A stretch of 64,000 nt of DNA from Mesorhizobium sp. RMAD-H1. GTDB taxonomy: Bacteria; Pseudomonadota; Alphaproteobacteria; Rhizobiales; Rhizobiaceae. The DNA is taken from contig NZ_JACHWN010000004.1 in NCBI RefSeq assembly GCF_014191375.1, forward strand, positions 186,001 through 250,000, in the 5' to 3' direction. Positions 1-64,000 of the stretch are shown here, piece by piece (within the stretch, counting starts at the first letter, position 1; each line of letters opens with the position of its first letter). Under the pieces are notes generated by a model. That model did not search any database, was not told where the DNA came from, and saw only the letters and a list, made by a program, of their open reading frames with translations. A program made the position numbers and the translations under genes.

Positions 1-382
1 CGCCCCGCCGATCGAGGGCGGCGAGCGCATCATCCGCTGGTGGGAGGAGAAGGGCAAGGACCCACGCGACAAGCTCCTGATCTTCTCCGATGCGCTCGAT
101 GTCGACACCATCGAGGAGACGTATCACCATTTCCATGGGCGCGTCAGGATGAGCTTCGGCTGGGGCACCAATCTTACCAATGACTTTGCGGGATGCGCGC
201 CGACCAACATAGACGGCCTCACCGCGATCTCGCTTGTCTGCAAGGTCAGCGAGGCGAATGGCCGCCCGGCGGTCAAGCTCTCGGACAATCCGCGCAAGGC
301 GACGGGCGATCCGAAGGTAGTTCAGCGCTATCTCGAATTCTTCGGCAACGAGGATCGCGTGGAGCATCTCGTGAAGGTCTGA
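1..382 (+). CDS. pncB: Nicotinate phosphoribosyltransferase, C-terminal part (5' end outside window)
   Basis: PncB converts nicotinate and PRPP to nicotinate mononucleotide in the cytoplasmic NAD salvage pathway. The open frame begins at base 2 and runs about 126 residues to a TGA at 380-382. The stretch [13 protein letters not shown] followed by [12 protein letters not shown] is the family's C-terminal signature (usually FGIGTNLTND). The start and catalytic N-terminal half lie upstream of the window. No hairpin terminator follows, and 211 bp separate it from xylB with nothing recognisable in them. Confidence 0.93.
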
Positions 383-593
383 CCTATCTCGCAGCTGTCC
401 GGACTTTCAGGGGAGAAGGAGCAAGGGCGGATGCAGGGCGAAGCAGCTTTGCCGGAAAGAAAAGCAGGATAGCATTTTCCATCTGGACTTGTGCTGGATG
501 TGATTTGCAAGTCTAGGAAGAGTGGCTATAGGTCTTCCGCGAGATTTGCTTGCTGCAGGGAATGGATTGGCCAGCTGGAGGAGATGGCACATC

Positions 594-2039
594 ATGTATC
601 TGGGAATTGACCTCGGCACTTCGGGCATCAAGGCGCTGCTGATCGATGGCAAGCAACGGATCACGGCGTCCGCCTCCGCGTCGTTGAATGTCTCGCGCCC
701 GCATTCGGGCTGGTCAGAGCAGAACCCGGCGCACTGGGTCGATGCGCTGGAAACCGTGCTCGACGTGATGAAATCCACCTTTCCGGCCAGGCTTGCTGCG
801 GTACGCGGCATCGGCCTTTCCGGCCAGATGCATGGCGCGACCCTGCTGGATGGCAGCGGCAAGGTGCTGCGGCCCTGCATCCTGTGGAACGATACCCGCG
901 CTTACAAGGAGGCGGCAGCCCTCGATGCCGATCCGCGCTTCCGCAAGATCACCGGCAATATCGTCTTTCCCGGCTTCACGGCGCCCAAGCTCCAGTGGGT
1001 GAAGAACAACGAGCCGGAGATTTTTGGCCGGGTCGCACGGGTTCTCCTCCCCAAGGATTATCTGCGCTTCTGGCTGACGGGCGAATATGTCTCCGACATG
1101 TCGGATTCGGCGGGCACGTCCTGGCTCGATGTGGAGGAGCGCCGCTGGTCGCCCGAGCTTCTGGCCGCCACCGATCTCGACGAAAGCCATATGCCGTCGC
1201 TGGTCGAAGGCACGGAAATTTCCGCCGTGCTGAAGCCGGAGCTCGCCAGGCGCTGGGGCATGCGCGAGGATGTGGTCGTGGCCGGCGGCGGCGGCGACAA
1301 TGCTGCCTCGGCCTGCGGCATGGGCACCGTGTCGCCCGGCCATGCCTTCATCTCGCTCGGCACATCCGGCGTCCTCTTTGCGGCCAACGGCGCCTATATG
1401 CCCAATCCGGCGAGCGCAGTGCATACCTTCTGCCACGCCTTGCCGAAGACGTGGCATCAGATGGGCGTCATCCTGTCGGCGACGGATGCGCTCAACTGGT
1501 ATGCCGGCATCGCGCGCAGCGATCCCGCCAACCTCACGGCGGAGCTGGGGGACAGGCTGAAGGCGCCATCCGGCGTCACCTTCCTGCCCTATCTCTCGGG
1601 CGAGCGCACGCCCCATAATGATGCCACCGTCCGCGGCGCCTTTGTCGGCCTCGGCCGCGAGAGTGATCGCGCCGCGCTGACCCAGGCCGTCGTTGAAGGC
1701 GTCGCCTTCGCCTTCCGCGATTGTCTGGAAGCGCTGGCCGCCGCCGGCACCAGGCTCGACCGCGTCACGGCGGTGGGCGGCGGCTCGCGCTCCGATTATT
1801 GGCTTAAGGCGATCGCCACGGCGCTCGATCTGCCGGTGGACCTCCCCGCCGATGGCGATTTCGGTGGCGCGTTCGGCGCGGCTCGCCTCGGGCTGATCGC
1901 GGCGGAGAAGGCCGATCCCTGGGAGATCTGCACCTTGCCGGCCATCGCCGAGACGATCGAGCCGGAAGCGCGCCTGCGTGGCGCCTTCGAGGATGCCTAT
2001 GCCCGTTATCGCTCTCTCTATCCGGCGCTTCGAAACTGA
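594..2039 (+). CDS. xylB: Xylulokinase (FGGY family)
   Basis: Phosphorylates D-xylulose to xylulose 5-phosphate, feeding the pentose phosphate pathway. The 481-residue length matches XylB (about 484). Residues 3-13 carry the FGGY nucleotide-binding loop GIDLGTSGIKA. GLSGQMHGATLLD is the QMHG signature typical of xylulokinases, and LPYLSGERTPHND and AVGGGSRSDYW are C-terminal FGGY motifs. The ATG at 594 is preferred over an upstream in-frame start because GGAGGAG lies at 577-583 and homology begins at MYLGIDLG. It converges on the fructokinase gene with a 7-bp gap. Another pentulose or hexulose kinase is possible, but the QMHG motif favours xylulose. Confidence 0.9.
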   Translation: MYLGIDLGTSGIKALLIDGKQRITASASASLNVSRPHSGWSEQNPAHWVDALETVLDVMKSTFPARLAAVRGIGLSGQMHGATLLDGSGKVLRPCILWNDTRAYKEAAALDADPRFRKITGNIVFPGFTAPKLQWVKNNEPEIFGRVARVLLPKDYLRFWLTGEYVSDMSDSAGTSWLDVEERRWSPELLAATDLDESHMPSLVEGTEISAVLKPELARRWGMREDVVVAGGGGDNAASACGMGTVSPGHAFISLGTSGVLFAANGAYMPNPASAVHTFCHALPKTWHQMGVILSATDALNWYAGIARSDPANLTAELGDRLKAPSGVTFLPYLSGERTPHNDATVRGAFVGLGRESDRAALTQAVVEGVAFAFRDCLEALAAAGTRLDRVTAVGGGSRSDYWLKAIATALDLPVDLPADGDFGGAFGAARLGLIAAEKADPWEICTLPAIAETIEPEARLRGAFEDAYARYRSLYPALRN

Positions 2040-2046
2040 AGCTGGA

Positions 2047-2973
2047 CTAATCCGCCATCTCGCTCTGCCACGGGGGATTGGCCCCCGCGCGTGAGACGGT
2101 AATTGCGGCAGCCCGCACGCCGAGCGCCACTGCCGCATGCACCTGGTCTTCCGTCAGATTGGCGACCGCTTGCTTGGTGAGGAGCCCCTGCCGGTGGAGG
2201 CTGACCAGCACGCCGGCATTGACGGTGTCGCCGGCGCCCACCGTATCGGCCACGGTGACCCTGACGCCCGGCACGCTGATCTTGCCGCGCAGCGTATAGG
2301 CATCGGCCCCTGCGGCGCCGCGGGTGATGATGACGAGCTTCGGCCCGCGCGTCAGCCAGTCGGCGGCGATCCTGTCGTGGTCGCCATCTTCCTCGAACCA
2401 GGCGATGTCCTCGTCGGAGAGCTTGACGATATCGGCCATGGCGATCATGCGGCGCATGCGGCTGAGATGCTTTTCCCGGTCGGCGATGAAGCCGGGGCGG
2501 ATATTCGGGTCGAGCATGATGACCCGGCGTCCCGCCTCGCGCGCCATCAGCGTTTCATAAGTCGTGCCGCAGGGTTCCGGGATCAGGCTGATCGCCCCGA
2601 AGTGCAGCGCGGAGACACGGTCGTCGAGCTGCGGCAGGTCGGCTTCCGTCAGCATCCGGCCTGCCGTGTTCTCGTCGTAGAAGGCATAGCTCGCCTGGCC
2701 GTTGACGAGGCGCACGAAGGCAAGCGTCGTCGGGCGGTCCGAGATCGCGCAGAAGGAGGTGTCCACATTCGATCGCTTCAGCGTCTCGCGCAGGATGTCG
2801 CCGAGGAAATCCGAGGACAGGCCGGAGAAGAAGCCGGCCGGTGCGCCCAGCCTGCCGATGGCGATGGCCGTGTTGAACACCGAGCCGCCCGCATAGGGGG
2901 CAAATGCTCCCTGTCCATCGGCCGTCTCGCGCGGCAGCATGTCGATCAGCGCTTCACCGCAGGACACGATCAT
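2047..2973 (-). CDS. frk: PfkB-family carbohydrate kinase, probable fructokinase
   Basis: Ribokinase-fold sugar kinase of 308 residues. The first PfkB signature is seen as GGSVFNTAIAIGRLGAP near residue 30. The second is DTVGAGDTVNAGVL near residue 243, whose Asp is the catalytic base. The start is supported by AGGAGAGC just upstream. It most resembles fructokinases of rhizobia, and its pairing with xylB fits sugar or sugar-alcohol catabolism, but substrate specificity cannot be read from sequence. A LacI-type palindrome lies in the upstream region (see 3038-3051). Confidence 0.8.
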   Translation of the reverse strand: MIVSCGEALIDMLPRETADGQGAFAPYAGGSVFNTAIAIGRLGAPAGFFSGLSSDFLGDILRETLKRSNVDTSFCAISDRPTTLAFVRLVNGQASYAFYDENTAGRMLTEADLPQLDDRVSALHFGAISLIPEPCGTTYETLMAREAGRRVIMLDPNIRPGFIADREKHLSRMRRMIAMADIVKLSDEDIAWFEEDGDHDRIAADWLTRGPKLVIITRGAAGADAYTLRGKISVPGVRVTVADTVGAGDTVNAGVLVSLHRQGLLTKQAVANLTEDQVHAAVALGVRAAAITVSRAGANPPWQSEMAD

Positions 2974-3037
2974 GCGGGCTCTCCTCTCTCAAATCCCGGA
3001 CCGGATGGCCATCTAAACCGATTGAAACGAGGAAAGC

Positions 3038-3051
3038 GCTAAACGTTTTGC
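3038..3051. promoter_or_regulatory. Putative LacI/GalR-type operator upstream of frk
   Basis: GCTAAACGTTTTGC is a 14-bp palindrome with one mismatched pair around a central CG, the architecture of LacI-family operators. It lies 65 bp upstream of the frk start, in the 116-bp gap between frk and the SDR gene. No LacI-family regulator gene is present in the window, so the assignment rests on sequence shape only. Confidence 0.35.
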
Positions 3052-3089
3052 ACCGCCGTTGCAAGCATGGAAAGCGTGGTGCGAGACCC

Positions 3090-3839
3090 TCATACGTGCT
3101 GGCCGCCATTGATGTGGATTTCCGAGCCGGTGACGTAGGACGAGGCTTCCGAGCACAGGAAATAGATCGTCTCCGCCACTTCCGATGTCTGGCCAAGACG
3201 GCGCAAGGGCAGATGCTCGATGAGCTTCTCCGTGCCCGGCGACAGGATCGACGTCTCGATCTCGCCCGGCGCGATCGCATTGACACGGATGCCGTGCGGC
3301 CCGAAATCCGATGCCATCTCGCGAGTCAGCCCGGCAAGCGCCGCTTTCGATGTGGAATAGGCGGTGCCGGCGAAGGGGTGCACGCGGCTTCCGGCGATGG
3401 AGGTGACGTTGACGATCGAGCCTTTGGCGGCCTCCAATTCTTTGAAGAGGCCCCGCGCCAGCATGATCGGCGCGAAGAAATTCACCTGGAATACGTCGCG
3501 CCACACCTGCATCGGCGTCTCGATCGAGTTGAGCCGCCGCCCGCCTTCGGCCTTGGGCGAGATGCCGGCGTTGTTGACGAGCGCGTGCAGCTTGCTGCCC
3601 TCCGCCTCCAGCCGCCGGCGGATTTCCGAAATGCCGCGGCCGATATCCTCGGGATCGGCAAGATCGATCTTGATGTGATCCTCCGGCCCGGCGGGCCAGG
3701 GGCAGTTTTCGGAGAAGTCCTGACGCGAGCAGGTGATGACGCGCCATCCCGCGCGCGAGAAGCGTTTGACGGTCGCATGGCCGATGCCGCGGCTCGCCCC
3801 GGTTAGCACAAGCGTCTTCTTGGTGGTGATATCGGTCAT
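3090..3839 (-). CDS. SDR-family oxidoreductase
   Basis: Classical short-chain dehydrogenase/reductase of 249 residues using NAD(P). It shows the cofactor loop TGASRGIG at residues 13-20, NNAGIS near residue 90, the catalytic YSTSK motif, and the C-terminal GSEIHINGGQ. GAGG lies 10 bases before the ATG. The 116-bp gap to frk on the same strand would allow co-transcription. Substrate is unknown; a sugar alcohol or 3-oxoacyl compound are typical for the family, and the kinase neighbours favour a polyol. Confidence 0.85.
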   Translation of the reverse strand: MTDITTKKTLVLTGASRGIGHATVKRFSRAGWRVITCSRQDFSENCPWPAGPEDHIKIDLADPEDIGRGISEIRRRLEAEGSKLHALVNNAGISPKAEGGRRLNSIETPMQVWRDVFQVNFFAPIMLARGLFKELEAAKGSIVNVTSIAGSRVHPFAGTAYSTSKAALAGLTREMASDFGPHGIRVNAIAPGEIETSILSPGTEKLIEHLPLRRLGQTSEVAETIYFLCSEASSYVTGSEIHINGGQHV

Positions 3840-4036
3840 GAAAGGTGCCTCATTGGGTGTCTTTTAATAGACGATACCGCTCAAGATTTCGAGGCTGTTG
3901 ATTGCAAATCGCAAATTGCGTATCGGCGGAGGATGCGGACCGACCTCATCCCTTTGAAAGCTGCACAATTTCGTTCGAACCGATTCCGGTTTTGAGGCGG
4001 ATGCGCTAGGCTCCGCCCGCCAATGGAGGAGGAATC

Positions 4037-5530
4037 ATGGCGGACTACGTACTTGCAATCGATCAGGGGACCACGTCGAGCAGGGCCATCGTCTTTGACC
4101 GGGACCGCCGGGTGGTGGGTCTCGGCCAGCAGGAATTCCCGCAGATCTATCCCCGCTCTGGCTGGGTGGAGCATGACCCGGAGGATATCTGGCGCTCGGT
4201 CGTGGCGACCTGCGGCGAGGCGATCCGCAATGCCCATATCGAGGCGGGGCAGGTCGGCGCGCTCGGCATCACCAACCAGCGCGAGACGGTCGTCGTCTGG
4301 GAGAAGGCGACGGGCAAGCCGATCCACAACGCCATCGTCTGGCAGGACCGCCGCACCGCCAATCTGTGCCGCAAGCTGAAGAAGCAGGGCCTGGAGAAGA
4401 TGGTCAGGCGGAAGACCGGCCTGCTGCTCGACCCTTATTTCTCCGGCACCAAGCTCGCTTGGCTCCTGAGCAATGTACCGGGCGCGCGGGCAAGAGCGCG
4501 CAAGGGCGAGCTCCTCTTCGGCACGATCGACAGCTTTCTGATCTGGCGTCTGACCGGTGGCAAAAACCATGTGACGGATGCCACCAACGCGGCGCGCACC
4601 CTGCTCTTCAACATTGCCGAAAACCGCTGGGACGAGGAATTGCTCGAGCTCTTCGACATCCCCGGGGCGATGCTGCCGGAGGTGAAGGATTGCGCCGCTG
4701 ATTTCGGCAGAACCGATGCGGAAATCCTGGGCGCGGAAATCCCGATCCTGGGCGTGGCGGGCGATCAGCATGCCGCGGTCATCGGCCAGGCCTGCTTCGA
4801 GCCGGGCATGATCAAGTCGACCTATGGCACCGGCTGCTTCGCCCTGCTCAACACCGGCTCGGAAATGGTGCTTTCCAAGAACCGGCTCCTGACCACCATC
4901 GCCTACCGGCTCAACGGGCGCACCACCTATGCGCTGGAGGGCTCGATCTTCATCGCGGGCGCGGCGGTGCAATGGCTGCGCGACGGGCTGAAGGTCATCG
5001 GCACGGCGGCCGAATCCGGCAAGCTTGCCGACAGCGCCGATCCGAACCAGGAGGTCTATATGGTGCCGGCTTTCGTCGGCCTTGGTGCGCCGCATTGGGA
5101 TGCCGATGCCCGCGGCGCGATCTTCGGCCTGACGCGCAATTCCGGCCCGGCGGAATTTTCCCGCGCGGCGCTGGAATCCGTCGCCTACCAGACCCGCGAT
5201 CTTCTCGAAGCCATGAAGAAGGACTGGAAGGCCAATGGCCGCAAGACGGTGCTGCGTGCCGATGGCGGCATGGTCGCCTCAGACTGGACCATGCAGCGTC
5301 TGGCCGACATTCTCGACGCGCCGGTGGACCGCCCCGTCATCCTGGAGACGACGGCGCTCGGCGCGGCTTGGCTCGCCGCATCGAAGGCGGGCATCTGGCC
5401 GAAGCGGGCGGATTTCGCCAAGAGCTGGGCGCTGGAAACCCGCTTTCTGCCGAAGATGGACGACAGGACGCGCAAGGCCAAGATCGCCGGCTGGAAGAAT
5501 GCGGTGCGGCGGACGCTGACGGTGGAGTGA
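4037..5530 (+). CDS. glpK: Glycerol kinase
   Basis: Phosphorylates glycerol to sn-glycerol 3-phosphate with ATP. The 497-residue length is that of GlpK. Motifs include [15 protein letters not shown] at the N-terminus, [36 protein letters not shown] with STYGTGCF, and a C-terminal ALGAAWLA. The common GDQQAA is GDQHAA here. The start is well supported by GGAGGAGGA at 4025-4033. It stands alone, without glpF or glpD in the window, and converges on the PBP gene across a hairpin at 5526-5562. Confidence 0.95.
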
Positions 5531-5562
5531 GATAGTGAGTAGAAACTCACTGCTATCTCACT
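5526..5562. terminator. Bidirectional hairpin between convergent glpK and PBP genes
   Basis: Arms at 5526-5540 and 5545-5562 pair around a 4-base AGAA loop with one 3-base bulge. They begin inside the last codons of glpK. It is followed by CTATTCCCTA at 5561-5570, a word repeated exactly at the mutS/olsB junction (49628-49637). There is no U-tract, so it is a candidate shared 3' end rather than a canonical intrinsic terminator. Confidence 0.45.
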
Positions 5563-5583
5563 ATTCCCTACGCACTCTCACTT

Positions 5584-7851
5584 CTACTGCGCATTGCCCA
5601 TGATGAGATCGAGCAGCGTCGTCGTTCTGCCGCTGGGCTGCGGACCGCCGCCGACATCGGCGGGCGGGACGGGGCCGCGCGCGGCAACGGGCGCGCTTTC
5701 GATCATGCGCGTCGAGCCGGTCGCGGCTGCATCGGGCGCGGGCGGCCAGTAGCCCTCATCCTCGTTCGCCATCGGCGTGCCGCCGGCCGGTCCGTTCGGA
5801 TCATAGGGCGAGGGTGCATTGGAATCGGGCAACTCGTCGCTGCCGCCCGGCAGAACGTTCTCGATCTGGTAATTGCCGGGAAGCTCGGCCACGGGCACGC
5901 CCTTGTGTGCGGCGACCATGAATTCCTTCCAGGCCTTGACCGGCAGCGAGCCGCCGCTGACATGCTTCATCGGCTTTCCGTCGTCATTGCCGAACCAGAC
6001 GCCGGTGGTGAGGTTTGCCGTATAGCCGATGAACCAGGCGTCGCGGAAATTCTGGCTGGTGCCGGTCTTGCCCGCCGCCGGCCATCCGAATTTGCCGCTC
6101 TTCGCTGTTCCGTCTTCCACGGTCCGGCGCAGCATGGCGTTCATCATGCCGACGATCCGGGGATCGACGACGCGCTCGCCGCCGCTCTGCTTGTTCTCAT
6201 AGAGCACCTTGCCGTCGGCATCGGTCACGCGCTTGATGATGTGAACCGGCGCCCTGTAGCCGCCATTGGCAAAGGGAACGAAGGCATCGGTCAGTTCCAG
6301 CAGCGTCACTTCCGAGGTGCCGAGCGCCAGCGAGGCATTGGCCGTCAGCTTGGATTCGATGCCGAGGCGATGAGCCGTATCGGCCACCGTCTGCGGGCCG
6401 ACTTCCATCACAAGCTGCGCGGCGACGGAATTGAGCGAGTGTGAAAGCGCGGTCGCCAGCGTCACCGGGCCGAAATATTTGCCGTTATAGTTACCTGGCG
6501 TCCATTTGCCGATCTTGACGGGCGCGTCGTTGCGCACCGAATCCGGCGTGCGGCCCTGTTCGAGCGCGGAGAGATAGACGAAGGGCTTGAAGGTCGAGCC
6601 GGGTTGGCGCTTGGCTTCCGTGGCGCGGTCGAACTGGCTGTTGGCATAATCATAGCCGCCGACCATGGCGCGCACCGCACCCGTCCCGTCGACGGAGACC
6701 AGCGCGCCTTGGCTGACATTCATCTTCTTGCCGTTGGCGGAGATGAGATCCCGGATCGATTCCTCGCCGATCTTCTGCAGATCGAGATCGACCGTGGTGT
6801 CGACGATCACGTCTTCCTTCACCTCGCCGATCAGCGCCGGCAGCTCCCGCATCACCTCGTCCGCGACATAGTTTTCCGAGCCTGACCAATAGGCGGCGGC
6901 GCGCGTCGGCGGTTCGCTCATGGCTATGGCCAGTTCATTGTCCTTGATCATGCCCTGCTCGCGCATGGCATTGAGAACCAGCTTGGCCCGGTCGGCGGCG
7001 GCTTCCGGGTCGCGGGCCGGCGAAAGACGCGAGGGCGCCTTCAGCAATGCCGCCAGCGTTGCCGCTTCCATCAGGTTCACGTCGCGCGCCGGCTTGTCGA
7101 AATAGCGGCGAGAGGCGGCCGCCACGCCATAGGCGCCAGATCCGAGATAGACCCGGTTGAGATACATCTCCAGGATCTGGTCCTTGGAATATTTGTGCTC
7201 CAGCCAGAGCGCCAGCAGCACTTCCTGGACCTTGCGCTCGATGGTCCTCTCGGGCGTCAGGAACAGGTTCTTCGCCAGCTGCTGGGTGAGCGTCGAGCCG
7301 CCCTGCACCGTGCGCCCGCTTATGATGTTGGTGACCATCGCGCGCGCCAGGCCGATCGGGTCTATGCCGAAATGCGAATAGAAGCGCCGGTCCTCGATGG
7401 CGATGACCGCCTGCGGGATATAGGGCGACATGTCGTGCAGGCCGACGGCCTCGCCGCCCGTCGTGCCGCGATTGGCGATCAGATTGCCGTGGACATCGAC
7501 GATCTTGACGTTGGGCGGCCTGTCCGGGATCGTCCAGGTGGTCGTTTGCGGCATCTGCGCCGCGAAATAGATGACGATGCCGGCAAGGGCGATGCCGCCC
7601 CAGAGGCCCAGCACCAGCGACCAGTAGACCATGCGGCGCAGATGTCCAAAGAAGCCGCGTCTCTCGCCACGACCGTCACGCCTGCGGCCCCGCTTCGAAC
7701 CGGCCTTTGCCGATTTGGGTGACTTGCGGCGTGCCGGCGCAGGCGCAGCGCGGTCGTCCTCGTGAACGCGCAAATCATCGTCCCGTGTTCCGCGGACATC
7801 GTCCCCGAACGATGGTTCGATGCGCTTGCCCCTGTCTCCGCCTGAAGCCAT
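5584..7851 (-). CDS. Class A penicillin-binding protein, PBP1A/1B family
   Basis: Bifunctional peptidoglycan glycosyltransferase/transpeptidase of 755 residues, anchored in the inner membrane. Residues 1-73 are a cytoplasmic, strongly basic tail and one membrane segment spans about 76-97. The GT51 domain (about 115-310) has the catalytic Glu in IAIEDRRFYSHFG (E153) and GGSTLTQQLAKN. The transpeptidase domain has S419-TFK, SLN at 472-474 and KTG at 595-597. The C-terminus is Pro/Gly rich. A TTAA-N7-TTAA element lies upstream at 7923-7937, hinting at cell-cycle control. Confidence 0.93.
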   Translation of the reverse strand: MASGGDRGKRIEPSFGDDVRGTRDDDLRVHEDDRAAPAPARRKSPKSAKAGSKRGRRRDGRGERRGFFGHLRRMVYWSLVLGLWGGIALAGIVIYFAAQMPQTTTWTIPDRPPNVKIVDVHGNLIANRGTTGGEAVGLHDMSPYIPQAVIAIEDRRFYSHFGIDPIGLARAMVTNIISGRTVQGGSTLTQQLAKNLFLTPERTIERKVQEVLLALWLEHKYSKDQILEMYLNRVYLGSGAYGVAAASRRYFDKPARDVNLMEAATLAALLKAPSRLSPARDPEAAADRAKLVLNAMREQGMIKDNELAIAMSEPPTRAAAYWSGSENYVADEVMRELPALIGEVKEDVIVDTTVDLDLQKIGEESIRDLISANGKKMNVSQGALVSVDGTGAVRAMVGGYDYANSQFDRATEAKRQPGSTFKPFVYLSALEQGRTPDSVRNDAPVKIGKWTPGNYNGKYFGPVTLATALSHSLNSVAAQLVMEVGPQTVADTAHRLGIESKLTANASLALGTSEVTLLELTDAFVPFANGGYRAPVHIIKRVTDADGKVLYENKQSGGERVVDPRIVGMMNAMLRRTVEDGTAKSGKFGWPAAGKTGTSQNFRDAWFIGYTANLTTGVWFGNDDGKPMKHVSGGSLPVKAWKEFMVAAHKGVPVAELPGNYQIENVLPGGSDELPDSNAPSPYDPNGPAGGTPMANEDEGYWPPAPDAAATGSTRMIESAPVAARGPVPPADVGGGPQPSGRTTTLLDLIMGNAQ

Positions 7852-7922
7852 ACCCTTTGGTCACCCGTTTGCTGATTTTTCAGTCATAATCACCCCATCG
7901 GTTGCAGGGTAAATGCGGCGGT

Positions 7923-7937
7923 TTAAAGGGTCGTTAA
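7923..7937. promoter_or_regulatory. Putative CtrA box upstream of the PBP gene
   Basis: TTAA at 7923-7926 and TTAA at 7934-7937 are separated by exactly 7 bases, matching the full CtrA consensus TTAA-N7-TTAA. It is 72-86 bp upstream of the class A PBP start. No experimental support; binding is inferred from the consensus. Confidence 0.5.
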
Positions 7938-8012
7938 GCCATAATTGTGCGAATCGGCATGCCCGCTGCCGGGCCGTGAAAGCACCGGCGTGCCGGACAG
8001 GCCCGCAAAGAA

Positions 8013-8038
8013 AAAGCCCCGCGATATCGCGGGGCTTT
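8013..8038 (-). terminator. Intrinsic terminator of the outer-membrane protein gene
   Basis: A perfect 26-bp palindrome (AAAGCCCCGCGAT and its complement) lies 24 bp beyond the stop of the barrel gene. In the minus direction it is followed by a U-rich run (AAAAA at 8011-8015 on the plus strand continuing to AAAG). Confidence 0.85.
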
Positions 8039-8061
8039 GATCCTGGCTGATCTGAATGCGA

Positions 8062-8751
8062 TCAGAACTTGTAGGCAACGCCGAGGCGGATGTCGTGCGA
8101 CTTGAAATCGACATTGTAGTCGTTGCCGCCGAGATCGTAATCCTCGTCGCCGAGGTCGGTGTAGCGATATTCGAAGCGCACGATCACATTGTCCGTGGCC
8201 GCATAATCGACACCGGCGCCGAGCGTCCAGCCCGTCTGGGTCTTCTTGTCGTCGAGGATGCTCACACCATTGATGTTGGCATTGTGCTCGACTTCGCCGA
8301 AGGCGACACCGCCGGCGATGTAGGGCAGGAAGCGGTCAACCGCGTAACCGGCGCGGGCACGCACCGCACCTTCCCAGCGAAGCTTGGATTCGCCGGTGAA
8401 GAGATAGGTGCCGCCGCTGAAGAAATCGGCTTCTTCCTGAAGGTCGGCATAGCTGATGTCGGCGTCGAGGCCGAGCACGATGTTGTTGCCGGCTTCCCAA
8501 TTGTAGCCGCCATAGATGCCGCCGAGGAAACCGTCCGGCTTCAGCTCGGTGGAAAACGTATCGGCGACGTCACCTTCGGACTTGCCCCATCCGTAGCCGA
8601 CCTGGGCACCGATATAGGCACCCGTCCAGGTGAAGACCGGAGGCGTATATTCCGGCGTGGGCTCCTGAGCAATAACAGCATCTGCCGCCTTGGCGCCGGT
8701 GGCCGCAAACAGCGCGATAGCGGAAGCTGCGATGAAATGCGTAACTTTCAT
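8062..8751 (-). CDS. Outer-membrane beta-barrel protein, Omp25/Omp31-like
   Basis: A 229-residue 8-stranded-barrel porin-like protein of the family abundant in Hyphomicrobiales. The first 22 residues (MKVTHFIAASAIAL...AKA) form a signal peptide with cleavage before ADAV. The mature start has TPPVFTWTGAYIGAQVGYGWG, near the usual WTGxYxG motif, and the C-terminus ends in an aromatic residue (LGVAYKF) as barrel proteins do. The ATG at 8751 is chosen over an earlier in-frame ATG at 8856 because it gives the signal peptide and has GGAGAAAC upstream. Likely structural or membrane-stabilising; transport function cannot be inferred. Confidence 0.88.
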   Translation of the reverse strand: MKVTHFIAASAIALFAATGAKAADAVIAQEPTPEYTPPVFTWTGAYIGAQVGYGWGKSEGDVADTFSTELKPDGFLGGIYGGYNWEAGNNIVLGLDADISYADLQEEADFFSGGTYLFTGESKLRWEGAVRARAGYAVDRFLPYIAGGVAFGEVEHNANINGVSILDDKKTQTGWTLGAGVDYAATDNVIVRFEYRYTDLGDEDYDLGGNDYNVDFKSHDIRLGVAYKF

Positions 8752-8781
8752 AGCGTTTCTCCAGTCATTTGATGTCACACT

Positions 8782-8809
8782 TATATACGCCTGAGTTGCA
8801 GCTTGTCTG
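8782..8809 (-). promoter_or_regulatory. Probable sigma-70 promoter of the barrel protein gene
   Basis: On the minus strand a CAGACA (-35, at 8804-8809) is followed after 16 bases by TATATA (-10, at 8782-8787), about 30 bp before the chosen start codon. The good -10 box suggests strong expression, as expected for an abundant porin. Confidence 0.5.
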
Positions 8810-8945
8810 TAGCGCAAAGGACACAGCGCCCGGAAAAGCAGGGATGTTTCTGACACGAAGTTGCCACAGTCTCGTCACGAGTTTGTGAACAGTTCAACCA
8901 AGGAGAGAAAATGAGAGGCGAATTTCGCCTTCAGATGACGTTACG

Positions 8946-8960
8946 TTAAGTCTTTTTTAA
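8946..8960. promoter_or_regulatory. Putative CtrA box between the barrel protein and acyltransferase genes
   Basis: TTAA at 8946-8949 and TTAA at 8957-8960 with a 7-base, T-rich spacer. It is 64 bp upstream of the acyltransferase and about 195 bp upstream of the divergent barrel gene. The local AT richness raises the chance of coincidence compared with the other three boxes. Confidence 0.35.
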
Positions 8961-9023
8961 ATAACCATTTCTCCAACATTTGCGGATGTGCTAACTCCCT
9001 CTTCGCGCTGGGGCTGAGATACC

Positions 9024-10127
9024 ATGGAAAAGCAGAGAGTCGACTGGGTCGATATCGCGAAGGGCATGTGCATCATCTTCGTGGTGATGATGCATTCCAC
9101 ATTGGGCGTCGAAAAGGCTGCCGGCGCGGAAGGCTGGATGCATTACGTCGTCTCCTTCGCAAAGCCTTTCCGCATGCCCGATTTCTTCCTGATCTCGGGG
9201 CTGTTCCTGGGGCTCGTGATCGACAGGCCCTGGCGCCGCTATCTCGACCGGAAGGTCGTCCACTTCCTTTATTTCTATATCCTGTGGCTGACGATCCAGT
9301 TCGTCTTCAAGGCGCCGGGCATCGCCGCGGAGCAGGGCGCCCACGGTGTGGTCTCCGCCTATCTCCTGTCCTTCGTCGAGCCTTTCGGCACGCTCTGGTT
9401 CATCTATATCCTACCGGTGTTCTTCCTGGTGACGCGTCTCGTCAGGAGGGTGCCGGCCTGGCTCGTCTTCTGCCTGCTCGCGCTTCTGGAGACACTGCCC
9501 ATCCACACCGGTTGGGTGATGATCGATGAGTTCTGCGGGCGTTTCGTCTATTTCTTCGCCGGCTATGCCTTTGCCCCTGTCATCTTCCGAGCCGCCGACT
9601 GGCTGCGCCAGCGGCCGGTGCTCGGGCTTGCCGGACTGGCGGTATGGGCCTTGGCCGAATATGTGCTGGTGTTCACGCCGGCGCCTGCTGCGCTCGCCTG
9701 GCTGCTCACGCCGGAAGCCTTCATGGCCGGCGGTCGCGGCGGCTGGAGCGAACTGCCGCTCGTTTCGCTTTTCCTCGGCCTTGCGGGCGCGTTCGCCATC
9801 GTGGCGACATCGGCGCTGCTCTCGCGCCTTGCCGAGGCCAACCCGCTGCACTGGGCGCTGAGCTGGCTCGGCGCCCATTCGATCGTCGTCTATCTCGCCT
9901 TCTTCCTGCCGATGGCGGTGGCGCGCACGGTGCTTCTCAAGAGCGGCGTCATCACCGATATCGGCACGATCTCGGTTTTAACCACTGCCGCGGGTGTCAT
10001 CGGCCCTGTCATCCTCTATGCGCTGGTGCAGTGGAGCGGCTATGGCCATTTCCTGTTCCGGCGACCGGCATGGGCCATCATCGACCGGGCTCCCCAAAAG
10101 AAAACGGCGGCTGTCGCCGCCGAATAA
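9024..10127 (+). CDS. Acyltransferase family 3 membrane protein
   Basis: A 367-residue integral membrane protein with about ten hydrophobic segments, of the acyltransferase-3 family (OafA/NodX-like). These transfer acetyl or other acyl groups to glycans or lipids at the inner membrane. Conserved features seen are the N-terminal VDIAKGMCIIFVVMMHS, with the family His, and DFFLISGLFLGL near residue 55. Substrate is unknown; surface polysaccharide or cyclic glucan modification is usual. It stands alone and converges on the RNase D-like gene. Its last codons encode a hairpin used as the neighbour's terminator (10105-10122). Confidence 0.85.
   Translation: MEKQRVDWVDIAKGMCIIFVVMMHSTLGVEKAAGAEGWMHYVVSFAKPFRMPDFFLISGLFLGLVIDRPWRRYLDRKVVHFLYFYILWLTIQFVFKAPGIAAEQGAHGVVSAYLLSFVEPFGTLWFIYILPVFFLVTRLVRRVPAWLVFCLLALLETLPIHTGWVMIDEFCGRFVYFFAGYAFAPVIFRAADWLRQRPVLGLAGLAVWALAEYVLVFTPAPAALAWLLTPEAFMAGGRGGWSELPLVSLFLGLAGAFAIVATSALLSRLAEANPLHWALSWLGAHSIVVYLAFFLPMAVARTVLLKSGVITDIGTISVLTTAAGVIGPVILYALVQWSGYGHFLFRRPAWAIIDRAPQKKTAAVAAE
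10095..10122 (-). terminator. Intrinsic terminator of the RNase D/dipeptidase operon, inside the acyltransferase 3' end
   Basis: CGGCGGC at 10105-10111 pairs with GCCGCCG at 10116-10122 around a 4-base loop. On the minus strand the hairpin is followed by TTTTCTTTT (10096-10104). It lies 28 bp beyond the exonuclease stop but within the convergent acyltransferase coding sequence. Confidence 0.7.
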
Positions 10128-10149
10128 CACGTCTGGCCCTGCCGATGGA

Positions 10150-10767
10150 TCAGCTATGGGCGAAGATGTCCTCTTCGGCCCAGCCCATCAGGTCGAGCCG
10201 GGCGCGGGTCGGCAGGAAGCGGAAGCAGGCCTCGGCCTCCTTTGTCCGCCCGTCGCGCTTGAGCCTCGCCTCCAGCACATCCTTCAGCCGATGCAGGTAG
10301 AGCACGTCCGAGGCCGCATATTCGAGCTGCGCCGGCGACAGCACCTCCGCCGCCCAGTCCGAGGATTGCTGCTGCTTGGAAAGCGTCACGTCGAGGAGCT
10401 CGCCGCAAAGCTCCTTCAGCCCGTGCCGGTCCGTATAGGTGCGGGTGAGCCGTGAGGCGATCTTGGTGCAGAAGACCGGCTGCGGCATGACGCCGAACGT
10501 GTGGGCGAGCACAGCGAGGTCGAAGCGGCCGTAATGGAAGATCTTGGTAATCGAGCGGTCCCTCAGGAGCCGTACCAGATTGGGCGCTTTCTTCTGTCCG
10601 GGCGCGATCTGGATCACATCGGCCGTGCCGTCGCCGGGCGAGATCTGCACCACGCAGAGCCGGTCGCGATGCGGGTTGAGGCCGAGCGTTTCGGTATCGA
10701 TGGCGACGGCGTCGACCTGATAGTGGGAAAGGTCCGGCAGGTCGTGTTTGTGAAAGCGGATGCTCAT
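10150..10767 (-). CDS. rnd: RNase D-like 3'-5' exonuclease (DEDDy)
   Basis: A 205-residue single-domain DEDD exonuclease. Catalytic residues appear in AIDTETLGL (D, E), HYGRFDLAVL (D) and YAASDVLYL (Y...D), the DEDDy set. It lacks the HRDC domains of the 375-residue E. coli RNase D, as is usual for the short alphaproteobacterial form. Expected to trim structured RNAs such as tRNA precursors. The start at 10767 is 13 bp downstream of the dipeptidase stop, so the two form an operon; the ribosome binding site is weak (GGAACC). Confidence 0.85.
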   Translation of the reverse strand: MSIRFHKHDLPDLSHYQVDAVAIDTETLGLNPHRDRLCVVQISPGDGTADVIQIAPGQKKAPNLVRLLRDRSITKIFHYGRFDLAVLAHTFGVMPQPVFCTKIASRLTRTYTDRHGLKELCGELLDVTLSKQQQSSDWAAEVLSPAQLEYAASDVLYLHRLKDVLEARLKRDGRTKEAEACFRFLPTRARLDLMGWAEEDIFAHS

Positions 10768-10780
10768 GCGGCAGGTTCCA

Positions 10781-12172
10781 TTATTTCTCGGCCAGGGCGG
10801 CAAGGATGCGCGCCCAGGAGCGCTGTCCCTTGTGGAAGGATTGGAGTTCGTATTTCTCGTTGGGCGAGTGGATGCGGTCGTCCTCGAGCCCGAAGCCGAC
10901 GAGCAGAGATTCCATGCCGAGCATCCTCTGGAAATCGCCGACGATCGGGATCGAGCCGCCCATGGCGATCAGCACGGCCGGTTTCGGCCATTCGTCCGAA
11001 AGCGCGTCCTTGGCCTTGGCGACCAAGGGTGAATCATAGGGCAGCTGGATCGCCGGCGAACCGCCATGGGGGTGGAATTCGACCGAGCAGTCGGCCGGGA
11101 TGCGCGCACGCACGAATTCGTGGAAGGCGGCGCGAATTTTGGCAGGGTCTTGGCTGTGGACGAGCCGGAAGGAGATCTTCGCCGAAGCCTCCGCCGCGAT
11201 CACCGTCTTGAAGCCTTCGCCGGTATAGCCGCCGGTGATGCCGTTGACCTCCGCCGTGGGGCGCGCCCAGGTCAGTTCCAGAACGCTGCGGCCCTTCTCG
11301 CCCGCCGGAATGGAAAGACCGATGGGGCCAAGGAAGCTCTCCGCCGTGCGGCCGAGACCCTCCCACATCTGCAATATCTGCGTCGGCGTTTCCTCCACGC
11401 CGTCATAGAAGCCGGGCAGCGTCACGCGGCCGGTCTCGTCATGCAGATCGGCGAGGATGCGTGTGAGAATATGGATCGGGTTTGCCGCCGCGCCGCCGAA
11501 GAAGCCTGAATGCAGATCGCGATTGGCAGCCTTGACGGTGATTTCGTCGGCCACCATGCCGCGCAGGCCGACCGAGATGGCGGGCGTCTCGCGGTTCCAC
11601 ATGCCGGTGTCGCAGACCAGCGCGAAATCCGCCTTGAGTTCCTCGGCATGGGCCTCGAGGAAGGGCTTCAGCGAGGGCGAGCCGGATTCCTCCTCGCCCT
11701 CGAAGAGGATGGTGATGCGGCAGGGCAGATTACCATTCACGGCCTTATAGGCGCGGCAGGCCTCGACGAAGGTCATCAGCTGGCCCTTGTCGTCGGAAGA
11801 GCCGCGCCCGGTGATGATCTTGCGGCCCTCGCCCGCATCCTTGATCGCGGGAGCGAACGGATCGCTTTCCCAGAGGTTCAGCGGATCGACCGGCTGCACG
11901 TCATAATGGCCGTAGAAAAGGGCATGAGGCGCATCCGGCGTCGCTCCCTCGTGATGGGCGACGACCATGGGGTGCCCCGGCGTATCGCGCACGCTCGCGG
12001 TAAAGCCGATCGACTTCAAATCCTCCACCAGCCACTCCGCCGCCTTGCGGCATTCGGCCTTGTAGGCGGGATCGGTCGAGATCGACTTGATCTTCAGAAG
12101 CTCGAACAGCCGGTCGAGGCTCTTGTCGAGATTGGCATCGAGATGGGAGAGGACGGGATCGAGCGTGGACAT
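10781..12172 (-). CDS. M20-family dipeptidase/metallopeptidase
   Basis: A 463-residue di-zinc peptidase of the M20 family (carnosinase/dipeptidase branch). Metal and catalytic residues are visible in FYGHYDVQPVD (His, catalytic Asp), GRGSSDDKGQ (bridging Asp), LFEGEEESGSP (catalytic Glu and ligand Glu), LVCDTGMW (Asp) and a C-terminal HSPNEKYEL (His). A lid/dimerisation domain occupies about 200-350. Cytoplasmic peptide turnover is the likely role. It is the first gene of an operon with the RNase D-like gene and is read away from the sRNA locus. Confidence 0.9.
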   Translation of the reverse strand: MSTLDPVLSHLDANLDKSLDRLFELLKIKSISTDPAYKAECRKAAEWLVEDLKSIGFTASVRDTPGHPMVVAHHEGATPDAPHALFYGHYDVQPVDPLNLWESDPFAPAIKDAGEGRKIITGRGSSDDKGQLMTFVEACRAYKAVNGNLPCRITILFEGEEESGSPSLKPFLEAHAEELKADFALVCDTGMWNRETPAISVGLRGMVADEITVKAANRDLHSGFFGGAAANPIHILTRILADLHDETGRVTLPGFYDGVEETPTQILQMWEGLGRTAESFLGPIGLSIPAGEKGRSVLELTWARPTAEVNGITGGYTGEGFKTVIAAEASAKISFRLVHSQDPAKIRAAFHEFVRARIPADCSVEFHPHGGSPAIQLPYDSPLVAKAKDALSDEWPKPAVLIAMGGSIPIVGDFQRMLGMESLLVGFGLEDDRIHSPNEKYELQSFHKGQRSWARILAALAEK

Positions 12173-12622
12173 GCGGCTAACCTGATTTCGATTCGCGAGG
12201 AGGGCCGCAGACTATTCCATTTTGGGGGATTGTGCACAGGGGCGAGTTGGGGCGATGTGTCTCGGCGATGTTTCATGAGCGCTGCCCCAAAAAGACTTGA
12301 CCGCTGCGGCGAGGGGGTACCGCAGCGGCCAGATCATTATATAGAGCGGCAGCCCGGAGAGGGGGGATGAGGCTGCCGCCTGATCCGGAATCCAGCGGGG
12401 GACGGGCCAGAAGACCGGATATCGACATGTCGTCGACGCTCCTGATTTGGCGAGAGGAACATGGCGATTCAAGGGCACGAAACATTACATATTTGTAACA
12501 AAAGCGTGAGTTCGTGAAATGCGCATGGCAGCCCCTTCGCGCCGTCGGTTTGGCGTGGATCGTTTGGTCTCCTGACAGAGACTTCATTCCATTTTTCACG
12601 GGATTGTTCTAAGTCTTGCCCC
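12173..12622. other. 450-bp intergenic region between dipeptidase and polA
   Basis: Contains the small RNA candidate (12289-12440) and, nearer polA, the palindrome TTACA-N4-TGTAA at 12485-12498. The latter is in an AT-rich patch and could be an operator for the sRNA or polA promoter. No protein gene is supported. Confidence 0.7.
12289..12440 (-). ncRNA. Candidate small RNA, three hairpins with C-rich loops, next to polA (alpha-r7-like)
   Basis: On the minus strand a short hairpin (TCGAC/GTCGA, about 12422-12436) is followed by two perfect 9-bp stems. The first (arms 12371-12379 and 12346-12354) has a 16-base loop containing CAUCCCCCCUCUCC. The second (arms 12320-12328 and 12301-12309) has the loop UACCCCCUCG and is followed by UCAAGUCUUUUU ending near 12289. 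That is an intrinsic terminator. C-rich loops are complementary to Shine-Dalgarno sequences, as in Hfq-dependent riboregulators. From memory, Smr7C of Sinorhizobium meliloti (alpha-r7 family) also lies beside polA. The 5' end is a guess; no convincing promoter was found. Confidence 0.7.
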
Positions 12623-15586
12623 ATGAAAAACGGCGATCATCTCTTTCTCGTTGACGGCTCGGGCTATATCTTCCGCGCCTATCACGCTCTCCCCCCGCTC
12701 ACCCGCAAGAGTGACGGCCTGCCCGTCGGCGCGGTGTCAGGCTTCTGCAACATGCTGTGGAAGCTCCTGAAGGACGCGCGCAACACCGATGTCGGCGTGG
12801 TGCCGACCCATTTCGCCGTCATCTTCGACTATTCCTCCAAGACCTTCCGCAACACGATCTATCCCGAATACAAGGCCAATCGCAGCGTGCCGCCGGAAGA
12901 TCTCATTCCGCAGTTCGGCCTGATCCGCCAGGCGACCAAGGCATTCAACCTGCCCTGCATCGAGAAGGAGGGCTATGAGGCCGACGACCTGATCGCCACC
13001 TATGCCCGGCTCGCCGTGGAGGCGGGCGGCGACGTGACGATCATCTCCTCCGACAAGGATCTGATGCAGCTCGTCAATCACAAGGTCTCCATGTATGACG
13101 GCATGAAGGACAAGCAGATCTCGATCCCGGAAGTGATCGAGAAATGGGGCGTGCCGCCGGAAAAGATGATCGATCTGCAGGCGTTGACCGGCGATTCGAC
13201 CGATAATATTCCGGGCATTCCCGGCATCGGGCCGAAGACGGCGGCGCAGCTCCTGGAGGAATATGGCGATCTCGATACGCTGCTCGCTCGCGCTTCGGAG
13301 ATCAAGCAGCAGAAGCGCCGCGAGAACATCATCGCCTTTGCCGACCAGGCGCGGCTGTCGCGCCAATTGGTGACGCTGAAGAACGACACGCCGATCGATC
13401 TCGGGCTCGACGCGCTCGTGCTGGAGCCGCAGGACGGCCCGAGACTGATCGGCTTCCTGAAGGCTATGGAATTCACCTCGCTGACCCGCCGCGTCGCCGA
13501 GACGACCGGCACCGATGCGGCCGAAATCGAGCCGGTTCCGGTGGAGACGGAATGGGGCGCGGCGGCGCATGGGCCCGATCTCGACAAGGGAGAAGCCGAT
13601 GGTTCGGCGGAAGCGACAACGGCGGAGGTGGCCGGCGGCTCCGTTGCTGCGTCCGTTCCCACCGTCTCGTCGGAAGCCGCGGCGCTCACCCCTGCGGCGC
13701 TCGCCAAATCCCGCGCCGATGCGGCGCTCGGCCAGAAGATCGACACGACCGGCTATGTCTGCATCCGCGATCTCGCCACTTTGCAAGCCTGGATCGACGA
13801 GGCGACCGAGACCGGCTTCGTCGCCTTCGATACCGAGACCAACTCGCTCTTTCCGATGGAGGCCGAGCTGATCGGCCTGTCACTGGCGCTGGCGCCGGGC
13901 CGCGCGGCCTATGTGCCGCTGGCGCATAAATCCGGCACGGGCGATCTTCTGGGCGGCGGCATGCTGGAAAACCAGATCCCGCTCGATCAGGCGCTTGCCG
14001 CATTGAAGCCGATGCTCGAGGACCGCTCGGTCCTCAAAATCGCCCAGAACATGAAGTTCGATTGGCTGCTCATGCACCGCTACGGCATCGATATCGCGCC
14101 GTTCGACGATACGATGCTGATCTCCTATGCCCTTGATGCCGGACCCGGCGGCCATGGGATGGACAGCCTGTCGGAGCGCTGGCTCGGCCACAAGACGATC
14201 CACTACAAGGAAGTGGCCGGCAGCGGCAAATCCGCCGTCAGCTTCGACATGGTCGATCTGGAACGCGCCACCGCCTATGCCGGCGAGGATGCCGACGTGA
14301 CGCTGCGGCTCTGGCGTGTCCTGAAGCCCCGCCTTCCCGCCGAGGGCGCCGTTTCCGTCTATGAGCGGCTGGAGCGCCCGCTGGTGACGGTGCTGGCGCG
14401 CATGGAGGCGCGCGGCATCTCGGTCGACCGGCAGATACTGTCGCGCCTTTCCGGCGAACTGGCCCAGTCGGCCGCAGCGATCGAGGACGAGATCTACAAG
14501 CTTGCAGGCGAGCGCTTCAATATCGGCTCGCCGAAGCAGCTGGGCGATATCCTGTTCGGCAAGATGGGCTTCCCCGGCGGCTCCAAGACCAAGACCGGCC
14601 AATGGTCGACCTCGGCCCAGGTGCTGGAGGATCTGGCCGCCGCGGGCCATGAGCTGCCGCGCAAGATCGTCGACTGGCGTCAGCTCACCAAGCTCAAATC
14701 CACCTATACGGACGCGCTGCCCGGCTATATCAACCGCGAGACTGGCCGCGTCCACACCTGCTATGCCATGGCCGCCACATCGACCGGACGGCTTTCGTCC
14801 TCCGATCCGAACCTGCAGAACATCCCGATCCGCACGGCGGAAGGCCGCAAGATCAGGACGGCATTCATCGCCGGGCCGGGCAACAAGCTCATCTCCGCCG
14901 ACTACAGCCAGATCGAATTGCGCGTGCTCGCCCATGTGGCCGATATCCCGCAATTGAAGCAGGCTTTCGCCGATGGCATGGACATCCATGCCATGACGGC
15001 GTCGGAAATGTTCAACGTGCCGGTCAAGGACATGCCGAGCGAGGTGCGCCGCCGCGCCAAGGCGATCAATTTCGGCATCATCTATGGCATTTCCGCTTTC
15101 GGTTTGGCGAACCAGCTTTCAATTCCGCGCGAGGAGGCTGGGCAATATATCCGCACCTATTTCGAGCGCTTCCCCGGTATCCGCGACTATATGGACGCGA
15201 CCAAGGCCTTTGCCCGCGAGCATGGCTATGTCGAGACGATCTTCGGCCGGCGCGCGCATTATCCGGAGATCCGTTCCTCCAACCCGCAGATGCGCGCCTT
15301 CAACGAGCGCGCCGCGATCAACGCGCCGATCCAGGGCTCGGCCGCCGATATCATCCGCCGCGCCATGATCCGCATGGACGATGCGCTGGCCGAAGCGGGG
15401 CTCTCGGCCCGCATGCTCCTGCAGGTTCATGACGAGCTGGTGTTCGAGGCGCCTGACGAGGAGGTCGACAAGACCATTCCCGTGGTCCGCCATGTCATGG
15501 AAAATGCAGCCATGCCCGCGGTCTCGCTCTCCGTTCCGCTGCAGGTGGATGCCCGCGCGGCGCAGAACTGGGACGAGGCGCATTGA
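12623..15586 (+). CDS. polA: DNA polymerase I
   Basis: A 987-residue repair and Okazaki-fragment polymerase. The N-terminal 5' nuclease domain (1-300) includes GYEADDLIATYA and TGDSTDNIPGIPGIG. The 3'-5' exonuclease domain (about 375-570) keeps the acidic residues in FDTETN, NMKFDW and YAGEDADVTL, so proofreading should be active. The polymerase domain shows SADYSQIELRVLAH, RRRAKAINFGIIYG and the motif C LQVHDELVFE. A variable, Ala-rich linker lies near 300-360. It is divergent from the sRNA locus. Confidence 0.97.
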   Translation: MKNGDHLFLVDGSGYIFRAYHALPPLTRKSDGLPVGAVSGFCNMLWKLLKDARNTDVGVVPTHFAVIFDYSSKTFRNTIYPEYKANRSVPPEDLIPQFGLIRQATKAFNLPCIEKEGYEADDLIATYARLAVEAGGDVTIISSDKDLMQLVNHKVSMYDGMKDKQISIPEVIEKWGVPPEKMIDLQALTGDSTDNIPGIPGIGPKTAAQLLEEYGDLDTLLARASEIKQQKRRENIIAFADQARLSRQLVTLKNDTPIDLGLDALVLEPQDGPRLIGFLKAMEFTSLTRRVAETTGTDAAEIEPVPVETEWGAAAHGPDLDKGEADGSAEATTAEVAGGSVAASVPTVSSEAAALTPAALAKSRADAALGQKIDTTGYVCIRDLATLQAWIDEATETGFVAFDTETNSLFPMEAELIGLSLALAPGRAAYVPLAHKSGTGDLLGGGMLENQIPLDQALAALKPMLEDRSVLKIAQNMKFDWLLMHRYGIDIAPFDDTMLISYALDAGPGGHGMDSLSERWLGHKTIHYKEVAGSGKSAVSFDMVDLERATAYAGEDADVTLRLWRVLKPRLPAEGAVSVYERLERPLVTVLARMEARGISVDRQILSRLSGELAQSAAAIEDEIYKLAGERFNIGSPKQLGDILFGKMGFPGGSKTKTGQWSTSAQVLEDLAAAGHELPRKIVDWRQLTKLKSTYTDALPGYINRETGRVHTCYAMAATSTGRLSSSDPNLQNIPIRTAEGRKIRTAFIAGPGNKLISADYSQIELRVLAHVADIPQLKQAFADGMDIHAMTASEMFNVPVKDMPSEVRRRAKAINFGIIYGISAFGLANQLSIPREEAGQYIRTYFERFPGIRDYMDATKAFAREHGYVETIFGRRAHYPEIRSSNPQMRAFNERAAINAPIQGSAADIIRRAMIRMDDALAEAGLSARMLLQVHDELVFEAPDEEVDKTIPVVRHVMENAAMPAVSLSVPLQVDARAAQNWDEAH

Positions 15587-15630
15587 GAAGCCGTTAGGGT
15601 ACGATTTGCGCCTCATCCGCCTGCCGGACC

Positions 15631-15668
15631 TTCTTCCCCTCGCACCGCTTGCGGGGAGAGGGGAAGGG
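15631..15668. repeat. Palindromic intergenic repeat, rhizobial type
   Basis: CTTCCCCTC and GGGAGAGGGGAAG pair around GCACCGCTTGCG in the 228-bp gap after polA. It is continued by GGGTGAGGGGGC with a partial complement at 15611-15620. The sequence type (CCCTC...GCGGGGAGAGGG...GTGAGGGGC) is a common short interspersed palindrome in Hyphomicrobiales. It may also act as a weak polA terminator. Nothing else is seen between polA and the helicase. Confidence 0.6.
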
Positions 15669-15814
15669 TGAGGGGGCATTTTCGTTGACGTCGAAGGGCT
15701 GACCCGCTAAAGGACGTCCAAACGTAATTTATTCCGCACCGCCCGCCGCTTGAAAAACTGCATGGGTCCCGCAAGGATCGAACGCAGCGGCGGCCGTGCC
15801 AGCGAAAGTCATCC

Positions 15815-17590
15815 ATGTCCCTGTCCATTTCCATCGCTCCGGCGCTGTCCGGCGCTCTCGCCGCTCGTGGCTATACGGCGCTCACCTCCGTCCAGACCGC
15901 CGTGCTCGCGCCAGAGGCGGAAGGCGCCGACCTGCTGGTCTCGGCGCAGACCGGTTCCGGCAAGACGGTCGCCTTCGGCATCGCCATTGCCCATACGCTG
16001 CTTGACGGCGCGGACCGTTTCGAGGCGCCGGGTGCGCCCCTGGCGCTCATCATCGCGCCGACCCGCGAACTCGCCCTGCAGGTCCGTCGCGAGCTGGAAT
16101 GGCTCTATGCCGAAACCGGCGGGCAGATCGCATCCTGCGTCGGCGGCATGGATATCCGCACCGAGCGCCGGGCGCTGGAGCGGGGCGCGCACATCGTGGT
16201 GGGCACGCCGGGCCGTCTGCGCGACCATATCACGCGCGGTGCGCTCGACATGTCGGCATTGCGCGCCGTGGTCCTCGACGAGGCCGACGAGATGCTCGAC
16301 CTGGGCTTCCGCGAGGATCTCGAATTCATCCTGGGCGAAGCGCCGGAGGATCGCCGCACGCTGCTTTTCTCCGCCACGGTTCCCAAGCCCATCGCCCTTC
16401 TCGCCAAGCGCTTTCAGCGCGATGCCCTGCGCATCACGGCAACGAGCGAAAAGGAGCAGCATGGTGACATCAGCTATCAGGCGATGCTGGTCGAGCCGCG
16501 CGAGCGTGAAAACGCCATCATCAACACGCTTCTCTTCTTCGACGCGCAGAATACCATCATCTTCTGCTCGACCCGCGAGGCGGTGAAGCACCTCACCAGC
16601 CGTTTGTCCAATCGCGGCTTTTCCGTTGTCTCGCTCTCGGGCGAGTTGAGCCAGGCCGAGCGCACCAATGCGCTGCAGGCGATGCGCGATGGGCGCGCCC
16701 GCATCTGCGTGGCGACCGACGTTGCCGCCCGCGGCATCGACCTGCCCAATCTCGATCTCGTCATCCATGCCGATCTGCCGACCAACCCCGAGACGCTGCT
16801 CCACCGCAGCGGGCGCACGGGCCGCGCCGGCCGCAAGGGAACCTGCGTCCTGGTCGTGCCGTTCTCCCGCCGCCGCAGCGCCGAGCGTCTCCTGCAGATG
16901 GCGAAGCTCGAGGCGGCGACGATAAGCGCGCCGGGCATTGCGGCCATTCAGGAGAAAACCAAAGAGCGCATCCTGCACGATCCCGCGCTTTCGGAAGCGG
17001 CTGACGAGGATGAGATGGAGCTCGTCAGGGAGCTTCAGGCGCTCTACACGCCGGAGCAGATCGCCGCCGCCTGGCTGCGCCGGGAGATGGCCACACGTCC
17101 GGCGCCGGAGGAGATTTCCGACGCGCCTGTCCGTCCGCTTGACGGCGGCAGGAAAGGCCGTGAACGCACCGGCCGGGCGGAGTATCCGGAACGGAATGAA
17201 CAGGAGGGGCGGTTCGAGAAATTCGAAGGCGGCGCCTGGTTCTCGCTCTCCCTCGGGCGCAAGCAACGCGCCGATCCGCGCTGGCTGCTGCCGCTGATCT
17301 GCAAGGCCGGCGGGGTGACGAAACGCGATGTCGGCTCGATCCGCATTCTGGAGACCGAAACGCGTTTCGAGATCGCTGCGTCAAAGGCGGAGGATTATCT
17401 CAACACCGTCCGCGAGCGCGGCACCGGCGAAAAGGGCGTCACCATCCGTCCCGTCACGAGCGGTGGCTCGGCATCTGCTCCGCGTGAGAGGGAGCGTTTC
17501 GAGCCGAAGGCGAAAAGCTGGAAGAAAAAGGAAGGCGCCGGCAAGGCCTATCGCAGCGACAAGCCGGCAAAGGGCAAGAAGCCGCGCTGA
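15815..17590 (+). CDS. DEAD-box RNA helicase with DbpA-type RNA-binding domain
   Basis: A 591-residue ATP-dependent RNA helicase. It has motif I AQTGSGKT near residue 45, motif Ia PTRELALQV, motif II LDEADEML, motif III SAT, and motifs V-VI ATDVAARGIDLP and HRSGRTGRAGR. After an acidic linker and a basic segment, residues about 465-550 form a DbpA-like RNA-binding domain (WFSLSLGRKQ...LICKAGGVTKRDVGSI). This domain targets E. coli DbpA to 23S rRNA. The C-terminus is Lys rich. Likely in ribosome assembly or cold adaptation. The ribosome binding site is weak. Confidence 0.9.
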   Translation: MSLSISIAPALSGALAARGYTALTSVQTAVLAPEAEGADLLVSAQTGSGKTVAFGIAIAHTLLDGADRFEAPGAPLALIIAPTRELALQVRRELEWLYAETGGQIASCVGGMDIRTERRALERGAHIVVGTPGRLRDHITRGALDMSALRAVVLDEADEMLDLGFREDLEFILGEAPEDRRTLLFSATVPKPIALLAKRFQRDALRITATSEKEQHGDISYQAMLVEPRERENAIINTLLFFDAQNTIIFCSTREAVKHLTSRLSNRGFSVVSLSGELSQAERTNALQAMRDGRARICVATDVAARGIDLPNLDLVIHADLPTNPETLLHRSGRTGRAGRKGTCVLVVPFSRRRSAERLLQMAKLEAATISAPGIAAIQEKTKERILHDPALSEAADEDEMELVRELQALYTPEQIAAAWLRREMATRPAPEEISDAPVRPLDGGRKGRERTGRAEYPERNEQEGRFEKFEGGAWFSLSLGRKQRADPRWLLPLICKAGGVTKRDVGSIRILETETRFEIAASKAEDYLNTVRERGTGEKGVTIRPVTSGGSASAPRERERFEPKAKSWKKKEGAGKAYRSDKPAKGKKPR

Positions 17591-17654
17591 ACACGCTGGG
17601 CGTGCTCCAGCGGCTCGACAATGTTATAAGTAACGGCAATGGCCCTGTTGAGGG

Positions 17655-17772
17655 CCGGATTCCTGCGACAAGCACAGGAATGACGGAAACTCGTGCGTTT
17701 CCGACGGCTTGCAAGCGCCTCAACCTCCGGGCTTTCTCGTGAAGCGAGGTCATTCCGGTGCTTGTCACCGGA
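17655..17772. repeat. Pair of inverted short interspersed repeats
   Basis: The unit CCGGATTCCTGCGACAAGCA followed by CAGGAATGACGG (17655-17686) recurs in opposite orientation at about 17746-17772 (TCATTCCGGTGCTTGTCACC). Each unit is itself an imperfect palindrome around CTTGT/ACAAG. This type of element is widespread in alphaproteobacterial intergenic DNA. About 60 bp separate the copies. Confidence 0.55.
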
Positions 17773-17904
17773 AACGCGCCTCGCCCTTCCCGCCGGGCCG
17801 CTGGCGCAGAAGACTTGCGTATGAAAATAGCCGGCTATCCAGCACCTGATACCAATTAATTCTATTTTTAAGAACTTCGTGGAAGCTACAACCCAATGGG
17901 GAAA

Positions 17905-17934
17905 TCCGTCGCGCGGGGAAACGCGACGGAGTTT
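17905..17934 (+). promoter_or_regulatory. Hairpin in the leader of the GGDEF-EAL gene
   Basis: TCCGTCGCG (17905-17913) pairs perfectly with CGCGACGGA (17922-17930) around CGGGGAAA and is followed by GTTTTAAAAA. It sits 28 bp before the start codon, where an intrinsic terminator would block expression. It could be an attenuator, a structured leader, or the end of transcription arriving from upstream. Confidence 0.5.
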
Positions 17935-17957
17935 TAAAAATGGGGGAGTGTGGGGCG

Positions 17958-19556
17958 ATGTTCTTAAAGGCATCCAACAGGAACAGGCTGCGCGAACTGG
18001 AGCGCACCTATCTCGTATGGGGCATGGCGATCGGCGCGGTGCTCACGGTTTCGGGTTTCGTTCTCGACACCCGTTACAGGCTGCTGATGGGGTTCGGCGG
18101 CGATATGTGGGCGACGTTCACCGGCACGATCATGCATTTTCTGATGCTGTTCCTGCCCTTCATCATGGGCGGCATCTTTCTTGAGCTTGGCCGTCGCCAG
18201 CAGCGCTTTCTCGACCAGATGCATCAATTCGAGCAGGCGGAGGAACTGACCCGCAAGCAGGCGCACACCGACACGCTGACCGGGCTGTTCAACCGCACCT
18301 ATCTGGCAAAGACGATGGAGGAGGGGCTTTCGACCGGACGCTGGGAAGCGCGCCGCGCCTATGCCTATCTCCTTGATCTCGATGATTTCAAGCATATCAA
18401 CGACACGATGGGCCATGTCGCCGGAGATCATGTCCTGGTCGCTGTCGCCCAGCGGCTGAGGCAGACGGCGTCCGAGGACGACGTGGTGGTCCGCCTGGGT
18501 GGCGACGAGTTCTTCGTCGTGCATTTTCTCGATGACGCGCATCAGGATCCCGGCGTGTTTGCCGACCGGTTGATCGCGGCGGTGACCGGGCCCATTTCCT
18601 TCGGCGATGCCCAGATAACGCCCAATACCAGCATCGGCATCGCCAGGATCGGCCATGACGGCCGGACGCGTTCCGACATCCTGCGCTGCGCCGATCTTGC
18701 GCTCTACGAGGCAAAGGGCGAGCCGATCAGCACCTATCGCTTCTATAGCGCCGAGCTGAAGCTCGTCAGCGATCACCAGGCCGCGCTCGAAACCGAAATG
18801 CGCAGAGGCATCGCTGGGCGTGAGTTCCAGGTTTATTATCAGCCGATCTATTCCGTTTCGACGGGAAAACTACGCAGTTTCGAGGCGCTTTTGCGTTGGA
18901 AGCACCCTGAACGCGGCATGATCTCGCCTGCCGATTTCATTCCCATCGCCGAACGCTCGGGAATGATCATCCCCATCGGCCATCAGGTCCTGCGCGATGC
19001 CTGCCGGGCGGCCGCCTCCTGGCCCGATCATATCGGCGTGGCGGTCAATCTGTCGGTGGTCCAGTTCAAGGATTGCGGTCTTGTCGCCAAGATCGAGAGT
19101 GCCCTGCACGAAAGCGGCCTTTCGCCCGACCGGCTGGACCTCGAGATCACCGAAAGCCTGCTGCTGGAGCCTTCGCCGCGCGTCATCAGCGCCATCGAGC
19201 GGGTGCGGGAGCTCGGCATCCGCCTCACCATGGATGATTTCGGCACAGGCTTTTCCAGTCTCAACAACCTGCGCCGCTTCCGCTTCGACCGGCTGAAGAT
19301 CGACCGCTCCTTCACCCGCGATCTCGACAAGAGCGACAGTGCCGAGATCATCAAGTCGATGATCGGCCTGTCGAAGGCGCTGCAGATGGAAGCGACCCTC
19401 GAAGGCGTCGAAAACGAGACGCAGCTCGCTTTCGCCCGCAATGAGGGCGCCACGGAGGTGCAGGGCTTCTACTATGCCAAGCCGATGAGCGTGGAGGATG
19501 TCGCGGTCCTTCTGCGCGACCAGCTCGGCATGAAACGCGGCGGCGTTGCCGCCTGA
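17958..19556 (+). CDS. Membrane GGDEF-EAL protein (cyclic di-GMP metabolism)
   Basis: A 532-residue protein with two N-terminal membrane segments (about 23-43 and 53-78), then GGDEF (about 110-265) and EAL (about 280-525) domains. The diguanylate cyclase signature RLGGDEFFVV is intact. So are the phosphodiesterase motifs FEALLRWKHP, EITES, MDDFGTGFSS and KIDRSF. Both activities are therefore possible, and which dominates cannot be told. No sensor domain is present beyond the short membrane anchor. The start at 17958 is chosen because GGGGGAG precedes it; an in-frame ATG lies at 17940. Confidence 0.9.
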   Translation: MFLKASNRNRLRELERTYLVWGMAIGAVLTVSGFVLDTRYRLLMGFGGDMWATFTGTIMHFLMLFLPFIMGGIFLELGRRQQRFLDQMHQFEQAEELTRKQAHTDTLTGLFNRTYLAKTMEEGLSTGRWEARRAYAYLLDLDDFKHINDTMGHVAGDHVLVAVAQRLRQTASEDDVVVRLGGDEFFVVHFLDDAHQDPGVFADRLIAAVTGPISFGDAQITPNTSIGIARIGHDGRTRSDILRCADLALYEAKGEPISTYRFYSAELKLVSDHQAALETEMRRGIAGREFQVYYQPIYSVSTGKLRSFEALLRWKHPERGMISPADFIPIAERSGMIIPIGHQVLRDACRAAASWPDHIGVAVNLSVVQFKDCGLVAKIESALHESGLSPDRLDLEITESLLLEPSPRVISAIERVRELGIRLTMDDFGTGFSSLNNLRRFRFDRLKIDRSFTRDLDKSDSAEIIKSMIGLSKALQMEATLEGVENETQLAFARNEGATEVQGFYYAKPMSVEDVAVLLRDQLGMKRGGVAA

Positions 19557-19560
19557 TCAT

Positions 19561-19585
19561 CCCGAAGGGGTGCCCGCCCTTCGGG
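19561..19585. terminator. Hairpin between convergent GGDEF-EAL and BA14K genes
   Basis: CCCGAAGGG (19561-19569) and CCCTTCGGG (19577-19585) form a 9-bp stem with a 7-base loop directly after the GGDEF-EAL stop. TTCT follows on the plus strand. Probably a shared terminator of moderate strength. Confidence 0.6.
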
Positions 19586-19605
19586 TTCTCCGTATGTTTC
19601 AGACC

Positions 19606-20091
19606 TCACATATAGGGCGAAACGCACTGGCGGCGCGGGCCGTTATAGGGCTGGAACGTATTGTCCCACGCTCTGTAGGAGCGGTAGCGGTTGTAGCACC
19701 AGCGCGTGTGGGCGCTGCCGCCGCGGCTCTGGTTGGCAATGGCGCCGCCGACGATCGCGCCGCCCAGGAAGGCCGCCGGTGGGAACCACCAGCCATTGTG
19801 CCGGCGCCAGCCCGGACGGTAGTTGCGATAGCCGCGATGGCCGCGGTAATAGCGGTAGCCACCACGGTCGCGATAAAACCCGCGCCGCGCGTCCCTTCTG
19901 TCGCGCCAGCGGCGCATTTCCCTCCGGTCCCGCCTATCCTCACGCCAGCGGCGATACTGGACATTCTGCAAATCGGGATTGGCTTCGACTTTCAGCGGCT
20001 GAACCGGGCCCGCCAGAGCGGGCGCGGCGATAAATTCGGCCGAGGAGGCAGCCATCAGCGCCGCGCAGAATATTGCGACGAGCTTTTTCAT
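19606..20091 (-). CDS. BA14K-family secreted protein
   Basis: A 161-residue protein of the Brucella abortus 14-kDa antigen (BA14K) family, found mainly in Hyphomicrobiales. A signal peptide covers about residues 1-27 ([16 protein letters not shown]...). A long Arg/Asp then Arg/Tyr/Gly-rich segment follows, then a glycine-rich hydrophobic stretch and the family end around [19 protein letters not shown] with RRQCVSPY. Two C-terminal Cys may pair. The ATG at 20091 is chosen for its signal peptide and AAGGAGAG upstream. Family members are reported to bind sugars; function here is unknown. Confidence 0.85.
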
Positions 20092-20272
20092 AATGCTCTC
20101 CTTTACTCCTTCGGACAGTATCCATGCAGGGGTAAGTAGAAGACACCCTCCGCAAGTCAAGCAAGCACCCTGGTAAGACACCCGTCATCAAAGCTTCATG
20201 GAAGCGTCAACCGGTCGACATCCACAAGCCCTATCGGGACAGGACCGATCACTCCAGACACAGGGTCTTTCC

Positions 20273-21634
20273 ATGAAAGCGCTTCTTCTGTCGACAGCCG
20301 CTATCATTGCCATGCTGCTTGCCGCGCCGGCACTCTCCGAGGAGACGAAGTTTCCCGCAACGCTGAAAGCCCAGGCCATCCTGCCGGCGAATTCGATGAT
20401 CAAGGCGCCGCAGGACGCGCCGGAGCATCTCCGGACGTCGGGCAAGTTCACCGCGAAGAACCGCCACCGCGCCGCCGGCCTCGGCACCGTGCCGGGCATG
20501 GACGAGAACCGGCCGACCGGGCTGGCACTGCCTTTCGATGGCCAGCCGCTGCAGGGCTTCTCCGGTATCAAGGCGATGGGCGATGGCACCTTCTGGACGC
20601 TTTCGGACAACGGCTTCGGCAATAAGCTCAATTCGCCCGATGCCGCGCTCATGCTGCATCACGTCGAATTCGATTGGGACGCCGGCAAGGTCGAGCGGAT
20701 CGAAACGCTTTTCCTCTCCGACCCCGACAGAAAGGTGCCTTTCCCGATCGTGCTGGAAGGTACTGAGAAGCGCTATCTGACCGGATCCGATTTCGACGTG
20801 GAATCGATCCAGCCGGTGGATGACGGCTTCTGGATCGGCGAGGAGTTCGGCCCGTTCCTCATCCATGTCGATCGTACCGGCAAGGTGACCGATGTGGTGG
20901 AGACGGTGGTGGATGGCGAGCCCGTCCGCTCGCCGGATTATCCCTCCCTTGCGCTTCCCGCAAATCCGGCTGCCAAGAACCCTGCCTTCAACCTGAAGCG
21001 CTCGGGCGGTTTCGAAGGGCTGGCGCGCTCGAAGGACGGCGGCAAGCTCTATGCGCTGCTTGAAGGCCCGCGCTATCTCGCCGACGGCTCCGTCGAGAAG
21101 GTGGGCGACAATCCGGCGCTGCGCATCATCGAGTTCGATATCGCGGGAAAGAAATGGACGGGTCGCAGCTGGCTCTATCCCCTGAGCGGGGGTGGCGAGG
21201 CGATCGGCGATTTCAACATGGTCGACGACACCACCGGCCTCGTCATCGAGCGCGACAATGGCGCGGGCGTTGCCGCCAAGGCCTGCGCCGATCCCAAGAA
21301 CCCGCAGCCGGACTGTTTCTCGACGCCCGCCAGGTTCAAGCGTATCTACAAGATCGAGATGAATGAGGCCAATGTCGGCGGTGCGGTCCGCAAGATCGGC
21401 TATATCGACCTGATGGCGATCAGCGATCCCGACGGCAAGGCCCGCCAGGGCGGCGGAGAGGGCTTCTACGACATGCCCTTCGTCACCATCGAGAATGTCG
21501 ACGTCGTGGACGAGAACCACATCGTCGTCGGCAACGACAACAATCTGCCGTTCTCCGCCGGCCGTGCGCTGGATAAGGCCGACGACAACGAGTTCGTCCT
21601 TCTCGAGGTGGGGGATTTCCTGAAGGCGAAATAA
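20273..21634 (+). CDS. Secreted protein with phytase-like (esterase-like) domain
   Basis: A 453-residue exported protein. Residues 1-22 form a signal peptide (MKALLLSTAAIIAMLLAAPALS). The remainder matches the phytase-like beta-propeller family (esterase-like activity of phytase, PF13449 type), with GFSGIKAMGDGTFWTLSDNG near residue 100 and GFEGLARSKDG near 245. Repeats of this form suggest a propeller and possible Ca2+ binding. Periplasmic phosphate or glycerophosphodiester handling is possible, but the enzymatic activity of this family is not well defined. The Shine-Dalgarno is weak (AGGGTC). Confidence 0.8.
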   Translation: MKALLLSTAAIIAMLLAAPALSEETKFPATLKAQAILPANSMIKAPQDAPEHLRTSGKFTAKNRHRAAGLGTVPGMDENRPTGLALPFDGQPLQGFSGIKAMGDGTFWTLSDNGFGNKLNSPDAALMLHHVEFDWDAGKVERIETLFLSDPDRKVPFPIVLEGTEKRYLTGSDFDVESIQPVDDGFWIGEEFGPFLIHVDRTGKVTDVVETVVDGEPVRSPDYPSLALPANPAAKNPAFNLKRSGGFEGLARSKDGGKLYALLEGPRYLADGSVEKVGDNPALRIIEFDIAGKKWTGRSWLYPLSGGGEAIGDFNMVDDTTGLVIERDNGAGVAAKACADPKNPQPDCFSTPARFKRIYKIEMNEANVGGAVRKIGYIDLMAISDPDGKARQGGGEGFYDMPFVTIENVDVVDENHIVVGNDNNLPFSAGRALDKADDNEFVLLEVGDFLKAK

Positions 21635-21647
21635 ATCCAGCTTCCGT

Positions 21648-21678
21648 AAAAGCTAACCCTCGGGCGCTGCCCGAGGGT
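21648..21678 (-). terminator. Terminator between convergent phytase-like gene and gyrB
   Basis: ACCCTCGGGC (21656-21665) and GCCCGAGGGT (21669-21678) form a perfect 10-bp stem with a 3-base loop. On the minus strand it is followed by TAGCTTTT, so it most likely ends gyrB, 33 bp beyond the gyrB stop. It may also serve the plus-strand gene. Confidence 0.75.
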
Positions 21679-21710
21679 CCAATGCACTCCGGAACATAAA
21701 ATGCGGCTGG

Positions 21711-24230
<2,520 letters not shown>

Positions 24231-24399
24231 TTAATATAGGTGTTAAAGCCAGTTTTTCCAAATCTTTGCGGCGATTTTGCGGGGGAATGAGCCATGATGG
24301 AGAGGCTTGTCCGGCAGGCCGGTCTTTCCGCTTGTGGCGGGATGGCCATTCCCCTCCTATATTGGATGAACGGCGCCGTAAGGCTGGGAGAGTTCGTTC

Positions 24400-25821
24400 A
24401 TGAGCGATATGGTGATGGGCACGGAATGTACGAGGACGGCGGGTCCGGCGAGACCCTTCGTTCCGCCGGCGCCGAGCCCGCGGGAAAAGCCGGTGGGCCG
24501 TCTCGAGCTCATCCGCGTCATCTACCGCAATCCGCTCGAACTGTGGGGTAAGCCCTCCTATAACGAGCCCTGGGTCGAGGTGGACTGGATGGGGCAACAC
24601 ACCATCATCGCCAACGATCCCGGGCTGATCCGCCATGTGCTGGTCGACAATGCGAGGAATTACCGCATGGCGGCGGTGCGCCAGCGCATCCTGCGCCCCA
24701 TCCTGCGCGATGGCCTGCTGACGGCGGAGGGCGAGGTCTGGAAGCGTTCGCGCAAGGCGATGGCGCCGGTCTTCACGCCGCGCCACATCCATGGTTTCGC
24801 GGAAGCGATGCTGGAGCGCTCCGAGGCCTTTGCCGAGCGCTATGAAACGCCTGGTATCGTCACCGATGTCGCCCGTGACATGACGCTGCTGACCTATGAC
24901 ATCCTGGCCGCGACGCTCTTCTCCGGCGAGATCGCCGGCGAGCCGGGCCAGTTCGCCAGGGAAATCGACAATCTGTTCGAGACCATGGGCCGTGTCGATC
25001 CGCTCGATCTTCTCGGCGCGCCGGATTGGCTGCCGCGCTTCACCCAGATCAGGGGCCGCCGCTCGCTCGCCTTCTTCCGCAAGATCGTCGCCGATACGGT
25101 CGCCATGCGAAAGGCGCGTATGGAAAAGGGAGATCATGTCCCCAATGATTTCCTGACGCTGCTGCTGAAGACCGAAGGCCCGGACGGCCTGTCGCGCGCC
25201 GAGATCGAGGACAACATCATCACCTTCATCGGCGCGGGTCACGAGACGACCGCCCGTGCGCTCGGCTGGACGCTCTATCTCCTGGCTGAGGCGCCCTGGG
25301 AGCGCGATATCATCGAGGCGGAGATCGACGCCTTCATGCGCAACGGGCCGGTGCCGCCGCATGAATGGCTGGACAACCTGCCTCTAACCCGCGCGGCTTT
25401 CGAGGAGGCGATGCGGCTCTATCCGCCCGCACCCTCCATCAACCGGGAAGCGGTGGAGGATGATCGCTATCGCGACCTGAAGATCGGAAAGGGCTCGACG
25501 GTGCTTGCCATGCCCTGGACGATCCACCGCCACCGTCTCCATTGGGAAAACCCGGATGCTTTCATTCCCGCGCGCTTCCATCCGGAAAATCGCGGGCAGA
25601 TCGATCGTTTCCAGTATCTGCCGTTCGGCGCGGGGCCGCGCGTCTGCATCGGCGCGAGCTTCGCCCTGCAGGAGGCCGTCATCGCGCTGGCCGTCCTCCT
25701 CTTCCGCTACCGCTTCGATACGGTGAGCCAGACCAGGCCCTGGCCGGTGCAGAAGCTGACAACCCAGCCCGAAGGCGGCCTGCCGATGAAGGCGACGCCG
25801 CGGCAACTTGATTTCAAGTGA
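24400..25821 (+). CDS. Cytochrome P450
   Basis: A 473-residue haem monooxygenase. The I-helix oxygen-binding motif GAGHETT, the K-helix EEAMRLYPP (ExxR) and the haem loop [10 protein letters not shown] with the Cys ligand are all intact. No signal or membrane anchor is seen, so it is a soluble bacterial type needing separate ferredoxin and reductase, neither of which is nearby. Substrate unknown; fatty acid or terpenoid oxidation are common. GGGAGA lies upstream. It is divergent from gyrB and 43 bp upstream of the Xre/RES pair. Confidence 0.92.
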
Positions 25822-25864
25822 AAGTTGCTCTACCTATTATTCCATAGGAAACGGAGAGCAGGCC

Positions 25865-26272
25865 ATGCAAGGGTTCTCTGGGACACAAGCGCCATTTGGC
25901 CGGGCACGGCCTGAACCAGGTCCGTCGGAACGCGCGTCCGTCGTAACCAAGGCGCTCATCCGCGCTGCTGACCTTCTCGCTATCAACGGCAAGGAACTGG
26001 CCCTGATCATCGGGCTGTCGGAGGCCTCGCTTTCGAGGCTGCGGCGCGGCAGCGATGCCGTGCTGACCGGAAAACCCTATGAACTGGCGCTTCTCTTCAT
26101 TCGCCTCTACCGCTCGCTCGATGCGATCATGGGCGGCGATGATGCGGCGGCGAGAGAGTGGCTGCGCGCGGACAATACGGCGCTTGGCGGCAAGCCGCTG
26201 GAGCGGATCAGGACCATAGACGGCCTTGCCCATGTCCTCGCCTATCTGGACGCCCGCCGCGCTCCGCTCTGA
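25865..26272 (+). CDS. Xre/MbcA/ParS-type antitoxin of a RES toxin
   Basis: A 135-residue protein with an N-terminal Xre-like helix-turn-helix (about 33-65, LLAINGKELALIIGLSEASL) and the C-terminal toxin-binding (DUF2384/MbcA-ParS-Xre) domain. The latter ends in the typical LGGKPLERI...GLAHVLAYLDARR. This is the antitoxin partner of RES toxins. It should neutralise the toxin and repress its own promoter. GGAGAGCAGG precedes the ATG. The toxin start lies inside its last codons (41-bp overlap), giving translational coupling. Confidence 0.88.
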   Translation: MQGFSGTQAPFGRARPEPGPSERASVVTKALIRAADLLAINGKELALIIGLSEASLSRLRRGSDAVLTGKPYELALLFIRLYRSLDAIMGGDDAAAREWLRADNTALGGKPLERIRTIDGLAHVLAYLDARRAPL

Positions 26273-26981
26273 GGCGCGCCCGCGTGAGGGGACCTGCTGG
26301 CGGCTGGTCGAGGCGCAGCATCGCGTCTCCACCATGAAGCTGGTCGATACGCTGGATGAGCAGGCGCTTCTGGAAGAGGCGCTGGAAGCCACCAAACCAC
26401 CCCTGCCGCCGGAATGCCGCAGCCTCGATTATCTGCTGGCCACGCCCTTCCGCTATGGTCGTTATCCCGGCAATTCGCGTTTTCGCCGCGCCGGCTATAC
26501 GCCGGGCGTCTTTTACGGCAGCGAGGCGATGGAAACCGCCGTCGCGGAGACCGCCTTCTATCGGCTCCTGTTCTTTGCCGAGAGCCCGCAGACGCCCTGG
26601 CCGCGCAATGCGCTGGAATTCACCGCCTTCCAGGTGAAATTCGCGACCGATGCCGCGATCGACCTGACCGCCGGACCCTTCGTGAAGGATGAGGCGCATT
26701 GGACCCATCTCACCGATTATTCCGCCTGCCTGAGCTTGAGCGATGCGGCACGGGCGGCGGAAATCAGCCTCATCCGCTATCGCTCCGTACGCGACCCCAA
26801 CGGCGGCGCCAACCTCGCCATTCTCTCCTGCCGTGTCTTTGCGGGCCCGCGCCCGGCGCGCTTCGCCACCTGGCGCATGGTGTTTTCGGGCTATGGCGTC
26901 AGCGCGCTCTGCGACATGCCGGAATTGCGGCTCGGCTTTCCCAAGGCGCTATTTGCCGGCGATCCGCGCATGGTGCGTTGA
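26232..26981 (+). CDS. RES-domain NAD+-degrading toxin
   Basis: A 249-residue RES family protein, expected to be an NAD+ glycohydrolase/phosphorylase that depletes cellular NAD+ when unopposed. The RES core is seen as TCWRLVEAQHR (Arg), GRYPGNSRFR, GVFYGSEAMETAVAE and ALEFTAFQVK, with the C-terminal NLAILSCRVF. The ATG at 26232 is 41 bp inside the antitoxin gene; a TTG at 26226 is also in frame. It ends 5 bp before the convergent fghA stop. A small accessory type II module inserted between P450 and the formaldehyde operon. Confidence 0.87.
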   Translation: MSSPIWTPAALRSEARPREGTCWRLVEAQHRVSTMKLVDTLDEQALLEEALEATKPPLPPECRSLDYLLATPFRYGRYPGNSRFRRAGYTPGVFYGSEAMETAVAETAFYRLLFFAESPQTPWPRNALEFTAFQVKFATDAAIDLTAGPFVKDEAHWTHLTDYSACLSLSDAARAAEISLIRYRSVRDPNGGANLAILSCRVFAGPRPARFATWRMVFSGYGVSALCDMPELRLGFPKALFAGDPRMVR

Positions 26982-26986
26982 AGGAA

Positions 26987-27829
26987 TTATCCCTTCAGCC
27001 GCTCCGCATGCCAGCGCAGATGGTCGGCCATGAAGGTCGAGATGAAGAAATAGGAGTGGTCGTAGCCCTCGCGCATGTTGAGCGTCAGCGGAATGCCGGC
27101 CTTGCGGCATGCCTCCTCCAGGAGCCATGGGCGCAGGCCTTCGTCGAGGAAGCCGTCCGCCGTGCCCTGATCGACCAGCAGTTCCGGCACGCGATGGCCG
27201 TCCTCGATCAGCAATGTTGAATCATAGGCCCGCCAGGCCTTCTCGTCCGGCCCCAGATATTTCTCGAAGGCGGGCCGCGACCAGCCGGCGGTCGAGGGCT
27301 GGACGATCGGCGCAAAGGCGGAAACGGATCTGAAACGGCCGGGATGCTTCAGGGCAAGCGTGATCGCGCCATGGCCGCCCATGGAATGGCCGAAGATGCC
27401 CTGGCGCGTCAGGTCGACGGGGAAGTTCTGCGCCACCAGTGCAGGCAACTCCTCGGCGATATAGGTCGCCATCCGGTAATTGGCGGCATAGGGCGCCTGC
27501 GTCGCATCGAGATAGAAGCCGGCGCCGCCGCCGAACTGCCAATTGTCCTTCTCGTCGGGAATGCCCTCGCCGCGCGGGCTCGTGTCGGGGCAGACGATGG
27601 CGAGGCCGAGCTCGGCCGCCGCCCGGCGATACTCGCCCTTGTCCATCACGTTCTGGTGCGTGCAGGTGAGGCCCGAGAGATACCATAGGACCGGCACCGG
27701 GCCCTCCGCCGCCTGCGGCGGCAGGAACAGGGCGAATGTCATGTCGCAGGCGCAGGCCTCGCTCCTGTGGCGATAGACGCCCTGCGTGCCCTCATGGCTC
27801 TTGGCGGTGGAGATGGTCTCGAGTGTCAT
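26987..27829 (-). CDS. fghA: S-formylglutathione hydrolase
   Basis: Hydrolyses S-formylglutathione to formate and glutathione, the last step of glutathione-dependent formaldehyde oxidation. A 280-residue alpha/beta hydrolase with nucleophile GHSMGGHGA near residue 147, the Asp in DQGTADGFL and the His in YDHSYFFI. SGLTCTHQN is the esterase D family signature. The start at 27829 is preferred over 27841 because GAGAGAG precedes it. It is the last gene of the frmR-adhC-GNAT-fghA operon. Confidence 0.95.
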   Translation of the reverse strand: MTLETISTAKSHEGTQGVYRHRSEACACDMTFALFLPPQAAEGPVPVLWYLSGLTCTHQNVMDKGEYRRAAAELGLAIVCPDTSPRGEGIPDEKDNWQFGGGAGFYLDATQAPYAANYRMATYIAEELPALVAQNFPVDLTRQGIFGHSMGGHGAITLALKHPGRFRSVSAFAPIVQPSTAGWSRPAFEKYLGPDEKAWRAYDSTLLIEDGHRVPELLVDQGTADGFLDEGLRPWLLEEACRKAGIPLTLNMREGYDHSYFFISTFMADHLRWHAERLKG

Positions 27830-27847
27830 CGGCTCTCTCATTCTGGT

Positions 27848-28302
27848 TCAAGCGGCAAGGCGCATGTCGACATGCGGAATGCCGTCTTCGAGATATTCCT
27901 CCGAAACGGGCGCAAAGCCGAGAGCGCCGTAGAACGCCCTGAGATGGCTCTGCGCACTCAAGGCGATATCCTTGCCCGGGAAATGTGCCCGGCAATGGGC
28001 GATCGCCTCGCGCATGATCCTGTCGCCCAGCTTCCTGCCGCGATGGCCTGGCGCAACGATGACGCGGCCGATCCGCGCCGGCCCGGCGCCTGCGGGTGGA
28101 AGAACGCGCAGATAGGCGGCGAGTTCGCCGTCCTCCAGCACACGCAGGTGCAGCGCGTCCGGATCCTTGCCGTCCAGCTCCGGATAGGGGCATTTCTGCT
28201 CGACGACGAAGATGTCGACCCGCAGTTTCAGCATGGCGTAGAGATCGCGCGGAGCGAGCCCGTCGAGCCCGCTCCAGACGAACTGCAACTCGGTGCCGGT
28301 CA

Positions 28303-28303
<1 letters not shown>
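27848..28303 (-). CDS. ElaA-like GNAT N-acetyltransferase
   Basis: A 151-residue acetyltransferase of the GNAT fold, closest to the ElaA branch. KLRVDIFVVEQKCPYPELDG near residue 25, the acetyl-CoA loop HRGRKLGDRI near 92, and FYGALGFAPVSEEYLEDGIPH at the end are characteristic. Its start overlaps the adhC stop (TGATG), so translation is coupled to the formaldehyde dehydrogenase. Substrate unknown. The position inside the formaldehyde operon is unexpected for ElaA. Confidence 0.85.
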
Positions 28304-29415
<1,112 letters not shown>

Positions 29416-29449
29416 GACAATCTTTCCTTCCAGTTCGATAATTAGGCGC

Positions 29450-29734
29450 TTATTTCAGATAAGTGCGCAAAATCCGCATGATGTCGTCGATTTGCGCGTC
29501 GGGGTCGGTCCGCCCGGCGACGGGTTTCCCCGCATGCCCGAAGGTCTCGCGGAAATGGCTTTCCAGCACCTCCGCCATCAGCCCGTTGGCCGCACCGCGC
29601 AAGGCCGCGATCTGCTGCAGGAGCGCGGCGCATTCCGTGCCGGCCTCCACCGCACGCTCAAGCGCTTCGGCCTGCCCCTTGATGCGGCGCAGGCGCGTCA
29701 GCGCGCGCTTCTTGTCTTCCGGCGAATGCGGCAT
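29450..29734 (-). CDS. frmR: Formaldehyde-responsive repressor FrmR (CsoR/RcnR family)
   Basis: A 94-residue all-helical repressor of the CsoR/RcnR family. Pro2, Cys35 and His60 are present. In E. coli FrmR, Pro2 and Cys35 are the residues cross-linked by formaldehyde, so a formaldehyde sensor is favoured over a copper or nickel sensor. GGGAGGTCTG precedes the ATG. It heads the adhC-GNAT-fghA operon and likely represses it from the operator at 29763-29779. Confidence 0.9.
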
Positions 29735-29762
29735 CAGACCTCCCGAATGCTGCGGACGGTAT

Positions 29763-29784
29763 ATACTATGGGGGAGTATGTCAA
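29763..29784 (-). promoter_or_regulatory. FrmR-type operator and -35 box of the formaldehyde operon
   Basis: On the minus strand TTGACA (29779-29784) is a perfect -35. It is followed at once by ATACTCCCCCATAGTAT (29763-29779), inverted ATAC/GTAT ends around a C tract, the form of CsoR/FrmR operators. The operator fills the spacer to a TATA-like -10, so repressor binding would occlude polymerase. It abuts the stop of the upstream GNAT gene. Confidence 0.75.
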
Positions 29785-30236
29785 TCGTCCGTCGGCTTCT
29801 GTTCGCCGAGACGCATATGAACGAGCGGATAGGGACGGCCCTGGTCGTCGGTGGGAGAGCGGCCGGTCTCGACAAAGCCCATATGCCGGTAGAAGCGGAC
29901 GGCCTGGACATTCTGCTCGTTCACATCGACAGTCGGGATACCTGCGAGCGCTCTCGCATGGGCGATCATCTGCCTGCCGATGCCCTTGCCGTGCTGGTCG
30001 GGCGCGATGAACAGGCTGTCGATATGGCTCTCCGTCATCCCCAAGAAGCCGACCGGCCTGCCGTCCTCGACGGCGACCCATATCTCGGCTTTCAGGAGAT
30101 ATTGTTCGCAAACGAGCTTTTCGATTTCGATGAAATCGTCACGGCTCAGGAAATCATGCGTCGCCAGAACGCTGTCGCGCCAGATGGCGGCAAGCGCGGA
30201 TGCGTCGTCCCTGCCGGATTTTCGGATATGGATCAC
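29781..30236 (-). CDS. GNAT-family N-acetyltransferase
   Basis: A 151-residue acetyltransferase with the GNAT acetyl-CoA loop DQHGKGIGRQM near residue 83 and a C-terminal AVRFYRHMGFVETG. It resembles the YjaB group. Substrate unknown. A GTG at 30236 is chosen because AAGGAG lies 6 bases upstream; the next GTG upstream would overlap that site. Its stop lies within the -35 of the formaldehyde operon, so it may be read through into frmR. Confidence 0.82.
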   Translation of the reverse strand: MIHIRKSGRDDASALAAIWRDSVLATHDFLSRDDFIEIEKLVCEQYLLKAEIWVAVEDGRPVGFLGMTESHIDSLFIAPDQHGKGIGRQMIAHARALAGIPTVDVNEQNVQAVRFYRHMGFVETGRSPTDDQGRPYPLVHMRLGEQKPTDD

Positions 30237-30282
30237 GTGCACTCCTTATGTGATAAGCACCACAGCGAAACGCATCTATCCC

Positions 30283-32751
30283 ATGGAACGTCTTTTGCCG
30301 AGCCTGCCCGATCTTCCCGTCACACGTATTCTGCCCGCGCTCGATGAGGCGCTGGCGAGCCATGCGAGCGCCGTCCTCGTCGCGCCGCCCGGCGCCGGCA
30401 AGACGACTCTGGTGCCGATCCACCTGCTTGAGGCGGAGTGGCGCGGCGATGGCATGATCGTGCTTCTGGAGCCGCGCCGGCTCGCCGCGCGCGCCGCCGC
30501 CCGCCGCATGGCCGCGCTTCTGGGCGAGGAGCCGGGTGAAACGGTTGGCTATCGCATGCGGCTTGAGACGAAGACCTCGCCCCGCACGCGCATCCTCGTC
30601 GTCACCGAGGGCGTGTTCGCGCGCATGATCCTCGATGATCCCGATCTGAAGGGCGTTGCCGCGGTTCTTTTCGATGAGTTCCACGAGCGCAGCCTCGACG
30701 CTGATTTCGGCCTGGCGCTGGCGCTCGACGTGCAGGCTGCGCTTCGGCCCGATCTGAAGCTTGTCGTCATGTCGGCGACGCTCGATGGCGCGCGCGTGGC
30801 AAGGCTTTTGAACGATGCGCCGGTGATCGAGAGCGAAGGCCGCTCCTTTCCCATCGACATACGCTACCGCGAGCGCAAGCCCGACGAGCGCATCGAGGAT
30901 GCAATGGCGCGCGCCATCCGCGAGGCGCTTGCCGAGGAGGCGGGCAGCATCCTCGCCTTCCTGCCGGGGCAGGGCGAGATCGAGCGCACGGCGCGGCTGC
31001 TCGAAGACCGTCTGCCCGCCGATGCCATCCTTGCGCCGCTCTATGGCGCGATGGAAGGGCGCGATCAGGATGCCGCCATCCGCCCGGCTCCTCAGGGAAA
31101 GCGCAAGGTGGCGCTGGCCACATCCGTGGCCGAAACCTCCATCACCATCGACGGCGTCCGCGTGGTGATCGATTCAGGCCTTGCCCGCCTGCCCAAATAT
31201 GAGCCCGCCACCGGCCTCACCCGGCTTGAAACCGTGCGCGCCTCGCGCGCGGCGGTCGATCAGCGCGCCGGCCGCGCCGGGCGAACGGAGCCGGGCATCG
31301 CCATTCGCCTCTGGCATTCCGGCCAGACGGCGGCGCTCCCGCCCTTCACGCCGCCGGAAATCCTCGAAGCCGATCTCTCCGGCCTCGTGCTCGATTGCGC
31401 CGCCTGGGGCGTGGCGGATCCCGCCACGCTCGCCTTTCTCGATCCGCCGCCCGCTCCCGCGCTGGCCGAAGCCAGGACACTCCTGAAGCGTCTCGGAGCG
31501 TTCGACGGAGATGGCCGGCTGACGGCAGATGGCGAGGCCATGCGCGCGCTGGCACTGCCCGCGCGCCTCGCGCATATGATCGTTGCCGCCGCGCGACGTG
31601 GCGAGGCAGGCCGGGCGGCCGAACTGGCGGTGCTTCTGACCGAACGCGGCCTTGGCGGCAATGATGTCGATCTCGATGTCAGGCTTTCCCGCTTCCGCAG
31701 TGACCGCAGCGATCGCGCCCAGCGGGCGAGGGGGCTCGCAAAGCGCCTTGCCTCGGCGGTTCCTTCGGTCTCTTCGGGGGAGATTTCCTCCGCCGGACGC
31801 CTGCTGCTCGATGCCTATCCCGACCGGATCGCGAAAGCCCGCGGCGCCGCCGGGCAATATCTGCTGGCAAACGGCAGGGGAGGCGAGGTCGATCCCGCCC
31901 TGCCGCTGTCGCGCGCGCCCTGGCTGATCGTCGCCGATCTCACAGGGCGGGCGGAGCGTGCCCGCATCCTTGCGGCGGCGGAAGTGAGCGAGGAGGAAAT
32001 CCGCGCGGTGCTGGGCCCGCGCGTCGAGAGCGGACGGCAGATCGTCTATGATCCCGAGAAGAACGCGCTGCGCGCCCGCGAAGCGACCCGCATCGGCGCC
32101 ATCGCGCTTTCGGAAAAGCAATTGCCCGCTCCCACAGGCGAGGAAGCGGACCGCGGCGTCATCGAGGCGGTGCGCCGGCACGGACTCGCCATCCTGCCAT
32201 GGAGCAAGGAGGCGCAGACCTTGCGCCGCCGTCTCGGCTGGCTTCATCGGGGTTTGGGTGATCCCTGGCCGTCGATGGAGGACGATCATCTTATGGCAGC
32301 GCTCGAGGACTGGCTGCTGCCGTTCCTGACCGGCGAGGCCCGCCTCGACCGCATCCCGCCTTCGGCGCTCGCCAACGGCCTGCGCTCCCTTGTGCCTTAT
32401 GATCTGCAAAGGCGGATCGATGCCCTGGCGCCGACCCATTTCGAAGTGCCGACCGGCTCGCATATCCCGATCCGCTATGATGCCGAGGAGCCGGTGATCG
32501 CCGTGCGCGTGCAGGAACTCTTCGGGCTCGCCGCCCATCCGGCCATCGCCGACGGCAAGGTGCCGCTGCTGCTCGAACTGCTCTCTCCCGCCCATCGGCC
32601 CATCCAGATCACCCGTGACCTGCCGGGCTTCTGGCGCGGCTCCTGGGCCGATGTGCGTGCCGACATGCGCGGGCGATATCCCCGGCATGTCTGGCCCGAG
32701 GACCCGCTCGCCGCCGATCCCACCCGGCGCGCCAAGCCGCGCGGGCAATAA
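30283..32751 (+). CDS. hrpB: ATP-dependent helicase HrpB
   Basis: A DEAH-type helicase of 822 residues, the HrpB family length. Motif I is VAPPGAGKTT near residue 35, motif II FDEFHERS, motif III SAT, and motif VI QRAGRAGRTEPG. The HrpB-specific C-terminal domain ends with HRPIQITRDLPGFWRGSWADVRADMRG-type sequence. Role is poorly known; RNA processing is assumed. It is divergent from the GNAT gene. The ATG at 30283 has no clear Shine-Dalgarno, and an in-frame GTG lies at about 30250. Confidence 0.92.
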   Translation: MERLLPSLPDLPVTRILPALDEALASHASAVLVAPPGAGKTTLVPIHLLEAEWRGDGMIVLLEPRRLAARAAARRMAALLGEEPGETVGYRMRLETKTSPRTRILVVTEGVFARMILDDPDLKGVAAVLFDEFHERSLDADFGLALALDVQAALRPDLKLVVMSATLDGARVARLLNDAPVIESEGRSFPIDIRYRERKPDERIEDAMARAIREALAEEAGSILAFLPGQGEIERTARLLEDRLPADAILAPLYGAMEGRDQDAAIRPAPQGKRKVALATSVAETSITIDGVRVVIDSGLARLPKYEPATGLTRLETVRASRAAVDQRAGRAGRTEPGIAIRLWHSGQTAALPPFTPPEILEADLSGLVLDCAAWGVADPATLAFLDPPPAPALAEARTLLKRLGAFDGDGRLTADGEAMRALALPARLAHMIVAAARRGEAGRAAELAVLLTERGLGGNDVDLDVRLSRFRSDRSDRAQRARGLAKRLASAVPSVSSGEISSAGRLLLDAYPDRIAKARGAAGQYLLANGRGGEVDPALPLSRAPWLIVADLTGRAERARILAAAEVSEEEIRAVLGPRVESGRQIVYDPEKNALRAREATRIGAIALSEKQLPAPTGEEADRGVIEAVRRHGLAILPWSKEAQTLRRRLGWLHRGLGDPWPSMEDDHLMAALEDWLLPFLTGEARLDRIPPSALANGLRSLVPYDLQRRIDALAPTHFEVPTGSHIPIRYDAEEPVIAVRVQELFGLAAHPAIADGKVPLLLELLSPAHRPIQITRDLPGFWRGSWADVRADMRGRYPRHVWPEDPLAADPTRRAKPRGQ

Positions 32752-32837
32752 TCATGGTAGGCGGGGCGGCTTGGTGCAATGGTATATTCTTGCGCGAGAG
32801 GAATGCTTTCCCGCATAAGGAAATGCCAGAAAGATAA

Positions 32838-34139
32838 ATGATGAATCCGGATTTCAGCAATCGCGCATCCTATCTCTCGCGCCGGCTCCGGCTGACGACG
32901 CTGGTGCGCCTGCGCTGGCTGGCGATCGCCGGGCAGACCGCGGCCGTCCTCTTCGTGATGCTCTATCTGGAGTTTCCGTTTTCGGTCGGCATCTGCTTCG
33001 GGCTGATCGCTGCATCGGCCTGGCTGAACCTGTTCCTCTCCTTCCGCTATCCCGTCAATCACCGTCTGCAGCCGGAAGCGGCCCTCGCCGTCCTCGCCTT
33101 CGACCTGTTCCAGCTTGCGGGACTGCTCTATCTGACCGGCGGGCTGCAGAATCCCTTCGCGGTGCTGATGATCGTGCCCGTCATCATATCGGCCACTTCG
33201 CTGCCGGCGCGCAGCACCATGGCGCTCGGCGTCCTTGTCGTCATCTGCACGACCGTCCTCGCGTTCGAGCACCTTCCGCTGCCCTGGTATCCCGGCGTGC
33301 AGATGACGCTGCCCTTCCTGCTCATATCGGGCGTGTGGTGCGCCATTGTCTCCGCGCTGGTCTTCACCGGCGTCTATGCCTACCGCGTCGCGGAGGAAGC
33401 GCGGCAGCTCGCCGATGCGCTGGCCGCCACGGAACTGGTGCTGCAGCGCGAGCAGCATCTCTCGGCGCTCGACGGCCTTGCCGCCGCCGCCGCGCATGAA
33501 CTCGGCACGCCGCTCGCCACCATTGCCCTCGTGGTCAAGGAGATGCAGCGGGCTCTCACCGGGGACGACCGCGTGGCCGACGATCTGGAGCTGCTGCGCT
33601 CGCAGACGCAGCGTTGCCGCGAAATCCTGCAGCGGCTGACCAGCCTGTCGTCGGAGAGCGAGGAGCACATGTCGCGCCTGCCGCTCTCCTCGCTGATCGA
33701 GGAGGTGATCGCCCCGCACCGCAATTTCGGCATCGTCATCGAGGTCAACAAGACGGGCGGGGAGGGGCCGGAGCCGGTGGCACGGCGCAATCCCGGCGTC
33801 ATCTACGGGCTGGGCAATCTGATCGAGAACGCCGTCGATTTTGCCCGCACCAGGACGAGCGTGACATGGGGCTGGACCGAAGGCACGGTGGAGATCACCA
33901 TCCTCGACGACGGCCAGGGCTTCTCGCCTGATATTCTCGACCGCATCGGCGAGCCTTATATGACGAGCCGCGAGGCACGCAACAATGGTGGCGGTCTCGG
34001 CCTGGGCCTGTTCATCGCCAAGACGCTTCTGGAGCGCTCCGGCGCCCAGATCAGTTTCCACAACCGCAGCGATCCCGGCCAGGGCGCAGAGGTGCGGATA
34101 ATCTGGCCGCGGGCGGCCCTGGAGGGGAATATCGCCTGA
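32838..34139 (+). CDS. actS: Redox-sensing histidine kinase ActS/RegB/PrrB
   Basis: Global redox sensor of alphaproteobacteria, 433 residues, six membrane segments in residues 25-185. Diagnostic features are all present. The ubiquinone-binding GGLQNPF lies at 101-107, the phosphorylated His is H220 in AAHELGTPL, and the redox-active Cys is C260 in QRCREIL. The ATPase has NLIENAVDFA, DDGQGF and GGGLGLGLFI. It should phosphorylate ActR, 78 bp downstream, to control respiration, carbon and nitrogen assimilation genes. Confidence 0.95.
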   Translation: MMNPDFSNRASYLSRRLRLTTLVRLRWLAIAGQTAAVLFVMLYLEFPFSVGICFGLIAASAWLNLFLSFRYPVNHRLQPEAALAVLAFDLFQLAGLLYLTGGLQNPFAVLMIVPVIISATSLPARSTMALGVLVVICTTVLAFEHLPLPWYPGVQMTLPFLLISGVWCAIVSALVFTGVYAYRVAEEARQLADALAATELVLQREQHLSALDGLAAAAAHELGTPLATIALVVKEMQRALTGDDRVADDLELLRSQTQRCREILQRLTSLSSESEEHMSRLPLSSLIEEVIAPHRNFGIVIEVNKTGGEGPEPVARRNPGVIYGLGNLIENAVDFARTRTSVTWGWTEGTVEITILDDGQGFSPDILDRIGEPYMTSREARNNGGGLGLGLFIAKTLLERSGAQISFHNRSDPGQGAEVRIIWPRAALEGNIA

Positions 34140-34217
34140 AATTCAATGCCTATTTGACTTTTTGACGCAGGGCTATCAATAAGGGGCAAAAGATAAAGAC
34201 AAGTAGGAAACAACCTG

Positions 34218-34781
34218 ATGGAAGATGCAGATCAGGACAGTGCCGGCGCGATCGGCAGTGATCCCTCCCTCCTTCTGGTCGATGACGACAAGCCGTTTCT
34301 GCAACGTCTCGCCCGCGCCATGGAAAGCCGTGGCTTCCAGGTGACGACGGCCGAATCCGTTGAGGAAGGAATAGCGGCGGTCAAGAATTCGGCACCGGCC
34401 TATGCCGTAGTCGACATGCGGCTTGGCGATGGCAACGGCCTCGACATCATCGAGGCGATCCGCAGCCGCCGCGAGGATACCCGCGCCATCGTGCTGACCG
34501 GCTATGGCAACATCGCCACTGCGGTCAACGCGGTGAAGCTCGGCGCCATTGATTATCTCTCCAAGCCCGCCGATGCCGACGAGGTGTTTGCCGCGCTGAC
34601 GAGGCGCGCCGGCGAAAAGGTCGCGCCGCCGGAAAATCCGATGTCCGCCGATCGCGTGCGCTGGGAGCATATCCAGCGGGTCTATGAGATGTGCGATCGC
34701 AACGTCTCGGAAACCGCCCGCCGCCTCAACATGCACCGCCGCACGCTGCAGCGCATCCTGGCCAAGCGCGCGCCGCGATAA
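34218..34781 (+). CDS. actR: Response regulator ActR/RegA/PrrA
   Basis: A 187-residue DNA-binding regulator, partner of ActS. The receiver domain has the acidic pocket VDDD at 21-24, phospho-acceptor D66 in VVDMRLG, VLTGYG and LSKP. The C-terminal Fis-like helix-turn-helix (about 150-187, NVSETARRLNMHRRTLQRIL) is nearly invariant in this family. AGGAAACAAC precedes the ATG. It converges on mmcB with a hairpin at 34807-34838. Confidence 0.95.
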   Translation: MEDADQDSAGAIGSDPSLLLVDDDKPFLQRLARAMESRGFQVTTAESVEEGIAAVKNSAPAYAVVDMRLGDGNGLDIIEAIRSRREDTRAIVLTGYGNIATAVNAVKLGAIDYLSKPADADEVFAALTRRAGEKVAPPENPMSADRVRWEHIQRVYEMCDRNVSETARRLNMHRRTLQRILAKRAPR

Positions 34782-34806
34782 GGATTGAGGAAATAGGGCA
34801 ACAAGT

Positions 34807-34838
34807 GAGTAAGGGAATGCGGATATCCTCCCTTACTC
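34807..34838. terminator. Bidirectional hairpin between actR and mmcB
   Basis: GAGTAAGGGA (34807-34816) pairs perfectly with TCCCTTACTC (34829-34838) around 12 bases. The second arm contains the mmcB stop. The arm words resemble the AGTAGGGAATAG-like sequences at two other convergent junctions. No U-tract follows. Confidence 0.5.
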
Positions 34839-35330
34839 CCCCATATCCACATCCGGCATTGTCAGCCCTGCAAGCTCGGCGAGCGTCAGCCGCGCCGCGC
34901 TGATGCGCGCGAGGCGTAGCGTCATCGCCTTGCGCGTTGCCGCCGCCAGCCGGTGCTCCGGCGCATCGCGCAGGATTTCCGCCCCATAGCCGTCGGAGAG
35001 GATGAAGCCGCAGTCCTCGGGAAAGATATCGCGCGGCACGCCGGGATGCGTGGCGAAGAACAGCCTGTCGCAATGGGCCCGGTAGATCGGCCATTTGCGG
35101 TCCGCCTTCCAGTCCTCGATCGAGGATTTGATCTCGACGATCCAGATGTCGCCGTTGCGCGTCAGCGCCACGAGGTCGGCGCGCCTGCCCGAGGCGAGCG
35201 GCAGCTCGGGCGCCACCGTCAGCCCCATCTCCAGGAACAGGCGCTGCACGCCGCGCCGGACCAGCATGGCATTTTCCGACTGGCGCCCGTCGGCGAGCGG
35301 ATTGGTCTGGTGGGGATTGACGATCGGCAT
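34833..35330 (-). CDS. mmcB: MmcB-family DNA repair protein
   Basis: A 165-residue protein of the MmcB family, a PD-(D/E)XK nuclease-like fold linked in Caulobacter to mitomycin C resistance. The core RRADLVAL...DIWIVEIKSSIEDW (about residues 50-75) holds the D and ExK residues. RLFFATHPGVP follows. The ATG at 35330 is chosen to match family length; the frame is open further upstream (to 35507), but that part has no family resemblance. No good Shine-Dalgarno, so it may be leaderless. Confidence 0.82.
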   Translation of the reverse strand: MPIVNPHQTNPLADGRQSENAMLVRRGVQRLFLEMGLTVAPELPLASGRRADLVALTRNGDIWIVEIKSSIEDWKADRKWPIYRAHCDRLFFATHPGVPRDIFPEDCGFILSDGYGAEILRDAPEHRLAAATRKAMTLRLARISAARLTLAELAGLTMPDVDMGE

Positions 35331-35479
35331 GGCAATATTTTGCGTCAATAAGGCGCTGACAGTCCAGACGCAAGCGCAATCGGCAGAGTAAATGCCGGTT
35401 TGCAGCAATTGAAAATGTGGCTTTTCTGCGCCACTTTCGCCGTAAAAGCGGCGAAAATGGGAAAAAACTCGCATTACGG

Positions 35480-35494
35480 TTAATCCATGGTTAA
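35480..35494. promoter_or_regulatory. Putative CtrA box upstream of the L,D-transpeptidase gene
   Basis: TTAA-TCCATGG-TTAA, an exact TTAA-N7-TTAA, 77 bp before the start codon. It lies in the 240-bp gap between mmcB and the transpeptidase, which also has a hairpin at 35435-35456 (TTTCGCCG/CGGCGAAA). Confidence 0.55.
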
Positions 35495-35570
35495 GAAAAC
35501 AACCCATAGATTGCTCTTATTGGAAGGGTGATTCGCCCGGACCGGATATATATTGGACGAGGGAAAATAT

Positions 35571-36188
35571 ATGGATATCAAGCCGTTGCTGCTGGCTTCC
35601 GGGATGATTGCCGCAACCGCCCTTGCCGGTTGCTCGACAGTCGGGGGATCCGTCTACACCGCTTCATACGCCTCGGTAACGGATGCGGGATACAAGCTCC
35701 CGGCCATCCCGGTATCGAAGGTTCCCGAACAGTACCGCCGCCAGATCGTCAGTTACGAGACGAAGGAAAGGCCGGGCACGGTGATCGTCGATACCACGAG
35801 CAAGTTTCTCTATTTCGTCATGCCGGACGGCAAGGCCATGCGCTATGGCATCGGCGTCGGCAAGGAAGGCTTCGAATGGTCCGGCACGGCGCGCATCGCG
35901 ATGAAGCGTGAATGGCCGGTATGGACCCCGCCCGCGCCGATGATCAGGCGCCGGCCGGAACTGGCGGTCTATCGCGGCGGCATGCAGCCAGGGCTGCAAA
36001 ATCCGCTGGGCGCCCGCGCCCTCTACCTCTACAAGGGCGGCCGCGATACGGGTTACCGCCTGCACGGCACACCGGAATGGTGGTCGATCGGCAAGGCGAT
36101 GTCGTCGGGCTGCATCCGTCTCCTGAACCAGGACATCATGGATCTCTACGATCGCGTCGAGGTCGGCGCGAAGGTGATCGTGAAATAG
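35571..36188 (+). CDS. L,D-transpeptidase lipoprotein (YkuD family)
   Basis: A 205-residue periplasmic cross-linking or lipoprotein-attaching enzyme. Residues 1-21 form a lipoprotein signal with lipobox LAGC (C21). The YkuD catalytic motif is near the C-terminus: HGTPEWWSIG followed by MSSGCIRL, with the nucleophilic Cys. It would make 3-3 cross-links or anchor barrel proteins to peptidoglycan, a known activity in Hyphomicrobiales. GAGGGAAAATAT precedes the ATG. Ends at a strong terminator. Confidence 0.93.
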   Translation: MDIKPLLLASGMIAATALAGCSTVGGSVYTASYASVTDAGYKLPAIPVSKVPEQYRRQIVSYETKERPGTVIVDTTSKFLYFVMPDGKAMRYGIGVGKEGFEWSGTARIAMKREWPVWTPPAPMIRRRPELAVYRGGMQPGLQNPLGARALYLYKGGRDTGYRLHGTPEWWSIGKAMSSGCIRLLNQDIMDLYDRVEVGAKVIVK

Positions 36189-36208
36189 CGGCCTGCATCT
36201 GCGGAAAC

Positions 36209-36237
36209 GAAAAAGGCCGCTGAAGGCGGCCTTTTTT
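36209..36237. terminator. Intrinsic terminator between L,D-transpeptidase and NifU-like genes
   Basis: AAAGGCCGC (36212-36220) and GCGGCCTTT (36226-36234), loop TGAAG, flanked by an A run and a T run on either side, so it should work in both directions for the two convergent genes. Confidence 0.9.
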
Positions 36238-36258
36238 ATGCCTGTCGCTGCTGTCTCG

Positions 36259-36831
36259 TCAGACCGATTCGACGTGCTGTACCTCAGGCACGAAATGGCG
36301 CAGCAGGTTCTGGATGCCGTGCTTCAGCGTCGCCGTGGAGGAGGGGCAGCCGGAGCAGGCGCCCTTCATGTTCAGATAAACCGTGCCCGTATCCTTCTCG
36401 AAGCCGCGGAAGGTGATGTCGCCGCCGTCCTGCGCCACGGCGGGACGCACGCGTGTCTCCAGGAGCTCCTTGATCGTGTCGACGATCTCGATATCGGCTT
36501 CGTCAAAGAACTCGCCTTCGCCATGATCGGAGGCGGCGCTCTCCTGCACCGACATGACCGGGCTGCCGGCCATGAAATGCTCCATGATCGTGCCGAGGAT
36601 TGCGGGCTTCAAATGTTGCCAGTCAGGGCCGTCCTTGGTGACGGTGATGAAGTCATAGCCGAAGAACACGCCCGTGACACCGGGAATGGCGAAGAGCTTG
36701 GCGGCAAGGGGCGATGTGCCCGCCGCCGTCTCGGCATTGCGGAAATCCGCCGTGCCTTCCGGCATGACCACCTTCCCCGGCAGGAATTTCAGGGTCGCCG
36801 GATTGGGCGTTGTCTCGGTCTGGATGAACAT
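36259..36831 (-). CDS. NifU-family iron-sulfur scaffold protein
   Basis: A 190-residue protein with an N-terminal Nfu domain (MFIQTETTPNPATLKFLPG) and a C-terminal NifU-like domain (about 110-185). The latter carries the cluster-binding CSGCPSS. Expected to hold and deliver Fe-S clusters, as NFU1-type proteins do. GGGAGAAC precedes the ATG. Confidence 0.92.
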   Translation of the reverse strand: MFIQTETTPNPATLKFLPGKVVMPEGTADFRNAETAAGTSPLAAKLFAIPGVTGVFFGYDFITVTKDGPDWQHLKPAILGTIMEHFMAGSPVMSVQESAASDHGEGEFFDEADIEIVDTIKELLETRVRPAVAQDGGDITFRGFEKDTGTVYLNMKGACSGCPSSTATLKHGIQNLLRHFVPEVQHVESV

Positions 36832-36935
36832 CGCGTTCTCCCGCGCTGGTTCTTGGAACTGTTCTAAAACTAGGCCTGTCGCCCGGGCGCTGCAAGCCTC
36901 GGCGCAATGACGTTTGCGTGACCTATATAGGAGCC

Positions 36936-37427
36936 TTACGCGACCGCATCAATGTCTTCGTCGGTAAGGCTGTAGGGCACGACCGTGACCGGAACGGCAA
37001 AACCCGCGCCGCGGCCCGCGATCGACTGGACGAGTGGCCCCGGCCCTTCCTTGCCTGCCCCTGCCGCCAGCACCAGGATGGCGATGTCCTGGTCCTCGTC
37101 GATCAGCTTGTGGATCTCCTCCGCCGTCTGTCCCTCGCGCACGACGAGTTCCGGCTCGAGCCCCTGCTCCTCGCGCACCTTGGCGGCGTATTTGTTGAGC
37201 GTCCCCTGCGCGCGTTCCTCGGCTTCTGCGCGCATGATGTCGCCGACGCCCAGGAACTGCTGGAAATCGGCCGAATCGATCACGAAGAGGAGTACCAGCG
37301 CGCCGCCCGTGTTCTTGGCACGGCGCGAGGCATAGGCGACCGCGCGGTCGCATTCCGGCGTCTCGTCGATAACGGCGAGGAACTTGCGGCGGTGTCCGGC
37401 TTCCCGGCTGAGGCGTTTTGAAACCAT
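36936..37427 (-). CDS. Universal stress protein (UspA family)
   Basis: A 163-residue single UspA domain: FLAVIDETPECDRAVAYA at the N-terminus, a GQTAEEIHKLI helix and LAAGAGKEGPGPLVQSIAG near the ATP-binding loop, ending in VPVTVVPYSL. The usual G-x2-G-x9-G-S/T loop is partly altered (AGAGKEGPGPLVQS), so ATP binding is uncertain. It is 51 bp downstream of trpS on the same strand. Confidence 0.88.
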   Translation of the reverse strand: MVSKRLSREAGHRRKFLAVIDETPECDRAVAYASRRAKNTGGALVLLFVIDSADFQQFLGVGDIMRAEAEERAQGTLNKYAAKVREEQGLEPELVVREGQTAEEIHKLIDEDQDIAILVLAAGAGKEGPGPLVQSIAGRGAGFAVPVTVVPYSLTDEDIDAVA

Positions 37428-37478
37428 GGCGTCAATGTGTCATCGCGTGGAGAAACCTGCAAGGCGGTGAATTTCGCA

Positions 37479-38546
37479 TCAATCCTGCAAGAACCCGATG
37501 ATGTCGCGCACATGGCGCATGGTCGCCTCGGCGATCACGCCGGCGCGCTCGCCGCCATCCTTCAGCACCGCGTCCACATAGGCCTTGTCGGCCGAGATGC
37601 GGCGCATTTCCCCGGTGATCGGCGAAAGCCGCGCCACGGCGAGATCGGCCAGCGCCGGCTTGAAATCCGAAAACTGCCTGCCGCCGAAATCGCGGATGAC
37701 CGCCGCCTTGTTCGTTCCGGAGAGCGCGGCGAAGATGCCGACGAGATTGTCCGCCTCGGGACGGTTCGCAAGCCCCTCCACGTCGGAGGGCAGGGCCTCC
37801 GGATCGGTCTTCGCCTTGCGGATCTTCTTGGCGATGGTGTCGGCATCGTCGACGAGATTGATGCGCGAAAGGTCCGAAGGATCGGATTTCGACATCTTCT
37901 TCGTGCCGTCGCGCAACGACATGATGCGCGTTGCCGGCCCGCCGATCAGGGGCTCCGCCAGCGGGAAGAAGCCGGAGACGGTCTCGTCGCCCACCGCCAT
38001 TTCGACGCCGATGCCGAGCGAGGCGATGCGGTCGGAATAATCATTGTTGAATTTCTGCGCGACGTCGCGGGTCAGCTCCAGATGCTGCTTCTGGTCCTCG
38101 CCGACGGGCACATGCGTTGCCCGGTAGACGAGGATATCAGCGGCCATCAGGCTCGGATAGACGAACAGCCCGGCGGAGGCGTTCTCGCGGTCTTTGCCGG
38201 CCTTGTCCTTGAACTGCGTCATGCGGTTGAGCCAGCCCATGCGGGCGATGCAGTTGAACACCCAGGCGAGCTCGGCATGCTGGCGCACGCGGCTCTGGTT
38301 GAAGACGATATGCTTCTTCGGGTCGATACCCGCGGCAAGGAACGCTGCCGTCACCTCCCGCGTCGAAACCATCAGGTCGACCGGGTCGGGGTTCACCGTC
38401 AGCGCATGCATGTCGACCACGCAATAGATGCAGTCGTGGCTGTCCTGCAGATCCACCCAGCGCTTGATCGCTCCCAAATAATTGCCGAGATGCAGATTTC
38501 CGGTCGGCTGGACGCCGGAGAAGACGAGCGGTTTGAACGTGTCCAT
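37479..38546 (-). CDS. trpS: Tryptophanyl-tRNA synthetase
   Basis: Class I synthetase of 355 residues charging tRNA-Trp. The HIGH-like motif is [11 protein letters not shown] at about 15-25 and the KMSKS motif is KKMSKSDPS near residue 197. Start at 38546 ([16 protein letters not shown]) matches the family; AGGGAT lies upstream. It is about 100 bp downstream of the VOC gene. Confidence 0.96.
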
Positions 38547-38647
38547 GGGTAATATCCCTGAAGCTGGTGGAGAGCCGGGTGGTTGATCCCGGGGCTTTTG
38601 GCAGAGCGTTGCGCCCCGATCAAGCGGCAATTAATGAGCTGAGCCAT

Positions 38648-39043
38648 TCAGCGGCGGCTATATTCGATGAGATCCCATTTGTTGCCGTAGAGATCCTCGA
38701 ATACCGCGACGATCCCATAAGTTTCGTGGCGGGGATTTTCGAGAAAATGCACGCCGGCCTGTTGCATGGATGCATGATCGCGGCTGAAATTCTCGGTGCT
38801 GAGGAAAAAGGCCACTCGACCGCCTGTCTGGTTGCCAATATGCGCTTCCTGCTCGCTGCCGCTGGCTTTGGCAAGAAGGAGGCGCGTTGTTCCTCCGCCC
38901 GCCGGTTCCACCACGACCCAGCGCTTGCCATGCCCCAGCGCGGTATCCTCGACCAGTCGAAACCCAAGCTTTTCGGTGTACCAGGCGATGGCTTCACCGT
39001 AGTCACGGACCACAAGCGTGACGAGAGCAATGGACTGGGTCAC
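38648..39043 (-). CDS. VOC (glyoxalase/bleomycin resistance) family protein
   Basis: A 131-residue vicinal oxygen chelate protein with paired beta-alpha-beta-beta-beta modules. YTEKLGFRLVED near residue 22 and VAVFEDLYGNKWDLIE at the C-terminus are typical; the final Glu is a likely metal ligand. The GTG start overlaps the murJ stop in GTGA, so translation should be coupled to murJ. Substrate unknown. Confidence 0.85.
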   Translation of the reverse strand: MTQSIALVTLVVRDYGEAIAWYTEKLGFRLVEDTALGHGKRWVVVEPAGGGTTRLLLAKASGSEQEAHIGNQTGGRVAFFLSTENFSRDHASMQQAGVHFLENPRHETYGIVAVFEDLYGNKWDLIEYSRR

Positions 39044-40623
39044 TCGGCTGTTTCCCGTGCCTTGCCGCCTCGTTTCAGATTGCGCCGGATCATGCCCGCA
39101 TTGGCGCCGCCGAGACCGAAGGCGAGGGCGAAATAGACCACCATGCCGGCGAGGACAATGCAGCCCAGCGTCGCCGCCCGCACCAGGAGGGGAACGCCGG
39201 TGGCAAGCAGATGGCCGAACCATAGCGTTGCATAGTGGAGACCCGCCGCCATGATGGCGGAGGCCAGGATCAGGCGCGGAATGCGGGTGAGGAGGGGAAT
39301 GTCCCTGCCCCAATGCTTGCGCCAGACGAGCATGGAGAACAGGAGGACGGCATTGACCCATCCCGCGACGATTTCCGCCGTCGCGATGCCCGCTGCCGCG
39401 AAGACAGGAAAGAGCGTCAGGGCGAGGGTGATGTTCACGGCGACAGAGATGCCGGCGAAGACCATCGGCGTGCGCGTGTCCTCGCGGGCGAAGAAACCGG
39501 GGATGAACGCCTTGATCAGCACGAAGGCCGGCAGCCCCAGGCCGTAAATGGCCAGGATATCGGCGACGACGCGCGTGGCGTCGGGCGAGAACTGGCCGCG
39601 CTCGAAGAGGAGCCGCACGATCGGCTCCGACATGACGAGCAGCGCCGCCGCCGCCGGCAGCGTCAGGAACAGGGTGAACTCGACCGAACGGTTCTGCAGA
39701 TTCGCCGCTTCCTTCAGATTGCCGGAGCGCAGCGCCCGCGACAATTCCGGCAGGAGGACGGTCGCCACGGCGATGCCGACGACGCCGAGCGGCAATTGGT
39801 AGACCCGGTCGGCATAGACCAGCGAGGAAACCGCGCCCGCCTTGCCCGATGCGATGTTGGTGTTGATGAGCAGATTGATCTGGGTGATGCCGCCGGTCAC
39901 CGCCGCCGGCAGGGCGAGAACGAGCAGGCGCTTGACATTGGGTGTCAGCCGCGGGCGGCGGAAGCCGATCGCGATGCCGGCATTGCGCACCGCGATCCAG
40001 ACGATGGCGAGCTGGACGAGGCCCGCCGCCATCACGCCCCAGGAGAGACCGTAGCCGACGCTGATTGCGTCATGGCCGCGATACCAGGCCCAGGCCAGAA
40101 CGCCGATCAGGATGATGTTGAGGAAGACCGGCGCGATCGCCGCCGCGAAATAGCGGTGCAGCGAATTCAGCATGCCGCTCATCATCGCCGCCAGCGACAT
40201 GCAGGCGAGATAGGGGAACATGATGACGGCGAGCTTCACCGTGCTCTCGAACTTCTGCGGATCGTCGGCGAAGCCCGGCGCGATCACATAGCGCACCAGC
40301 AGCGGCATCGACAGTTCCATGACGATGGTGAGGAAGAGCAGCACCGTGAAGAGGACGCCGAATACTTCCTCGGAGAAGCGCCGCGCGCCCTCCAGCCCGT
40401 GTTTCTCGATCTCCTTGGCGAAGAGCGGCACGAAGGCGGAGTTGAACGCCCCCTCAGCGAAAAGCCGCCGGAACGTGTTGGGAAAACGGAACGCCGCGTT
40501 GAAGGCGTCCGCCACCGGCCCCGTGCCGAGCGCCGCCGCCATCAGCATCTCGCGGGTAAAGCCGAAGATGCGGCTCATCAGCGTGCCCGACGCGACAGTG
40601 GCGAATTTTTTGACGAGGCTCAT
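39040..40623 (-). CDS. murJ: Lipid II flippase MurJ
   Basis: A 527-residue polytopic MOP-superfamily flippase, about 14 membrane segments, moving lipid II to the periplasm for peptidoglycan synthesis. The N-terminus KFATVASGTLMSRIFGFTREMLMA and AFRFPNTFRRLFAEGAFNSAFVP contain the conserved charged residues of MurJ. The start at 40623 is clear. The VOC gene overlaps its stop by 4 bp. Confidence 0.96.
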   Translation of the reverse strand: MSLVKKFATVASGTLMSRIFGFTREMLMAAALGTGPVADAFNAAFRFPNTFRRLFAEGAFNSAFVPLFAKEIEKHGLEGARRFSEEVFGVLFTVLLFLTIVMELSMPLLVRYVIAPGFADDPQKFESTVKLAVIMFPYLACMSLAAMMSGMLNSLHRYFAAAIAPVFLNIILIGVLAWAWYRGHDAISVGYGLSWGVMAAGLVQLAIVWIAVRNAGIAIGFRRPRLTPNVKRLLVLALPAAVTGGITQINLLINTNIASGKAGAVSSLVYADRVYQLPLGVVGIAVATVLLPELSRALRSGNLKEAANLQNRSVEFTLFLTLPAAAALLVMSEPIVRLLFERGQFSPDATRVVADILAIYGLGLPAFVLIKAFIPGFFAREDTRTPMVFAGISVAVNITLALTLFPVFAAAGIATAEIVAGWVNAVLLFSMLVWRKHWGRDIPLLTRIPRLILASAIMAAGLHYATLWFGHLLATGVPLLVRAATLGCIVLAGMVVYFALAFGLGGANAGMIRRNLKRGGKARETAE

Positions 40624-40665
40624 GATGCGATCTTTTCGTTTTGATGCAGAACCACCGGCGGGACA

Positions 40666-40828
40666 GCGCCCCCCTCTGCCCTGCCGGGCATCTCCCCCGC
40701 AAGGGGGGAGATTACGCCTTCATAGACGCGTGGCACCAATCGCAAACGTTGCAAGGTGAAGACGGAGGGGCGTGTCAGCCATTCTCCCCCCTTGCGGGGG
40801 AGATGGCCGGCAGGCCAGAGGGGGGCGC
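40666..40828. repeat. 47-bp near-perfect inverted repeat between glnD and murJ
   Basis: The arm at 40666-40712 is repeated as its reverse complement at 40782-40828 with only a few mismatches, separated by 69 bp. Each arm includes CTCCCCCGCAAGGGGGGAG, itself a palindrome, and CCCCCCTCTGCC. The pair could fold into a large cruciform or RNA hairpin. It fills the 233-bp gap between glnD and murJ. No coding sequence; this arrangement resembles a small non-autonomous element. Confidence 0.75.
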
Positions 40829-40856
40829 CTAGCGATTCCATTCAAACGAACCAATT

Positions 40857-43664
40857 TTATTCCGCGGCCTGGTGCGAACGGCTGCTGCCGCGCGCATGGC
40901 TCTCTTCCTTGCCGAAGAGCGCCAGAAGCTTGCGCCTGATATTGCCCTGCCGCGCCGGGTTGGAGATCTTGTGGCCCACGAGATCGGTGACGTAGAAGGT
41001 GTCGATCACCTTCTCGCCGAAGGTGGTGATATGCGCCGAGGCGATGTCGAGCGAGAGATCGGATATCACGCCGGTCAACTCCGACAACAGGCCGGGCCGG
41101 TCGAGACCTTCCACCTCGATGACGGTGAATTTGTTCGAGAGCGTGTTGTTGATCTCCACCCGCGGCTCGACGCGAAAGGCCTTGGCCGCGCGTTTGGGCT
41201 TGGTGCGCTTGGCGAGCATGTCGGGCAGGAAGGAGCGGCCCGACAGCACGTCCTCGATCAGCCTGCCGACGCGCTCTGCGCGCCTCCTCTCGTCTTCGTC
41301 CGTATCGAACTCGCGATTGATGAGAATGGTGTCGAGCGCCCGCCCGTCGCTGGTCGTGAAGATCTGCGCATCGACGATATTGGCGCCGGCGCCGGCACAG
41401 GCGCCCGCGATCACCGAGAGCAGGCGCGGATGGTCGGGCGAGAGCACGGTGATCTCGGTCACCGCCTCGAATGCGTGCGGCTGCACCATCGTGGCGAGCG
41501 GCTTGCCCGCCGCATCTGTCTCGCGGATGAACCTGGCGTGCCGCACCTGGTCTTCCAGGCTGACAGTGAGGAAATAGTTCGGGTAATGCAGGTTGAGATA
41601 GGCTTCCCGTTCCTTCTCGGGCCAGGAGGAGAGCGCGGTGGCAAGTTCCGCGCGGGCGCGTTCGAACCGGTCCTGCCGCGACACTTCCGAGAAGCCGCCG
41701 GTGAGCAGCAGCTCGGTTTCGTAGAAGAGGGTGCGCAGGAGCTGGCCCTTCCAGCCGTTCCAGACGCCGGGGCCGACCGCCTTGATATCGCAGACGGTGA
41801 GGATGAGAAGGAGCTTCAGCCGCTCCAGCGTCTGCACGGTCGCCGCGAAATCCTCGATCGTCTTGCGGTCGTTGAGATCGCGCGACTGCGCCACCATGCT
41901 CATGGTGAGGTGCTCCTGCACCAGCCAGGCCACGGTCTCGGTCTCGGCGGGCGAGAGCCCCAGCCGCGGGCAGAGCCTGCGCGCGATCCGGGCGCCCGCC
42001 TCCGAATGGTCCTCGGGGCGGCCCTTGGCGATATCGTGCAGCAGCAGCGCGATATAGAGGAGGTTGCGGTCCTTCTTCAGCGCCGGCATCAGCGTGTTGG
42101 AAAGCGGGTGTTCGTGCTCCAATTCGCCATGCTCGATATCCGAAAGGATGGCGATGCAGCGCAACAGATGCTCGTCCACCGTATAATGGTGATACATGTT
42201 GAACTGCATCATGGCGACGATCTTCCCGAAATCCGGGATGAAACGGCCGAGCACGCCGGATTCGTTCATCCGCCGCAGGATCAGTTCGGGATTGCGCGGC
42301 GAAGTCAGGATTTCGAGGAACAGCCGGTTGGCTTCCGGGTTTTCGCGCAACTCGGCATTGATGAGCTTGAGCGAGCGGGTCAACTGCTGCATCGCCTGCG
42401 GGTGGAATTCCAGCCCGTGTCTGTCCGCCAGATGGAAAAGCCGGATGATATTGACCGGATCGCGCTCGAAGACGCCCTCGTCGGCGATGTTGATGCGGTG
42501 GTTGTCGGCGATGAAGTCTTTCGTCCCGGCGAGCTTGCGCTTGCGGCGGGAGAAGGTGAGGAAGATGCGGTTGAAGCCGGGGACGTGCTTGGCCTGTTCC
42601 TCCTCCAGCGCCGCGCAGATGATGCGCGTCAGATCGCCCACATCCTTGGCGACGAGGAAATAATGCTTCATGAAGCGCTCGACATCATGAAGGCCGGGAT
42701 GGGAGGTATAGCCGAGCCGGCTGGCGATCTCGCGCTGGATATCGAAGGAGAGCCGCTCCTCCGCCTTGCCGGTCAGGAAATGCATGTGGCAGCGCACCGC
42801 CCACAGGAAATCCTCCGCCTTCATGAACAGCTTGTGCTCGGCGCGCGACAGCACGCCCGCCTTCACCAGTTCCTCGCTCGTGTGCACGCGGTAGAAATAT
42901 TTGGCGATCCAGAACAGCGTGTGCAGGTCGCGCTGTCCGCCCTTGCCTTCCTTCACGTTCGGCTCGACCAGATAGCGCGTCTCGCCGGTCTTGCGGTGGC
43001 GGGCGTCGCGTTCGGCGAGCTTGGCCTGGATGAATTGCGGCGCGGTCCCTTTCACCACCTCCTCGCCGAAACGGCGGGTCATCTCGTCGAAGAGCTCGCG
43101 ATTGCCGCAGAGATAGCGCGCTTCCAGAACCGCGGTGCGGATGGTCATGTCCTCGCGCGAGAGGCGGATCGTCTCGTCTATGTTGCGCGTGGCGTGGCCG
43201 ACCTTCAGCCCCATGTCCCATAGCATGTAGAGGACATATTCCACCACCTGTTCGCCCCAGGGCGTCTGCTTGTAGGGCAGGAGGAAGAGGAGGTCGATGT
43301 CGGAGCCGGGCGCCAGCGCGCCGCGCCCATAGCCGCCGACGGCGATGATCGCCATCCGCTCGGCCTTCGAGGGATTGGTCGCGGGATAGACCGTGGTGAC
43401 TGCGAAGTCGTAGAGCGTCTCGATGATGACGTCCATCAGATGGCAGAGGCGGGTGGCGCAGCGCGTCCCGCCGCCATCCTTCATCAGCATCGCCTCCGCG
43501 GTGGCGCGCCCGCGCGCCAGCGTGTCCTTCAGCGTTTGCAGCACCAGCCCGCGCACCGCATGGCTGGCGCCGTCGGCCTCCGCTTCCTTTACGAGCAAAA
43601 CGAGCTTCTGGCGCAGTTTCTCCGCATTGACGATCTGTTCAAGCTTCAGGTCTGATGCGCTCAT
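40857..43664 (-). CDS. glnD: Bifunctional PII uridylyltransferase/uridylyl-removing enzyme
   Basis: The primary nitrogen sensor, 935 residues. The nucleotidyltransferase domain shows [19 protein letters not shown] near residue 112. The HD hydrolase domain has [19 protein letters not shown] near 515. Two C-terminal ACT domains (about 720-800 and 835-910) bind glutamine. All domains are intact. It should modify GlnB/GlnK, linking to RpoN-dependent nitrogen control; rpoN and ptsN are also in this window. Confidence 0.97.
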
Positions 43665-43782
43665 GAAGGTGGTCCGATGAATGGATGCTCCCTATAGCGC
43701 GTTTTCTGTGGCGTGGGTATGGGGAAGGTGAAGTCGTAGAACACTCCTGCCGGCACCCTTCCCAGTACGCGGCGAAAGAGCT

Positions 43783-44082
43783 CTAAAGATATCGCTCCGC
43801 GTCCATGCGGCCATGCAGGACGCGAACTATGATGACTTCCTTCTCCGCCTCCCGGAAATAGATGATATGCGCCCCCACCGCATATTTCAGGTATTCTTTG
43901 CGGCTGGTTGCAACGCGGCGTCCTTTTTTCGTTCCCGTCGCTAGCCCCTCAAAAGCTGCCGCAAGTTGATCCTGATAGCTATCCGCCTGTTCAACGGACC
44001 ATTGGTTGGCCGTGTAGAACCATACATCTGCAAGATCGCGCTCGGAAGCCGGTGAAAGCCGGTACCGCCGCTTAACTCCCAT
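43783..44082 (-). CDS. parE: ParE/RelE-type toxin
   Basis: A 99-residue type II toxin. [18 protein letters not shown] at the N-terminus and [26 protein letters not shown] at the end are typical ParE features. ParE toxins poison gyrase. The ATG overlaps the parD stop by 11 bp, so it is made by coupled translation. Followed by 118 bp without recognisable content before glnD. Confidence 0.9.
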
Positions 44083-44317
44083 ACGCGGCTCGCATTCTCG
44101 CTTTGAACGCTTCGTTGTCAAACGGTTGAGGTTCGCCCGATTCCTCGCCTTCGACCAGCGCCGCCTCCAAGGCCTTCACTTTCGCTTCGTGTTCTTCCAG
44201 CAGGCGAAGACCAGCCCGCACGACATCACTTGCTGAACCGTAGCGACCTGTTTTCACTTGGCGGTCAATGAATCCGCTAAAGTGATCGCCAAGGGAAATG
44301 GATGTGTTCTTCGCCAT
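44072..44317 (-). CDS. parD: ParD-type antitoxin
   Basis: An 81-residue ribbon-helix-helix antitoxin. The N-terminal [36 protein letters not shown]-type sequence is the CopG/ParD DNA-binding domain, and the acidic C-terminus ([16 protein letters not shown]) wraps the toxin. AGGAG lies before the ATG. With parE it is a small mobile-type module inserted between glnD and maeB. Confidence 0.9.
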
Positions 44318-44384
44318 TTTTGGCAGGCTCCTGAAAAAAAACGATACCAAAAATTACCAATAAATCACATTCCACGCAATAGAG

Positions 44385-44415
44385 TGCGCCCCCTGGAGTC
44401 CTTGGGCGGGGCGCA
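44385..44415. terminator. Possible weak terminator downstream of maeB
   Basis: TGCGCCCC (44385-44392) and GGGGCGCA (44408-44415) form an 8-bp stem with a 15-base loop just beyond the maeB stop. There is no U-tract, so function is uncertain. Confidence 0.35.
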
Positions 44416-44429
44416 ACGTCTCATCTTCC

Positions 44430-46727
44430 TCACGTCGTCGCGTTATACGCAGCAATCGCGGCCATATTCACGATGTCGGAATCCTTCGCGCCGAGCGAAA
44501 CGATCTGCACCGGCTTGTCGAGGCCGACCAGCAGCGGGCCGATCACCGTCGAGCCGCCCAGTTCCTGCAGCATCTTCGTCGAGATCGACGCCGAGTGGAA
44601 GGCGGGCATGACGAGCACGTTGGCGGGGCCGGAGAGGCGGATGAAGGGATATTGCTCCATCAAGGCCGGATTGAGCGCCACATCGGCGCTCATCTCGCCG
44701 TCATATTCGAAATCGACGCGGCGCTTGTCGAGGATCTTGACCGCTTCCTGGATGCGCTCCGAGCGCTCGCCGCCCATATGGCCGAAGGTGGAATAGGCGA
44801 GCAGCGCCACGCGCGGCAGATAGCCCATGCGCCGCGCCATGCCCGCCGCTTCCTCGGCGATATCGGCAAGCTCCTCGGCATCGGGCATTTCATGCACCGC
44901 CGTATCGGCGACGAAGACCGTGCGGCCGCGGCAGAGCGCGATCGAGACGCCGATCACCTTGTGTCCCGGCTTGGCGTCGATGACCCGGCGCACATCCTCA
45001 AGGCCCGTGGCGTAGTTGCGCGTGACGCCCGTCACCATGCCGTCGGCGTCGCCCAGCGCCACCATGCAGGCGGCGAAATGGTTGCGGTCGTTGTTGATGA
45101 TGCGGTGGCAGTCGCGGAAGAGATAGCCCTTCCGCTGCAGCCGCTCGTAAAGATAGTCGGCATAGACCGTGTTGCGGCTGGAAAGCCGGGCATTGATGAT
45201 CTCGATCCCCGCTTTGGCGAGGTCGACGCCGGCTGCCTCCGCCGTTTCGCGGATGCGCTCCTCGCGCCCCAGCAGGATGGCGGTGCCGAGACGCTGGTTC
45301 GCGTAGGAGACGGCGGCGCGCATGACCTGCTCCTCCTCGCCTTCCGCGAAGACGATGCGCTTCGGCTGCCGCCGCACCCGTTCGTAGATGCCTTGCAGCG
45401 TCGAGGCAATGGGATCGCGCCGGGCGGAGAGCTCGCGCGCATAGGCTTCCAGATTGGTGATGGGCCGGCCGGCGACGCCTGTCTCCATCGCCGCCTTGGC
45501 TACCGCCACCGGGATGGCGGAGATGAGCCTGGGATCGAACGGCACGGGGATGATGTAGTTCGGCCCGAAGCGCGGACGGTTGCCCTGATAGGCGGCGGCG
45601 ACATCGTCCGGCACGTCCTCACGCGCCAGCGCGGCGAGCGCATTGGCGGCGGCGACCTTCATCTCCTCGTTAATGGTGGTGGCGCGCACGTCGAGCGCGC
45701 CGCGGAAGATGTAGGGGAAGCCCAGCACATTGTTGACCTGGTTCGGGTAGTCCGAGCGGCCCGTCGCCATGATCGCGTCGGAGCGGATGCGCGCCACTTC
45801 TTCCGGCGTGATCTCGGGATCGGGATTGGCCATGGCGAAGATGATCGGGTTCGGCGCCATGGAGCGCACCATGTCCTCCGTCAGCGCGCCCTTGGCCGAG
45901 ACGCCGAAGAAGATATCCGCGCCGTCCATGGCTTCGGCAAGCGTGCGCTTGGAGGTTTCCACCGCATGGGCGGACTTCCACTGGTTCATGCCCTCCTCGC
46001 GGCCTTGGTAGACGACGCCCTTTGTGTCGCAGAGGATGACATTCTCCGGCGCGAAGCCCATGGCCTTCACCAGCTCGATGCAGGCGATTCCGGCCGCGCC
46101 CGCGCCGTTGCAGACGAGTTTCGTCGTCTTCATGTCGCGGCCCGTCAGGTGCAGCGCGTTGATGAGGCCGGCCACGGCGATGATCGCCGTGCCGTGCTGG
46201 TCGTCATGGAAGACGGGAATATCCATCAATTCGCGCAGGCGGCTTTCGATGATGAAGCAGTCCGGCGCCTTGATGTCCTCCAGATTGATGCCGCCGAAGG
46301 AGGGGCCGAGATAGCGCACGGCGTTGACGAAGGCGTCGATATCGGTGGTGTCGACTTCAAGGTCGATGGAATCCACGTCGGCGAAGCGCTTGAACAGCAC
46401 CGCCTTGCCTTCCATGACAGGCTTGGAGGCCAGCGCGCCGAGATTGCCGAGGCCGAGGATCGCCGTGCCGTTGGAGATCACCGCCACCATGTTGCCCTTC
46501 GAGGTGTAGTCATAGGCGCGCGCCGGATCCTCGGCGATCGCCTTCACCGGAACGGCGACGCCGGGCGAATAGGCGAGCGACAGGTCGCGCTGCGTCGCCA
46601 TCGGCTTGGTCGGGTTGATCTCCAGCTTGCCGGGACGGCCATCGGCGTGGAAATCGAGTGCTTCCTTTTCGGTCACCGAAGGTGCGGACCGGCTGCTGGT
46701 CTTGGTGGTGGGCGTATCGACAGGCAT
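44430..46727 (-). CDS. maeB: NADP-dependent malic enzyme, MaeB type with phosphotransacetylase-like domain
   Basis: Decarboxylates malate to pyruvate, supplying NADPH and pyruvate on C4-dicarboxylates. A 765-residue multimodular protein: malic enzyme domains (1-430) with SLAYSPGVAVPV, VFHDDQHGTAI and NGAGAAGIACIEL, then a phosphotransacetylase-like domain (440-765) that lacks Pta activity in studied homologues but regulates oligomerisation. GGAGGGAAG precedes the ATG. Its frame stays open far upstream across mutS on the opposite strand, which is not part of the gene. Confidence 0.95.
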   Translation of the reverse strand: MPVDTPTTKTSSRSAPSVTEKEALDFHADGRPGKLEINPTKPMATQRDLSLAYSPGVAVPVKAIAEDPARAYDYTSKGNMVAVISNGTAILGLGNLGALASKPVMEGKAVLFKRFADVDSIDLEVDTTDIDAFVNAVRYLGPSFGGINLEDIKAPDCFIIESRLRELMDIPVFHDDQHGTAIIAVAGLINALHLTGRDMKTTKLVCNGAGAAGIACIELVKAMGFAPENVILCDTKGVVYQGREEGMNQWKSAHAVETSKRTLAEAMDGADIFFGVSAKGALTEDMVRSMAPNPIIFAMANPDPEITPEEVARIRSDAIMATGRSDYPNQVNNVLGFPYIFRGALDVRATTINEEMKVAAANALAALAREDVPDDVAAAYQGNRPRFGPNYIIPVPFDPRLISAIPVAVAKAAMETGVAGRPITNLEAYARELSARRDPIASTLQGIYERVRRQPKRIVFAEGEEEQVMRAAVSYANQRLGTAILLGREERIRETAEAAGVDLAKAGIEIINARLSSRNTVYADYLYERLQRKGYLFRDCHRIINNDRNHFAACMVALGDADGMVTGVTRNYATGLEDVRRVIDAKPGHKVIGVSIALCRGRTVFVADTAVHEMPDAEELADIAEEAAGMARRMGYLPRVALLAYSTFGHMGGERSERIQEAVKILDKRRVDFEYDGEMSADVALNPALMEQYPFIRLSGPANVLVMPAFHSASISTKMLQELGGSTVIGPLLVGLDKPVQIVSLGAKDSDIVNMAAIAAYNATT

Positions 46728-46847
46728 CTTCCCTCCGGTGCTTTGTTCTGTGGAGAAATGTCCGATACCGCTAGCGCAGCGGTGTGTAAACAGCACGATA
46801 CGTAATAGGTATTTATCTCGAAGCGACCAATACGCATTGAAGCCGTC

Positions 46848-49601
46848 ATGGAACAACTCCGGGAAGCCGCATTGAACGACCAGCCGCAAATCACCGACGA
46901 CGTCGAGGCCGGCACCAACCCGTTCGACACGGGCGCGCGCCCGACGCCGATGATGGAGCAATATATCGAGATCAAGGCGGCGAACGAGGGATCGCTCCTG
47001 TTCTATCGCATGGGCGACTTCTACGAGCTTTTCTTCGATGACGCGGTGGAGGCATCGAGGGCGCTCGGCATCACGCTCACCAAGCGCGGCAAGCATCTGG
47101 GCGAGGATATCCCGATGTGCGGCGTTCCCGTCCATGCCGCCGACGATTACCTGCAGAAGCTGATCGCCAGGGGCTATCGCGTCGCCGTCTGCGAGCAGAC
47201 GGAGGATCCGGCGGAGGCCAAGAAGCGAGGCTCCAAATCGGTGGTGCGGCGCGACGTCATCCGCCTCGTCACCCCCGGCACGCTCACCGAGGAAAAGCTG
47301 CTCGATCCTTCGGAGGCCAATTTCCTGATGACGCTCGGCCGCGTCAAGGGCGCGGAGGAGGGGCGCATGGCGCTCGCCTGGATCGATATCTCGACCGGCA
47401 CTTTCCGCGTTTCCGAGACGTCGGCCGGCCGACTCCTCGCCGATATCATGCGGGTCGACCCCCGTGAACTGATCGTCGCCGAACCGGTGTTTCACGATCC
47501 GGAGCTGCGCCCCGTCTTCGATATGATCGGCCGCGCGGTGACGCCGCAGCCGGCAAGCCTCTTCGACAGCGCCACCGCCGAGACGCGCATCAAGCGCTAT
47601 TTCGAGGTGGCGGCGCTCGACGGTTTCGGCCAGTTCTCTCGCTCGGAGCTCTCCGCGATCTCCGGCGCCATCGCCTATATCGAGAAGACGCAGATCTCCG
47701 AGCGCCCGCCGCTGATGCATCCCGAGCGCGAGCAGGAGGGCTCGGCGCTCTTCATCGACCCTGCGACGCGCGCCAATCTGGAGTTGACGCGCACGCTTTC
47801 CGGCAGCCGCGACGGCAGCCTGTTGAAAGCCATCGACCGCACGGTGACCGGCGGCGGAGCCCGGCTTCTTGCCGAGCGTCTCACCGCGCCGCTCACCGAT
47901 CCGGCTGATATCGCCATGCGTCAGGACGCGGTCTCCTTCTTCCTGGGCGAGCAGCAACTGGCCGATGGCTTGCGGATGGAATTGAAGGGCGTGCCCGATA
48001 TGCCGCGCGCGCTTTCACGGCTCGCGGTCGGGCGGGGCGGACCGCGCGATCTCGGCGCGCTGCAGCGCGGGATGGAAGCCGCGCGGTGCATCGCGGCGCT
48101 GTTTGCCGGCCGTGACCTGCCGCCTGAACTTGAGGAAGCCCGCGCTGCGCTGGCCGCCCTGCCGCGGGACTACGCCGAGCATCTGGACCGCGCGCTTGAT
48201 GACGAGCTGCCCCTTTTGAAACGCGATGGCGGCTTCGTGCGAGCGGGATACAATGCCGAGCTCGACGAGATGCGGGGTTTGCGCGACCAGTCGCGCCGGA
48301 TCATCGCCGGCTTGCAGGCCCGCTATATGGACGAGACGGGCATCAAATCGCTGAAGATCAAGCACAACAATGTGCTGGGCTATTTCATCGAGGTGCCCGC
48401 CAGCCATCAGGAAACCATGACCGGCAGTGCGGAGGCCAAGGGCCGCTTCATCCACCGCCAGACCATGGCGAGCGCCATGCGCTTCACCACCACGGAGCTG
48501 GCGGAACTGGAATCGAAGATCGCCAATGCCGCCGACCGCGCGCTCGCCATCGAGCTTGGCGTTTTCGACGAGCTGACCAACGAGACCGTCGCCCATGCCG
48601 ATGCGATCCGCGCCGGCGCGGCGGCCCTTGCCGTGCTCGACGTTTCCGCCGCCCTTGCAGCGCTTGCCGAGGAGCAGGGCTATTGCCGCCCGGTGGTCGA
48701 TTCGAGCCTCGCTTTCAACATCGTCGCCGGCCGCCATCCGGTGGTGGAGCAGGCGCTGCGTCGCCAGGCGGCCAATCCGTTCGTCGCCAATGATTGCGAT
48801 CTCTCGCCCCAGGGCGATGAGAAGCATGGCGCGATCTGGCTTTTGACCGGTCCTAACATGGGCGGTAAATCGACGTTTCTCCGCCAGAACGCGCTGATCG
48901 CCATCCTCGCCCAGATGGGCTCCTTCGTCCCGGCGGGGGCGGCACATATCGGCGTGGTGGACCGGCTCTTCAGTCGCGTCGGCGCGTCGGACGATCTGGC
49001 ACGCGGCCGCTCCACCTTCATGGTCGAGATGGTCGAGACCGCCGCCATCCTCAACCAGGCGGGCGAGCGTTCGCTCGTCATCTTGGACGAGATTGGCCGC
49101 GGCACCGCCACCTTCGACGGGCTCTCCATCGCTTGGGCGGCGGTCGAATATCTGCACGAGAAGAACCGCTGCCGCGCGCTTTTCGCCACGCATTTTCATG
49201 AAATGACCGCGCTTTCGGAAAAGCTTGCCCGGCTGGCGAACGTCACCATGCGCGTCAAGGAATGGGATGGCGACGTGGTGTTCCTGCACGAGGTGGCGAA
49301 GGGCGCCGCCGACCGCTCCTATGGCGTGCAGGTCGCCCGCCTCGCCGGCCTGCCGGAGGCGGTGGTCAACCGCGCCCGCGACGTGCTGCACCAGCTGGAA
49401 GCGGGCGAGACATCGGGCAAGGCCGAAAAACTGATCGACGATCTGCCGCTGTTCTCGGTCGAGGTGAAACGCGAGCCGCCGAAGCCGCAAAAAGGCAACG
49501 ACGCGCTTCTCGAGGCCGTCCTGGCGCTCAACCCCGACGAAATGACGCCGCGCGAGGCGATGGATGCGCTTTACCGGCTGAAGGGATTGGCGGCGAAGTG
49601 A
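46848..49601 (+). CDS. mutS: DNA mismatch repair protein MutS
   Basis: Mismatch recognition ATPase of 917 residues. The mismatch-binding motif is [15 protein letters not shown] near residue 52 (F-x-E). Domain V has Walker [11 protein letters not shown] near 667, [16 protein letters not shown] near 745 and [10 protein letters not shown]. The C-terminal helix-turn-helix and dimerisation region are complete. An alternative start at residue 35 is possible; the chosen ATG has no strong Shine-Dalgarno. Divergent from maeB over 120 bp. Confidence 0.96.
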
Positions 49602-49610
49602 GGGGAGCCG

Positions 49611-49650
49611 GGGAGTAGGAAAACCTGCTATTCCCTAGTCCCCTATTCCC
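49611..49650. terminator. Hairpin with repeated CTATTCCCTA words between mutS and olsB
   Basis: GGGAGTAG (49611-49618) pairs with CTATTCCC (49628-49635) with one G-T pair. The word CTATTCCCTA at 49628-49637 also occurs at 5561-5570, and a second CCCTATTCCC follows at 49641-49650. Placed between convergent stops, it probably serves both genes. Confidence 0.45.
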
Positions 49651-49654
49651 TTCC

Positions 49655-50548
49655 TCACATAAACCGGTCCGCTTCTGCGCCATAATAGGTGATGTAGCGC
49701 GTGGATATATGCGAAACCGGCAGGATGATGAACACATCCGTGGTGCCGAAAGCGTGGTCGACCACGGCCCCGTCGCCGATCATCGCGCCGAGCCTGAGAT
49801 AGCCCTTGATGAGCGGCGGCATGGAGAACAGCGCCACCTTCGGATTGATCGCCTCGCGGGGCATCAGGTCCATCGGGTGATAGCGCTGCGGCAGCGCCCG
49901 CACGTCCCAGTCCGCGTCCGCGCGGCAATTGTGATGCAGGAACGACAGGGCGAGCGCGTGCGCGGCGGGGATGGCGCCGCTGAACGAGGCGCAGCCGAAC
50001 ATCACGTCGATGCGGTGGCGGCGGCAATAGGCCCAGATGCCCTGCCACAGGAGCTCTACCGTCCGCTTCGAGCGGTATTCCGGCTTGACGCAGGAGCGGC
50101 CGAGCTCGAGGAAGTTGAGATCCGGCTTGGCCAGCGTCAGCCGGTCGACATCGTATTCGCCGGCCGAATAGAAGCCGTGTGCCTCGCGCGCCTTCTCGCC
50201 GCGCAACAGCCGGTAGGTGCCGACGATCTGCCGGTGCTCCGGCTCCGCGATGGCCGTGTCATAGACGAGGAGATGATCGCAGGCGGCATCGAAGCGGTCC
50301 GCATCGCGCTCCTCCAATATGGCCGCGTTCTCCTGTTTGGCGCCCAGCTCGTCGAAAAAGATCTTGAAGCGCAATTCCTGCGCGGCGGTAATTTCTGCTG
50401 CCGTCCTCGCAAGCCGGACTTCCAGCGAGCCGATGCGCCCGAGGACGCCGGGGCTGTCGGGCGAGGTGAAAAGGGCCGTGGGTGTTTCGATGCTCGACAT
50501 GCCAGCATCATTGATGATTTGCCGGGAAATTCCAAGCAAAGTGCTCAT
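49655..50548 (-). CDS. olsB: L-ornithine N-alpha-acyltransferase OlsB
   Basis: First enzyme of ornithine lipid synthesis, adding a 3-hydroxyacyl group to ornithine. A GNAT-like, hemolysin-related family. At 297 residues it matches S. meliloti OlsB in length. Motifs are AAQELRFKIFFDELGAK near residue 55, VDRLTLAKPDLNFLELGRSCV near 135 and SFSGAIPAAHALALSFLHH. The start at 50548 (MSTLLGISRQI) is chosen because GGAGAAGACTG precedes it; a later ATG at 50500 has none. Ornithine lipids replace phospholipids under phosphate limitation. Confidence 0.88.
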   Translation of the reverse strand: MSTLLGISRQIINDAGMSSIETPTALFTSPDSPGVLGRIGSLEVRLARTAAEITAAQELRFKIFFDELGAKQENAAILEERDADRFDAACDHLLVYDTAIAEPEHRQIVGTYRLLRGEKAREAHGFYSAGEYDVDRLTLAKPDLNFLELGRSCVKPEYRSKRTVELLWQGIWAYCRRHRIDVMFGCASFSGAIPAAHALALSFLHHNCRADADWDVRALPQRYHPMDLMPREAINPKVALFSMPPLIKGYLRLGAMIGDGAVVDHAFGTTDVFIILPVSHISTRYITYYGAEADRFM

Positions 50549-50734
50549 GGCAGTCTTCTCCAGTCCTTTTATTCCGCCTTGGGGGAGGGGCTGCGGAATA
50601 AAATCTAAAATTTTCAATCAGTTGAAAGTTTTTCGCGCCGTTCGGGCGGAATGCGCGAGCCTGTTCAACACTCGAGCCAAGGAGATAAAGCGCAACTGCT
50701 ACATCACGATGACAGCACGGTGACATGAATATGG

Positions 50735-52696
50735 CTATGCCTCCTTTGCCTTCACATGTTCCGTGATCGCGAGGGCAAGCTCCGTCGGGTCGACCGGCTT
50801 GGCGATGAACCCGGTCGCCCCGAGTTTCATCAGCCGTGCCCGCGTTTTGGCCTGGTCGTCGGCGGTCAGCACCAGGATGGGCACCGCCGGCATGGCCTGC
50901 GCCGCCTCGAATGTGCGAATCGCCTTGATCGCCGCGCCGCCGTCCATGCGCGGCATGTGCAGATCCATCAGCACGATGTCGAAGCCGGCGCCGTCGAGCC
51001 TTGCCTGGCGGAAGGCGGCCACCGCCGCCTCGCCGTCATTGGCGATGAAAGCCTCATGCCCGGCGCGCAGGAGAACGGCGCGCGCGAGCTGCAGATTGAT
51101 CTCGTTGTCGTCGGCGATCAGCACGCGCAGCGGTGGCGTGTCCGGCGCCAGCGCCTGTGGCACCCGGATGGCTTTCCACAAGGGCTCCGGCAATTCGGCG
51201 GTCAGGATGCGCAACAGGCTCCCCGAACGCACCGGACGCACCAGAAAGGCGTCGAAGCCCTGGCCCATGATCGCCGGCAGGTTGTTCTTCTCCTCCGGCT
51301 TGATCAGGATCACCGCCTTGCGCACGCCCTTTTCCCCCGCCGGATGGGTGCGGAGGAGCGGCGACAACACCTCGGCGAAAGCCATATCGGCCAGAATGGC
51401 GTCGAAGTCCCGCTGGCCGGCCATATTCAGGGCTGCCTGGCCATCGCCGGCGAAAAACACCTCGGCGCCATGGTCGCCGAGTGTGTACGCCAGCGCGTCG
51501 GCTTCGTGACGGTTGGCGCTGAGAATGAGATACTTCCGCTCCGCGAGGCAGAGATTTTCTTCCGGCGACGCCGCCTCGGCAAAGGGCAGGGTGAAGAGGA
51601 AGCGGCAGCCCTTCTTCCACTCGCTCTCGACCGTGATCGCCCCGCCCATCGCCGCCGCGATCTTCTGCGAGATCGCCAGGCCCAGCCCGGCGCCGTCGCG
51701 TGGTCCCGCCGAGCCGTCGTCGGCCTGCTCGAATTCCTCGAAAATGCGCTCCTTGTCGCCGGGCTTGAGGCCGGGCCCGCTGTCGGCAACGCTGAAGAGA
51801 AGCGTTTTCCCGTCCACCGAGACGTCGAGCAGCACGCCGCCTTCATCGGTGAACTTGACGGCGTTGCCGATCAGATTGATGAGAACCTGCCGGACGCGGG
51901 CCTGATCGATGCCGATCCTTGCCGGCACCTTGCTCGAGACATGACAGCCGAGGCTGATCCCTTTCGCATAAGCGCGCGACGCCAGGAGCTCGGTCACCGA
52001 TTCGCAGAGCGGCACGATGTCGGTCTCCACGGATTTCGCTTCGAAATGCCCTGCTTCGATCTTGGAGAAATCGAGCAGATCCTCGATCAGCAGGAGAAGC
52101 GCGTCGCCCGATTGCAGCACGGCATCGGTATAGGCGCGCTGTTCGCCGGTCAGCCCCGTCTGCGAAAGCAGTTTAGCCATGCCGATGATGCCGTTGAGCG
52201 GCGTGCGGATCTCATGGCTCACGGTGGCGAGGAAGCGCGATTTCGCCCTGTTGGCGTTTTCGGCGCGCTCGCGCGCCTCGATCAGAAGCGCTTCCGATTC
52301 GAGCTTTTCCGTCGCCTCCCACAGCCTGTCCGCCAGTTCCTCGATCTTCTGGTGCTGGGCCTCGATCTTTTCTTCGAGGGCGAGAATACCGCCCGTTTCG
52401 GGCGTGCGGGTGAAGCGCTGCCAGCCGATGGCGCCCGTCAGGGCCATCAGCCCCGCCAGGATGAATGTCAGGGACAGCGGCCATTCCGCCAGTGCCGAGG
52501 CGGTGGCCGCCATGCCGAAAAGCGGGCAGAGGAGGAGCACGGCTCTCGTGCCGATCGCACCGTTTCCCGCATCCTGCAGACGTGCCGCCCGTTCGCGTTG
52601 CTTTGCCGCCTGCAGCAACGCCCTTCCGTCGCGCGCGGGCGGACGGTTCCGTGCAGACGGGGAGGCGTTCTTGGCGGTCGGGCCGACGGTGCTCAT
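50735..52696 (-). CDS. Hybrid histidine kinase with pseudo-receiver and receiver domains
   Basis: A 653-residue sensor: basic N-terminus, two membrane segments (about 48-66 and 71-91), a coiled-coil (about 105-150), HisKA with HEIRTPLNG, HATPase with [15 protein letters not shown] and GAGLGLAIS. Next is a degenerate receiver (about 395-510) and a canonical receiver (about 530-650) with [19 protein letters not shown] and LTAD. No phosphotransfer domain and no cognate regulator nearby. Its input signal is unknown. Alternative starts at 52711 and 52696. Confidence 0.88.
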
Positions 52697-52794
52697 GCTC
52701 CGCCATAACATGGAGCAGTTCAGGTCCGGTTTCCCGGAACGATCAAATTTTTATAAAGCGCTGTAGCAATTTCCGCGGAAAAACCGCGCATTGT

Positions 52795-53292
52795 CTATCG
52801 GTCTTCGATCTTGCCTTTGCCCTTTTCGTTTTTCCAGGCGATGAGCTCTTCCAGGATGATCAGCCCGGCGCCGATCGTGATAAAGGCATCCGCCAGGTTG
52901 AAGACGGCGAATGACCAGGTCGCGGTGTGGAACAGCACGTAATCGATCACATAGCCGTGCAGGCTGCGGTCGATCAGGTTTCCGATGGCGCCGCCGATGA
53001 TCAGCGCGAAGCCCAGCCGCGAAAGCCATCGCTCCGGCGCGCTCGACCACCAGAGATAGAGCACGAAGGCGATGACGACGAGCGTCATGACGATCAGGCC
53101 GGTATCGCCGACCGACGACAACATGGAGAAGGCGATGCCGTCATTATGTGTGCGAAACAGCGCTAGCACGGGCAGGATATTGATCTGCTGGTGGTAATCC
53201 ATGCCCGTTTCGACCAGATATTTGACGAACTGGTCGAGAATGACGGCCAGAATCACCACGAAAAAATTCAAGAAAACGGTTTTCCGGATCAT
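52795..53292 (-). CDS. lspA: Lipoprotein signal peptidase (signal peptidase II)
   Basis: Cleaves prolipoprotein signal peptides after lipidation. A 165-residue protein with four membrane segments. The aspartyl-protease motifs GAIGNLIDR and [11 protein letters not shown] carry the two catalytic Asp. The start overlaps the TrmH stop (ATGA), so it is translationally coupled as the last gene of the operon. Confidence 0.95.
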
Positions 53293-54149
53293 TTTTCGCC
53301 CGGCCTTTCATCGAGAACGAGCGCCTCGCGCCGGATTTCGAACAGCATGACACCGGTGGCGATGGCGAGATTGAGCGAATCCGCGCGCCCCGCCTGCGGA
53401 ATGCGGGCGAGCTTGTCGCAGGTCGAGGCGAGGCTTTCCGGCAAGCCCTGCTGCTCATTGCCCATCATCAGGATGACCGGCCTGCCGGCATAGGGAATGC
53501 GGCGGTAGTCGACCGCCCCTTTCAGATGCGTGCCGACGACGAGACCGGAGAAGCCCTTCCGCCAGGCGAGGAAATCGGCCTCGCTCGCGCGATAGAGCGG
53601 CAGGGCGAAGACGGAGCCCATCGTCGCCCGCACGGTCTCGATCGAAAACGGGTCGGTTGTGTCGCCGATCAGGATCACGCCCTTCGCCCCCGCCGCGTCG
53701 GCGGTGCGGATGATGGTGCCCAGATTGCCGGGGTCGCGCACCCGGTCGAGCGCGACATAGACGTCGTTGCCCTGCGGCCTGAGGCTGCCAAGCGGCTGGT
53801 ATTTCTGCTCGAAGACGCCGACGACCATCTGCGGGTTGTCGCGCCTCGTGATGGCGGAAATGACCTTTTCGCTCACCTCCAGCACCAGCCCGCCCCTGGC
53901 GACGGTGCGCGCCGCCACCTGCTCGACGAGGGCGTTGCCCTTGCCGGCCTTGGCGAAGACCAGCGTGCGGATGCGCCAGCCGAGGTCGAGCGCGTCGATG
54001 ACGAGCTTCAGCCCTTCGGCAAGGAAGACGCCCTGCTGGTCGCGGAACTTCTTCACCGACAAGGCGCGCAGGTCCTTGATGATCGGGTTGGTCAGGCTGG
54101 TGACTTCCTTCACCTTGCCCGTCTTCGGAAACTCGTCGTGACCCGTCAT
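53289..54149 (-). CDS. TrmH-family RNA 2'-O-methyltransferase
   Basis: A 286-residue SpoU/TrmH enzyme with an N-terminal substrate-binding domain (1-110). The SPOUT domain has [19 protein letters not shown] near 130, [10 protein letters not shown] near 232 and the C-terminal [14 protein letters not shown]. Targets rRNA or tRNA ribose; the exact site cannot be told. Its ATG directly follows the stop of the upstream methyltransferase (TGAATG). Confidence 0.9.
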
Positions 54150-55220
54150 TCACGCCACCCAGCGGCTGAAAAGCGATGTGGAAAGCGCGCGCCCGGCGGA
54201 ACGTTCGCGCAGGATGAGCTCGCCCGATTCCACCCGTCCGCCGAGCCCGGTGAAGGCATCGCGCATCAGTTCATGGATGGCGAAGAAGGAGGCGCGGATC
54301 GAATAGGCGGTCAGCACCACGGCGAGCGGCTTCGGCGTCAGGATCGAGCGGCAGAGATCGACCATGTCGGGCAGATTGTCGAACAATTGCCAGACCTCGC
54401 CATTCGGTCCGCGCCCATAGGCGGGCGGGTCGAGCAGGATGATGTCGTAGCGGCTGTCGCGGCGCTCCTCGCGGGTGACGAATTTGACCGCGTCGTCGCA
54501 GATCCAGCGGATGGGCTTGCCCGACAGGCCCGCCATCTCCTGGTTCTCACGCGCCCAGAGGATCGCCTTCTTCGAGGCGTCGACGTGGGTGACTTCCGCG
54601 CCCGCCCGCGCGGCGACCAGCGAGGCAAGCCCGGTATAGCCGAAAAGGTTCAGCACCCGCACGGGGCGCCCGGCTTTACGGATGAGCCTATCCATATAGG
54701 ACCAGTGCGAGGCCTGTTCGGGGAAGACGCCGACATGGCGGAAGGAGGTAAAGCGGCCCAGAAACGGAATGCCGTCATATGCCATGGGCCATGTCTCGCC
54801 GAGGGGGGCAAGCGGGAAGTGCCAGCGCCCCATGCCTTCTTCGTCAGTATTGCCGGTGAAGACGGCATCGGCCTTCGCCCATTCCGCCTCATCCCATGCG
54901 GGAAGCCAGAGCGCCTGTCCTTCCGGCCGCACGATGCGGTAGGGCCCGTATTGCTCGAGCTTGCGGCTATTGCCGCTGTCGAGCAACGCATAATCTTCCG
55001 ATGGCTCGGTTTCGAGGATGAGCGGCAGCTTCTCTTCCGGCCGCTTGCCGTCGCGCCGCTGGAGAAGCCGCGATCGCGCGGGTTCGGGGGCTGGGCGCGC
55101 CTGCTTTTCCGGCACCGGCTTTGCTGCAGGCTTGGCCCGTGGGGAAAGCGGCGCGCACGCTCCGACCGGCGTCTTGTCGCCTCGCTGCTGCCGCTTGTCT
55201 TTTCGCTTCGGTGGTTTCAA
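54150..55220 (-). CDS. Class I SAM-dependent methyltransferase, probable rRNA methyltransferase
   Basis: A 356-residue enzyme. Residues 1-65 are a Lys/Arg/Pro/Ala-rich basic tail. The Rossmann domain has VLNLFGYTGLASLVAARAG near residue 190 and the catalytic loop LLDPPAYGRG near 257, as in the RlmI/YccW group. First gene of a tightly packed operon with TrmH and lspA. The basic tail may bind RNA; the true start could be further downstream. No clear Shine-Dalgarno. Confidence 0.85.
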   Translation of the reverse strand: MKPPKRKDKRQQRGDKTPVGACAPLSPRAKPAAKPVPEKQARPAPEPARSRLLQRRDGKRPEEKLPLILETEPSEDYALLDSGNSRKLEQYGPYRIVRPEGQALWLPAWDEAEWAKADAVFTGNTDEEGMGRWHFPLAPLGETWPMAYDGIPFLGRFTSFRHVGVFPEQASHWSYMDRLIRKAGRPVRVLNLFGYTGLASLVAARAGAEVTHVDASKKAILWARENQEMAGLSGKPIRWICDDAVKFVTREERRDSRYDIILLDPPAYGRGPNGEVWQLFDNLPDMVDLCRSILTPKPLAVVLTAYSIRASFFAIHELMRDAFTGLGGRVESGELILRERSAGRALSTSLFSRWVA

Positions 55221-55398
55221 CCCTGTATTTCCCGTTGCCCTGGCTTCCTCCTACAGCATCGGCCTGAAAATCGGAATCGATTTCGGAAAGCCTGATGCGT
55301 AGATTCAATAGTCTGCAGCGTCCTTTGTGCGTTCTAACGGACGCACGGCGCTGTAGGATAAAGAGCGGGCTTACGACAAGGGAAAAGACGCCCGGGTT

Positions 55399-56376
55399 TC
55401 ACCCGGCGCCTTTGGCGGAGGCCTTTTCGTAGACCAGGATCCCGGCTGCGAGGTCCTCGAGCGCCGCCCCGACCGATTTGAACAGCGTGATCTCCTCAGC
55501 CGAGCCGCGGCCCTCCGCCTTGCCCCGCGTCAGATCAAAGAGATCGCCGAGCACATGCCTCTCCCGGATCACGCCGGCCTTGAGCGGCTGGACGATATCG
55601 CCGCCCTCCTTCAGTGCGCCTTCCCTGGTGTCGACGAACACCCGGGCGCGCCTTATGCATTCATCGTCCGTCTCGCGCATGGTAGGTGCGAAGGCGCCGA
55701 TCAGGTCGACATGCGCGCCCGGCTTCAGCAACTTGCCGTGGATCAGCGGAATGGTGGAAAGCGTGGCGGCGGAGACGATGTCGGCCTCGGCGATCGCCGC
55801 GTCGCGATCCGTCGCCACACGGGCATTCAGCCCTTCGGCGGTCAATTGCCGGGCGATTTTTTCGGCGCCTTCCGGATTGCGGTTCCAGATAGCGATGTCG
55901 CGGATCGGGCGGACGGCGCTGTGCGCCCTGGCGATGAAGGTCGAAAGCGATCCGGCGCCGATGATCACCAGCTTTTCCGCGTCCTCGCGGGCGAGATAGC
56001 GCGCGGCGAGCGCCGAGGCGCCGGCCGTGCGCCAGTTGGTCAGCCTCTGTCCGTCGATCAGCGCCTTCGGCTCGCCGGTCGTACCGTCGAGAAGCAGGTA
56101 GACGCCCATTACCGCGGGCTTGCCGATGGCGCCATTATCGGGCGAAACCGTCACGATCTTGACGCCCATGTAGCCTTTCGAGGCATCTTCAAGCCCCGAG
56201 AAATCGGACCATGCGGGCATCAGCAGCAGCGTCGATGCCGCACCCTGCGGCCGCTCGACCGTGTGGTGATGGCGCACGGGCTGGATCATGCCTTCACGGA
56301 AAGCGCGGTCGAGCGCGTCGACCATGTCCTTCCAGTTGAGGACGGCATCGACTTCGTCGGCGGATATGTTTTTCAT
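55399..56376 (-). CDS. Ornithine cyclodeaminase/mu-crystallin family protein
   Basis: A 325-residue NAD(P)-dependent protein of the OCD/mu-crystallin family. It shows the substrate-binding stretch GGVKIVTV-like MGVKIVTVSPDN near residue 72, the Rossmann loop IIGAGSLSTFIARA near 137, and LIGAFAPTMRETDDE. Family members include ornithine cyclodeaminase, alanine dehydrogenase and ketimine reductase; activity cannot be decided. Start at 56376 gives the usual length. It follows lapA by 22 bp. Confidence 0.82.
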   Translation of the reverse strand: MKNISADEVDAVLNWKDMVDALDRAFREGMIQPVRHHHTVERPQGAASTLLLMPAWSDFSGLEDASKGYMGVKIVTVSPDNGAIGKPAVMGVYLLLDGTTGEPKALIDGQRLTNWRTAGASALAARYLAREDAEKLVIIGAGSLSTFIARAHSAVRPIRDIAIWNRNPEGAEKIARQLTAEGLNARVATDRDAAIAEADIVSAATLSTIPLIHGKLLKPGAHVDLIGAFAPTMRETDDECIRRARVFVDTREGALKEGGDIVQPLKAGVIRERHVLGDLFDLTRGKAEGRGSAEEITLFKSVGAALEDLAAGILVYEKASAKGAG

Positions 56377-56398
56377 GGCGTTCCGGAACCGCGAGTGC

Positions 56399-56734
56399 TC
56401 AGCGCAGGGCGGGCATCTGCGTCTGGGAAGCTGTTTCGCCTGCTTTCCCGGTTTCACTGTTCTGACGCAGCCTGTCGGCCTCCGCTTTGCGGGTGCGGGC
56501 GAGCTTGCGGTATTTGCCCTGGGTGAACCACGTCACCACCCCGCCCAGAACGAGCCCGGCGATCAGCATCCCGAACAGCCAGACGAACAGCGGCGCCGAA
56601 TAGGAGAGCGCCGGATTTCCCGGATTGAAGGGATCGAGCGTCACGGTGACATCAGCGCGATTGGCGACCGAAAGCGCGATCAGCACGATCGCCAGCGGCA
56701 CGAAGACGATGATGGTGACGAGACGGTTTGCCAT
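56399..56734 (-). CDS. lapA: LapA-domain (DUF1049) membrane protein
   Basis: A 111-residue inner-membrane protein with two hydrophobic segments (about 5-25 and 47-70) and a basic, helical cytoplasmic C-terminus. This is the LapA domain involved in LPS assembly in E. coli. It starts 3 bp after the ihfB stop, the arrangement usual in proteobacteria. Confidence 0.85.
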   Translation of the reverse strand: MANRLVTIIVFVPLAIVLIALSVANRADVTVTLDPFNPGNPALSYSAPLFVWLFGMLIAGLVLGGVVTWFTQGKYRKLARTRKAEADRLRQNSETGKAGETASQTQMPALR

Positions 56735-56737
56735 GGA

Positions 56738-57025
56738 TTATCGATCGCTGCTGTTCAGGCGGTCGCGCAGTTCCTTGCCCGTCTTGAAGAACGGCACCCA
56801 CTTCTCCTCCACGCTCACCGCCTCGCCGGTGCGGGGGTTGCGGCCGCTGCGCGCGGGGCGGTTCTTCACCGAGAAAGCGCCGAAGCCGCGCAACTCCACC
56901 CGGTTGCCCTCGGCCAGTGCGTTGGTGATTTCGTCGAACACGGCGCCGACGATGTTTTCCACGTCGCGTTGAAAGAGATGCGGATTACGGCTGGCGATGA
57001 TCTGCACGAGTTCTGACTTGATCAC
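56738..57025 (-). CDS. ihfB: Integration host factor subunit beta
   Basis: A 95-residue DNA-bending protein. [16 protein letters not shown] at the N-terminus and [26 protein letters not shown], the DNA-binding arm with its Pro, define the HU/IHF-beta family. It starts with GTG at 57025, with AGAGG upstream; the frame is open further but with no family similarity. IHF assists RpoN-dependent promoters, and rpoN is nearby. Confidence 0.94.
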
Positions 57026-57105
57026 GGCGTTCGACCTCTCTTTGCACATTGTGTTCTGTTTATGCGGATACATTAGTATTCGCATAAACATTGATATTCA
57101 ATAGC

Positions 57106-58077
57106 TTATTGGCCTTTGACGGGCGCTGTCTCGGTGTGCCAGATCGAAAGCAGGCCGGGGGCGAAGATGCGCTCGCCCGCCACCTCGCGCAGCAGGCTGC
57201 CGCTCTCCTCCGGCAGGCCCAGTATCCGCGTCAGCAGTCTGGCTGCCGATTCGGAGAGAAACCAGCCTGTCCCCGATTTCTCCGGCTTCCATTCGATGAC
57301 CGAGAGATTGCCGTCCACGCCCTTGCTCTTCAGCCAGTCGACAGCCGCGTCCTCGCCGCCCAGCGCGTCGACGAGCTTGTTGTCGAGCGCCTGCCGTCCG
57401 GTGAAGACGGCGCCGTTTGCCAGCGCCAGGGTCTGGGCGTGATCGAGCGGGCGGCGGCTTTCGACGAGGCCGACGAACCAGTCGTAGGAATCCATGATCA
57501 TGTTGCGGATCATGGCCTTGGCCTCTTCGCTTGCGGGGCTGAAGAAGTTCGGCTCGGCCTTGAGCGGGCTTGATTTGATGGTCTCGACCTTGACGCCGAG
57601 CTTGGTCAGGAGTTGCGAAATGTCGGGATACTGGAACAGGACGCCGATGGAACCGACGATCGAGGACTGGCGCGCCACGATATGGTCGGCCGCGCTGGCG
57701 ATCATATAGCCGGCGGAAGCGGCGAGCGTGCCCACCTGGGCAACGACCGGCTTCTTCTCGGCCACCTTGCGCAGGGCGTCGAAAATGGCCTCGCCGCCCG
57801 CCGTCGTGCCGCCAGGCGAATCGACGGAGACGATCAGGCCCTTGACGGCGTTGCTCTCGGCGATCTTGTCGAGGCGGTCCAGCAATTCGTCGTCTTCGAG
57901 AATCGTGCCTTCGATCTTCACCTTGGCGATATGCGGCGTGTTGCGCCCGATGCCGCTGGTGAAGTTGATCAGCGCCGCGATGCCGAGCGCCACGATGACC
58001 AGAGTCGCGATACGCCAGAAGGTGAGCTTCCGCCGCAGCCGCCGCCGGTCTATAATTGCGTCGGCAGATTGTGTCAT
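57106..58077 (-). CDS. sppA: Signal peptide peptidase SppA
   Basis: Membrane serine protease of the S49 family, 323 residues (short form). One membrane segment at about 20-40, then VDSPGGTTAGG, the nucleophile region TLAASAGYMIASAADHI near residue 128, GSIGVLFQYPD and the general-base Lys region in KSSPLKAEPN. It degrades remnant signal peptides. Start at 58077 begins the basic N-terminus before the membrane segment. Confidence 0.92.
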   Translation of the reverse strand: MTQSADAIIDRRRLRRKLTFWRIATLVIVALGIAALINFTSGIGRNTPHIAKVKIEGTILEDDELLDRLDKIAESNAVKGLIVSVDSPGGTTAGGEAIFDALRKVAEKKPVVAQVGTLAASAGYMIASAADHIVARQSSIVGSIGVLFQYPDISQLLTKLGVKVETIKSSPLKAEPNFFSPASEEAKAMIRNMIMDSYDWFVGLVESRRPLDHAQTLALANGAVFTGRQALDNKLVDALGGEDAAVDWLKSKGVDGNLSVIEWKPEKSGTGWFLSESAARLLTRILGLPEESGSLLREVAGERIFAPGLLSIWHTETAPVKGQ

Positions 58078-58290
58078 GGCTCTAACCCGTATTCGTTGTT
58101 GCGCGATATATTGGATACCGTATAAACGGTTGTATGAAATCATGAAGGAATTTAGCCGCCACTTTAGGTGCAGCTTAACCCCGGCGGCAAGACACCGTTA
58201 TCTTCTATTTGGTATTGTATCCCAAAATAACCATATTGGAGTGTGAAGGGGCCGTGAAAATGGCCCGGAAGTACGAAAGAATTTAGTCAT

Positions 58291-59028
58291 ATGAACGCGA
58301 AAAAGAATGGCTTGAACCGGAGAGCCGAGGCTTCCGGGGGTGGCGCGACGGGCACCCATATGATGGACTTCGGCGCCTCGGAGAAAAGCGCTGAGATTTT
58401 CGAGGCGGCGCAGCGCCACTCGGGCCGCGTCCGCGTGCTCAAGACCGCGCTGCCGGTTGCCGCGGTCGCCATTGCCGGCGTCTTCTCGTGGTTCACATTC
58501 CTTGCGGCTCCCTCCGCCCCCGTCACGGTCAAGGTCGGGGCGACGGAAACCGAGGACGGCAAGCTGGTGATGACCAATCCCAAGCTCGACGGCTTCACCA
58601 AGGAAAACCTTCCCTATTCGATGACGGCCGCCCGCGCGATTCAGGATGTCGCCAATAACGGCGTCATCACGCTTGAAAACATCGATGCCGAACTGCCGCT
58701 GGGGCCCGACGACCGCGCCAAGATAGAAGCGAAATCCGGTATTTACGATAACGCCAACGAACGTTTGCAACTCGATAAGGATTTTACGGTTACTACCAGC
58801 AGTGGATTGAAGGCGAAGCTGAAATCGGCGGATGTCAACATTTCCACCGGGCGTATCACAACGGATCAGCCTGTCGATATCCAGAACGGCAATGCGCATA
58901 TATCGGCGGACAAGATGCAGATCCAGGATGATGGCGAGGTGTTGGTGTTCGAGGACAAGGTAAAGCTTGTCATCGAATCGCCAAAAGAGCAAAAGAGCGA
59001 TATTTCGGTTCCGGGTAATGATGGCTGA
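58291..59028 (+). CDS. lptC: LPS export protein LptC
   Basis: Periplasmic-facing, membrane-anchored bridge of the Lpt machine, 245 residues. One membrane segment at about 52-75; the rest is an OstA-like beta-jellyroll with NLPYSMTAARAIQDV, AKSGIYDNANERLQLD and SADVNISTGRITTDQPV. First gene of lptC-lptA-lptB. The 213-bp gap to divergent sppA should hold both promoters. Confidence 0.92.
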   Translation: MNAKKNGLNRRAEASGGGATGTHMMDFGASEKSAEIFEAAQRHSGRVRVLKTALPVAAVAIAGVFSWFTFLAAPSAPVTVKVGATETEDGKLVMTNPKLDGFTKENLPYSMTAARAIQDVANNGVITLENIDAELPLGPDDRAKIEAKSGIYDNANERLQLDKDFTVTTSSGLKAKLKSADVNISTGRITTDQPVDIQNGNAHISADKMQIQDDGEVLVFEDKVKLVIESPKEQKSDISVPGNDG

Positions 59029-59115
59029 GGGCATGGCCTTGTCGGAAGCCCGGCCGGGCAGGTCGGGTAAAGGGCGGACATCGGGCGCTGCCGGTTTTTA
59101 AAGGGGATGTGGAGA

Positions 59116-59790
59116 ATGCAGCGCAGATTCGCAATACGCAAAGACCTTCTCTCGAAACATCGGGATTTCCGCCTCGCAACGGCAGTGGCGGCCGCATTCT
59201 GTGCTGCCATCGCCTTTGTTCCGGCGCCGGCGCTCGCCCAGCAGCAGAACCCGCAGAGCGTCCCGTTCGGCGGTCTCAACCTTTCCAACGGCAAGGAGCC
59301 GGTGCAGATCAATGCGGATCGGCTGGAGATGCGCGACAAGGAAGGCATTGCCATCTTCACGGGCAATGTCTCGGTCGTGCAGGGGCAGACGGTGCTCAAG
59401 TCGGGCAAGATGACGGTCTATTACGCCAGATCGGGCGAGAACAACGGTTCGCAGCAGGCGCAGCCGCAGGCGGCGGCAGGCGGCCTGGGCGCAGCCGGCA
59501 TCGATCACCTCGAGGTGAGCGGCAAGGTCTATCTCAAATCGGGCACGCAGATCGCCACCGGCGACAGCGGCACATATGATGCGAAGACGCAGACCATGAC
59601 GCTCCAGGGCAAGAAGGTCGTGCTGTCAGACGGCGACAATGTCGCCACCGGCTGCAAGCTGACGGCGAATACCGGTACCGGCAGGGCATTCCTCGAAAGC
59701 TGCAAGGGCCAGTCCGGCCGGGTGTCGATCATCCTCACGCCGAAGAACGAACAGCAGGGCAATCGTGCCGGCAGTGCAAGTCGCAACTGA
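59116..59790 (+). CDS. lptA: LPS transport periplasmic protein LptA (OstA-like)
   Basis: Periplasmic jellyroll protein carrying LPS from LptC to LptD, 224 residues. A long signal peptide covers about 1-41 and ends APALAQQ. The OstA domain has VQINADRLEMRDKEGIAIFTGNV near 62, LKSGKMTVYY and ATGDSGTYDAKTQTMTLQG. The ATG at 59116 is preferred over 59107 because AAGGGG then has proper spacing. 87 bp after lptC. Confidence 0.93.
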   Translation: MQRRFAIRKDLLSKHRDFRLATAVAAAFCAAIAFVPAPALAQQQNPQSVPFGGLNLSNGKEPVQINADRLEMRDKEGIAIFTGNVSVVQGQTVLKSGKMTVYYARSGENNGSQQAQPQAAAGGLGAAGIDHLEVSGKVYLKSGTQIATGDSGTYDAKTQTMTLQGKKVVLSDGDNVATGCKLTANTGTGRAFLESCKGQSGRVSIILTPKNEQQGNRAGSASRN

Positions 59791-59804
59791 GCCAGGCCGC
59801 CACA

Positions 59805-60647
59805 GTGTCATTTTTCTCGCGTACCAAGCTGCAGGACAAGGACGGTGCTCAACCGGCTTCCGCCGTTGCGCCCGCCGATAGTGCCGGCCCGTCCCGCCCG
59901 GGATCGGGTGATCTCAAGCGACTCAAGGGGACGCTGGTCGCGCGCGGCCTCACCAAGAGCTATCGCGGCCGTCAGGTGGTCAACGGCGTTTCCTTCGGCG
60001 TGCGTGCCGGGGAAGCGGTCGGCATTCTCGGCCCCAACGGCGCTGGCAAGACCACCTGCTTCTACATGGTGACCGGCCTCGTGCCGGTCGACAGCGGCTC
60101 GATCGAGATCGACGGCTTCGACGTCACCACCATGCCCATGTACCGGCGCTCGCGCCTCGGCATCGGCTATCTCCCGCAGGAAGCCTCTATCTTCCGCGGC
60201 CTCTCGGTGGAGGACAACATCAAGGCCGTTCTTGAGGTCGTGGAGAAGGACAAGAAGAAGCGCGCCAGCGAGCTCGACGCCCTGCTCGAGGAATTCCACA
60301 TCGCGCATCTGCGCAAGGCGCCGGCGCTTTCGCTCTCCGGCGGCGAGCGCCGCAGGCTGGAGATCGCCCGCGCGCTCGCCTCGCGGCCCAATTTCATGCT
60401 CCTCGACGAGCCGTTCGCCGGCGTCGATCCCATCGCCGTGTCCGACATCCAGCAATTGGTGCGCCACCTGACGAGCCGCGGCATCGGCGTGCTCATCACC
60501 GACCATAATGTGCGCGAGACGCTGGGGCTCATCGACCGCGCCTATATCATCCATGCCGGTCAGGTGCTGACCCATGGCCGCCCGGCGGAGATCGTCGCCA
60601 ACCCCGATGTCCGGCGGCTTTATCTCGGCGATCAGTTCATGCTTTGA
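59805..60647 (+). CDS. lptB: LPS export ABC transporter ATPase LptB
   Basis: Cytoplasmic ATPase powering LPS extraction with LptF/LptG, which are not in the window. 280 residues: a 38-residue disordered N-terminal extension, then VARGLTKSYRGRQVV, Walker A GPNGAGKT, Q-loop GIGYLPQEASIF, signature LSGGERRR and Walker B MLLDEPFAGVDP, switch His in ITDHNVRE. Starts with GTG, 14 bp after lptA. Confidence 0.95.
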   Translation: MSFFSRTKLQDKDGAQPASAVAPADSAGPSRPGSGDLKRLKGTLVARGLTKSYRGRQVVNGVSFGVRAGEAVGILGPNGAGKTTCFYMVTGLVPVDSGSIEIDGFDVTTMPMYRRSRLGIGYLPQEASIFRGLSVEDNIKAVLEVVEKDKKKRASELDALLEEFHIAHLRKAPALSLSGGERRRLEIARALASRPNFMLLDEPFAGVDPIAVSDIQQLVRHLTSRGIGVLITDHNVRETLGLIDRAYIIHAGQVLTHGRPAEIVANPDVRRLYLGDQFML

Positions 60648-60766
60648 TCCGTCGCGGGAGGGTGGGAAATTCCCCTTCCGTTCCGCCTTTTGCAAAAAAA
60701 AGAATCAGATGAGTGCGATTCTGCCCGTTTTGCGGCGCCGGAACGCCCAAATCCGCACATTCTGAA

Positions 60767-60795
60767 TTGACAAGCAAGGTTTGTACCAGTTTTGT
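60767..60795 (+). promoter_or_regulatory. Possible rpoN promoter
   Basis: TTGACA at 60767-60772 is a perfect -35; 17 bases later TTTTGT (60790-60795) is a poor -10. It lies 47 bp before the rpoN start. Confidence 0.4.
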
Positions 60796-60841
60796 AGGAA
60801 GAAGGGGACAGGGTAGCGTAAGGGGGAGTGAAGCGTAGGCC

Positions 60842-62422
60842 ATGGCACTTTCGCCAAAGCTCGATCTGCGGCAATCGCAGTCGCTCGTCATGACGCCGCA
60901 GCTGATGCAATCCATCAGGCTGCTGCAGATGACCCATATCGAGCTGGAGCATTTCATCGAGCTGGAAATCGAGAAGAACCCGCTTCTGGAGCGCATCGAG
61001 CCGGCCAATGACGACATCGCCTCCGATGGCCGTCCGGCGCTGGAGCGTTCTGACCCGACGGGCGATGCAGATGGTGCCGCCTTTGACGTCGCCCGTGCTT
61101 CCGGCGGGCAGGACGACGAAGGCATCGACTGGATGGACCGCCCCGCGCCGGATGCGGACGCCATGTCCGAGACCTTCGACAGTTCGCTGGAGAACGTCTT
61201 CCCCGACGATCCCGGCCGCTACGAGCAGATCGCGCCGGATCTCGCCTCGCAATGGAAATCCTCCGGCGGGGACGGCTATGTCTGCGGCGGTGGTGACGGA
61301 TTCGACATCGAGCAGGTGACGGCGCACCGCATCTCGTTGCGCGATCATGTCGGCGAACAGATCCTTTTCGCGTTCAGCGATCCTGCCCAGAGGCTCATCG
61401 CCGCCGAACTCGCCGATCACCTCGACGATATGGGCTATCTCAGGGCCGATATCGCGGAAATCGCCGGGCTTCTGGGGGCGGATATCGCCATTGTCGAATG
61501 CGTGCTGGCGACCTTGCAGGCCTTCGAGCCCGCCGGGCTCTTCGCCCGTGATCTCGCCGAGTGCCTCGCCATCCAGCTCCGGCAGAAGGATCGCTTCGAT
61601 CCGGCGATGCAGGCGCTCATCGCCAATCTCGAACTCCTGGCCAAGCGGGATTTCCAGACGTTAAAGCGCCTGTGCGGTGTCGACCAGTCGGATCTTCTCG
61701 ATATGCTGGCGGAGATCCGCCTGCTGGATCCCAAGCCGGGCGCACTCTTCGCCGTGGGCGTGGCCGATGCCATCATTCCCGATGTCCATGTGACGCCCGC
61801 CCATGGCGGGGGCTGGGATATCGAGATCAACCCCGCCGCCCTGCCGCGGGTGCTCGTCAATCATGATTATTATACCACCGTCGCGCGCGGCGTGGGGCCG
61901 CAGGAAAAGGATTTCCTGTCGGAATGCCTGCAGAACGCCAATTGGCTGACGCGCAGCCTCGACCAGCGTGCCCGCACTATCCTGAAGGTGGCGCGCGAGA
62001 TCGTGCGCCAGCAGGATGGTTTCCTGGTCCATGGCGTTTCGCATCTCAAGCCGCTCAATCTGCGGATGGTCGCCGACGCCATCGGCATGCATGAATCGAC
62101 GGTGAGCCGCGTCACAGCCAACAAATATATGCTGACGCCGCGCGGCGTCTTCGAGCTGCGCTACTTCTTCAACGCCGCGATCGCTTCAGCCGAAGGGGGC
62201 GAAGCCCATTCCTCCGAGGCGGTGCGTCATCAGATACGCCAGTTGATAGATCGGGAAAGTCCCGATTCGATATTGTCCGACGATGCCATTGTCGATATTC
62301 TCAACCGTGATGGCGTGGATATCGCGCGGCGGACCGTCGCCAAATATCGGGAATCGATGAACATTCCATCATCGATTCAGCGGCGGCGGGAAAAGAAGGC
62401 GATTGCCGCGTCCGCGCGGTAG
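60842..62422 (+). CDS. rpoN: RNA polymerase sigma-54 factor
   Basis: Alternative sigma factor for nitrogen and other enhancer-dependent promoters, 526 residues. Region I is Gln/Leu-rich (LRQSQSLVMTPQLMQSIRLLQ). Region II is acidic, about 60-140. The core-binding domain follows. Region III has the helix-turn-helix HESTVSRVTANKY near residue 420 and the RpoN box ARRTVAKYRE near 500. Follows lptB as in other alphaproteobacteria. Confidence 0.97.
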   Translation: MALSPKLDLRQSQSLVMTPQLMQSIRLLQMTHIELEHFIELEIEKNPLLERIEPANDDIASDGRPALERSDPTGDADGAAFDVARASGGQDDEGIDWMDRPAPDADAMSETFDSSLENVFPDDPGRYEQIAPDLASQWKSSGGDGYVCGGGDGFDIEQVTAHRISLRDHVGEQILFAFSDPAQRLIAAELADHLDDMGYLRADIAEIAGLLGADIAIVECVLATLQAFEPAGLFARDLAECLAIQLRQKDRFDPAMQALIANLELLAKRDFQTLKRLCGVDQSDLLDMLAEIRLLDPKPGALFAVGVADAIIPDVHVTPAHGGGWDIEINPAALPRVLVNHDYYTTVARGVGPQEKDFLSECLQNANWLTRSLDQRARTILKVAREIVRQQDGFLVHGVSHLKPLNLRMVADAIGMHESTVSRVTANKYMLTPRGVFELRYFFNAAIASAEGGEAHSSEAVRHQIRQLIDRESPDSILSDDAIVDILNRDGVDIARRTVAKYRESMNIPSSIQRRREKKAIAASAR

Positions 62423-62724
62423 CTTATGGTTTGAACCGCATGAGGCGGAACAACGAGGGAAGGAGTCCGTTAAGGACTTCTTAAGTTTGGATTGACTTTC
62501 GCAACGTCACTCAATAGAAGCCCGCTCGCGCGATGATGCGCGGGCTGTCCGAAGCTGCACGGCCGGGAAAGGCCAGAAGTCAGGGATGCGCGGCAGCAAG
62601 TGGTTAACCGGAACGGGAAAGTTGGTCATATGATCCGTGCGCAACGTGCCGGATCGCTTTGCTCACGCCGCGACCTTGTGGTTAGATTGAGTCGCAAGGA
62701 AAAACGCAAACGAGGTATAACCAC
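62423..62724. other. 302-bp intergenic region between rpoN and hpf
   Basis: Contains a CtrA-like box (62470-62484), a TTGACT at 62493-62498 that may be a -35, and a hairpin with AGCCCGC/GCGGGCT arms around 62518-62546. No protein gene is supported. hpf probably has its own promoter here. Confidence 0.6.
62470..62484. promoter_or_regulatory. Putative CtrA box between rpoN and hpf
   Basis: TTAA-GGACTTC-TTAA, an exact TTAA-N7-TTAA, in an otherwise GC-rich area 48 bp after rpoN and 241 bp before hpf. It adjoins a possible TTGACT -35 box. Confidence 0.5.
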
Positions 62725-63318
62725 ATGAGTCTGCGTGTATCTGGTAAGCATATGGATATAGGCGATGCGTTCCGCATCCGGATCGAAGATCGGATCAGGG
62801 ACGCGGTCGGCAAATATTTCGACGGCGGATATTCGGGCCAGATCACGGTCGAGAAATCCTCGTCCCGTTTTTCGGCAGACTGCTTGCTGCATCTTGATAC
62901 CGGTGCGACCCTGCAGACCACGGGTGAGGCACAGGATCCGCAGCTGGCTTTCGATGCGGCTGCGGACAAGATCGAAACACGCCTGCGGCGCTACAAGCGC
63001 AGGCTGAAATCGCATCAGGTCGCCAACAACAATTCCGCCTATGATGACGTGGCCTACCGGGTCGTGTCTCCGGCGCCCGAGGATGACGAGGACGTGGCGG
63101 AGGATTATGCTCCCACCGTCGTTGCCGAAACCTCGGTGTCGTTGCGTACCATGAGTGTCGCCTCCGCGGTCGTGGAGCTCGATCTCAAGGATAGTCCGGT
63201 TCTCGTGTTCCGCAATGCGGGCAACAACGAAGTCAATATCGTGTATCGTCGGGCCGATGGCAACATAGGTTGGATCGATCCCTCGACGGTGACGGGGCAG
63301 AAACTATCCCGCTCCTGA
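62725..63318 (+). CDS. hpf: Ribosome hibernation-promoting factor, long form
   Basis: Binds 30S subunits and dimerises ribosomes in stationary phase. 197 residues: N-terminal HPF/YfiA domain (1-100, SLRVSGKHMDIGDAFR...) and a C-terminal dimerisation domain (about 135-195, SVALRT-like VSLRTMSVASAVVELDL and VYRRADGNIGWIDP). An acidic linker joins them. GAGGTATAAC precedes the ATG. Long HPF suffices for 100S formation in many bacteria. Confidence 0.95.
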   Translation: MSLRVSGKHMDIGDAFRIRIEDRIRDAVGKYFDGGYSGQITVEKSSSRFSADCLLHLDTGATLQTTGEAQDPQLAFDAAADKIETRLRRYKRRLKSHQVANNNSAYDDVAYRVVSPAPEDDEDVAEDYAPTVVAETSVSLRTMSVASAVVELDLKDSPVLVFRNAGNNEVNIVYRRADGNIGWIDPSTVTGQKLSRS

Positions 63319-63410
63319 GAGCAACCTTGAGGGCCTCCGCGTCGTTTGGGGTACGTGGAAGTCTATAGAGTCGGGGTCGTCTGATCCCGCATAGAGAAGG
63401 AATGGAGAGA

Positions 63411-63875
63411 ATGGATCTTAGCGATCTGATTCAGCCCGCGGCGATCATCCCTGCGCTGAAAGCAAGCTCCAAGAAACAACTGTTACAGATCATGGCCGAG
63501 AAGGCCGCGGAACTGACGGGTCTTACCGAACGCGAGGTATTCGATACCATCCTGCAGCGTGAGCGGCTTGGCTCGACGGGCGTGGGGAATGGCATCGCCA
63601 TCCCCCATGGCAAGCTCAACAGCATCAAGCGCATCACCGGCATCTTCGCCCGCCTTGAAAATCCGGTGGATTTCGAGGCGCTGGACGACCAGCCCGTGGA
63701 TATCGTCTTCCTGCTGCTGGCGCCTGAAAATGCGGGCGCGGATCATCTCAAGGCGTTGTCGCGCATCGCACGCCTGCTGCGCGACCCCGACATGGTGACC
63801 AAGCTTCGCGGCACGCATGACGCACAGGCGCTTTACGCCTTCCTGACGACCCAGCCGGCCTCCAACGCCGCCTGA
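63411..63875 (+). CDS. ptsN: PTS nitrogen-regulatory IIA protein
   Basis: Phosphotransfer protein EIIA-Ntr of the nitrogen PTS, 154 residues. The phosphorylated His lies in GIAIPHGK near residue 66, with LLAPENAGADHLKALSRIARL typical of the family. Regulates potassium, phosphate and stress responses. The start at 63411 (MDLSDLI) is chosen because AAGGA lies 9 bases upstream; an ATG at 63402 is too close to it. Confidence 0.94.
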   Translation: MDLSDLIQPAAIIPALKASSKKQLLQIMAEKAAELTGLTEREVFDTILQRERLGSTGVGNGIAIPHGKLNSIKRITGIFARLENPVDFEALDDQPVDIVFLLLAPENAGADHLKALSRIARLLRDPDMVTKLRGTHDAQALYAFLTTQPASNAA

Positions 63876-63962
63876 GGGATGAACCAATCCCGTTGCCGCC
63901 GCAGCCGGCGCCCGAGTTTCCAGAGCGAAACGGCATGAGGCGCGTTGCGGTTGCTGCAAATG

Positions 63963-63989
63963 AAAAGGGCTGCCTTCGGCAGCCCTTTT
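63963..63989 (+). terminator. Intrinsic terminator downstream of ptsN
   Basis: AAAAGGGCTGCC and GGCAGCCCTTTT form a 12-bp perfect stem with a 3-base loop and a T run. It lies 88 bp beyond the ptsN stop, ending the hpf-ptsN unit; the bases in between show no gene. Confidence 0.9.
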
Positions 63990-64000
63990 GCGTGTGGCCG

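Follow-up and report, generated by a model that had tools for sequence, protein, structure and literature searches.

An ar7 (Smr7C-type) small RNA gene beside polA in Mesorhizobium sp. RMAD-H1, with a conserved promoter and a candidate upstream operator

What is encoded by the folded stretch with C-rich loops that lies between polA and an M20-family peptidase gene in Mesorhizobium sp. RMAD-H1? The stretch belongs to 64,000 nucleotides of contig NZ_JACHWN010000004.1 that were analysed as a whole (hereafter the window). An original prediction, made from the letters alone, placed here a small RNA of three hairpins with anti-Shine-Dalgarno loops, and took it for the local member of the Smr7C (alpha-r7) family. 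In window coordinates, the features concerned are:

12289..12440, minus strand: ar7 (Smr7C-type) sRNA gene, ~150 nt; 91.1 bits with Rfam, 137.1 bits with our own model
12422..12436, minus strand: hairpin 0, a small variable 5' hairpin (TCGAC/GTCGA); helix 2, 95.5% of cells paired
12383..12420, minus strand: hairpin 1, loop CCGUCCCCC (12405-12397), with the motif GUCCCCCG at 12403-12396
12346..12379, minus strand: hairpin 2, loop CAUCCCCCCUCUCC (12369-12356); helix 5, 94.6% of cells paired
12298..12331, minus strand: hairpin 3, intrinsic terminator, loop UACCCCCUCG (12319-12310), U-run 12293-12289; helix 7
12623..15586, plus strand: polA, DNA polymerase I, divergent neighbour; Pfam DNA_pol_A 539.6 bits, with 5'-3' and 3'-5' exonuclease domains
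10781..12172, minus strand: M20-family peptidase gene, downstream of ar7 on the same strand; Pfam Peptidase_M20 125.6 bits

A scan of the whole 64-kb window against Rfam gave a sole match at curated cut-offs, to RF02342 (ar7), at 12438-12292 on the minus strand. This match covers model positions 1-145 of 145 and, at 91.1 bits, exceeds the curated cut-off of 60; the alpha-r7 model is the one that the original prediction had proposed for the search. When E-values up to 1 were admitted over 12200-12560, four families appeared besides ar7, each below its own cut-off (given in brackets): ar14 at 30.0 bits (58.8), Scr3202 at 28.7 (52), CC3664 at 24.1 (60) and CcsR1 at 21.8 (65.3). A model of our own (R1), trained on the window plus 28 loci chosen at 88% identity, scores 137.1 bits at 12439-12291, the window itself belonging to its training set. 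The 5' end of the RNA would lie near 12439/12438, and its 3' end is placed in the U-run at 12293-12289. The host genome holds one copy. In a search of 61 genomes, run with stricter filters that lose weak matches, ar7 was matched at E <= 0.001 in 32, and over the cut-off in 24 of those 32. The matches fall in 32 of the 37 genomes of the host's own family (host counted), five being without one, and the same search found ar7 in none of the 24 genomes of other families and in none of the 14 control genomes.

It is near certain that 12289-12440, on the minus strand, holds the one ar7 (Smr7C/sra03/SmelC023) gene of this genome. The proposed membership of the Smr7C family is borne out by the RF02342 score over cut-off, the adjacent polA and compensatory changes in the stems. 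The identification is correct, yet not new, the family being already published. The locus is an sRNA known from rhizobia and related bacteria, and therefore an ordinary element; a guess made without tools is settled by a described sRNA, and a new kind of element is not required.

Published accounts of the family, as far as their accessible text extends, agree with this placement. For sra03 of S. meliloti, a set of three long hairpins was described, with polA and SMc02851 on either side (PMC2245857). SmrC7 of the same species is 148-150 nt long, has a processed form of 106 nt and is ~13-fold up in nodules (PMC2780559). Its 29 relatives come from Rhizobiaceae, Brucellaceae and Phyllobacteriaceae, and are all polA-adjacent except in A. 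tumefaciens C58; their structure comprises four hairpins, and the loops of the middle pair are conserved (PMC3927594). The position beside polA that the original prediction gave for Smr7C is thus in print (PMC3927594, PMC2245857, PMC2780559) and recurs here. One source states, in its accessible part, that Smr7C was undiscovered in Mesorhizobium huakuii 7653R (PMC5596092); the M. huakuii NBRC 15243 locus (L078) carries ar7 at 128.5 bits with R1.

How is the RNA folded? Alone (12289-12439), it is predicted to fold into four hairpins at -71.0 kcal/mol; 200 shuffled versions average -49.0, and none of them falls so low (z = -6.14). The longer stretch 12280-12450 reaches -77.1 kcal/mol (z = -4.90; again 0 of 200 shuffles), and in its best fold part of hairpin 1 pairs instead with bases past the U-run. 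Two perfect 9-bp stems with C-rich loops, and a U-run after the last, had been claimed, and all are present on the minus strand within 12289-12440: GCGGCAGCC/GGCTGCCGC carries the loop CAUCCCCCCUCUCC within a closing U-G, and CCGCTGCGG/CCGCAGCGG carries UACCCCCUCG and is followed by AGUCUUUUU. The two described stems therefore stand, whereas the total of three hairpins does not; the small 5' hairpin (12436-12422) and the GUCCCCCG hairpin (12420-12383) had been overlooked.

Conservation was examined in a comparison anchored on polA and independent of Rfam. The best 80 of at least 576 polA relatives were kept, so the sample consists of near relatives; the nearest polA among the matches listed is that of Phyllobacterium salinisoli, at 92% in the best segment, which makes the host a relative of Phyllobacterium. 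R1 detects ar7 ahead of polA, and on the other strand, in 77 of the 80 loci; outside the training set the count is 49 of 52, many of these loci being close kin of the 28. The R1 match is missing in three polA loci (L089, L092, L099). Two copies are weak (L053, 50.8 bits; L077, 72.5 bits); neither has either of the conserved loop motifs or an Rfam match at cut-off, which 11 of the 16 loci tested by Rfam do have. Five other R1 matches, of 13-23 bits and on the polA strand, were excluded. The locus labelled as Bacillus subtilis SK6B4 (L056) has an ar7 sequence almost that of the Pseudochrobactrum loci, so its label looks wrong.

Stems that were not conserved among relatives had been named as grounds for giving up the prediction. 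In a MAFFT alignment of 29 sequences the stems covary, with both-side changes in 27 of 37 pairs (mean of 500 shuffles, 17.7); standard pairs fill 89.6% of cells (shuffled, 78.5) and the covariation score is 0.421 (shuffled, 0.212). None of the 500 shuffles reached any of five measures and slid versions were all lower, figures to be read with the structure having been taken from the window's own sequence and with sequences of kin being able to exceed shuffles without structure. Among the individual helices, both-side changes occur in 7 of 7 pairs of helix 5 (hairpin 2), in 9 of 12 pairs of helix 7 (hairpin 3; 95.4% of cells paired) and in 4 of 5 pairs of the inner helix of hairpin 1 (90.3%). 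Pairing is weak in the outer helix of hairpin 1 (62.3%), and one pair of helix 2 in hairpin 0 is A-U in 16 sequences and G-C in 10. The loop motifs are more constant than the stems: GTCCCCCG is kept in 76 of 78 copies, GUCCCCCG being the most conserved motif, and CCCTCTCC of hairpin 2 in 71. The loop of hairpin 3 is variable among the 78, and 42 of them have four or more T among their final 14 nt. The RNA therefore shows the architecture expected of an ar7 member: in the middle hairpins the loops are conserved and the stems covary, and a terminator hairpin closes the molecule.

Upstream of the RNA, three further features are conserved:

12468..12473, minus strand: -35-like box CTTGAA in the conserved GCCCTTGAATnGCCA block; 74 of 78 copies
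12445..12450, minus strand: -10-like box CCAAAT, 17 nt past the -35 box; majority ccaaaT in 78 promoters
12485..12498, no strand assigned: palindrome TTACATATTTGTAA, centre ~53 bp ahead of the RNA 5' end; candidate operator

Across copies the promoter block reads GCCCTTGAAtnGCCA, with ccaaaT in the -10 place, and CTTGAA starts 33-35 nt ahead of the RNA 5' end in the 74 copies that have it. A 2012 survey of alpha-proteobacterial sRNA families may contain an account of this motif. The S. meliloti RpoH1 promoter, given as CTTGAA-N15/16-CCTATAT in the accessible text of two reports (PMC4843759, PMC8844928), has a -35 box identical to that of ar7, while its -10 box and spacing fit only in part. For SmelC023, a review table, in its accessible part, gives predicted motifs for RpoD and RpoH1/2 and names the nodule zones ZII/ZIII (PMC7143759). 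As far as comparison of sequences can establish, ar7 here points away from polA and has a conserved promoter block to itself, four hairpins maintained by compensatory changes, near-invariant C-rich loops and an intrinsic terminator.

The palindrome is a feature less described than ar7 itself. It is probably a regulator's site, or operator. TTAC-N6-GTAA is exact in 65 of the 78 copies and has one mismatch in six more; a further one-mismatch match, at 54 bp in L058, was taken as chance. The outer four-base symmetry is fixed by the search pattern itself; outside that pattern, all 65 exact copies have T at position 9 and A at position 6, the next symmetric pair fits in 52 and the innermost two fail (27 and 13 of 65). 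Among the 78 copies it is absent from L053, L055-L058, L060 and L077, mostly Pseudochrobactrum or Paenochrobactrum. In 67 loci, 10 or 11 bp separate the palindrome from CTTG; in four others (L045, L090, L096, L109) the gap is longer by one helical turn, at 21 or 22 bp. An assignment of the palindrome to polA was considered and rejected, the distance from RNA to polA running from 137 to 857 nt while the spacings from palindrome to RNA promoter are fixed. In the 5.14-Mb genome TTACANNNNTGTAA occurs once, which by our estimate is about what composition would give, so the case for an operator rests on conservation. A search of the genome for a regulon found that one exact place and 17 one-mismatch strand-matches, with 46 for the reversed control, and a regulon is therefore not visible. 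A UlaR-like site was predicted in the S. meliloti promoter, where conserved upstream stretches carry no annotation in the accessible text (PMC2780559). We tentatively suggest, at somewhat below an even chance, a dedicated ar7 operator, TTAC-N6-GTAA at fixed helical phase, bound by an activator of nearly one-gene specificity. The genera in this helical-phase reading are Phyllobacterium, Brucella/Ochrobactrum, Mesorhizobium, Aminobacter, Agrobacterium and Ensifer.

What might the conserved loops do? They had been called C-rich and anti-Shine-Dalgarno; C-rich they are, while the second label is loose because the window's RNA lacks CCUCC, which is present in 43 of the 78 copies. Pairing was computed at 76 ATG starts, taken from 271 ORFs in 464 kb by a choice that made no use of Shine-Dalgarno signals; 25 of the 76 have GGAG, GAGG or AGGA. 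The share of sites at -9 kcal/mol or lower, for -22..-1, further upstream, inside genes and for 20 shuffled loops respectively, was 25.0, 13.2, 25.0 and 31.4% with the hairpin 1 loop, 22.4, 14.5, 15.8 and 23.3% with that of hairpin 2, and 13.2, 7.9, 6.6 and 16.4% with that of hairpin 3. The ar14 loop CCUCCUCCC, run for comparison, gave 14.5, 5.3, 3.9 and 14.8%. The loops thus pair better at starts than further upstream, but not better than shuffles of the same composition, and the comparison loop behaves likewise; since a true anti-Shine-Dalgarno loop fails to beat its shuffles, the test has little power. By this weak test, pairing at start sites is possible for the loops, but to no greater extent than for C-rich sequence in general.

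Perfect loop complements were also tried as a route to targets and set aside, GGAGAGGGGG being mostly an intergenic repeat and GCGGGGGACG falling below its control. The 10-mer GGAGAGGGGG, complementary to hairpin 2, has 47 genome matches (RNA gene included) against 12 for the reversed control, and of the 30 examined, sorted by eye, 24 lie in an intergenic palindromic repeat. Among the six non-repeat sites only L115 has a start codon and long frame in reach: a 2'-5' RNA ligase-like gene (1501-2145; Pfam 2_5_RNA_ligase2, 36.7 bits) with the perfect 10-nt complement just upstream. Long open frames near some repeat copies (L124, 266 aa; L128, 499 aa; L140, 461 aa) were taken as chance frames. The hairpin 1 complement GCGGGGGACG has 15 matches (gene included), rarer than the 32 of its reversed control. 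The repeat (CCTTACCCTCTCCCCG ... CGGGGAGAGGG) holds the hairpin 2 complement in many copies (L114, L116, L117 and others), and a related copy lies in the window at 15652-15667; its copies mislead target prediction, and the repeat might be a binding site of ar7 RNA in its own right. A published guess has the middle loop pairing with the zapA operon (PMC2245857, accessible text). Ahead of the host zapA start, GGAGAG is seen by eye, a 6-nt loop match that is little informative. The open-licence literature, as far as accessible, yielded no demonstrated ar7 target.

The best explanation overall, which we hold with good confidence, is an ar7 sRNA with its own promoter, loops that would pair in trans and a regulator acting at the palindrome. 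A trans-acting antisense RNA is likely. The RNA would act in trans, its exposed loops GUCCCCCG and CCCUCUCC starting to pair with G/A-rich mRNA sites; these may often lie near ribosome-binding sites, so that translation would be lowered. A regulator at the palindrome, together with the CTTGAA-type (sigma70 or RpoH1-like) promoter, would set the level of the RNA. Towards the pairing of loops with mRNAs, as a mechanism, we lean with some reserve. We count against it that enrichment at start sites does not exceed C-richness (in a weak test), that the perfect hairpin 2 complement falls mostly in a repeat, that the hairpin 1 complement is rarer than its reversed control, and that an Hfq signal for SmrC7 is absent: in the accessible text of an S. 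meliloti co-precipitation study, the kind of test that the original prediction had proposed, it was not detected, though the authors concede that binding too weak to be detected may occur (PMC2848018). In the accessible part of another, later paper on Hfq, a primer for Smrc7 is listed but a result for it is not given (PMC5928592). The GUCCCCCG motif and the conserved palindrome offer two concrete handles, on targets and on the regulator.

The missing Hfq signal (PMC2848018), the C-rich theme repeated in three loops and the lack of a start-site preference beyond composition would also suit an RNA that binds a protein, as a sponge, and not mRNAs. The loops differ from one another, however, and two are separately conserved, and we consider this unlikely. 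Less probable still, at a slim chance, is that the element serves as a 5' leader (attenuator) for the M20 peptidase gene. The two share a strand, the peptidase starts 118 nt from 12291, and 64 of the 80 loci show a peptidase match in the sequence ahead of polA, of which up to 1.5 kb was covered. Against this, 12 RNA loci (L034, L040, L043, L044, L046, L049, L085, L086, L093, L098, L103, L109) have no peptidase match within that reach, which a more distant peptidase would escape; a MarR-type gene adjoins the RNA in 14 Rhizobiaceae members (PMC3927594, accessible text); and the S. meliloti RNA is a discrete molecule of 148-150 nt with its 3' end assigned to the U-run (PMC2780559, likewise). A small protein gene is wholly improbable, for while GTG-started frames are open on the minus strand (12273-12599, 12212-12478), many indels separate the relatives in the alignment read by eye, one- and two-base ones included, conservation tracks base pairs, and the accessible S. 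meliloti report gives no significant coding potential (PMC2780559). On the polA side, 183 nt separate the ar7 5' end from the polA start in the window. This distance is 137-258 nt in 63 of 77 loci and 498-857 nt in 14 (L033, L035, L041, L048, L051, L052, L054, L087, L091, L094, L107-L110).

As an RNA of the ar7 type, the element can be set beside other sRNAs with C-rich loops. It shares the C/U-rich loop theme with the stress RNA CcsR1 (RF02791, CCUCCUCCC; 21.8 bits), but the cut-off of 65.3 is not reached and the structure differs. To ar14 (RF02344; NfeR1; CCUCCUCCC loops) it is likened by hairpins with C-rich loops and a weak match of 30.0 bits; that score lies below 58.8, however, its loops are not CCUCCUCCC, CCUCC is absent and it is a single copy. 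The ar7 family itself (Smr7C = sra03 = SmelC023 = sm13; R. etli ReC06; A. tumefaciens C2) is matched over its full length in sequence and structure. It differs in that the hairpin 3 loop has CCCCCUC here and CCUCC, which 43 of 78 ar7 copies contain, is absent, and in that a peptidase M20 gene comes 118 nt past the RNA, a MarR-type gene being described beside it for Rhizobiaceae. With the family it shares its place beside polA, its length, the conserved loops and the terminator.
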